From positions 1 through 32,823 of the forward strand of contig JAJZTQ010000029.1 of assembly GCA_021848825.1 (NCBI GenBank): a DNA stretch of 32,823 nucleotides, written 5' to 3'. A program made the position numbers and the translations under genes. Of the stretch, positions 1 to 32,823 are shown piece by piece. The DNA comes from Pseudomonadota bacterium. GTDB lineage: Bacteria; Pseudomonadota; Gammaproteobacteria; Burkholderiales; JABEVD01. Numbering within the stretch: the stretch's first letter is position 1; the number at the start of each line of letters is the position of its first letter. The notes beneath the pieces are model-generated. The model was not told the origin of the DNA. It saw nothing but the letters and a program-made list of their open reading frames with translations, and did no database searches.

Positions 1-3
1 AAA

Positions 4-80
4 TGGTGGTGATAGGTGGACTTGAACCACCGACCCCAGCGTTATGAGTGCTGTGCTCTAACCGACTGAGCTATATCACC
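4..80 (-). tRNA. tRNA-Met (anticodon CAU)
   Basis: On the minus strand the sequence folds as a complete cloverleaf: acceptor GGTGATA/TATCACC, D-arm GCTC/GAGC, anticodon loop CTCATAA with anticodon CAT, T-arm GGTGG/CCACC, discriminator A and an encoded CCA end. The anticodon stem CAGCA/CGCTG has an A-C mismatch at the loop-closing pair. CAU anticodons belong to elongator Met, initiator Met or tRNA-Ile2, whose C34 becomes lysidine. The first acceptor pair is a normal G-C, which argues against the initiator. Elongator Met is the best call, and tRNA-Ile2 cannot be fully excluded. Confidence 0.93.
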
Positions 81-100
81 GGAAATTTGCGAAGTGTGGT

Positions 101-129
101 ATGTTAATGGTTTTCGTCGTTTCTTTCAA
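101..129 (-). promoter_or_regulatory. promoter of tRNA-Met
   Basis: Read on the minus strand there is a -35 TTGAAA (124-129), a 17-base spacer and a -10 TAACAT (101-106), placed 20 bases before the tRNA 5' end at 80. This is a good sigma-70 arrangement. It lies between the tRNA and the start of the divergent ubiquinone hydroxylase gene. Confidence 0.55.
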
Positions 130-135
130 GATCAC

Positions 136-1278
136 ATGGATTTCGATGCCGTCATCGTCGGCGGAGGACTGGTCGGAACGAGCCTCGCCCTGGCCCTCAG
201 GACCAGCGGGCTGAAGCTTGCGCTCGTCGAATCGAGAATGCCTGTCCATGAGACGGAAGGGTGGGACAGCAGGATCTATGCGATCAGCCCGGGTTCCGCC
301 CGGTTCCTTGGAAAAGCCTGGGAAGGGATGGACCATCGAAGGGTCTCCCCGATCAGGGAGATGAGGATATTCGGTGACGAGGATTCGGAGCTCAGATTCA
401 GCGCGGAAGAGGCGGGACTTTCCGAGCTTGCCCACATCGTCGAAAGCAGGAACCTTCTTCATTCGCTCGTTCAGCAGACGAGAGGACAGGAGAACCTCGA
501 AACCTTCTGCCCTGCCGTCTGCCGGGGAATACTATGGCAGGAAAACAGCATAGAACTAGAACTCGAGACAGTCAAGCTGAATGCAAGGCTGCTGGTGGGT
601 GCAGACGGCGCCAAATCCTGGCTCAGAACCCAGGCCGGATTCGAGGCGAATCCCAGGCCCTACCATCAGACTGCGATAGTCGCCAATTTCGAGTGTGAAA
701 AGCCCCATCGTGACACGGCCTGGCAATGGTTCAGGAAGGACGGGATCCTCGCCCTTCTGCCCATGCCCGGAAACAGGGTATCGATCGTCTGGTCGACCTG
801 GACTGAAAACGCGGAGAGCCTGATGCGTGACCCTGATTTCAGCCTGAAGGTCATGGAGGCTTCCCGCAGAAGGCTGGGGGAATTGAAGATGATCACGCCG
901 CCCCAGGGATTTCCATTGCGCCTGCTGAGGTTCGATTCGCTTGTGAAGCCCCGGATTGCCCTGATAGGGGATGCCGCCCACAATACCCATCCTCTCGCAG
1001 GGCAGGGCGTCAATCTTGGATTCAGGGATGCAGGCGAACTTTCGAAAGTGCTCATCGGGCGCGGGCTGCAGAAGGATTGCGGAGACTATCATCTGTTGCG
1101 GCGCTTCGATCGGGCGAGACGCGAAGACATCCTTTCCATGCAGACCACGACCGATATTTTGCAGAAGCTTTTCAACAACGACGTCCCCGGGTTTTCCTTC
1201 ATTCGGAACATGGGCCTCAGGATGGTCGACACACAGGGCTGGTTCAAGAATGCCTTGATCCAGCATGCGCTTGCCTGA
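136..1278 (+). CDS. UbiH/UbiF/VisC-family FAD-dependent ubiquinone biosynthesis hydroxylase
   Basis: This flavoprotein monooxygenase (380 aa) probably hydroxylates the aromatic ring of a ubiquinone precursor, at the membrane face. The N-terminal dinucleotide-binding motif GGGLVG is at residues 9-14, the mid-protein DG motif reads VGADGAKSW, and the FAD-ribose GD motif (IGDAAHNTHPLAGQG) is near residues 277-291. All three are hallmarks of the UbiH/UbiF/UbiI/Coq6 family. The ATG at 136 is chosen because the Rossmann strand begins directly after it. A GTG at 94 would add 14 residues and cover the divergent tRNA promoter. Which ring position is modified cannot be told from sequence. dsbC follows 20 bases downstream and is probably co-transcribed. 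Confidence 0.9.
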   Translation: MDFDAVIVGGGLVGTSLALALRTSGLKLALVESRMPVHETEGWDSRIYAISPGSARFLGKAWEGMDHRRVSPIREMRIFGDEDSELRFSAEEAGLSELAHIVESRNLLHSLVQQTRGQENLETFCPAVCRGILWQENSIELELETVKLNARLLVGADGAKSWLRTQAGFEANPRPYHQTAIVANFECEKPHRDTAWQWFRKDGILALLPMPGNRVSIVWSTWTENAESLMRDPDFSLKVMEASRRRLGELKMITPPQGFPLRLLRFDSLVKPRIALIGDAAHNTHPLAGQGVNLGFRDAGELSKVLIGRGLQKDCGDYHLLRRFDRARREDILSMQTTTDILQKLFNNDVPGFSFIRNMGLRMVDTQGWFKNALIQHALA

Positions 1279-1298
1279 TTTTTACTAATGGAAACATC

Positions 1299-2006
1299 AT
1301 GAAACGATTAGCTTATTTCCTCTTTGCCTGCCTTCTTTCGACCAATCTTGCCCATGCCGACGTGGCGAGCGTGAAGGCGGCGATGCAGAAGAAATTCCCC
1401 CGCGAAAAGATACTCGAAGTCGTGAAGACGCCTTATTTCGGCCTCTACGAAGTCGCCTTCGAGGACAACATCGTCTACACGGACGAAAAGCTTTCCTATC
1501 TCTTCGCCGGAAGCATCTTCGACATGAAGACCATGCAGAACCTGACCGAAGCCAGGGCGAAGAAGCTCTATGCGGTCAAGTTCGACGCGCTTCCATTCCA
1601 GGATGCATTCAAGGAAGTGAAAGGAAACGGAAAGAGAAAGATCGCGATATTCACGGATCCGAACTGTCCTTTCTGCAAGCGGCTGGAGAAGGAAATGCAG
1701 CATGTGGACAATGTCACGGTCTACCGTTTCCTGCTTCCCATCCTTCCTGGTTCAGAGGAAAAGGCGAAGAACATCTGGTGCTCCAAGGACAGGGAAAAGG
1801 TATGGCGCGATGCGCTCCTGAAGGGCGTCACCCCGCCTGAAGCCAAGCCTTGCGACACGAGCGCGCTGACAGAAGTGGCAAAGCTTGCCGAAAAGCTCAG
1901 GATAAACGGAACGCCTGCCATCGTATTCTCGGACGGCACCATTAGTCCCGGCGCAATGGCTGCGGAAGACATAGAGAAGCAGATGGAGGAATCTGCCGCG
2001 AGGTAG
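1299..2006 (+). CDS. dsbC: DsbC-type periplasmic thiol:disulfide isomerase
   Basis: This 235-aa protein rearranges wrong disulfides in periplasmic proteins. A signal peptide with a KR n-region, a hydrophobic core and an AHA cleavage site ends near residue 20. An N-terminal DsbC/DsbG-type dimerisation domain follows, then a thioredoxin fold with the active site CPFC at residues 123-126, where E. coli DsbC has CGYC. The cis-Pro loop GTPAIVFSDG is near the C-terminus. Two additional cysteines lie between (in IWCSK and KPCDT), as is usual for DsbC. It is normally kept reduced by DsbD, which is not in this window. Length and domain order are normal. Confidence 0.93.
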   Translation: MKRLAYFLFACLLSTNLAHADVASVKAAMQKKFPREKILEVVKTPYFGLYEVAFEDNIVYTDEKLSYLFAGSIFDMKTMQNLTEARAKKLYAVKFDALPFQDAFKEVKGNGKRKIAIFTDPNCPFCKRLEKEMQHVDNVTVYRFLLPILPGSEEKAKNIWCSKDREKVWRDALLKGVTPPEAKPCDTSALTEVAKLAEKLRINGTPAIVFSDGTISPGAMAAEDIEKQMEESAAR

Positions 2007-2012
2007 CACCAC

Positions 2013-2174
2013 ATGCATCTTGGCGTGATCGCGAAAGGCGTCGAAAATGCAGAGCAGTGCGAAATACTGGCCCGGCTGGGATGCGAGCACTTCCAGGGCT
2101 ATCATTTCAGCCGGCCGCTTCCGGAAAATCAGTTCGTGGAATGGATGACCGCAAATTCAGCCGCCGTTTTCTGA
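2013..2174 (+). pseudogene. C-terminal remnant of an EAL (c-di-GMP phosphodiesterase) domain
   Basis: A 53-codon open stretch starts just after the dsbC stop and encodes the last strands and helix of an EAL domain. It reads HLGVIAKGVENAEQ, then LGCEHFQGYHFSRPLP, matching the family pattern VIAEGVET..GCD..QGYLFSRPLP. The signature EAL motif and the metal ligands of the N-terminal four-fifths are absent, so it cannot be an active phosphodiesterase. It is in the same frame as dsbC, separated only by the TAG stop and two histidine codons that themselves fit the EAL alignment. It is most easily explained as the tail of a lost EAL gene left by a deletion. Translation is not excluded. Confidence 0.75.
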
Positions 2175-2205
2175 ACAGGACGCTTTTCGAAAAAATGACC
2201 TAGAC

Positions 2206-2351
2206 TATAAGTGTGCGAAGCGTTTTCAACCCATGGAGGGCCCTATTTGAGCAGACAGGGATGCTGAATCGGAAAGAGCTTGACTGGCGCCCAAAGGACG
2301 CATGATTCCGGGTGACGGAATGCGAACCCCCTCTCGATTGGGGGTTCTTTA
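2206..2351 (+). ncRNA. candidate structured small RNA or leader ending in a terminator (unidentified)
   Basis: There is no credible ORF between the EAL remnant and the terminator, yet the sequence holds ordered inverted repeats. AGCA/TGCT (2250-2265) closes a loop containing ACAGGGA. A stronger hairpin CGC-ATG-ATTCCG / CGGAATGCG has a 3-base bulge, and the strong terminator at 2324-2351 follows directly. A -10-like TATAAG lies at 2206-2211, but its -35 is poor. The ACAGGGATG in a loop resembles a CsrA/RsmA site. No known RNA family (6S, SRP, tmRNA, common riboswitches) fits. It could instead be the 3' UTR of the dsbC transcript. Both ends are approximate. Confidence 0.3.
2324..2351 (+). terminator. 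strong intrinsic terminator
   Basis: A perfect 8-bp stem GAACCCCC/GGGGGTTC with an 8-base loop is followed by TTTATTT. The T-tract is on the plus strand only, so it ends rightward transcription from dsbC or from the possible small RNA. The convergent hydrolase gene ends three bases beyond it. Confidence 0.85.
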
Positions 2352-2353
2352 TT

Positions 2354-2857
2354 TCAGGAAAGGATGCGGGTTAGGAAGGAAGAAAAGCATTCCGAAATCA
2401 GCTCAAGGCTTTCTGTCAGCCTGTGGTCGTCCCTGAAAAGATGCAGCGTTGCGCCATTTTTTCTCGAAAACCTCACGGAATGCTCATAAAGGATCACGTC
2501 GTCTTCCCATCCGTGGACAATCTCGATCCGGTCGCCGGGGCAGCCCGGGATGACATCCGGATATCCGGGGAAATAGAAGGCCGGTGCGAGAAGAAACAAT
2601 CCGCTTGCCCGGACTTCCCGGGAAGCGGCGGCCGCGACCCATCCGCCCATGCTGGAGCCGACCAGGATCAAAGGGTTCGAAACCGATTTGCAGGCGGAGA
2701 CGAGCTTTCGCGAGCGGAGTTCAGGCGAATCGATTCCGGAATAGTCGAGGCTTTCAACATCCAGGCCATGATTGCGCGCAATTTCCGCGAGGCGGGTGAT
2801 CTTGAGCCCCCATGGCCCGCTGTCCTTGCCGTGGACGAAATGAACGACGGGTTTCAC
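2354..2857 (-). CDS. small alpha/beta-hydrolase (YqiA-like esterase)
   Basis: This is a compact serine hydrolase of about 167 aa. It opens with a typical strand and oxyanion region, VVHFVHGKDSGPWG. The nucleophile elbow is GSSMGGW, the acid is in HGWEDDVI and the catalytic histidine is in DDHRL. The lack of a large lid and the short size resemble the YqiA/UPF0227 group. The substrate is unknown. The frame is open back to a GTG at 2926, but the GTG at 2857 is preferred because it sits 13 bases after the stop of the preceding 50-codon gene and starts right before the first strand. The start is therefore uncertain by 23 codons. The protein is probably cytoplasmic, as no signal peptide is seen. 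Confidence 0.75.
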   Translation of the reverse strand: MKPVVHFVHGKDSGPWGLKITRLAEIARNHGLDVESLDYSGIDSPELRSRKLVSACKSVSNPLILVGSSMGGWVAAAASREVRASGLFLLAPAFYFPGYPDVIPGCPGDRIEIVHGWEDDVILYEHSVRFSRKNGATLHLFRDDHRLTESLELISECFSSFLTRILS

Positions 2858-2870
2858 AATTTTCTCGAAT

Positions 2871-3023
2871 TCAGGCTGTCGTGTCGATCTTGTGTTCCGG
2901 GTCGGGGCGCTTTTCCGGCTTTTCACGCTCTTCTTCCTTTTTTCTTTTTCCGGAAGAATCCTGAACGGTTTTCTGCCTGTTCAGACTGTTGTCCAGATTG
3001 GGTATGACAGAGATCTCTTCCAT
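2871..3023 (-). CDS. small charged hypothetical protein (50 aa)
   Basis: An ATG at 3023 has an excellent ribosome-binding site (AAAGGAGG, 5 bases upstream) and opens a 50-codon frame. The N-terminus reads MEEISVIPNLDNSLNRQK, and the rest is very rich in Lys, Glu, Arg and Asp (SGKRKKEEEREKPEKRP). The protein has no hydrophobic segment and is probably disordered and cytoplasmic. It stops just before the hydrolase start, so the two are likely translationally coupled. I do not recognise the family. The strong ribosome-binding site is the main reason to call it real. Confidence 0.6.
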   Translation of the reverse strand: MEEISVIPNLDNSLNRQKTVQDSSGKRKKEEEREKPEKRPDPEHKIDTTA

Positions 3024-3107
3024 GATACCTCCTTTCAACGAAAATTATCGGCAGGCATTTGGATTTCTTCAACTTGCAAGGCAGAATGAAGGCTGAAAGG
3101 GGGAAAT

Positions 3108-3317
3108 ATGAAAAACAAATGGCTGGTGGTTTTGATCTTGGCGGCTTTCGTTGCGATGGCGGCAACAGGATTCCTGATGGGGCATCCGCCGAAGGTGGTG
3201 GACTCGAAGCTGAGGCAAATGCTGAAGCGTGCTGACGACAGGCAGGGGGAAGACATATCGAGGATCAGGCTTCCGAATCTGGGCAATGGCGAGTCGAGCC
3301 CGGCAGCCGAAAGATGA
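3108..3317 (+). CDS. small membrane-anchored or exported hypothetical protein (69 aa)
   Basis: It starts at an ATG preceded by a strong GAAAGGGGG ribosome-binding site. Residues 1-25 (MKNK, then WLVVLILAAFVAMAATGFLM) form one N-terminal membrane helix or an uncleaved signal anchor. About 44 polar residues follow, including KVVDSKLRQMLKRADDRQ and a C-terminal SSPAAER. No domain is recognised. It is divergent from the 50-aa gene, with about 84 bases between them that must hold both promoters. The function is unknown. Confidence 0.6.
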   Translation: MKNKWLVVLILAAFVAMAATGFLMGHPPKVVDSKLRQMLKRADDRQGEDISRIRLPNLGNGESSPAAER

Positions 3318-3420
3318 TCCTTGAAGTTTCCGGTTTCCGGGTGTAGTATAACTATTACACGGGTAGCAATAACCTGCCTGGCAAATAATAATTCGTCAAC
3401 ATCTATTTGGGAGGGTTCCC

Positions 3421-3552
3421 ATGCTTGAAACCATTACCAGCATTGTTTTTCTGAGTGCAGTTCTTTTCGTGGCGCTTTCTGGAAAGAAGAAGCATCACGA
3501 GAAGAGTGACATGGAAGTGGCCAGGGAAAGACAGCAAAGCCACCAGTCCTGA
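3421..3552 (+). CDS. small single-pass membrane protein (43 aa)
   Basis: The ATG at 3421 follows GGGAGG with 5-6 bases of spacing. Residues 4-20 (TITSIVFLSAVLFVALS) form one transmembrane helix, followed by a basic, His-rich cytoplasmic-type tail (GKKKHHEKSDMEVARERQQ). The stop codon is three bases from the convergent stop of mltA. The 103 bases upstream are AT-richer than the surroundings and hold a TATAAC-like -10. I do not recognise it. The ribosome-binding site and clean topology support a real micro-protein. Confidence 0.55.
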   Translation: MLETITSIVFLSAVLFVALSGKKKHHEKSDMEVARERQQSHQS

Positions 3553-3555
3553 GCC

Positions 3556-4659
3556 TCATTTCAGGGGGAGCAGGACCCAGAGCCTGCCCCTCTGTCTCGT
3601 CTTGCCTGCCAGTTCCCCTGCCTCCCTTCCCGAACCCCAATAGACGTCTGCGCGAACCTCGCCCTTGATGGCGCCGCCCGTATCCTGGGCCAGCATCAGG
3701 CGGTCAAGGGGCTTCCCGCTTTCCGGCCAGGTCGTGGACAGGTAGACGGGCGAGCCGAGCGGGATGACGCGCGCATCGACGGCCAGGCTCCTTCCGGATG
3801 CGAGTTGAACACCGAGCGAGCCGGGAGGATTGCCTTCGGTATTCTTCAGGAGCCTGAAGAAGACATAGCTCGGATTGTCATCGAGCAGTTCCTCGACTTT
3901 TTCAGGGTGCTGCTTCGCCCAGTCCTTTATGCCGGCCATCGTCGCTTCAGCAAGCGGGATTTCGCCCCGTTCCACGAGTATCCTGCCGATCGACTGGTAG
4001 GGATAGCCGTTCTGGTCGGCATAACCTATCCTGACCGTTTCTCCGTTGTCGAGCGCGACCTTTCCCGATCCCTGTATCTGCAGGAAGAAGAGATCCATCG
4101 CGTTGTCTGCCCAGAGTATCTCGTTTCCCCTGAGGGGAGAGGATTGGCCGTCTATCTCCTTCCGGCTGTAATAGGGAACGAGCTTTTTCCCCTCGACTCT
4201 CCCTCTCAGGCGCATGCTCTTCAATTGCGGGTAGATTTCCCCGAGATCGACCGTGATGAGATCCTTCGGCACGCCGTAGACGGGATAACGGTACCTGGGT
4301 GAAGGTTTCAGGCTTCCCCTGATGACAGGCTCAAAATAGCCGGTTATCAATCCTTCCCTGGATCCGTCTGCGTTCACCAGGCGATAGGGCCTGAAATTGT
4401 GCTCGAAGAAAGCCCTTGCCTGTGAAGCATCGGGATTTTCAAGCGATTCGGCGGCAGTACATGAGCGCGTCCAGGCAGGGCGCTTCTTCAGAATGCCGCA
4501 ACTTTTCCTGAACGATACAAAGGATTGCAGCGGATTCTCGTCCTTCCAGCCTGGCAGGTCGCGCCATCCGACCGCTTCCGGGACGGGTTTCGCGGGATGG
4601 CTGGGAACGGTGCAGCAGCCTCCGAAGAAGAGCAGCAAGAGGAAAAGCAGGTAGGGCAT
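3556..4659 (-). CDS. mltA: membrane-bound lytic murein transglycosylase A
   Basis: This 367-aa outer-membrane lipoprotein cleaves the glycan strand of peptidoglycan, giving 1,6-anhydro-muropeptides. The signal peptide ends in a lipobox (LFFGGC, Cys at about residue 15). The MltA core includes LITGYFEPVIRGSL, the YPVYGVPKDLITVDL region and WADNAMDLFFLQIQGSG. The C-terminal 3D domain, with DTGGAIKGEVRADVYWGSG, carries the catalytic Asp of the family. Length is normal for MltA. It is divergent from the coiled-coil/zapA pair, with only about 80 bases between, so two division-related units share a promoter region. Confidence 0.95.
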   Translation of the reverse strand: MPYLLFLLLLFFGGCCTVPSHPAKPVPEAVGWRDLPGWKDENPLQSFVSFRKSCGILKKRPAWTRSCTAAESLENPDASQARAFFEHNFRPYRLVNADGSREGLITGYFEPVIRGSLKPSPRYRYPVYGVPKDLITVDLGEIYPQLKSMRLRGRVEGKKLVPYYSRKEIDGQSSPLRGNEILWADNAMDLFFLQIQGSGKVALDNGETVRIGYADQNGYPYQSIGRILVERGEIPLAEATMAGIKDWAKQHPEKVEELLDDNPSYVFFRLLKNTEGNPPGSLGVQLASGRSLAVDARVIPLGSPVYLSTTWPESGKPLDRLMLAQDTGGAIKGEVRADVYWGSGREAGELAGKTRQRGRLWVLLPLK

Positions 4660-4740
4660 CTTTTCATTTTACACGAGCCATTCCCGCGATTAAAATCAGC
4701 CTGTTTGACTCGCCCGCTTTTGTTACTCTATAGTCTCGTG

Positions 4741-4941
4741 ATGGATGCCGAAATCAAAGCGCTGGAAGAAAAAATCGCACAATTCATTCAACTCAACCAG
4801 CGCCTGCGCGCGGAGAATCTCTCCCTGAGGCAGGATCTGGCGTCCGCCCAGGGGGAAAACAGGCAGCTTGCCGAGAAGATCGATCTCGCCAGGGCAAGGC
4901 TTGAGTCGCTGCTCGAAAAAATCCCCGGAGAGGAAGCATGA
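4741..4941 (+). CDS. small coiled-coil protein, TIGR02449/ZapB-like
   Basis: The protein is 66 residues of nearly continuous heptad-rich helix (IKALEEKIAQFIQLNQRLRA, then LRQDLASAQGENRQLAEKI), acidic and soluble. Short coiled-coil proteins of this kind lie directly upstream of zapA in many beta- and gammaproteobacteria and resemble ZapB, a factor that bundles around the FtsZ ring. The stop overlaps the zapA start as ATGA, giving translational coupling. A role in division is inferred from this neighbour and from the coiled coil. No catalytic motif is present. Confidence 0.8.
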   Translation: MDAEIKALEEKIAQFIQLNQRLRAENLSLRQDLASAQGENRQLAEKIDLARARLESLLEKIPGEEA

Positions 4942-5237
4942 CGAAGAGTCTGGATGTCATCATCATGGGCAGGCCTTTCAGGATATCCTGCGAGGAAGGC
5001 GAGGAAGGGGAACTGCTCGATGCAGTCGCCTATCTCGACAGGAAAATGACCGAAATCAGGGATACCGGGAAGCTGGTCGGAACGGACAGGATCGCGGTGA
5101 TGGCCGCGCTCAACATCGCTCACGAATTGCTGACGGTGAAGAGCGGGGGGCTTGAAATCGGTGAATTCAAGCGTAGAATAAATACCATGAAGTCTTCGCT
5201 CGAAAAGGCAATGATCGAGCAGGACGAGCTTTTCTAG
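4938..5237 (+). CDS. zapA: cell division protein ZapA
   Basis: This 99-aa FtsZ-ring-associated protein bundles FtsZ filaments at midcell. The N-terminal ZapA core reads LDVIIMGRPFRISCEEGEE, followed by LLDAVAYLDRKMTEIRDTGK and TDRIAVMAALNIAHELL. A C-terminal coiled coil (FKRRINTMKSSLEKAMIEQ) completes it. Order and length match the family. It starts inside the stop of the coiled-coil gene and ends 3 bases before the predicted 5' end of 6S RNA, the widely conserved zapA-ssrS arrangement. Confidence 0.95.
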   Translation: MTKSLDVIIMGRPFRISCEEGEEGELLDAVAYLDRKMTEIRDTGKLVGTDRIAVMAALNIAHELLTVKSGGLEIGEFKRRINTMKSSLEKAMIEQDELF

Positions 5238-5240
5238 TTA

Positions 5241-5417
5241 TCCCCTGCGGTGTTCGACGAGGCCATTCATTCCTTGAACCAATAACTTGGCATTAAGGCC
5301 GCCGACCATCGAGCCGCTGTTGTGCCTGTTCCCTGCGAACGGACCTGATGCGGCGGGAAGGCTGCCGACTTGAACCTCAGGTTCGGGATGCCCGGTCTTG
5401 ACGGCATTCGCGGGGGA
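5241..5417 (+). ncRNA. ssrS: 6S RNA
   Basis: A 177-base gene-free stretch directly after zapA matches 6S RNA. The 5' end TCCCCTGCGGTGTTCG pairs with the 3' end CATTCGCGGGGGA to form the closing stem. The interior includes the CCTTGAACC and TTGAACCTCAGGTTCGG segments that recall E. coli 6S and its long bulged hairpin. 6S RNA binds the sigma-70 holoenzyme as an open-promoter mimic and lowers transcription in stationary phase. Position after zapA is conserved. The usual ygfA (5-formyl-THF cyclo-ligase) neighbour is replaced by a convergent ppk1. The ends are estimated from the terminal stem. Confidence 0.88.
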
Positions 5418-5419
5418 CC

Positions 5420-7483
5420 CTACATCGCTTTTTTCGCCGAAAGAAGCTCCGCCTGCGCGCAACGGATCTTGCTCCTTGCGCGCTTCCTGTGGTACCTGCC
5501 TTCCAGGTCCATCTCCCAAGCCTGGCAGTTGTCGCTGAGGTAGGGCTTGAGCCCTTCCTGGATCACTCTTCTCTTGAGTTTCGGATCGAGTACCGGGAAG
5601 CATATCTCGATTCTTCTGAAGAAATTCCTGTCCATCCAGTCTGCGCTCGAAAGATAAACCTTCTGCGCTCCCTTGAAATAGAAGATCCGGCTGTGCTCGA
5701 GGAATCGCCCGATGATGGATCTGACCCTGATGTTTTCGGATAAGCCGGGAATGCCGGGGCGAAGCGCGCAGACTCCGCGCACGATGAGATCGATTTTCAC
5801 GCCGGCATTCGATGCGTCATAAAGCGCCTGGATGATGCCGGGCTCCAGAAGCGCATTCATCTTCGCGACGATGCCAGAGGGCAGGCCGGCGGCGGCATTG
5901 TCCGCTTCCTGACGGATGGCCTGAAGGATCTGGGAATGAAGCGAGAAAGGGGACTGCCAGAGATGCATGAGCTTTCCTGCCCGTCCGAGCCCGGTGAGCT
6001 GGATGAAGACGTCGTTCACGTCGGAGCAGATTTCCTCGTTGCAGGTGAAGAGCCCGAAATCGGTATAGAGCTTGGTCGTCCTCGGGTGATAGTTTCCGGT
6101 GCCGAGATGAACGTAGCGTCTCAACCTGTCGCCTTCCCGCCTCACCACCATCGACATCTTGGCATGAGTCTTGTGCCCGACCACCCCGTATACGACATGC
6201 GCGCCAGCTTCTTCGAGTTTCGCCGCCCAGTTGATGTTGGCTTCCTCGTCGAATCGGGCGAGCAGCTCCACCACGACAGTGACTTCCTTTCCCCGCTGCG
6301 CGGCCGCGATCAGGGATTCCATGATGACGGAATCCGTCCCCGTCCTGTAGACCGTCTGCTTGATGACGATGACCTGGGGGTCGCTCGCCGCCTGCTGGAT
6401 GAACCTGATCACGGGCTGGAATGATTCGTAGGGATGGTGCATCAGGACGTCGCCCTTCCTGATGACCTGGAAAATGCTTCCAGCCTTTTTCTGGAAGGCC
6501 GAAGGCATGCCGGGGATGAACTGGGGGAACTTGAGATCGGGTCTTTCGACCTTTTCCGGAATCTGCATCAGTCTGGCGAGATTGACAGGCCCCTTGACCC
6601 GGTAGAGGTCTTCCTGCCCCAGGCCGAATTGCTGGAGGAGGAAATTCGCCATGGCTTCCGAACAGTTTTCCGCGATTTCGAGCCTGACCGCATTGCCGAA
6701 ATGGCGCTGAGGCAATTCTCCCTGAAGCGCAATTCTGAGGTTCTTGACTTCCTCCTCGTCGACGAAAAGGTCGCTGTTCCTCGTCACCCTGAACTGCGAA
6801 CATTGCAGCACGGTCATGCCCACGAAAAGCTCCTCGACATGGGCATGCAAGATGGAGGAGAGGAAAACGAAACCGTATTCGCTTTCGCAGACCGATTCGG
6901 GAAGCTGGATCACCCTCGGCAATACCCTGGGCGCCTGGACGATGGCCGTTCCGGAACTCCTGCCGAAGGCGTCGCGGCCTTCGAGTTCTATCGCGAAATT
7001 GAGGCTCTTGTTCAGTACCCTCGGGAAGGGATGGGAAGGATCGAGCCCTATCGGCGTGAGGACGGGCATCAGTTCCCTGAAAAAGAAGGCTCTTATCCAC
7101 TCCTTCTGGGGCTCCGTCCAGTCGCTTCTCTTGATGAATCTGATGCCCTGACCCGCAAGCTGGGGAAGGATGTCTTCGTTGAGAAGCTGGTATTGGCGCG
7201 AGACGAGTTCGTGCGATCTTTCGGAGACCAGCCTGAATACCGTCTTCGGGTTCATTCCGTCCGGGCCTGTGGAAGGCGAGCCCAGATTGATCTGTTCCTT
7301 GAGCCCCGCCACCCTGATTTCGAAGAATTCGTCCAGATTTCCGCTGACGATGCAGAGGTATCTCAGCCGCTCAAGAAGGGGGATCGAAACATCTTCGGCC
7401 TGGGCGAGCACACGCCTGTTGAATTCGAGCTGACCCAGTTCCCTGTTGAGGTAATGCTGCTGCGACGAAATCCTGTCCGCCAT
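5420..7483 (-). CDS. ppk1: polyphosphate kinase 1
   Basis: This 687-aa enzyme reversibly makes polyphosphate from ATP. The N-terminal domain begins HYLNRELGQLEFNRRVLAQA and LSG-type NLDEFFEIRVAGL. The two catalytic-histidine regions of the phospholipase-D-like halves are visible: VVGHKTHAKMSMVVR (the autophosphorylated His of the family) and RFLEHSRIFYFKG. SSADWMDRNFFRRIE and the C-terminal arm follow. The frame is open for 26 more codons upstream, but the ATG at 7483 matches family N-termini and follows the yggX stop by one base. The gene ends two bases from 6S RNA on the other strand, and no terminator is visible there. Confidence 0.95.
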   Translation of the reverse strand: MADRISSQQHYLNRELGQLEFNRRVLAQAEDVSIPLLERLRYLCIVSGNLDEFFEIRVAGLKEQINLGSPSTGPDGMNPKTVFRLVSERSHELVSRQYQLLNEDILPQLAGQGIRFIKRSDWTEPQKEWIRAFFFRELMPVLTPIGLDPSHPFPRVLNKSLNFAIELEGRDAFGRSSGTAIVQAPRVLPRVIQLPESVCESEYGFVFLSSILHAHVEELFVGMTVLQCSQFRVTRNSDLFVDEEEVKNLRIALQGELPQRHFGNAVRLEIAENCSEAMANFLLQQFGLGQEDLYRVKGPVNLARLMQIPEKVERPDLKFPQFIPGMPSAFQKKAGSIFQVIRKGDVLMHHPYESFQPVIRFIQQAASDPQVIVIKQTVYRTGTDSVIMESLIAAAQRGKEVTVVVELLARFDEEANINWAAKLEEAGAHVVYGVVGHKTHAKMSMVVRREGDRLRRYVHLGTGNYHPRTTKLYTDFGLFTCNEEICSDVNDVFIQLTGLGRAGKLMHLWQSPFSLHSQILQAIRQEADNAAAGLPSGIVAKMNALLEPGIIQALYDASNAGVKIDLIVRGVCALRPGIPGLSENIRVRSIIGRFLEHSRIFYFKGAQKVYLSSADWMDRNFFRRIEICFPVLDPKLKRRVIQEGLKPYLSDNCQAWEMDLEGRYHRKRARSKIRCAQAELLSAKKAM

Positions 7484-7484
7484 T

Positions 7485-7757
7485 TCAGTTTTTTTGCGGA
7501 ATATAGCCCGATGCGACGTCTGCGCCTTCGCCGAAGAAATGTTTTTCCAGCTGTTCCGCAAGGTATTTCCTCGCCTTGGGGTCTGCCAGGTTGAGGCGGT
7601 TTTCGTTGATCAGCATGGTCTGGTGCTTGAGCCACTGGTTCCATGCTTCCTTCGATACATGCTCGTAAATGCGCTTACCGAGCTCTCCTGGATAAGGCGG
7701 GAAATCGAGCCCTTCTGCGGGCTTCCCGAGTTTGATGCAGTTCACTATTCTCGACAT
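7485..7757 (-). CDS. yggX: YggX-type probable Fe(2+)-trafficking protein
   Basis: This small cytoplasmic protein (90 aa) is of normal length for YggX. It begins [20 protein letters not shown], with the conserved Cys7, then [34 protein letters not shown] and the [20 protein letters not shown] motif. The family protects Fe-S clusters from oxidants and is proposed to move Fe(II). It sits 2 bases after metF and 1 base before ppk1, so it is almost certainly in their transcript. In other bacteria yggX is often next to mutY, so this neighbourhood is unusual. Confidence 0.95.
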
Positions 7758-7759
7758 GA

Positions 7760-8617
7760 TCAGCTTTCAGAATTGCTGGACAATCCCAGATTTTTCCAGA
7801 GCGTCTTCACCGCCTGCGCCTGATTCAGGGTATAGAAATGCAGACCGGGGACGCCGTTCTCCAGGAGATTTTCGCAGAGATTCTCCACGACTTCCAGTCC
7901 GAATTTGCGTATCGAATCGATATCGTCGTGATAGGCCTCCAGTTTCTTCCTGATCCAGCGCGGAATTTCCGCGCCGCATGCATCCGAAAAGCGCGCGAGC
8001 TGGGAAAAATTGTAGATCGGCATGATGCCTGGAACGATGGGCGCAAAAATCCCGATTTTCCCGCATTCATCGACGAAATGGTAATAGGCGTCTGCATTGT
8101 AGAAATACTGGGTGATCGCCGAATCGGCGCCTGCTTCGATCTTTTTCCTGAAATTCGAGATGTCGTCCCTTGGGGAAGCAGACTGGGGATGGCATTCAGG
8201 ATAGGCCGCCACTTCGATATGGAAATGCTTTCCCGTTTCCTCCCTGATGAAGGAAACGAGCTCGTTGGCATACCTGAATTCCCCGGCCGAGGCCGTTCCC
8301 GATGGAAGATCGCCGCGCAATGCGACGAGATGGGTGATTCCCTTTTCCTGGTACTGCTTGAGTATCGACCTGATGTTTTCCCTCGTCGACCCGATGCACG
8401 AAAGGTGGGGGGCCGCCACATGGCCTTCCGCCTGGATTTCGAGAACGGTGCCGAGCGTCCTTTCCCGGGTCGAGCCGCCTGCCCCGAAAGTCACGGAAAA
8501 GAACCTGGGATTGAGCGCTGCGAGTTCGTGCCGCGTCATCCTCAGCTTTTCCACCCCCTCCTGGGTCTGGGGGGGGAAAAACTCGAAGCTGAAGATGCGG
8601 TCTGTATACCTGGGCAT
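7760..8617 (-). CDS. metF: 5,10-methylenetetrahydrofolate reductase
   Basis: This 285-aa flavoprotein reduces methylene-THF to methyl-THF for methionine synthesis. The TIM-barrel motifs run in order: [13 protein letters not shown] (catalytic Glu), [39 protein letters not shown] and [20 protein letters not shown], followed by [17 protein letters not shown]. It starts one base inside the ahcY stop (TGATG junction), so it is translationally coupled to ahcY and under the same SAH riboswitch. The arrangement fits their shared methyl cycle. Confidence 0.96.
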
Positions 8618-9930
8618 CAGTAGCGGTAATGAGCGGGCTTGTAGGGACCGTTCTTGTCTACGCCGAGGTAATTTGCCTGGGCGTCACTGAGTTCGGTGAG
8701 GTTTGCCCCTATCTTGGCAAGATGGAGCTTCGCGACCTTTTCGTCGAGATGCTTGGGCAGCACGTAGACATCGACCGGATATTTCCCCGGATTGTTCCAC
8801 AGCTCGATCTGCGCCATCACCTGGTTCGTGAAGGATGCAGACATCACGAAGCTCGGGTGCCCCGTCGCGCAGCCGAGATTGACGAGCCTGCCTTCAGCCA
8901 GAACGGTGATTTTCTTGCCATCGGGGAAGATCACATGGTCGACCTGCGGCTTGATGTTTTCCCAGCTGTATTGCCTGAGCGATGCGATGTCGATTTCGGA
9001 ATCGAAATGCCCGATATTGCAGACGATGGTTTCGTCCTGCATTCTCAGCATGTGTTCATGGGTGATGACGTTGATGTTCCCGGTGGCCGTGACGAAGATG
9101 TTGCCCTTGTCCGCAACCTGATCCATGGTGACGACCCGGTAGCCTTCCATGGCAGCCTGCAGCGCGCAGATCGGGTCGATCTCGGTCACCCATACCGTCG
9201 CGCCGAGTCCCCTGAAAGCCTGAGCGCATCCCTTGCCCACGTCGCCGTAGCCGAGCACGACGCAGATCTTGCCTGCGATCATCACGTCTGTTGCGCGCTT
9301 GATGCCGTCGACGAGGGATTCCCTGCAGCCGTAGAGGTTGTCGAATTTCGACTTCGTGACGGAGTCGTTGACGTTGAAGGCGGGGCATTTCAGCTCGCCC
9401 TTGCTCACCATTTCGTAGAGGCGGTGAACCCCTGTCGTGGTTTCCTCCGAAATGCCCCTCACATGCTCGAGAAGATGGGGATACTTGTCGTGCATCACCT
9501 GGGTGACATCTCCGCCATCGTCGAGGATCATGTTGGGAAGCCAGTTGTTCGGGCCGAATATGGTCTGCTCGATGCACCACCAGAATTCTTCCTCCGTCTC
9601 GCCTTTCCATGCGAATACCGGAATGCCTGCCGCTGCGATCGCTGCCGCAGCCTGGTCCTGTGTCGAGAAGATGTTGCAGGAGCTCCAGCGCACTTCAGCA
9701 CCGAGTTCGACGAGCGTCTCGATCAGCACTGCGGTCTGGATGGTCATGTGCAGGCATCCCACGATGCGTGCGCCCTGGAGCGGCTTCACTCCCTTGTATT
9801 CGGCCCGCAGCGCCATGAGGCCGGGCATCTCCGTCTCCGCTATCTGGATTTCCTTTCGGCCCCATGCCGCGAGCGAGATGTCGGCTACCTTGTAGTCCGT
9901 GAAAGCAGTTTGCTTGGTTTCGGCGTTCAT
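8617..9930 (-). CDS. ahcY: S-adenosylhomocysteine hydrolase
   Basis: This enzyme (437 aa) splits S-adenosylhomocysteine into adenosine and homocysteine, removing the inhibitory by-product of methylation. N-terminal [19 protein letters not shown] and [14 protein letters not shown] are substrate-domain motifs. [18 protein letters not shown] holds the catalytic lysine region. The NAD-binding loop GYGDVGKG is at about residues 227-234, and the family C-terminus KPAHYRY is intact. A GGAG ribosome-binding site precedes the ATG at 9930. The leader is an SAH riboswitch, which turns the gene on when its substrate builds up. Confidence 0.97.
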
Positions 9931-9950
9931 GATTTCTCCATTCGGTTAAG

Positions 9951-10060
9951 AATGGGCGCCGTTCCAGATTGATCATCCCTCCCCAAGCCTGGCCTCTCAC
10001 CCATTTCATTACCGACTGAGCTAAATGAAATGGGTGAGGGGTCGCAGCGCCCCTCGGGGA
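9951..10060 (-). promoter_or_regulatory. SAH riboswitch
   Basis: On the minus strand the ahcY leader carries the conserved SAH-riboswitch blocks in order: CCCCGAGGGGCGCTGCGACC, a variable hairpin ACCCATTTCAT/ATGAAATGGGT, GGGTGAGAGGCCAGGCTTGG, and the 3' strand GAACGGCGCCCATTC, which pairs back to GGGCGC as a pseudoknot helix. This family binds S-adenosylhomocysteine over SAM and is generally an ON switch. The structure begins about 10 bases after the metK stop and ends about 20 bases before the ahcY ATG. Confidence 0.93.
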
Positions 10061-10069
10061 GAAAGGTTT

Positions 10070-11233
10070 TCAGATGCCTGCGTCGGCCTTGAGCGCCTCC
10101 GCCTTGTTCGTCGCTTCCCAGGTGAATTCCGGCTCTTCCCTGCCGAAATGGCCGTAGGTCGCAGTCCTGGTATAGACGGGGCGCATCAGGTCAAGCGACT
10201 GGATGATGCCCTTGGGTCTGAGATCGAAATGCGCTTCAACGAGCTTTGCGATCTTTTCGTCCGGGATCTTGCCTGTGCCGAAGGTGTTCACCATCAGGCT
10301 GACAGGCCTTGCTATGCCGATTGCATAGGCGACCTGGACTTCGCATCGGGATGCGAGCCCTGCCGCAACGATGTTCTTAGCCACATGGCGACCTGCGTAG
10401 GCAGCGGAGCGGTCGACCTTCGATGGATCCTTTCCGGAGAATGCGCCTCCACCATGGCGAGCAGCGCCGCCGTAGGTGTCGACTATGATCTTCCTGCCGG
10501 TGAGTCCGCAGTCTCCCATCGGTCCGCCGATGACGAAGCGCCCTGTCGGATTGACGAGGTAGCGGGTGTCAGCGTTCAGCATTTCCTTGGGCAGAACCGG
10601 CTTGATGATCTCCTCTATCACGGCCTCTTCGAGCGCAGCCTGGGAAATGTCGGGATGGTGCTGGGTGGAGAGCACCACAGTCTCGATATGCTTCGGCCTG
10701 CCGTCGACATAGCGGATGCTGACCTGGGACTTTGCATCGGGTCTGAGCCAGGGCAGCCTGCCGTCTTTCCTGAGCTCGGCCTGGCGCTCCATCAGCCTGT
10801 GCGCATAATAAATCGGCATCGGCATCAGTCCCGGGGTTTCGTCGCAGGCAAATCCGAACATCAGCCCCTGGTCGCCTGCCCCCATTTCGAGATCGAGCCC
10901 CTGCCCTTCGTTCACGCCCTGTGCGATGTCCGGAGACTGCTTGTCGTAGGCAGTGAGCACGGCGCAGGTCTTGTAATCGAAGCCTATCTCCGAGCTGTCG
11001 TAGCCTATGCGCTTGATGGTGTCCCGGGCGATCCCGATATAGTCGACCGTTGCATTTGTCGTGATTTCGCCAGCCAGAACGACGAGCCCTGTGTTGACCA
11101 AAGTCTCTGCAGCTACCCGCGAGTGCCTGTCTTGGGTTAAGATAGCGTCGAGAATCGCATCGGAGATCTGGTCGGCAACCTTGTCCGGATGTCCTTCCGA
11201 AACGGATTCGGAAGTGAACAGAAATTCATTCAT
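10070..11233 (-). CDS. metK: S-adenosylmethionine synthetase
   Basis: This cytoplasmic tetrameric enzyme (about 387 aa) makes SAM from methionine and ATP. Motifs are [20 protein letters not shown] at the N-terminus, [16 protein letters not shown] (hexapeptide-type region) and [19 protein letters not shown] near residue 260 (the P-loop-like GGGAFSGKD). The start is taken as the ATG at 11233. An ATG five codons upstream at 11248 is equally possible, since neither has a clear ribosome-binding site. It is divergent from the acyltransferase pair, with about 60-70 bases between. ahcY follows after the riboswitch, so SAM synthesis and SAH removal are adjacent. Confidence 0.96.
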
Positions 11234-11303
11234 TTTTTTTGCGCCCATCGTTATTGGCTATCCAAAAATCTTAACAAAGTTCGTGCTCTTTTCAAAGAAG
11301 TTT

Positions 11304-12125
11304 ATGTTACAGGCTCTGCTGCGGGCTTTCTCCAGACTGCCGCTTCCGCTCATACACGGACTCGGTTCGGCGCTCGGCCGGGTGGTTTTTATTTTATCCC
11401 CTTCATACGCGAAAAGGCTGAGGGAGAATCTCGAAATCAGCCGCTGCTACAGCGACAGGAAAGAATACGAAAGGCTGCTCGGGGAATCGATTTCACAGAC
11501 CGGCAAGGCCTTCATCGAGCTTTTCCCCATCTGGTTTGGGAAGGGAATGGAAAAGCGCGTCGTCTGCGAAGACTGGGGAATAGTGGAGAGGGCTGAAGCT
11601 GCAGGAAAGGGGATCATCTTCCTCACCCCGCATCTCGGTTCTTTCGAGATATCCGCCCTTTACTGCGCGCAGTTCATGCCGCTCACTGTGCTTTACAGGA
11701 AGCCCAAGCTCGCCTGGCTGGAACCCTTGATGAATGAGGGACGAAGCCATGTCTCGCTGGCTCCAGCGGACCTCTCCGGCGTCAGGAAGCTTTTGAAGGC
11801 ATTGAAGAAAGGGGAAGCGATCGGGCTCCTTCCGGACCATGCGCCCGGGGAAGGCGAAGGCGAATGGGCGGAGTTCTTCGGCCGCCCGGCGTACACCATG
11901 ACGCTTGCTGGAAGGCTGAAGGATGCAAGCGGCGCTGCTGTCATCATGGCCTTCGCAGAGCGTCTGAAAAACGGATACAAGCTTCACCTCGAAGAAATTC
12001 CGGGGGAGATCAGCCCCCAGGCACTGAACCATGCCATAGAAGATCTGGTGAGGACATGTCCTTCCCAGTATCTCTGGAGCTACAACCGCTACAAGGTCCC
12101 TTCGGGGGCGAGGGATCGGGGATGA
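11304..12125 (+). CDS. lipid A late acyltransferase, LpxL/HtrB-type (first copy)
   Basis: This 273-aa inner-membrane acyltransferase adds a secondary acyl chain to lipid A. A hydrophobic N-terminal segment (FSRLPLPLIHGLGSALGRVV) is followed by RLRENLEIS. The catalytic HX4E motif is His110-Glu115 in LTPHLGSFEIS. LPDHAPGEGEGEWAEFFG, a substrate-loop region, and the C-terminal QYLWSYNRYK complete the family pattern. The ATG at 11304 is chosen because the family N-terminus starts there. The frame upstream is antisense to metK. It overlaps the next acyltransferase as ATGA. Confidence 0.88.
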   Translation: MLQALLRAFSRLPLPLIHGLGSALGRVVFILSPSYAKRLRENLEISRCYSDRKEYERLLGESISQTGKAFIELFPIWFGKGMEKRVVCEDWGIVERAEAAGKGIIFLTPHLGSFEISALYCAQFMPLTVLYRKPKLAWLEPLMNEGRSHVSLAPADLSGVRKLLKALKKGEAIGLLPDHAPGEGEGEWAEFFGRPAYTMTLAGRLKDASGAAVIMAFAERLKNGYKLHLEEIPGEISPQALNHAIEDLVRTCPSQYLWSYNRYKVPSGARDRG

Positions 12126-12988
12126 TCACCAGGATCGGACTTTTCGCGATGTGGCTGCTTCACTTTTTGCCGCTTCCTGTTCTTGCCCTTTTCGGGCAGA
12201 TGCTCGGCCTCCTCCTCTATCTGCTTGGGCGCGAGCGGAGAAGGGTGGCGAGGATCAATCTTCGCCTCTGTTTTCCTGCGATGAAGGATTCGGCAAGGGA
12301 ATCCCTTCTCAGGCAGCATTTCAGGGCGCTCGGCAGGAGCTTTCTCGAGCACAATCTGCTCTGGTGGTCTTCCAAGAAAAGACTGAAGAAGCTCATCAGG
12401 ATCGAGGGGATGGAAAACTGGGAAGCGGTGTCAAGCAGGCCGGTGATCTGGTTCGCGCCTCATTTCGTCGGGCTGGACATGGGAGGGGTGAGGCTGAGCT
12501 GCGATTATGCGGGCGCTTCCGTCTACAGCCATCAGAAGAATGCGAAATTCGACGAAATGCTGCTTCACGGAAGGAGCCGGTTCGGCAATTCCACCCTGCT
12601 TTCCCGGCAGGATGGGCTGAGGCCCGTGATCAGGGCTCTGAAGAAGAAGCTTCCGCTTTATTACCTGCCCGACATGGATTTCGGGATCAGGGACGGAAGC
12701 TTCGTTCCCTTTTTCGGCGTAAAGGCTGCGACCGTCAATGGCCTCTCGAGGCTCGCCTCCCTCACCGGCGCTGCAGTCGTCCCCTGCGTGACAAGGCAGC
12801 TGTCCTGGGGATATACGGTGAAATTCTATCCGGCCTGGGATAATTATCCTTCGGGAGACATCGAGGCCGACACCAGGAGGATGAATGCCTTCATAGAGGA
12901 GCGGGTGCTCGAGATGCCGGAGCAGTATTACTGGCTCCACAAGCGCTTCAAGACGAGGCCGGAAGGAGAAAAGAGCTTCTATTCATGA
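12122..12988 (+). CDS. lipid A late acyltransferase, LpxL/LpxM-type (second copy)
   Basis: This second 288-aa member of the LpxL/LpxM family lies directly after the first and is coupled by a 4-base overlap. An N-terminal membrane helix (LFAMWLLHFLPLPVLALFG) comes first. The catalytic motif is HX4D (His114-Asp119 in APHFVGLDMGG), unlike HX4E in the first copy. LPDMDFGIRDGSFVPFFGV and QYYWLHKRFKTRPEG are typical of lauroyl transferases. Together the two would add two secondary acyl chains and make hexa-acylated lipid A. Which copy acts first cannot be read from sequence. Confidence 0.88.
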   Translation: MITRIGLFAMWLLHFLPLPVLALFGQMLGLLLYLLGRERRRVARINLRLCFPAMKDSARESLLRQHFRALGRSFLEHNLLWWSSKKRLKKLIRIEGMENWEAVSSRPVIWFAPHFVGLDMGGVRLSCDYAGASVYSHQKNAKFDEMLLHGRSRFGNSTLLSRQDGLRPVIRALKKKLPLYYLPDMDFGIRDGSFVPFFGVKAATVNGLSRLASLTGAAVVPCVTRQLSWGYTVKFYPAWDNYPSGDIEADTRRMNAFIEERVLEMPEQYYWLHKRFKTRPEGEKSFYS

Positions 12989-12996
12989 AAGGGCGA

Positions 12997-13026
12997 TTGC
13001 CTCGCCACGGGACGCAATGCTACAAT
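12997..13026 (+). promoter_or_regulatory. promoter of tRNA-Val
   Basis: A -35 TTGCCT (12997-13002), an 18-base spacer and a -10 TACAAT (13021-13026) lie 12 bases before the mature tRNA 5' end. It starts just after the acyltransferase stop codon. Confidence 0.55.
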
Positions 13027-13037
13027 CTTGCTCTTCC

Positions 13038-13112
13038 AGGCGGTTAGCTCAGTGGTAGAGCATTGCCTTCACACGGCAAGGGTCGTTGGTTCGAATCCAA
13101 TACCGCCTACCA
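13038..13112 (+). tRNA. tRNA-Val (anticodon CAC)
   Basis: It forms a full cloverleaf: acceptor AGGCGGT/ACCGCCT with all seven pairs matched, D-arm GCTC/GAGC, anticodon stem TTGCC/GGCAA with loop TTCACAC (anticodon CAC), a T-arm with TTCGAAT loop, discriminator A and encoded CCA. The first pair is A-U instead of G-C. The 3' 44 bases overlap the end of the protein gene on the opposite strand. Confidence 0.94.
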
Positions 13113-14196
13113 TATTCCCTGTTTCCCTTGATGTGATCCTGTAGCTGAAGGTTTCGGGATCGAGGCTGTCGAAGCGTCCGGATGCGTCTTCCCCCTGAGG
13201 ATACATGAAGAAGGGAATCGCCCCGTTCTCCGAGCCTGGAAGGTCGATGTCGGCGCCGAAATTATAGGGCATCCAGTTCATCTCCCAGGAACCGAAGAGC
13301 GTTTTTCTTGCCGCCTCGACGATGCCGTCGGAAAGCTTGAGCCCCGGCTCTTCCTCCAGCACGACCTTGCGAACGTCGGCAGGATCGACAGGCACCCAGC
13401 CGAATCCGGAGAGCCATACTTCGGCCCTGCAGTGCTGCGCTTTCGTGATGTCGCCGCTCTTGCCCAGGCTCCTGTAGCCGAACCGGGAGTCGGCCACCCG
13501 GATGCCGTAGACATCCCTGGCCGGGAGGCCCGATGCGCGGGCAAGGCCGACGTAGAGCGCATTGAGGTCTGCGCATTTTCCAGAGAGGTCGCCGGATTCA
13601 AGCATTCCTTTTATGTTCCCCGTTCCGCATCCGCGGACCTTCGGGTTGCGCACCGTGTTCTCGACGATCCATTCGTAAATTGCTCTCGCCTTGCCGATGT
13701 CGGTTTTTTCTCCCCTTGTCGCTTTCAGGGCAGCGCTTTTCACGATTCCGTCTGTCGGCACCATTTTCGTGGGGCGGGTGAAGAGCGAGGCGTCTGTCAG
13801 CGGCATCACTTTTCCGGGTTTCGAAAAATCAACCGATCTGTCCATCGTGGCGATCCTGCTGGTGAGCGTCACGAAAGGGGAGTCGGCGCCCGAATCCCAT
13901 GAAGCGGCGAGCATCAGCACGCCGAAAGGACCGACCCTCTCGATTTTCATGCTCGATGCATTGCCATGCCAATGGTTGCCCACCGGTTTGACCCATTCCT
14001 TCTCTTCGAAAGACGGAAGGGGGAGCCATACCCGGGCGGTACTTTCGGATTTCCTGAGGAGGACGCTTGTCGTTACCTCGAAGAATCGCCAGCCGTCCTT
14101 CGGGCTCGGGTCGAAAAAAGGTCCTGCTGCAAAGGCGTGCGCCGTTCCGACAAGCGGGGCGGCGATGAGCGATTTGATGAATTGGCGTCTTTTCAT
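13069..14196 (-). CDS. Tat-exported transglutaminase-like cysteine protein
   Basis: This 375-aa protein opens with a twin-arginine signal (MKRRQFIKSLIAAP), so it is probably exported folded. The central transglutaminase-like fold shows a Cys-His-Asp triad: Cys208 (SGKCADLNALYVGLARASG), His255 (QHCRAEVW) and Asp271 (VPVDPAD). Bacterial members are mostly putative peptidases or protein cross-linkers, and the substrate here is unknown. The gene overlaps the waaA stop as ATGA, so it follows the LPS core genes in one unit. The last 14 codons (VGGIGFEPTTLAV and stop) are antisense to tRNA-Val. The natural end may once have been elsewhere. Confidence 0.85.
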   Translation of the reverse strand: MKRRQFIKSLIAAPLVGTAHAFAAGPFFDPSPKDGWRFFEVTTSVLLRKSESTARVWLPLPSFEEKEWVKPVGNHWHGNASSMKIERVGPFGVLMLAASWDSGADSPFVTLTSRIATMDRSVDFSKPGKVMPLTDASLFTRPTKMVPTDGIVKSAALKATRGEKTDIGKARAIYEWIVENTVRNPKVRGCGTGNIKGMLESGDLSGKCADLNALYVGLARASGLPARDVYGIRVADSRFGYRSLGKSGDITKAQHCRAEVWLSGFGWVPVDPADVRKVVLEEEPGLKLSDGIVEAARKTLFGSWEMNWMPYNFGADIDLPGSENGAIPFFMYPQGEDASGRFDSLDPETFSYRITSRETGNMVGGIGFEPTTLAV

Positions 14197-15440
14197 TTTC
14201 CGATGAAAGGGGAGACGAGATCCATGATTTTCTGGACAGCGCCCCTGTTTTTCGATGCGAATCGAATGGCGGCCTCGCCCATTTCCTTCATTTTTTCAGG
14301 CGCTGCAAGCAGTGCGGATGCGGCATCGGCGAGCTCCCGGGCATTCTTCACCCGGATCGCTGCGCCTGATCGAAGCGCGAGATCGCAGGCTTCCTCGAAA
14401 TTGTAGGTATGGGGGCCGAAAAATACCGGTTTTCCGAGGGATGCCGCTTCGATCAGGTTCTGCCCGCCGAAAGGAAGAAGCGATCCCCCTATGTAGGCGC
14501 AGTCGCATGATGAATAATAGGCATACATCTCATTCATGCTGTCCCCGAGGAATACCTTCGTGTCATGATCTATCTTCCTGTTTTCGGTCCTCTTCACGTA
14601 ACGGATTCCCCTTGTTTTCAGAATGGCTTCCACTTCCCCGAAGCGCTGGGGATGGCGCGGCACGATGATCAGGAGAAGACCCTCGATCTTTTCGAATGCT
14701 TCGATGATCGCCTCCTCCTCTCCTTCCCTTGTGCTCGCTGCGAGAAATGCCGGCCTTTCGTCGAGCAATTTTCTGAAATCTTCAATTTTTTCTGGGACCG
14801 GGACGTCGAATTTCAGGTTCCCGCAGATCGAGACATTTTCTGCGCCCAGCCTCTCAAGCCTTGCTGCATCCGCTTCGGTCTGGGCTGCAATTCCTGCCAG
14901 TTCCGAAATCCCCTGTTTCGCCAGTCTCTCTATGCTGAGGTAGCCTCCCAGGGATTTTTCGGAAAGCCTGGCATTGACGAGAAAGAGGGGGATATCGTAT
15001 TTCCTGCATCGATGAATCAAATTGAACCAGAGTTCGGTCTCCATCAGAATGCCCGCCCTGGGTCTGAAATGCTTCAGGAATCGGCTGACGGCGAATGGGT
15101 AGTCGTAAGGGAGATAGCATATCGTCGCGCGGTCCCCGTAAAGCTTTTCCCCCGTCTCCCGGCCCGTAGGGGTCATGTGGGTGACGAGGAAATGGAAGTC
15201 AGGATAGGCTGCCATCAGCCTTTCGAGAAGCGGGGCCGCAGCCCTTGTTTCCCCTACCGATACGGCGTGGATCCAGATGACCTTTTCGTTCTGTTCCGAT
15301 TTGTAAAAGCCGAATCTCTCAGGCAGATGGGAGAGGTAGGATGCCTGTTTTCTCGCCCTGAAAAGGAGCCTCAGCAGCACGAAGGGGAAAAGGGCGTAGA
15401 GAACGAGGGTATAGAAAAGCCGACTCAAAGGCTGCTCCAT
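14193..15440 (-). CDS. waaA: 3-deoxy-D-manno-octulosonic acid (Kdo) transferase
   Basis: This 415-aa GT-B glycosyltransferase attaches Kdo to lipid IVA at the inner face of the inner membrane. An N-terminal anchor helix (FYTLVLYALFPFVLLRLL) precedes the family motifs WIHAVSVGETRAAAPL, HMTPTGRETGEKLYG, LMETELWFNLI, FLVNARLSEKS and GNLKFD. The C-terminal domain has PRHPQRFGEVE and GGSLLPFGGQNLIEAASLGK, then FGPHTYNFEEA. The start at 15440 overlaps the waaC end by 16 bases. The open frame further upstream is antisense reading, not this protein. Confidence 0.95.
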   Translation of the reverse strand: MEQPLSRLFYTLVLYALFPFVLLRLLFRARKQASYLSHLPERFGFYKSEQNEKVIWIHAVSVGETRAAAPLLERLMAAYPDFHFLVTHMTPTGRETGEKLYGDRATICYLPYDYPFAVSRFLKHFRPRAGILMETELWFNLIHRCRKYDIPLFLVNARLSEKSLGGYLSIERLAKQGISELAGIAAQTEADAARLERLGAENVSICGNLKFDVPVPEKIEDFRKLLDERPAFLAASTREGEEEAIIEAFEKIEGLLLIIVPRHPQRFGEVEAILKTRGIRYVKRTENRKIDHDTKVFLGDSMNEMYAYYSSCDCAYIGGSLLPFGGQNLIEAASLGKPVFFGPHTYNFEEACDLALRSGAAIRVKNARELADAASALLAAPEKMKEMGEAAIRFASKNRGAVQKIMDLVSPFIGK

Positions 15441-16348
15441 GCCTGAAACACGGTATCGACCGAAGGCGGGCCGCTTTTTCCGCCGAGGTTGATTCCGCAT
15501 CCAGCGCTCAATATGCCGGTGAGCCCGGGGTCCGTGGCGCAGTATATCCCGATGACGGGAACGGAAAGCGCTGCAGCCAGGTGGGAAAGCCCGGTGTCCA
15601 CGCCGAAAACGACGGCGGCGCCTGCTATCAGCCTTGCTGCCTGATCGAGAGAAAGCCGCTCGGGCACCACGGAATCCGGTATTCCGGATGCGATCCTCAG
15701 GCTTCTTTCCTTTTCCTTTTCGCTTCCCCAGGGCAGAAAGCATTTCATGCCCAGCCTTTTTCCCAGTTCTATCCAGTTGGATTCTGCCCACAGCTTCTCA
15801 TCCCTGCTCGTTGCATGAAGGAGAATCGCATGGCTTTCCTTTTCGACATCCATTTTTATGCCGTAATCGAGCGGGCTTTCCGGTCTGTATCCGAGGCTAG
15901 CCGCGGCGAGCAGCCTGTTCCGGGTCACCGCATGAAGGTCTTTTTCGACATGGAAAGCCTTGTCGTAGAAGAAAGAGGCGATCGGTTCCCTGGCGCTCTG
16001 CCTGTCATAGCCGCATCGCGTGCCTGCTGCGATCCTGGCGATGATCGCGCTCTTCAGCAGGCCCTGTGTGTCTATGATCAGGTCGTATTTCTTTTCTCTC
16101 AGCTTTTCCCGGAATTGGCGGAATTCTTCCCCGGTTTTCCTGCATAGAGGCGATTTTCTCCATCTTCTGACCGCGACGGGAATGACGCTTCGGACGCCGG
16201 GGTGCATGGAAGGGATGGCCGCGAAGTTCTCTTCCACCACCCAGTCTATCGATGCATTCGGATAATGTTCGAGGATATCGCTTGCGACGGGAAGATTGTG
16301 TATGACATCCCCCATCGAGGAAGTCTTGATCAGCGCGATTTCGGGCAT
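15425..16348 (-). CDS. waaC: LPS heptosyltransferase I
   Basis: This 307-aa family 9 glycosyltransferase adds the first heptose to Kdo2-lipid A. It begins IALIKTSSMGDVIHNLPV, the usual WaaC start, then IDWVVEENFAAIPSMHPGV and YDLIIDTQGLLKSAIIAR. The nucleotide-sugar region has LHATSRDEKLWAESNW and FGVDTGLSHLAAALSVPVIG, followed by IYCATDPGLTG. Length is normal. It is the first gene of a minus-strand set waaC-waaA-transglutaminase-like protein with overlapping ends. Confidence 0.95.
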   Translation of the reverse strand: MPEIALIKTSSMGDVIHNLPVASDILEHYPNASIDWVVEENFAAIPSMHPGVRSVIPVAVRRWRKSPLCRKTGEEFRQFREKLREKKYDLIIDTQGLLKSAIIARIAAGTRCGYDRQSAREPIASFFYDKAFHVEKDLHAVTRNRLLAAASLGYRPESPLDYGIKMDVEKESHAILLHATSRDEKLWAESNWIELGKRLGMKCFLPWGSEKEKERSLRIASGIPDSVVPERLSLDQAARLIAGAAVVFGVDTGLSHLAAALSVPVIGIYCATDPGLTGILSAGCGINLGGKSGPPSVDTVFQAWSSL

Positions 16349-16407
16349 TTGCAGGCGAGATGAGTGAGGCTATGTTACACGCAACGGCGATCATTTCATA
16401 GCGGCAA

Positions 16408-16435
16408 TTGAGTTAGTGAGAAAAGGTCCTATTAT
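16408..16435 (+). promoter_or_regulatory. putative promoter of the micro-protein/fumC unit
   Basis: TTGAGT (16408-16413), a 16-base spacer and TATTAT (16430-16435) lie 31 bases before the ATG of the 32-aa gene, in the divergent gap after waaC. Confidence 0.5.
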
Positions 16436-16465
16436 TAGGAAAACGAATCCTTTGAAAGGTCGGAA

Positions 16466-16564
16466 ATGGGAACATTGGCCGATACGCTCAGGAACATCTG
16501 GACTTTTCTGGTCATCGTTCTGTTCGGCGCCATGGTGGCATCCATCTTCTTCGTGGGCAGCTGA
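16466..16564 (+). CDS. 32-aa single-pass membrane micro-protein
   Basis: A short frame, MGTLADTLRNIWTF followed by LVIVLFGAMVASIFFVGS, forms a short amphipathic start and one transmembrane helix. An AAAGG ribosome-binding site lies 8-10 bases before the ATG, and a good promoter stands upstream. The stop is 6 bases from the fumC start, so the two are probably co-transcribed. No family is recognised. Its size and topology are those of small regulators or subunits of membrane complexes, but this is only a comparison. Confidence 0.5.
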   Translation: MGTLADTLRNIWTFLVIVLFGAMVASIFFVGS

Positions 16565-16570
16565 ATCGGG

Positions 16571-17956
16571 ATGAGGGAGGAATCCGACAGCATGGGTTCC
16601 GTGCGGGTCCCCGAATGGGCATTGTGGGGAGCGGGAACGGAGCGGGCCAGGCACAATTTTCCGAAGAGCGGCAGGATGGTCCCCCTGGAGATCATCCACG
16701 CAATAGGCGCGATCAAGTCTGCCTGCGCGCGAGTCAACAGCGATCTCGGCAGGCTAGATCCGAAGCTCGCCGAACTGATCGTCGCGGCTTCCGCGGAAGT
16801 CGCCTCCGGAAATCACGATGCCCATTTTCTTCTGGATGTATTCCAGACGGGTTCCGGGACGAGCGCGAACATGAATGCCAACGAGGTGATTGCGAACCGG
16901 GCAAACGAGATTGCCGGTTCTGCGAGGGGTTCGAAGCATCCCGTCCATCCGAACGACCATGTGAATCTCGGGCAGTCGAGCAACGATGTCTTCCCTTCGG
17001 CGCTGCATGTCGCTGCCGCTCTTCATGCCAGGAGTGTGCTCATGCCGAAACTGGAGCGGCTGGAGAAGTCGCTTCAGGAAAAAGCCGAGGCGTGGATCGG
17101 TGTCGTGAAGCCCGGAAGGACTCATCTGATGGACGCAACGCCTGTCAGGATGGGGCAGGTGTTTTCAGGATATGCAGAGCAGATTCGCCTCGGCATCAAG
17201 AGGCTGGCGTCCTCCATGGAAGGATTGCGACATCTCGCAATAGGCGGCAGCGCAGTGGGAACGGGGATCAATACCCATCCCGAATTCGGCGGCAGGGTCT
17301 GTCGATCGCTCTCCGGAAGACTCGGGATGGACTTCTTCGAGGCGGAGAACCATTTCGAGGCGCAAGGTGCGAAGGACGCGCTGCTCCATCATTCCGCGTC
17401 GCTCAAGACCGCGGCGGTCAGCCTTTCAAGGATAGCCAGCGACATCAGGCTGATGGGCAGCGGGCCGAACTGCGGCCTGGGTGAGCTGATCCTGCCGGAA
17501 ATCCAGCCCGGATCCTCGATCATGCCGGGCAAGGTGAATCCGGTGATTTGCGAGGCCGTGATCCAGATGGCGATCAGAATCCTGGCGAACGATCTGGCTG
17601 TATCCGTTGCGGATTTCGGCGGAGTGGGGTCTATACTGGAACTCAATGTCGCGATGCCCCTCATCGGGGATGCGGTGATCGAATCCTCGCGTCTTCTTTC
17701 GGAATCATCCAGAGTGTTTTCCGAAAATCTTCTACCCGGTCTCGAGGTGGACAAGGACAGATGTGAAAGGCTGGCAGGGCTTTCAATGATGGCCGCGACG
17801 AGGCTTGCGCCCTACATAGGCTACGACGAAGCCGCCAGGGTCGTGAAAAGGGCGTTGGCCGAGGGATTGACGATAAAGGAAGCGGCATCCGGCCTTCTTC
17901 CGGAAGAGAAGCTCGAGGAAATCCTCGATCCGGGTTCGATGACGGAGGGAAAATGA
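16571..17956 (+). CDS. fumC: class II fumarate hydratase
   Basis: This oxygen-stable fumarase (461 aa) interconverts fumarate and malate in the TCA cycle. The N-terminus (SDSMGSVRVPEWALWGAGTE) matches FumC. Active-site blocks are GSGTSANMNANEVIANRA, HPNDHVNLGQSSNDVFPS and GRTHLMDATPVRMGQ. The superfamily signature GSSIMPGKVNP is at about residues 314-324. Length is typical. The stop overlaps the next small gene as ATGA. It could be confused with aspartase, which shares the signature, but the HPNDHVN and GRTHLMDATP blocks favour fumarase. Confidence 0.95.
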   Translation: MREESDSMGSVRVPEWALWGAGTERARHNFPKSGRMVPLEIIHAIGAIKSACARVNSDLGRLDPKLAELIVAASAEVASGNHDAHFLLDVFQTGSGTSANMNANEVIANRANEIAGSARGSKHPVHPNDHVNLGQSSNDVFPSALHVAAALHARSVLMPKLERLEKSLQEKAEAWIGVVKPGRTHLMDATPVRMGQVFSGYAEQIRLGIKRLASSMEGLRHLAIGGSAVGTGINTHPEFGGRVCRSLSGRLGMDFFEAENHFEAQGAKDALLHHSASLKTAAVSLSRIASDIRLMGSGPNCGLGELILPEIQPGSSIMPGKVNPVICEAVIQMAIRILANDLAVSVADFGGVGSILELNVAMPLIGDAVIESSRLLSESSRVFSENLLPGLEVDKDRCERLAGLSMMAATRLAPYIGYDEAARVVKRALAEGLTIKEAASGLLPEEKLEEILDPGSMTEGK

Positions 17957-18291
17957 TCAGGGTGATCTTCAGGGAGCTGAAGTGGAATGTCCAGGATTAC
18001 GAGTGGAGCGAGGAAGAGCATGTCGTCTCCATCGCCAGCTTCGATGTCGAAGAAAACGGGCTACTGAATACTGGCTGCTCGGTCAGGATACTGCAGCCTC
18101 TGGACGCATCATGCGAAACCGCAAGACTCGAGATTTCGCATCCTGTCCATTACGATGGGGAACTGGATTTCGAGGCATTCCGGGAGGCGGCAACACTATA
18201 TTACCGGGAGGCGTGCAGGGAAGGCATGCAGAAGACCTGGAAGCGCATGGTCGAATTCGAGCTGCACCCGGTATTCAGGAAAGCGTCTTGA
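17953..18291 (+). CDS. hypothetical protein coupled to fumC (112 aa)
   Basis: The ATG lies inside the fumC stop, so translation is coupled. The protein is acidic and soluble. It begins MIRVIFRELKWNVQDYEW, continues with a beta-rich centre (SVRILQPLDASCETARLEIS) and ends with a helix (FREAATLYYREACREGMQK). No signal peptide, membrane segment or catalytic motif is seen, and I do not recognise the family. The gene ends about 120 bases before sat. That gap shows no clear terminator, so some read-through into sat is possible. Confidence 0.75.
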   Translation: MIRVIFRELKWNVQDYEWSEEEHVVSIASFDVEENGLLNTGCSVRILQPLDASCETARLEISHPVHYDGELDFEAFREAATLYYREACREGMQKTWKRMVEFELHPVFRKAS

Positions 18292-18412
18292 AGAGCATAT
18301 CGTCAGCAGCTATAACCGGATAGGGGGGGATTGGTGTAACCATTATGGGGTATCGCAGTCTTTTTGCTGATGTGCCAGCATTTAAAACACATATCGTGAC
18401 TTGGAGGTCGGG

Positions 18413-19627
18413 ATGGCACTGGTCAATCCGCATGGCGGAGGCGCCCTGAAACCCCTTCTGCTCGAAGGGGAACTTCTTGAAAAAGAAAGGGCTAGGGCAG
18501 GTAATCTGATGAAAGTCAAGGTGAGTTCGCGCGAAAAGGGCGACCTCATCATGCTCGGTATAGGCGGCTTCACGCCGCTCGAAGGCTTCATGACCCATGC
18601 CGACTGGGAAAACGTCTGCGACGGCATGAAGCTCGCAAGCGGGCTTTTCTGGCCCATCCCTATCACGCTCTCGGTCAGCCGCGAAACGGCGGATTCGGTC
18701 AAGACAGGACAGGAAATCGCCCTTCTCGACCCGGAAGACGATGACATCCTCGCCATTCTCACCATCACCGAAAAATACGAAATAGACAAGGCGCACGAAT
18801 GCGCAATGGTCTTCGGCACGACGGACATCGAGCATCCCGGCGTGAAGATGGTGGTGGAGCAGGGGGATGTCAATCTGGCGGGTTTGGTCAAGGTGCTCTC
18901 ACAGGGCGGATTCCCCGAAAGATACGGCTCCCTTTTCATGTCGCCCAAGGAAACGAGGGCGCTTTTCGAATCCCTGGGATGGAGCAGGGTCGCTGCCTTC
19001 CAGACCAGGAATCCGATGCACAGGTCTCATGAATACCTCGCCAAGGTGGCGATCGAGGTGAGCGACGGGGTGTTGATCCATTCCCTGCTCGGGCAGCTGA
19101 AGCCCGGAGACATCCCCGCAGATGTCAGGACCCAGGCGATATCCGTTTTGGCGGAAAACTATTTCGTCGACAAGACCATCGTCCAGGCGGGCTATCCGCT
19201 CGACATGCGCTACGCGGGTCCCAGGGAAGCGCTTCTCCACGCCCTATTCAGGCAGAACTACGGCTGCTCCCATCTCATCGTGGGGCGCGATCATGCCGGG
19301 GTGGGAAGCTATTACGGGCCTTTCGATGCGCACCACATCTTCGACAAGATTCCCAGGGGTTCCCTGGAAACCCAGCCGCTCAAGATAGACTGGACATTCT
19401 GGTGCTACCGCTGCGGCGGAATGGCTTCCGCCAGAACCTGTCCCCACGGCGATGCCGACAGACTCCTGCTCTCCGGGACAAAACTGAGAAAGATGCTATC
19501 GGAGGGAAGCGAGGTGCCTGCCGAATTCAGCAGGCCTGAAGTGCTGCAAGTGCTGCGCGCCTATTATTCCGGGCTCGCCGAGCATGAAAAGGTGGAGGTG
19601 AAACTGAGCGGCCATTCGGCGCGCTAG
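18413..19627 (+). CDS. sat: sulfate adenylyltransferase (dissimilatory ATP sulfurylase)
   Basis: This 404-aa homo-oligomeric enzyme is of the single-chain Sat type, not CysDN. In sulfur oxidisers it runs from APS and pyrophosphate to ATP and sulfate. The phosphate-binding [13 protein letters not shown] motif begins at about residue 197. [15 protein letters not shown] and [20 protein letters not shown] follow, then a Cys-containing segment ([18 protein letters not shown]) usual in this bacterial group. The ATG at 18413 has a TTGGAGG ribosome-binding site. It precedes aprMBA by 103 bases, and the four together make sulfate from sulfite with ATP gain. Confidence 0.96.
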
Positions 19628-19730
19628 AAGACACCCGCTCCAGTGGGGAGGACCGGGGAGGTGGGATTCGTTTGGCCCACATTTTGGCCTGTTCGGGCTG
19701 CTTAAGCAAAGTAAATTTGAGGAGAACCTG

Positions 19731-20567
19731 ATGTTCACGAGCAACCTCTTTGCCGGACTTTCGGCATCAATTCCAACCGTCTACATGCAGGGGTATGTCG
19801 TCTTGATGGTCCTGCTGGTGATGGGCGGGACGATACTCGACATGAAGCACAAGAAAAGCGCGCAGTACTTTTTCGAAAATGCGAAAAGAGCGAAGAAGGG
19901 CGCAAAGCGGGAAGTGAGTGGTGGGGAAAAAGTGTCGATTGCCGCCTCGGTGGTGATGAAGGAAGTATTGACTTCAGGCGAATTCAGCAATCCAAGGCGC
20001 AGGCTTTCCCATCTGTTGACCATGTGGGGAACCATCATTTTCGTCGTGACGACCGCGATCATGATCTTCGGCTACCCCACGCCGGATGAGCCCACGCCTG
20101 CCATCCTGCCGACCCTTTGGCATATCGGTGCGCTGATGCTGGCTGTTGGAGGATACTGGTTCTGGTTTGCCATCCGCGTCGATGTGTCTGCGGAAGGTCT
20201 TCCATGGTTCAGGTTCGAGCGTGCCGATCTGTTTATCCTCTCGCTTCTTGCCACCTCGACTTTCGCCTTGATCTGGTCGTTTACCGGCGGCGGATTGACC
20301 GTGTTCTTTGCCTTGTTCGCCCTGTCGAGCACGATTCTCTTCGGCGGCGTTTATTGGTCGAAGTTTGCCCACATGTTCTTCAAGCCTGCTGCGGCCTACC
20401 AGAAAAAGATCACCAAGGCCGATGGTTCTCGCGAGAATCTGCCTCCCGACTATGATTTGACGGATCCCGAAGTGCAGAAAAAGTTTCCGGATATCCCTAT
20501 GTATATGGGCAAGAACCCGCCAAACATGGGTCTTTGCATCAAGGCCGAAAAACCGAACCACTACTGA
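19731..20567 (+). CDS. aprM: AprM, membrane subunit partner of adenylylsulfate reductase
   Basis: This 278-aa integral membrane protein has about five transmembrane helices (near residues 22-40, 98-117, 130-150, 165-185 and 187-210). Between helices 1 and 2 lies a basic loop (FENAKRAKKGAKREVSGGEK) and the motif SNPRRRLSHLLTMWG. The C-terminus is soluble. Its place directly before aprBA identifies it as AprM. In sulfur oxidisers lacking QmoABC this protein is proposed to pass electrons from AprAB to the quinone pool. A GAGGAG ribosome-binding site precedes the ATG. No heme or Fe-S motif is obvious, so its electron path is inferred. Confidence 0.88.
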   Translation: MFTSNLFAGLSASIPTVYMQGYVVLMVLLVMGGTILDMKHKKSAQYFFENAKRAKKGAKREVSGGEKVSIAASVVMKEVLTSGEFSNPRRRLSHLLTMWGTIIFVVTTAIMIFGYPTPDEPTPAILPTLWHIGALMLAVGGYWFWFAIRVDVSAEGLPWFRFERADLFILSLLATSTFALIWSFTGGGLTVFFALFALSSTILFGGVYWSKFAHMFFKPAAAYQKKITKADGSRENLPPDYDLTDPEVQKKFPDIPMYMGKNPPNMGLCIKAEKPNHY

Positions 20568-20610
20568 CGCTGATCTGACTGATTATCCATAAGGAACAGA
20601 GGAAAATATT

Positions 20611-21093
20611 ATGCCAACCTTCGTATATATGACTCGTTGTGATGGTTGTGGAGAATGCGTGGACATTTGCCCGTCCGACATCATGCACATCGACAAGAAG
20701 CTGCGTCGTGCCTACAACATCGAACCCAACATGTGCTGGGAATGCTATTCCTGCGTGAAAGCCTGTCCGCATCAGGCGATCGATGTACGCGGTTATGCGG
20801 ACTTTGCGCCGCTCGGACACAGCGTTCGAGTGCTGCGTGATGAAGAGAAAGGCACCATTGCGTGGCGCATCAAGTTCCGCAACGGCAAAAAGGACATGGA
20901 GCTCTTGGCCCCTATCACGACCAAGCCTTGGGGATCGGCGACCCCGGACCTCGCAAAAGTGCCAGCTCCCAGCAAGGAGATGAGAGACAGCCAATTGCTG
21001 TTCAATGAGCCTAAATATATCCGTATGGATGAAGGTGGCTTGCATACTCTGGAATCCAATGGCGTGGAAATGAAAGAAGGGGTGTACTACTAA
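20611..21093 (+). CDS. aprB: adenylylsulfate reductase beta subunit
   Basis: This 160-aa ferredoxin-like subunit carries two [4Fe-4S] clusters. Ligands are Cys10, 13, 16, 20 (RCDGCGECVDICP) and Cys42, 45, 48, 52 (MCWECYSCVKACP). The C-terminal tail (LAPITTKPWGSATP through KEGVYY) wraps the alpha subunit in known AprAB structures. It passes electrons between the AprA flavin and a membrane partner, here presumably AprM. Its last base overlaps the aprA ATG (TAATG). Arginine codons are nearly all CGT/CGC, unlike sat and most other genes here. Confidence 0.97.
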   Translation: MPTFVYMTRCDGCGECVDICPSDIMHIDKKLRRAYNIEPNMCWECYSCVKACPHQAIDVRGYADFAPLGHSVRVLRDEEKGTIAWRIKFRNGKKDMELLAPITTKPWGSATPDLAKVPAPSKEMRDSQLLFNEPKYIRMDEGGLHTLESNGVEMKEGVYY

Positions 21094-23000
21094 TGGGCTA
21101 CTCTACAATCATTGAAGATAATATCGATATCCTGGTTGTGGGTGCGGGCCTGGGCGGCACGGGTGCGGCATTCGAAGCAAGATATTGGGGTCAGAACAAG
21201 AAGATCGTCATTGCCGAAAAGGCGAACATCATGCGCTCAGGTGCGGTAGCCCAGGGCCTGTATGCGATCAACTGCTACATGGGTACGCGCTTTGGCGAGA
21301 ACAACCCCGAAGATCATGTGCGCTATGCTCGCATAGACCTGATGGGCATGGTGCGCGAAGACTTGCTGTTCGACATGGCGCGCCATGTGGACTCCACCGT
21401 GCACAACTTCGAAGAGTGGGGTCTTCCGATCATGCGCAACGAGAAGAAGGGTTCATTTCTGCGCGAAGGGCGCTGGCAGATCATGATTCATGGCGAGTCC
21501 TACAAGCCCATCGTTGCCGAAGCGGCCAAGAAATCGGCGGACAAGGTTTTCAACCGCATCTGCGTGACCCACCTCCTGATGGATGAGTCCAAGGAAAACC
21601 GCGTTGCCGGCGCCGTGGGCTTCAATGTCCGCACCGGCAACTACCATGTGTTCAAGTCCAAGACCGTGATCTGCGGTGCCGGCGGCGCTTCCAACATCTT
21701 CAAGCCGCGTTCCATCGGCGAAGGTGCGGGCCGCGTCTGGTACGCGCCATGGTCTTCCGGTTCTGCATACGGCCTGATGATCGAAGCGGGCGCGAAGATG
21801 ACGCAGATGGAAAACCGCATCGTGCTGGCCCGATTCAAGGACGGTTACGGTCCTGTCGGCGCCTACTTCCTGCATCTCAAAACCTATACGCAGAATGCTT
21901 ACGGTGAAGAGTACGAATCCAAGTGGTTTCCTGCGCTGCAGCAAATGGTGGGCAAGGAATACCTGGATCCGGAAGCATCTCACGTTACTCACCGTCCAAT
22001 CCCGACCTGTCTGCGCAATCACGCCATCATCAACGAGGTGAATGCGGGTCGTGGTCCCATACACATGGTCACCATGGAAGCCTTCCAGGATCCCCATCTC
22101 GAAGAGATCGGCTGGCACAACTTCCTGGGCATGACCGTTGGTCAGGCGGTGCTTTGGGCAGCGACAGACGTCGATCCGAAATACGAGAATCCCGAGCTGA
22201 CCACCTCCGAGCCTTATGTCATGGGCTCGCATGCGACAGGCTGCGGCGCGTGGTGTTCCGGCCCTGAAGACGTGTCTCCGCCGGAGTACTTCTGGGGCTA
22301 CAACCGCATGACGACAATCGAGGGCCTGTTCGGAGCGGGGGACGCGGTAGGCGGTACGCCTCACGCCTTCTCGTCTGGTTCTTTCACCGAAGGTCGTCTG
22401 GCTGCCAAGGCTGCCTGCAAATACATTGACGACGGCAAGGCGGAGGGTATCCGCGTTTCGGAGGCTCAGATCGATCGCCGCAGGGAACAGATCTACAAGC
22501 CCCTTGAAACCTACCGCGTCTACAGCAACGAAGTGGTTGCAGGTACGGTCAACCCCAACTTCATCAATCCGAGACAGGGTCTTGATCGTCTCCAGAAGCT
22601 GATGGATGAGTACTGCGGCGGTTTCGGGGTCAACTACATGACCAACGACAAGCTCCTGAACATCGGTCTGAAGAAAATGTCGATTCTGGGTGAAGATCTC
22701 GAAAAAGTCGCCGCTTCCGACATCCATGAACTGCTGCGTGCATGGGAGCTGAAACACCGCTTCCTGACTTCGGAAGCGGTGTTTCACCACACCTTGTTCC
22801 GCAAGGAGACTCGTTGGCCGGGCTACTATTACCGCGGCGATGTCATGAAGCTGGATGACAAGAACTGGCACGTACTGACCGTTTCTCGTCGCGATCCCAA
22901 GACGGGTGAATACACGATGGAAAAAGCGCCCCTGTACCACCTCGTAGGTGATATCGAGGACAAAGACCTGGCAAAACTGAAAGCAGAAGGTCACCACTAA
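21093..23000 (+). CDS. aprA: adenylylsulfate reductase alpha subunit
   Basis: This 635-aa FAD subunit interconverts sulfite plus AMP and APS. Gene context makes the oxidative direction likely. The N-terminal flavin motif ILVVGAGLGGTGAAFEARYW is followed by MRSGAVAQGLYAINCYMG. Substrate-region motifs include GAGGASNIFKPRSIGEGAGR and THRPIPTCLRNHAIINEVN. The C-terminal GYYYRGDVMKLDDKNWHVLT is family-typical. Length is normal. The gene ends the operon, with an intrinsic terminator about 65 bases downstream. Codon choice is strongly CGC/CGT for arginine, as expected of a very highly expressed or a transferred gene. Confidence 0.97.
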   Translation: MGYSTIIEDNIDILVVGAGLGGTGAAFEARYWGQNKKIVIAEKANIMRSGAVAQGLYAINCYMGTRFGENNPEDHVRYARIDLMGMVREDLLFDMARHVDSTVHNFEEWGLPIMRNEKKGSFLREGRWQIMIHGESYKPIVAEAAKKSADKVFNRICVTHLLMDESKENRVAGAVGFNVRTGNYHVFKSKTVICGAGGASNIFKPRSIGEGAGRVWYAPWSSGSAYGLMIEAGAKMTQMENRIVLARFKDGYGPVGAYFLHLKTYTQNAYGEEYESKWFPALQQMVGKEYLDPEASHVTHRPIPTCLRNHAIINEVNAGRGPIHMVTMEAFQDPHLEEIGWHNFLGMTVGQAVLWAATDVDPKYENPELTTSEPYVMGSHATGCGAWCSGPEDVSPPEYFWGYNRMTTIEGLFGAGDAVGGTPHAFSSGSFTEGRLAAKAACKYIDDGKAEGIRVSEAQIDRRREQIYKPLETYRVYSNEVVAGTVNPNFINPRQGLDRLQKLMDEYCGGFGVNYMTNDKLLNIGLKKMSILGEDLEKVAASDIHELLRAWELKHRFLTSEAVFHHTLFRKETRWPGYYYRGDVMKLDDKNWHVLTVSRRDPKTGEYTMEKAPLYHLVGDIEDKDLAKLKAEGHH

Positions 23001-23066
23001 GCCAATAGAGGCTTGAGTTTCTTTCAAGCGAAGAAACGTATTTGCGGTCAGTGATGTATGTTGTAA

Positions 23067-23104
23067 AAAGAGGGACTGACATGTCTGGTGTTAGTCCCTT
23101 TTTA
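23067..23104 (+). terminator. intrinsic terminator of sat-aprMBA
   Basis: The stem GGGACTGAC (23072-23080) pairs with GTTAGTCCC (23090-23098) with one G-U pair and a 9-base loop. It is flanked by AAAAAGA on the left and CTTTTT on the right, so it could work in both directions. Confidence 0.85.
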
Positions 23105-23172
23105 TCTATTCAGTGAGTAGTTTGACCTCGCTAAAGAATAGATTGTTAAACATTTTGTATGTGAGATAGTTA

Positions 23173-23523
23173 ATGAATATCCTTGAAAAAACAGATGAAG
23201 AGATACTGGAAATAGCAAATCCCATGTGGGCGGATTTGGTCAAATACTCGAATGAAGGGAACTACGGTGCTTTCACCCGCAATTTTTCGTCCTCGTTCAT
23301 CAAGGGCGCAAACGAAATAGAAATGGGCAAGCAGTTTGCGAGAAGCGATCTGGCGAAAAACCTGTCGGAAGACTATACGTATCTTGGCATGATACGCCGG
23401 GGTGAATATGTCACTGTCTTGTATAAAGTGATAAACAAGAAAAGCAAAGGCGAGTGGCTGGGCAGGCTTGTGCTGGGTTATGAAAATGACAAAGTGAAAA
23501 TTTTTGGCGCCACCTTGTTTTGA
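23173..23523 (+). CDS. hypothetical protein, possibly NTF2/SnoaL-like fold (116 aa)
   Basis: This soluble 116-aa protein begins MNILEKTDEEILEIANPMW. The pattern of N-terminal helices (WADLVKYSNEGNYGAFTRNF), a helix KGANEIEMGKQF and then four beta strands (YTYLGMIRRGEYVTVLYKVI, WLGRLVLGYENDKVKIFGA) recalls the NTF2-like cone fold. That is inferred by eye only. It starts after the apr terminator, with its own AT-rich upstream region containing TTGACC. The stop overlaps a TTG that could start the next frame, so the FKBP gene is probably co-transcribed. The function is unknown. Confidence 0.7.
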   Translation: MNILEKTDEEILEIANPMWADLVKYSNEGNYGAFTRNFSSSFIKGANEIEMGKQFARSDLAKNLSEDYTYLGMIRRGEYVTVLYKVINKKSKGEWLGRLVLGYENDKVKIFGATLF

Positions 23524-23540
23524 TTAAAAAACATCAGATT

Positions 23541-24050
23541 ATGTCAGATACAATCGAAGACGAGAAATTCGTCGAACTCAATTACAAGGTCATCGACAAC
23601 AAGACCGGTGCCGTGCTCATCACCGTGGACTATCCGCTGGGCTATGTTCACGGCGTGAATGATGTGATGTCCGAAGAAGTGACGAAGGCGCTGTATGGCA
23701 AGAAAGTCGGCGATATCATCGAGGTGCCGATCGACACGACGCTGTTGTACGGCGAGAGAGATGAATCGCTGGTATTCACCGATCGCATCGAAAATGTCCC
23801 GGAGGAGTATCGGGAGATTGGAATGACCATCACCATGGAAAATGAAAAGGGTGAGCCCAGAAACTTCATCGTCACCCGATTCGACGACAAGACACTGACT
23901 GTAGATGGCAATAATCCCCTTTGCGGCAGAGACGTCACCTTCCTGCTGGAAGTGCTAAGCATACGCGATGCTACCGATGATGAAATCGAAGCTGGGGGAG
24001 CTGTCGACGCCAACCCCGACCTGAACCAAATACTCGACCGGGCAAAATGA
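23541..24050 (+). CDS. SlyD-like FKBP-type peptidyl-prolyl isomerase
   Basis: This 169-aa protein has the SlyD layout. A split FKBP domain (FVELNYKVIDNKTGAVLI, GYVHGVNDVMSEEVTKALYG, KKVGDIIEVPID) surrounds an insert-in-flap chaperone domain (REIGMTITMENEKGEPRNFI) and closes with NNPLCGRDVTFLLEVLSIRD. The His/Cys-rich metal-binding tail of E. coli SlyD is missing. It would speed proline isomerisation and hold folding clients in the cytoplasm. The ATG at 23541 is preferred. A TTG at 23520, overlapping the previous stop, would add seven residues. The stop overlaps the TPR gene as ATGA. Confidence 0.88.
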   Translation: MSDTIEDEKFVELNYKVIDNKTGAVLITVDYPLGYVHGVNDVMSEEVTKALYGKKVGDIIEVPIDTTLLYGERDESLVFTDRIENVPEEYREIGMTITMENEKGEPRNFIVTRFDDKTLTVDGNNPLCGRDVTFLLEVLSIRDATDDEIEAGGAVDANPDLNQILDRAK

Positions 24051-25072
24051 AATTCTCGAACATTTACATGATCTACCCGGAGAACAGGGCGCTCGAGCGC
24101 GCGATAGCCGATTCGATAGGCATGCTCGGCGAAGTCGAGTCCGCTGCGCCGGATAGAAATGTCACAGCGGCGGACAATTTTCTTTACACGAGGGGGAACT
24201 TCGAACAGCACCGTTTCAGTTCCAAGATTTACGAAAACTTGATCGAGGCATTGAAGGCCTCGCTGACAGGCGCTCCTGCTTCGAATGAAAATCGGCCGGC
24301 ATGGGAGACCCAGAACAATCTGGGAAATATCCTTGCGGCATTGGGCCAGCAGAGGCGGGATACTGAATTGTTCGATGCAGCCATTCAGTGCTTCAGCCAT
24401 GCATTGGAAGCGCTCAGCAAGGAAGACCAGCCTTTCGAATGGGCGGCTACGCAATACAACCTGGGCACGGCCAACCAGGCGCTTGGCAGGCTGCTTGACG
24501 CGACGAAGCCGCTGAAAATCGCCGTGGATGCCTATACCAATGCCTTGCTGGTCTGGAAGCGGGATGAGTCGATGGAAGACTGGATGTATACCATGCATCA
24601 GCTCGGCGCCACTTTGCATACGTATGGAAAACTGCTCAAAGGCAACCGTCAATTTCAGAAATCCGTCGTCGCCTACAAGAATGCCCTTTCGGTGCTCGAT
24701 GCGGATAATTATGCATTGGAGCTGACTGCCACGCATAACGACCGGGCTGCCGTCTTGCATCATCTGGGCGAATCGGAAGAGAATCCTGAGCGTCTAAAGG
24801 AAGCGATAAAATCATATGAAAAGGCATTGACGGTCAGCATGGAGCAGCAGCTGCCTATCCATTTGGCAGTCATCTGTCGGGTGAACAAGGCGACAGCACA
24901 GAATGTGCTCGCGCAATTGACAAACGATGCCATGCTTGCAGAAGAAGTTGCAGACGAATTCGAGCTGATCATGGAGTGTTTTCCCCATGCGCTGCAGCCG
25001 CTCTGTTTGAAGCATTGCAAGGAACAGCTGAAGATTGCGCAGTCACAGCTGAAAGCCATCGACTGCTTTTGA
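24047..25072 (+). CDS. TPR-repeat protein coupled to the FKBP gene
   Basis: This 341-aa soluble helical protein is made mostly of tetratricopeptide-like repeats of about 45-50 residues. Examples are WETQNNLGNILAALGQQRRD, then WAATQYNLGTANQALGRLL, MYTMHQLGATLHTYGKLLKG and ELTATHNDRAAVLHHLGES, each followed by an A-helix of the kind FDAAIQCFSHALEAL. The first 60 residues are not repeat-like. TPR arrays bind peptides or assemble complexes, and no enzyme motif is present. Start and stop coupling to the SlyD-like gene suggests a joint chaperone or assembly role, possibly for the nearby Apr proteins. That role is inference only. Confidence 0.85.
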   Translation: MKFSNIYMIYPENRALERAIADSIGMLGEVESAAPDRNVTAADNFLYTRGNFEQHRFSSKIYENLIEALKASLTGAPASNENRPAWETQNNLGNILAALGQQRRDTELFDAAIQCFSHALEALSKEDQPFEWAATQYNLGTANQALGRLLDATKPLKIAVDAYTNALLVWKRDESMEDWMYTMHQLGATLHTYGKLLKGNRQFQKSVVAYKNALSVLDADNYALELTATHNDRAAVLHHLGESEENPERLKEAIKSYEKALTVSMEQQLPIHLAVICRVNKATAQNVLAQLTNDAMLAEEVADEFELIMECFPHALQPLCLKHCKEQLKIAQSQLKAIDCF

Positions 25073-25083
25073 GAGGGCTGAAA

Positions 25084-25500
25084 TCAAATCCGCTGGGAAA
25101 GTTTGTATTCCATGTCGATAAATGAGCCGGTATCTGCCAGGAAACGTATCGTTCGGGCGCCAAACCCGACTTCTGGGCTTGATTCGTCTTTATCAATGGA
25201 CAAGGTCAGCACCACGCCCAGTCTTGGAGACAGATTGTGGCTTTTGCAGACTTCAACGATTTTTTCCTTGATGGGTTCGAGCTGCTTAACGATGATGTCC
25301 GTCAAGGCAAATACGTCCACCGCTCCAGCAACGGTTTCCGTCGACAGCTCCCATGAACTTATCACGGGTTTGTCAAGGCCGCTGTATGCGCCGGCAGCAT
25401 TGACGGAGGTGGGTTCTATTCCAAGCAGGCGCGTAATGTCGTCGGGGTTGAAATGATAACCAAGCAGTGCAAAGTAAGCCCGTCCCTTGTTCGATGCCAA
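25084..25500 (-). CDS. DUF4279 family protein
   Basis: The core reads GRAYFALLGYHFNPDDITRL, then LGIEPTSVNAAG, followed by ISSWELSTETV, the pattern of DUF4279 (F-x-P-x-x-ITxLLGIxPT...W.L). It is a soluble protein of unknown function, about 138 aa from the TTG at 25500, which has a GAGGA ribosome-binding site and starts just before the domain. A GTG at 25617 would add 39 poorly conserved-looking residues and overlap the divergent HIT gene. The start is therefore uncertain. It is convergent with the TPR gene, 11 bases apart. Confidence 0.7.
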   Translation of the reverse strand: MASNKGRAYFALLGYHFNPDDITRLLGIEPTSVNAAGAYSGLDKPVISSWELSTETVAGAVDVFALTDIIVKQLEPIKEKIVEVCKSHNLSPRLGVVLTLSIDKDESSPEVGFGARTIRFLADTGSFIDMEYKLSQRI

Positions 25501-25567
25501 GATGGTGTCCTCGTCGATGAGATCCAGTGTGGCAGTATAACGTATACGCTGAATGGGAGGTGTTCCG

Positions 25568-25969
25568 TTGTCGTCTGAAGTGAAAAGAGATCCCAATAAT
25601 CCATGTCTTTTTTGCACAGATCCGCGCGGGGTATCGATACGGCATGAACTTGCATACAGTGCTCGCGATTCCTACCCGGCGAGTCCGGGCCACACCGTGG
25701 TCATTCCGCGCCGGCATGTCGCCAGCTTCTTCGAGCTGACGCCGGAAGAAGTGGCTGCCTGCATGGCTCTCATCAAGGAAGAGAAAAAACACATCGACGA
25801 AGAATTCAATCCGGATGGCTACAACATCGGCGTCAATGTCGGGCCGGCGGCCGGACAGAGCATTTTCCATGTTCATATCCACATCATTCCCCGCTACAAG
25901 GGGGATGTCGAGAATCCCCAGGGGGGAGTGCGCCATGTGATTCCAAAGAAGGGACATTACACTCGCTAG
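25568..25969 (+). CDS. HIT family hydrolase (Ap4A hydrolase-like)
   Basis: This 133-aa histidine-triad nucleotide hydrolase has the catalytic triad HVHIHI at His101, His103 and His105. Near the N-terminus PCLFC is a partial zinc-site motif. SPGHTVVIPRRHVASFFELT and GYNIGVNVGPAAGQSIFHVH are family blocks. Such proteins split dinucleoside polyphosphates or nucleotidyl adducts. Some HIT relatives act on adenylylsulfate (APS), which is notable beside sat-apr but unproven. The TTG at 25568 is chosen because GGAGGT stands 6 bases before it. An ATG at 25553 would add 5 residues and place that motif inside the gene. Confidence 0.88.
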   Translation: MSSEVKRDPNNPCLFCTDPRGVSIRHELAYSARDSYPASPGHTVVIPRRHVASFFELTPEEVAACMALIKEEKKHIDEEFNPDGYNIGVNVGPAAGQSIFHVHIHIIPRYKGDVENPQGGVRHVIPKKGHYTR

Positions 25970-26049
25970 ACAGTATAATTTAGCCAGTGAAGTGGGAAGG
26001 GTCGGCATGCCTGTTGATATGCCATTTTACAATCCAAGGAGAGATGATC

Positions 26050-26220
26050 ATGAGTGAGGACAAGAAGCTTTTCACCCGCCCCAAGATTCCAGACGGCCAC
26101 GCATTCCGCGTGACGACGCGCCAGAAGGAAATTGTGCCGGGGCAGTTTTTTGTTGGCTATGAAACCATCTGGGAGCCGCAGCAGAAGGAAGCGCCTTACA
26201 CCACTCCCAAGAAGCCCTGA
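26050..26220 (+). CDS. small hypothetical protein (56 aa)
   Basis: The ATG at 26050 follows AAGGAGA with 7-8 bases of spacing. The protein begins MSEDKKLFTRPKIPDGHAFR and ends KEAPYTTPKKP. It is soluble, proline- and lysine-rich, and has no cysteine and no membrane segment. The compact Phe/Tyr/Trp pattern (GQFFVGYETIWEPQ) suggests a small beta fold. It is 80 bases from the HIT gene, so it may have its own promoter. A perfect 9-bp hairpin follows 24 bases after the stop. I do not recognise a family. Confidence 0.65.
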   Translation: MSEDKKLFTRPKIPDGHAFRVTTRQKEIVPGQFFVGYETIWEPQQKEAPYTTPKKP

Positions 26221-26244
26221 AGTTCGCAGTTTCAGTAAGATCGA

Positions 26245-26268
26245 CCGGGCTGGGGAACTCCAGCCCGG
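26245..26268 (+). terminator. hairpin after the 56-aa gene, possible terminator
   Basis: CCGGGCTGG (26245-26253) pairs perfectly with CCAGCCCGG (26260-26268) around a 6-base loop. No T-tract follows, so intrinsic termination is doubtful. It may act as a 3' stabiliser or as a joint barrier for the convergent phosphoesterase gene. Confidence 0.45.
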
Positions 26269-26314
26269 GCCGTCTGGTTCAGGCGGAAGCCAAAGCTTCC
26301 GGCAGCCAGTCAAT

Positions 26315-26845
26315 TCATGACAGTTCGAGAGCGCGGATCTCGAATATCATGCGCTCGAGATCGCCCATGATCCAGGTCATCCTGGATTTTACCCCCGGAG
26401 CGTCGATTCCCGCCACAGAACCCGGATTGACGAGCAGCGTTTTTCCGCCAAGTATGTTGGGTTGTTCGATGATCTCCGCGTGATGACTGTGCCCGCAGCA
26501 GACGAGATCGTAATCCCCGGTGCAGGCGAGCGCCCTGCCGTAATGGGGGTAATGGGTCGCGAATATTCTTTTTCCGCAAAGTTCGAGGATCGCGTCGGCT
26601 CCGTGATAGGTAAAAAGCCCGCCCGATTTTTTCATCATGGCATGGAGCGCCATGGGGTCCCCCAGGTTGTTGCCATGCACGGCATGCATGGGGAGCCCGT
26701 GCGGAATCGAGGCGCGCAGCGTGTTGGCGCCGATCAGATCGCCGCAATGGATGACGGCTTCAGCCCCTTCCGATTTGGCTGCGGCAATGGCTGCGGACAG
26801 CGGCGCCGCGCGGTCATGGCTGTCAGAGACGATGCAGATTTTCAT
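26315..26845 (-). CDS. YfcE/MJ0936-family metallophosphoesterase
   Basis: This 176-aa cytoplasmic phosphodiesterase has the five metal-binding motifs of the family: DSH at residues 8-10 (CIVSDSHDR), HCGDLIG, HGNNLGD, ATHYPHYG and GHSHH. NPGSVAGIDAPG follows near the C-terminus, as in YfcE. Family members hydrolyse model phosphodiesters, and the physiological substrate is not known. Length is normal. It lies alone on the minus strand between the 56-aa gene and the DUF934 gene. Confidence 0.92.
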   Translation of the reverse strand: MKICIVSDSHDRAAPLSAAIAAAKSEGAEAVIHCGDLIGANTLRASIPHGLPMHAVHGNNLGDPMALHAMMKKSGGLFTYHGADAILELCGKRIFATHYPHYGRALACTGDYDLVCCGHSHHAEIIEQPNILGGKTLLVNPGSVAGIDAPGVKSRMTWIMGDLERMIFEIRALELS

Positions 26846-26922
26846 TTTTCGGCCTGGGAACCCTAGACCGCTTCAGCATATTGGCAGCCGCGCCTTCTGT
26901 CTATAGCCGCAAAGGGGGGCGA

Positions 26923-27375
26923 TCAAAGTGCTGAAGAGAGCTGCAGTCTTGTCGGCCTCCGCTGCCAAATCATCGTTCCTGAGGAAAAGGCGTCGAATCC
27001 GAAATGCTTCAGCCTCGCGATCTTCTCTGAAATGTCTCCGATCGCCCTGAGTTCGCCTTTGTATCCGTAGCTGTTCCTCAGCAGATTTGCGCTCCTGTAG
27101 CCGAGCCCGTCGCTGTATTTGTCGAATGCTATGGCGATGACCGTGAAGTCTTCGACATCGTCTTCGATTTCTGCCGCGCTTTCGTCCAGCGAAAGCCAGA
27201 CGCCGAGCGGCCAGCCGTGATCGTATTCTCTCCTGATCAATTCGGCCTTTCGCGCCTGCCAAAGGGCGAGAGGGACGATCGCCGGGCCGACAGGCAGTCT
27301 TGCGTTTTCAGGTCTCTCGGTCGGAACAAGTATCTTCCATGCGTCGGTCTTTTCGTTTCCAGTCAGCTTCAACAT
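26923..27375 (-). CDS. DUF934 family protein (sulfite/nitrite-reductase-associated)
   Basis: This 150-aa protein shows the DUF934 pattern: ARLPVGPAIVPLALWQARK, GVWLSLDESAAEIEDDVEDF, VIAIAFDKYSDGLGYRSANL, LRNSYGYKGELRAIGDISEK and HFGFDAFSS. The family usually follows cysI/nirA-type sulfite or nitrite reductase genes and is thought to help that reaction, but its role is undefined. No reductase gene is in this window, so this is an orphan copy. In most relatives the conserved block reads FPKFTDGRGYS, whereas here it is FDKYSDGLGYR. The ribosome-binding site sits in a hairpin. Confidence 0.82.
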   Translation of the reverse strand: MLKLTGNEKTDAWKILVPTERPENARLPVGPAIVPLALWQARKAELIRREYDHGWPLGVWLSLDESAAEIEDDVEDFTVIAIAFDKYSDGLGYRSANLLRNSYGYKGELRAIGDISEKIARLKHFGFDAFSSGTMIWQRRPTRLQLSSAL

Positions 27376-27379
27376 AGGT

Positions 27380-27400
27380 CCTCCAAAGGGTTGCTGGAGG
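27380..27400 (-). promoter_or_regulatory. hairpin covering the DUF934 ribosome-binding site
   Basis: On the minus strand CCTCCA (27395-27400) pairs with TGGAGG (27380-27385) around a 9-base loop. The second arm contains the GGAGG ribosome-binding site that ends 4 bases before the ATG at 27375. If folded it would hide the ribosome-binding site, so translation may depend on temperature, a ligand or a bound factor. Confidence 0.4.
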
Positions 27401-27473
27401 CATCCTAGCGCTTCGCAAAGAGACCTGGAAATACTAAGGAGTTACATCCTAATGAATAATGGTTATAAGAAGT

Positions 27474-27740
27474 TCAGGAATGGGCGGAAGATGTCTTCGT
27501 CGCCGAAATCATCGGCTTGTTTTTTTCGTGACGCGCGGCAAGTCCTTTTTCCAGCTTCTGATCCAGCCACTGGGTCGCAAGCGGCCTAGGGCCGTGATCA
27601 ATCGGGGCTGCGTCGGGGGCCTTGAATGCGGAGGCGGCATCCCTTCTTTCCTGATGGATGATTTCCCAATTCGGGCCCGCCCATGCTGAAATGGAAATCA
27701 GGGAAGCGAGGGCGAAAAGAATGATTGAATAAATGTTCAT
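27474..27740 (-). CDS. small secreted hypothetical protein (88 aa)
   Basis: A clear Sec signal peptide (MNIYSIILFALASLISISAW, cleavage after SAWA) leads a mature chain of about 67 residues, polar and basic with RPLATQWLDQKLEKGLAARH near the end. AAGGA stands 7-8 bases before the ATG. No cysteines, no lipobox and no known domain are present. It is probably a periplasmic small protein. About 70 bases separate it from the HDOD-GGDEF gene upstream. Confidence 0.7.
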   Translation of the reverse strand: MNIYSIILFALASLISISAWAGPNWEIIHQERRDAASAFKAPDAAPIDHGPRPLATQWLDQKLEKGLAARHEKNKPMISATKTSSAHS

Positions 27741-27810
27741 GAGTCAATCCTTATGAAGTTTCTTGATGAATTGACCCGGGCAATGGCGGAAAAGTTCCTT
27801 TTCAGTTTTT

Positions 27811-29661
27811 TTACAAGGACTGGACGATATTCCTGCCCTTCTGCTTCGCTTCGTAAAGCGCTCCGTCCGCAGCCTTGATCATGTCTTCGAATCGCCTGAT
27901 GGAAGGGCGTCTTGATGCGACCCCGATGCTGACAGTGAGTTCGAGGCGGATATTGTCCTTGACGAATGGCGAGGCTTCCACAGCCTTCCTTATCCGCTCT
28001 GCGCAGCTTTTCGCTGCAGAAAGACTAGCCTCCGGAAGGATGACAAGGAATTCCTCTCCGCCGAAACGGCAGACTGCATCCTGCGATCGCGATGCTGCCT
28101 GCAGCACATGAGCGGCATGGGCGATGACTTCGTCACCCGTGGCATGGCCATGCCTGTCGTTGACGGACTTGAACCTGTCTATGTCCACCATCAGGCAGGA
28201 AATTACGGGGCTGTTCTGCCATTCCTGGGCGAGCCGCTCTATCGCATAACGCCTGTTGGGAAGGCCTGTGAGGGGGTCTGTCAGGGAAGCCCTCTGCGCC
28301 CTTCTGCTCGTTATGGCGAGTTCTGCAGCGGTGTTCTTGAGCGTTTCGCTCTGCTCGATCAATTCCTCTCCGACCTGAACGAAGCGCTGGGCAGCCAGCA
28401 TTCTTGCAGCGAGCTCCCTTTCGCTGAAAGGCTTCTTCATGACCGCATCCGCGCCTGAAGAGAAGGCTGAAACGAGGCCTTCCTCACTGTCCGCGACGAC
28501 GATCAGATAGACGAATTTCCCGGCGGGAAGCTTGCGAATCGACGCCGCGAGATCCCCTGTATCATGTTCGAAAACGCATAAAATAACCTGGGGGTTCAGC
28601 TCGAGCATGCACTGCAGGACATCCTGGGGGTTTGTGGCGATGTCGACCTTGTGGCCGAGCGCCATTATTTCACTGCGCATTGTCCCGAGTCCGGTCATGT
28701 CTTCCCCGGCAACCAGCACCTTGAGTTTGAAGGCATGTTCCTCAGTTCCGGCCTGTTCGTCCGGCAGGGCTGCCATCATGTCCTCGAAGTCCGGCAGTTT
28801 GAGGCTCGGGACTTCGAATATTTCGCACCATTTTCGCCAGCTTTCGATGGCTTCGTTGCTGAATACGGCGAGGTCTTCCGGATCGAGCTCATGTTCCGCA
28901 GCCATTTCCTTGAATTCCGGCATGTTCCTTACAATCGACTTCTCCCCCGATACGAAATTCCTTGAAAGGAGATCCGAAAAATGCCAAATGTCCGCGAGCT
29001 GCTGTCCCCTCGATCCTTCAGCGAAGTCCCCTTTCTGCGGCGATCCGCACGCTGCGCTGACGAAAAGCGGAGGGAGCATCCAGTCTTCCAGCATGGCTGC
29101 AGTCAGTTCGACATGGTCTGTTTCGAATGCGGATTTTTCCGATTCCAGAAGCGCCTCGGGGGAAAGTTCATGTGAAAGGATTTCCGAATAGGCTTCGGGG
29201 TAGAGGCTGGCAAGGGCAAGAGAGCCGATGTCGGCGAGAAGCGCGCCGACGAAGCATTCTTCAGGCTGGGCCACCTTTTCTCGCTCGCAAAGCTTCTGGG
29301 CTATGATGGCTCTTGCGAGCGATGCCGACCAGAATTTCGCATAGTCGAAATTCTTGCAGCGGTTTCGCCGGTTGCTCGCAAGGATGGAAAAGCTGATCGC
29401 GAGCTGCCTGGCGGAATTCATGCCGAGCAGGTTGAGCGCAGCTGAAACCGAGGCGATGGAGCGGGAGCCTGCCTTCAGCAGATTCGCGAACTTGACGAGC
29501 TTCCCGCTCAATGAAGGGTCGGCCTGAACGGCATGCGCTATTTCCGACAGGGAGACATCGGGCTTTCTAGTCAGTTTCAGAAGGGACAGCGCTACGCCGC
29601 TCGGGGAGGGGAGGTCCCCGCTGGCCTTGAGCTGCTCGAAATGGAGCCTGAAGTTGTTCAC
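27811..29661 (-). CDS. HDOD - degenerate receiver - GGDEF signalling protein
   Basis: This protein of about 616 aa has three parts. An N-terminal HDOD domain (LPSPSGVALSLLKLTRKPDV, DPSLSGKLVKFAN, VSAALNLLGMNSARQLA) spans about residues 10-250. A CheY-like domain follows (KVLVAGEDMTGLG to VMKKPFSERELAARM), in which the phospho-acceptor Asp and acidic pair are not in place. The C-terminus is a GGDEF domain with LTDPLTGLPNRRYAIERL and an intact GGEEF at 534-538. RSQD just before it fits an inhibitory c-di-GMP site. It is probably a diguanylate cyclase. The start is taken as the GTG at 29661; the frame stays open far upstream, but only antisense to ggt. Confidence 0.85.
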   Translation of the reverse strand: MNNFRLHFEQLKASGDLPSPSGVALSLLKLTRKPDVSLSEIAHAVQADPSLSGKLVKFANLLKAGSRSIASVSAALNLLGMNSARQLAISFSILASNRRNRCKNFDYAKFWSASLARAIIAQKLCEREKVAQPEECFVGALLADIGSLALASLYPEAYSEILSHELSPEALLESEKSAFETDHVELTAAMLEDWMLPPLFVSAACGSPQKGDFAEGSRGQQLADIWHFSDLLSRNFVSGEKSIVRNMPEFKEMAAEHELDPEDLAVFSNEAIESWRKWCEIFEVPSLKLPDFEDMMAALPDEQAGTEEHAFKLKVLVAGEDMTGLGTMRSEIMALGHKVDIATNPQDVLQCMLELNPQVILCVFEHDTGDLAASIRKLPAGKFVYLIVVADSEEGLVSAFSSGADAVMKKPFSERELAARMLAAQRFVQVGEELIEQSETLKNTAAELAITSRRAQRASLTDPLTGLPNRRYAIERLAQEWQNSPVISCLMVDIDRFKSVNDRHGHATGDEVIAHAAHVLQAASRSQDAVCRFGGEEFLVILPEASLSAAKSCAERIRKAVEASPFVKDNIRLELTVSIGVASRRPSIRRFEDMIKAADGALYEAKQKGRNIVQSL

Positions 29662-29736
29662 CTGAAGCCGTTTGTCCTCTGCATGAACTGATTCTACTCC
29701 AAAAAAGGGATTGGGTCGTCTGCGCAGCCACGTGCT

Positions 29737-31491
29737 ATGCTGAGCTTTTTGACGGCCTGGATGAACATGTATTTCAGGGTGATGCTGATTTTCCTTTTTG
29801 CAACGATGGCGAGGGCGGAAAGTTATGTCGCGCCTGAACCCTCGACTGGTCTGGCGAAGCTCGCGCATGCGCAGGGCAAGCATGGCATGGTTGCCGCAGC
29901 GAATCCCTATGCAGCAAGGGCTGCGATGACGATGCTGCAGAAGGGCGGCAATGCAGTCGATGCGGCGATCGCAGCCCAGATGGTTCTGAATCTCGTCGAA
30001 CCGCAATCCTCGGGCATAGGGGGAGGCGCATTCCTGCTTTATTATTCCGGGGAAACAGGAAACATTGTTGCATTCGACGGCAGGGAAACGGCGCCTGCTG
30101 CAGACAATCCTTCTCTTTTCCTGGACTCGAAAGGGGCGCCGCTGAAGTTCTACGATGCAGTCATAGGCGGAAAATCGGTAGGCGTTCCCGGCACATTGCG
30201 CATGCTTGAAGCTGCGCACAAGAAATACGGCAGGCTTCCCTGGGCGGCACTTTTCATGCCTGCCATCGATCTGTGCGAAAAGGGCTTCCGGGTTTCTCCG
30301 AGGCTTCACATGCTCCTTGAAAAGGACAAATTTCTGAGGCTCGATGCAAAAGCGAATGCTTACTTTTATCGTCAAGACGGAAAGGCGAAAAAGGCAGGAG
30401 AGATCCTGAAGAATCCCGATCTTGCCCGTGTCTTCCGGGGGATCGCCGAGAACGGCGCCGATGCCTTCTACAGGGGAAGCATCGCCGACGACATCGTGAA
30501 TGCGGTGAGGAATCGGAAAAAAAATCCCGGATACATGACGCTCTCCGATCTGGAAGGCTATCGTGCGATGGAGAGAAGGCCATTGTGCGGAAATTACAGG
30601 AACTACAAAATATGCGGCATACCTCCCCCCAGTTCGGGCGGGGAGACGGTTCTCCAGATCATGGGCATCATCTCGAATTTCGACCTGGGGGAAAAACCGG
30701 AATCCGCCGAATCGGTTCATATCGTCAGTGAAGCGGAAAGGCTTGCATTCGCTGACAGGGACAGATATCTGGCCGACCCCGATTTTTCGCCCATTCCGCT
30801 CAGCGGCCTGCTCGATCCTGCCTACGTCAAGAGCCGTGCCATGCTGATAGACAGGCATGCAGCGATGGAGAGGGTCATGCCGGGAAATCCGCCGGGGTCC
30901 GAAACCGTAAAGACCTCAGGTGCTCGAGCGATGGAATTCCATTCGACCAGCCATCTTTCCATCGTGGACAGGGACGGGAATGCAGTTTCGATGACGACTT
31001 CCATCGAGGACGGATTCGGAAGCAGGGTGATGGTGGACGGATTTCTTCTCAACAACGAACTGACCGATTTCTCCTTCCTTCCCGAAAAGGATGGCATGCC
31101 GGTGGCGAACAGGGTCGAGGCAGGAAAGCGCCCCCGGAGCTCGATGTCTCCGACCTTCGTATTCGATGAGAAGGGCAGGCTTTATGCTGTCCTTGGTTCA
31201 CCGGGCGGTCCCTTCATCATCGACATCGTGGCCAAAACCCTTGTTGCGCTGCTCTACTGGCACATGAGCATGGCTGATTCCATCGCCCTTCCCAATTTCG
31301 GAAGCATAGGTGGGCCGCTTCTCCTGGAGAGCGATACGCCGGTGGTTCTGCTGCAGCCTGCTCTGGAAAGGATGGGCCATCCTGTCATGACAAGGGAGCT
31401 CAACAGCGGTGTTCACGGCATAGAGAGCATGTCCGTCGGATGGGAAGGGGCGGCCGATCCGAGAAGGGAGGGCATCGCGATCGGCTACTAG
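29737..31491 (+). CDS. ggt: gamma-glutamyltransferase
   Basis: This 584-aa periplasmic Ntn-hydrolase cleaves or transfers the gamma-glutamyl group of glutathione. The signal peptide (FRVMLIFLFATMARA) is followed by the conserved MLQKGGNAVDAAIAAQMVLN, then LVEPQSSGIGGGAFLLYY and FDGRETAPAA. Self-cleavage should occur before Thr404 (HSTSHLSIVDRDGNAVS), the new catalytic N-terminus of the small subunit. PRSSMSPTFVF and GSPGGPFIIDIV line the active site. Start codons at 29737, 29761 and 29767 are all possible, and none has a strong ribosome-binding site. The TAG stop shares its last G with the adjacent repeat element. Confidence 0.94.
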   Translation: MLSFLTAWMNMYFRVMLIFLFATMARAESYVAPEPSTGLAKLAHAQGKHGMVAAANPYAARAAMTMLQKGGNAVDAAIAAQMVLNLVEPQSSGIGGGAFLLYYSGETGNIVAFDGRETAPAADNPSLFLDSKGAPLKFYDAVIGGKSVGVPGTLRMLEAAHKKYGRLPWAALFMPAIDLCEKGFRVSPRLHMLLEKDKFLRLDAKANAYFYRQDGKAKKAGEILKNPDLARVFRGIAENGADAFYRGSIADDIVNAVRNRKKNPGYMTLSDLEGYRAMERRPLCGNYRNYKICGIPPPSSGGETVLQIMGIISNFDLGEKPESAESVHIVSEAERLAFADRDRYLADPDFSPIPLSGLLDPAYVKSRAMLIDRHAAMERVMPGNPPGSETVKTSGARAMEFHSTSHLSIVDRDGNAVSMTTSIEDGFGSRVMVDGFLLNNELTDFSFLPEKDGMPVANRVEAGKRPRSSMSPTFVFDEKGRLYAVLGSPGGPFIIDIVAKTLVALLYWHMSMADSIALPNFGSIGGPLLLESDTPVVLLQPALERMGHPVMTRELNSGVHGIESMSVGWEGAADPRREGIAIGY

Positions 31492-31783
31492 GGCGTGTTA
31501 ACTCTATTTTCACATTTGCGACGGCGGTGATTTGGGGGGAGCACATCCGCGAAGCAAGCCGCGCAGTAATGCCAGTCCCTACTAGTGGCTTGCCACAAAG
31601 GAGAGCGCCCAAATCACCCCGTCCCGTACCGCTTGTAAAAAAGATTATTGAGGGTTGGCACTGGAAGGCCGCGTCTACGGTGTTGCAAGACTTGCGAATG
31701 GAATAACCATTCGCTGCGCCTTGCGCCTGGCATCCACGGCCTTCTAGTGCCAACGCAGATGCGAAAATAGAGTTAACACGCCC
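31491..31783 (+). mobile_element. 293-bp non-coding, MITE-like element with nested inverted repeats
   Basis: Perfect 21-bp terminal inverted repeats (31491-31511 and 31763-31783) begin GGGCGTGTTAACTC, and pairing continues to about 30 bp with two mismatches. Inside are two more large inverted repeats. Arm A is GGTGATTTGGG/CCCAAATCACC (31526-31536, 31608-31618), containing GCAAGCC/GGCTTGC. Arm B is TTGGCACT-GAAGGCCG with a 1-mismatch partner (31655-31671, 31737-31753), holding a tip hairpin GCGAATGG/CCATTCGC (31694-31714). There is no transposase. The termini look like those of a DNA transposon, perhaps the IS5 group. No clear target duplication is seen (CTA left, CAA right). Strand is arbitrary. 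Confidence 0.8.
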
Positions 31784-31797
31784 CAATGGGAGGATGA

Positions 31798-32166
31798 ATG
31801 GAAATCAAGACGCTGCTTCTCGCATTGCTCTTCATGGCATCCATAGCCTATGCAATCGGCTATTTTCCCGGGCATCCCCATCTTCTTTCGGTGGGCTCGG
31901 CCCAGATCACGAGCCCGAAGGACGGCGTCTATATCGATGGGGAAGCCAGGAACATGCTCGCCTATGACTTCCATCCCAGCACCAGGGGCAATCATCTCGT
32001 CATTTATGTCGACGACCAGGAACCTGTCATTGTCCGCGAATGGAGGGGAAGCTACCGGCTTCCTCTTCTCGGGATGGGGAAACACCGGATCTGCGTAAAA
32101 GAGGCGAATTCATCGAATGTCCTGACAGGGCTCCAGAAATGCCTCACCGTCACTTCCACCAAATGA
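31798..32166 (+). CDS. exported hypothetical protein (122 aa)
   Basis: A signal peptide (MEIKTLLLALLFMASIAYA) is followed by a compact beta-rich domain: SAQITSPKDGVYIDGEAR, NHLVIYVDDQEPVIVREWRG, YRLPLLGMGKHRICVKEAN and LQKCLTVTSTK. Two cysteines may form a disulfide. The strand pattern resembles an immunoglobulin-like or Ig-like exported domain, but no family is recognised. A GGGAGG ribosome-binding site lies 4-5 bases before the ATG, immediately after the right end of the repeat element. Its original promoter region has therefore been displaced or replaced. Confidence 0.75.
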   Translation: MEIKTLLLALLFMASIAYAIGYFPGHPHLLSVGSAQITSPKDGVYIDGEARNMLAYDFHPSTRGNHLVIYVDDQEPVIVREWRGSYRLPLLGMGKHRICVKEANSSNVLTGLQKCLTVTSTK

Positions 32167-32594
32167 TTAACTGAAATGCGAAGGACACGCCTCTTCGAGC
32201 GGCCAATACAGTGCAAGAATCGGGCGCATCGTATCCCGGTGGTAGGTTGACTTCCGACCTGAATCTCGAGCAGTATGTCCCGGCATGGGGGAAGGTCAGA
32301 AGAATACTCCCCTTGTACAGCGTCGGCGCCCTCCCCTTCACGAGATGGTGCAGAAGGCGTCCACAGCGGGAATCGAACAGATGACTATCCTCTCGCCCCG
32401 ACCAATCTCGCAAGAGGGCTCGCCGAAGACACCCGGCTTATACCCTGATCGGTTTCGCCAGGAAAACGGTCATGCCGTTCACGCCAACCCCCCAGATGGA
32501 CTATCATGGATATTGAGAATCGGGCCAGGATGGTCTGAGGCACATCATCATGGAAACCGTTTCCAGATACAGGGAAATGCTTTCCTGACCCCCC
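32167..32594. other. gene-free stretch before the rRNA promoters
   Basis: About 430 bases between the exported-protein gene and rRNA promoter P1 show no ORF with a ribosome-binding site and family-like composition. The open frames present (for example 32285-32620) have neither. A perfect palindrome at 32552-32564 is the only clear signal. It could be decayed coding sequence or upstream regulatory DNA. Confidence 0.5.
32552..32564. promoter_or_regulatory. palindrome upstream of rRNA P1
   Basis: GGAAAC-C-GTTTCC is a perfect inverted repeat centred about 40 bases before the P1 -35 box. A weaker copy, GGGAAATGCTTTCC, follows 6 bases later. They may bind an activator such as Fis, but the fit is not specific. 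Confidence 0.3.
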
Positions 32595-32623
32595 TTGCAA
32601 GCTTCGCAGGAAGTGTATAGAAT
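32595..32623 (+). promoter_or_regulatory. rRNA operon promoter P1
   Basis: The -35 TTGCAA (32595-32600), a 17-base spacer, the -10 TAGAAT (32618-32623) and a GC-rich discriminator CGCGGC suit a growth-rate-regulated, ppGpp-sensitive rRNA promoter. The boxA leader downstream supports this. Confidence 0.65.
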
Positions 32624-32669
32624 TCGCGGCTTTCCTCTTCCGGAAATGTTTCTTGAAGGAAAGAGGGGG

Positions 32670-32698
32670 TTGCGGGATGAATTAAAAAGCTGTAAGAT
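32670..32698 (+). promoter_or_regulatory. rRNA operon promoter P2
   Basis: The -35 TTGCGG (32670-32675), a 17-base spacer and the -10 TAAGAT (32693-32698) are followed by the C/G-containing discriminator TCCGC. Tandem P1-P2 promoters are common before rRNA operons. Confidence 0.6.
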
Positions 32699-32742
32699 TC
32701 CGCTTCTCTGCTGGCGACATTGCAGAAATGTTGCAGCGGGAA

Positions 32743-32823
32743 TGTTCTTTAAAAATATACAGTCGATAGATGTGGGCGCTTGGTGTTCTGGTGCGTGCCC
32801 TTGAGGTACGCACGCATAGACCA
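32743..32823 (+). promoter_or_regulatory. rRNA leader with boxA antitermination site
   Basis: TGTTCTTTAAAAAT (32743-32756) is a boxA-type NusB/S10 site. It is followed by the CAGTCGATAGATGTGGGCGC block that stands before 16S rRNA genes in betaproteobacteria. GTGCGT/ACGCAC (32791-32813) forms a leader hairpin. The 16S gene itself is not in the window and should begin shortly after its right edge. Confidence 0.8.

Follow-up and report, generated by a model that had tools for sequence, protein, structure and literature searches.

The window, by which we mean the whole 32,823-nt stretch of DNA that was analysed, contains at 31491-31783 a compact, highly paired element of 293 bp, situated between a gamma-glutamyltransferase gene (PF01019) and an ORF of 122 aa that has no Pfam match at E 0.001. 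Elsewhere, the window carries a 6S RNA, a SAH riboswitch and two tRNA genes, all scoring at or above the Rfam gathering values (Table 1). The structured element had been noticed in a sequence-only reading, and this observation is confirmed. Its terminal inverted repeats, described there as 21 perfect base pairs extending to about 30 bp with two mismatches, match at 28 of 30 positions with the outer 21 perfect. The two inner hairpins, placed at 31526-31618 (arm A) and 31655-31753 (arm B), lie close to where a family alignment puts them; arm A and the left end stem both include position 31520.

Table 1. Features of the element and structured RNA matches elsewhere in the window
Feature	Position	Strand	Remarks
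Target dinucleotide TA, left border	31489-31490		Forms, with the first G of the element, the TAG stop of the upstream gene
Left terminal inverted repeat, GGGCGTGTTAACTCTATTTTCACATTTGCG	31491-31520	+	28/30 against the right end
Arm A, long imperfect hairpin, the more diverged arm	31520-31623		Family alignment mapped on the window; helices 2-8
Mini-hairpin between the arms	31624-31653		Paired ends CC and GG in 33/33 copies; loop of 26 nt here
Arm B, hairpin module behind covariance model R1	31654-31754		R1 match 31651-31756
Right terminal inverted repeat	31754-31783	-	28/30 against the left end
Rfam matches elsewhere in the window	5239-5420; 9947-10061; 13038-13109; 7-80	+; -; +; -	At or above gathering score

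Folded as DNA, positions 31480-31795 (316 nt) reach -86.8 kcal/mol, against a mean of -49.7 (sd 4.1) for dinucleotide shuffles (z -9.05), and none of 100 such shuffles folds as well. The three-armed fold first proposed is indeed how the window copy looks, but the plan of the family is a four-way junction, in which the ends form the closing stem and the remaining branches are arm A, a CCC...GGG mini-hairpin and arm B. The window copy appears three-armed because the loop of its mini-hairpin takes up 26 nt (31626-31651); other copies of the same end class (class 1) outside the genus have 2-3 letters there. The reported absence of an ORF is right in substance, although mechanical ORFs cross the element (31400-31786, minus strand, 128 aa; 31440-31706, plus strand, 88 aa) and the longest stop-to-stop frame within its 293 bp has 97 codons; nothing supports any of these as a gene. 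The ORF list of the 293 bp thus gives no supported ORF, and hence no DDE transposase coded by the element. The flanks of the window copy are TA on the left and CA on the right, so that its target duplication is imperfect; among aligned copies of its end type, 13 of 18 have TA on both sides. A repeat of this kind is weak evidence for target duplication, because TA...TA is also palindromic.

The sequence-only reading had named further copies and empty sites as support for its view, and both were found. Three copies in the genome itself (2.74 Mb, 55 contigs) are full-length, with 100, 90 and 87% identity to the window copy; a truncated one (L004, 1480-1570) keeps the right part alone, with the end AGGCATGTTAACGCTATTTT. 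Two genomes of the same genus have full copies of 84 and 83% identity, and full copies are also present in other families. Two insertion points are seen uninterrupted in relatives of the same genus. In G004, the same two genes adjoin in the absence of the element, the ggt stop CTACTAG being followed directly by the region where the neighbouring gene starts; in G003, the homologous junction is also without the element, but it has diverged. The other point is that of the copy on contig C53, where the end of the flanking gene reads GCGACTGGATCTA/GGGCGTG in the element's own genome and GCGACTGGATTTAGCCC in G006. This gene is found in all eight other genomes of the genus, and its matches in relatives stop between 3 nt before and 6 nt after the element border; the left junction alone is a clean comparison, because the right side is also rearranged. 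No evidence of present movement was seen among the results.

Both insertions, the only two at stop codons that were checked against relatives, split a TAG stop after TA and restore the stop codon. Over 36 copies (G245, an orthologue of G022, being dropped), the border coincides exactly with the stop of a long ORF in 16, at a limit of 150 codons. Of the TA sites in the flanks, 51 of 1391 (3.7%) are real stops of such ORFs and 374 (26.9%) would end such an ORF if G followed, while 5 of 20 flank CTAG sites are stops of such ORFs. Given these counts, the excess of borders at stop codons may be a matter of target choice, and some of the cases may be insertions within genes. An interrupted-ORF analysis was rejected, as leaving out the first G of the element deletes stops and gives false read-through.

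The family is broad. Within the order, a BLAST search with a full copy from another of its families (G022) matched 52 of the 399 genomes, in 23 of 159 genera. Alignment A3 comprises 33 full copies, truncated, longer or poorly delimited ones being left out, and 95.2% of the cells in its consensus structure are paired. Two-sided change is present in 66 of the 87 pairs, including every base pair of helix 1, the stem formed by the terminal repeats; compensatory change, which the sequence-only reading would take as support, occurs in both arms. The covariation score is 0.553; 500 shuffles average 0.172, and sliding the partners gives 0.074-0.094. These values are no probabilities, because the copies are related and because the alignment that is scored also served to predict the structure, which is thereby favoured over slid versions. 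The effect is still large, in the ends as well as in both arms. The proposed selection on an ordered interior agrees with the interior being more conserved than the ends: among the 56 columns of the end stem not one is invariant (entropy <0.2), compared with 21 of 101 in arm A (16/64 paired, 5/37 unpaired), 26 of 100 in arm B (15/50 paired, 11/50 unpaired) and 4 of 4 paired in the mini-hairpin. Arm B has a T-G pair at columns 202/256 in all 33 copies.

A covariance model of arm B alone (R1, 28 sequences) scores arm B of the window at 105.5 bits, the window copy being one of its training sequences. Over a phylum sample, with at most nine candidates scored per genome and rough E-values, R1 is matched in 57 of 398 genomes and 39 of 213 genera; 10 of these genomes belong to the order, 20 lie elsewhere in the class and 27 in other classes. 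In 25 control loci (90 kb, including several IS5-family elements), R1 has zero matches up to E = 1. Matches in 20 chosen genomes range from 0 (G002, G005) to 53 (G052), with 15 in the own genome, and total 296 arm matches of many end types, some elements being counted twice. From 19 distant loci, 18 were examined, and 17 of them have an enclosing inverted repeat with a score of at least 15, measuring 253-285 bp overall, whereas 300 random placements score at most 12; L214 alone fails this test. Named carriers, by R1 matches, include plasmids of Azotobacter chroococcum and Pseudomonas aeruginosa PA83. When named genomes were scanned for the pattern, 13 stretches came up, nine of them from one MAG labelled 'Burkholderiales bacterium'. 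With the window copy as query, nothing was found in plasmid and phage collections, and relatives and end-only queries were needed. Scans of viral contigs gave one locus in one scan and none in the other; a viral contig (L164, 1-192, IMG/VR) bears an apparent partial element with CCCTTCGGG, an arm and the end AATTAGTGTTAACAGGCCC. A stretch of a Catenovulum plasmid (L169) is member-like by eye and has matching ends, but R1 does not match it and it was not counted. Taken as a whole, the element belongs to a large and apparently undescribed superfamily.

The two arms are inverted copies of one module of about 105 nt. R1 detects a second arm, adjacent and on the opposite strand, in 14 of the 19 distant loci; when applied to 14 sources it matches nine, with a second opposite-strand arm in five of the nine, and leaves five without a match. 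When arm A is compared with reverse-complemented arm B, 13 of 33 copies reach z of at least 2.6, whereas in direct orientation no copy of the 33 exceeds z 0.8. The likeness is uneven, being seen in 2 of 18 class 1 copies (the window copy, z 4.1, and that of G003) and in 11 of the 15 others; since only these two reach the threshold, the common origin of the arms in most class 1 copies is taken from their relatives.

While the core stays, the ends differ. Distinct end types among the copies include GGGCGTGTTAAC..., GGGCTCGTTAATGAATAA..., GAGCCTATTTCAGTAGATTTC..., GGGCCTGTTAACACTTG... and GGCGTCGAGAAACAATAA..., along with others, and in the own genome GGAACCACTGATTTATTCCC and GGAAGCACTGATTAATTCC are examples of the ends of a second subfamily. 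Comparing end class 1 with end class 2 gives an identity of 42% for the ends and 68% for the cores; within class 1 the values are 80% and 77%. The same is seen inside a single genome, G022, where one element of each class gives 38% for the ends and 74% for the cores. Since different ends are found on related cores, the core persists longer than any given pair of ends. There are also remnants that have lost the arms and consist only of the two adjoining ends, in forms of about 46-50 bp and of 27 bp (G186, G245, G382); these armless remnants are what hairpin-prone DNA might leave. Such remnant loci are L106, L110, L111, L107, L109 (~500) and L083 (~1500), the 27-bp forms reading GGGCGTGTTAACACTAATTTCACGCCC, and L112 and L113 hold GGGCGTGTTAACACGCC forms of 17-18 bp. 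In the single-contig genome G186, the end pattern matches 12 times on the forward and 4 times on the reverse strand, several of the matches being 27-bp forms.

A partner transposase with the same GGGCGTGTTAACTC ends, as envisaged in the sequence-only reading, was not found; among the matches listed, the pairs of these ends in 17 genomes are short. Likewise, pairs of second-type ends include none of IS size among the matches listed (8 genomes). The own genome has zero matches to the models PF01609 and NF033580, and among 39 genomes, mostly bearers of the element, 24 are without an NF033580 match at E 0.001. The enzyme may have been lost, may belong to another model, or may have come and gone.

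Two end-only queries of the plasmid collection found nothing, and the end of the second subfamily matched 10 plasmid records at E 0.5-6; at such values the matches prove nothing alone and count for what adjoins them, which in all three records inspected is a transposase gene following the end. Burkholderia vietnamiensis G4 has two inverted transposase genes enclosed by outer ends GGAACCACTGATTTATTCC, each of these ends flanked externally by CTAG, and a 1.2-kb element of Marinobacter has the ends GGAAACACTGAT/GGAAGCGCTGAT with CTAG on both sides; their proteins match NF033581 (IS5) at 1.6e-107 and 5.2e-100, respectively. The end of the Azotobacter element, used as query, matched 17 records, and two of the five inspected have an IS5 gene at the end. 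An Aeromonas caviae element has ends on both sides, TA flanks and a protein matching NF033580 (IS5) at 1.2e-79, and a Paracoccus match (L166) adjoins an IS5 gene, its second end not being found. The Azotobacter-type end belongs to a small element in the P. aeruginosa record and to a doubtful one in the Catenovulum record, and a Halomonas end match (L165), with neither transposase nor second end, was set aside. The end of the G373 element matched two records. In the Paraburkholderia phymatum record, it lies next to transposase-like frames judged IS5-like by eye; a second end was not found, and the end seen, GGGTCTGTTCACACTATTT, is the closest to those of the window copy. The Allochromatium match (L171) has no transposase nearby and no second end and was rejected; it lies on pALVIN01 of Allochromatium vinosum (~1900-2330), between cas1 and apparent CRISPR repeats. 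G274 and G216 contain 1.17-kb elements with the ends AGGAAGCCCTGAACAAGTC and TAGGGAACCCCTGAACAAGT, which resemble those of small elements in G007 and end matches in G008; the proteins of the 1.17-kb elements match NF033580, but below the cut-off of that model. At the level of sequence, then, some ends of sister subfamilies resemble the ends of IS5 insertion sequences. In G287 (L195, ~380-690), an element with the ends GGGCTCGTTAATGAATAACC is inserted at the border of an IS5-type IS with the ends CTAGATAGTGTCGTCACG.

Several explanations compete for the conserved fold. The structure could matter as RNA, being transcribed with its neighbours so that the arms serve as a processing site, a stabiliser or a small RNA at gene ends. 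The strength of the fold, the CCC-TTCG-GG type of mini-hairpin in some aligned copies and the borders at long-ORF stops would suit this role, but there is no Rfam match, and 31400-31900 contains zero promoter- or terminator-like sites. Moreover, one functional transcript should favour G-U over A-C exceptions throughout, whereas the non-Watson-Crick counts (G-U against A-C) are 33/17 in the end stem, 24/13 in arm A and 13/21, reversed, in arm B. We therefore lean to a role at the level of DNA; a carried RNA, one of the options first proposed, is left without a consistent strand signature and seems quite unlikely; the other two, mobile single-stranded DNA or a protein-bound cruciform, may apply. 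The core may well act at the DNA level, to which the lack of a consistent G-U excess points weakly.

The covariation might instead be a by-product of repair. Long inverted repeats undergo templated correction, in which one arm is copied from its partner, and on this account the core would be functionless and the element a MITE of the ordinary kind whose interior is palindromic. Covariation is also seen in the ends, which have to match one another, and the armless remnants exist. Such correction would, however, preserve neither the universal T-G pair of arm B nor unpaired letters; of the 87 unpaired columns in the arms, 16 are invariant, compared with none in the end stem. For this reason we consider repair an unlikely explanation. 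The hairpin modules could also be what a hairpin-recognising enzyme acts on, for instance a REP-associated Y1 transposase, with the end repeats being secondary. In favour of this, the core is more conserved than its ends, and inverted pairs of hairpin modules recall REPINs as presented in part of PMC3116915. Against this, left and right ends still correspond to each other in 17 of the 18 distant loci, and the borders lie exactly at the ends, as for DDE transposases, which makes the Y1 account very improbable.

The element has the features of a MITE, since it is short and without a transposase gene, has terminal inverted repeats, and occurs in dispersed copies with uninterrupted sites. The sequence-only reading set it apart from ordinary MITEs; its anatomy is MITE-like, however, so that calling it an unusual MITE does it more justice than denying that it is one. 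What is apparently undescribed is the duplicated conserved core together with exchangeable ends. The statement that no described family has this layout holds for Rfam, which matches neither the element nor 12 relative loci (one sub-threshold match, 14.2 against a cut-off of 51.3), and for the open-access full text covered, subscription papers and ISfinder being outside the scope; the parts consulted of PMC10969869, PMC2229807, PMC4666352, PMC2718517 (repeat families of P. fluorescens), PMC3116915 and PMC3189936 describe no element of the same build. Going by its partial text, PMC3189936 offers a near likeness in MITEPsy1 of Pseudomonas syringae, which is non-coding, has IS5-type ends and the target CTAG or YTAA, and was shown by its authors to move in vivo; it is set apart, by description, by its 100 nt, its 18-nt ends and a structure with no two-arm core described. 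IS5-family insertion sequences (L160, L161, L168; end-bearing frames in L167) share ends with sister subfamilies and have TA or CTAG flanks, but they code for a transposase, and the arm module has no match in the IS5 loci, several of which are among the control loci; no parent IS of the window copy was identified. The excerpt of PMC2229807 describes the CIR repeats of Caulobacter and Brucella, in which two long inverted repeats, equivalent to two arms, are joined by a linker, as distinct from repeats that pair their 5' with their 3' end; judged by this description, the present element combines both. Correia/NEMIS and ERIC/RU-1, in the same excerpt, are also small, with terminal inverted repeats, a terminal TA and highly paired folds, but are described as stem loops of ~100-200 bp with neither arms nor linker. 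REPINs likewise consist of two inverted hairpin units and are non-coding and dispersed; in the part seen of PMC3116915, however, the authors link them to RAYT transposases, while the present element has matched terminal repeats and precise borders. The intrastrand-triplex repeats, with a 37-nt motif in the text available from PMC4666352, are different.

Altogether, the copies, covariation, empty sites and conserved interior of the first interpretation stand, but its exact-end transposase was not found and its carried RNA shows no consistent strand signature. We consider it likely that the element is a non-autonomous, MITE-type DNA transposon, moved by an IS5-family transposase and built of a conserved core with exchangeable ends. 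The transposase would act in trans and recognise ends of ~20-30 bp, and insertion would occur at TA/CTAG-like targets, often stop codons, which the first base of the element would restore. The interior would not be a decayed transposase gene, but a conserved core of two inverted ~105-nt hairpin modules around CCC...GGG, and such cores would take on different ends, several in the style of different IS5 groups. Both mobilisation in trans and the manner of end exchange are inferred. That the core acts as folded DNA, in the form of hairpins or a cruciform, and helps the element to move or to be tolerated, is a reasonable possibility, if somewhat short of an even chance. More tentatively, the core could itself be the evolving unit, a transposase-free chassis found across several classes of one phylum, which repeatedly gains new terminal repeats, so exploits successive IS5-group transposases, and is active at the DNA level in its own mobility; we regard this as conceivable rather than probable.

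The usual view of bacterial MITEs, as in the portions consulted of PMC3189936 and PMC10969869, is of insertion sequences that have shrunk and remain bound to a single parent. In the present family, a structured core is retained through changes of the ends, so that the identity of the element is uncoupled from the enzyme that moves it. The superfamily represents a natural data set on transposase switching by non-autonomous elements and on folded DNA in transposition, and many palindromic repeats that lack annotation may belong to it.
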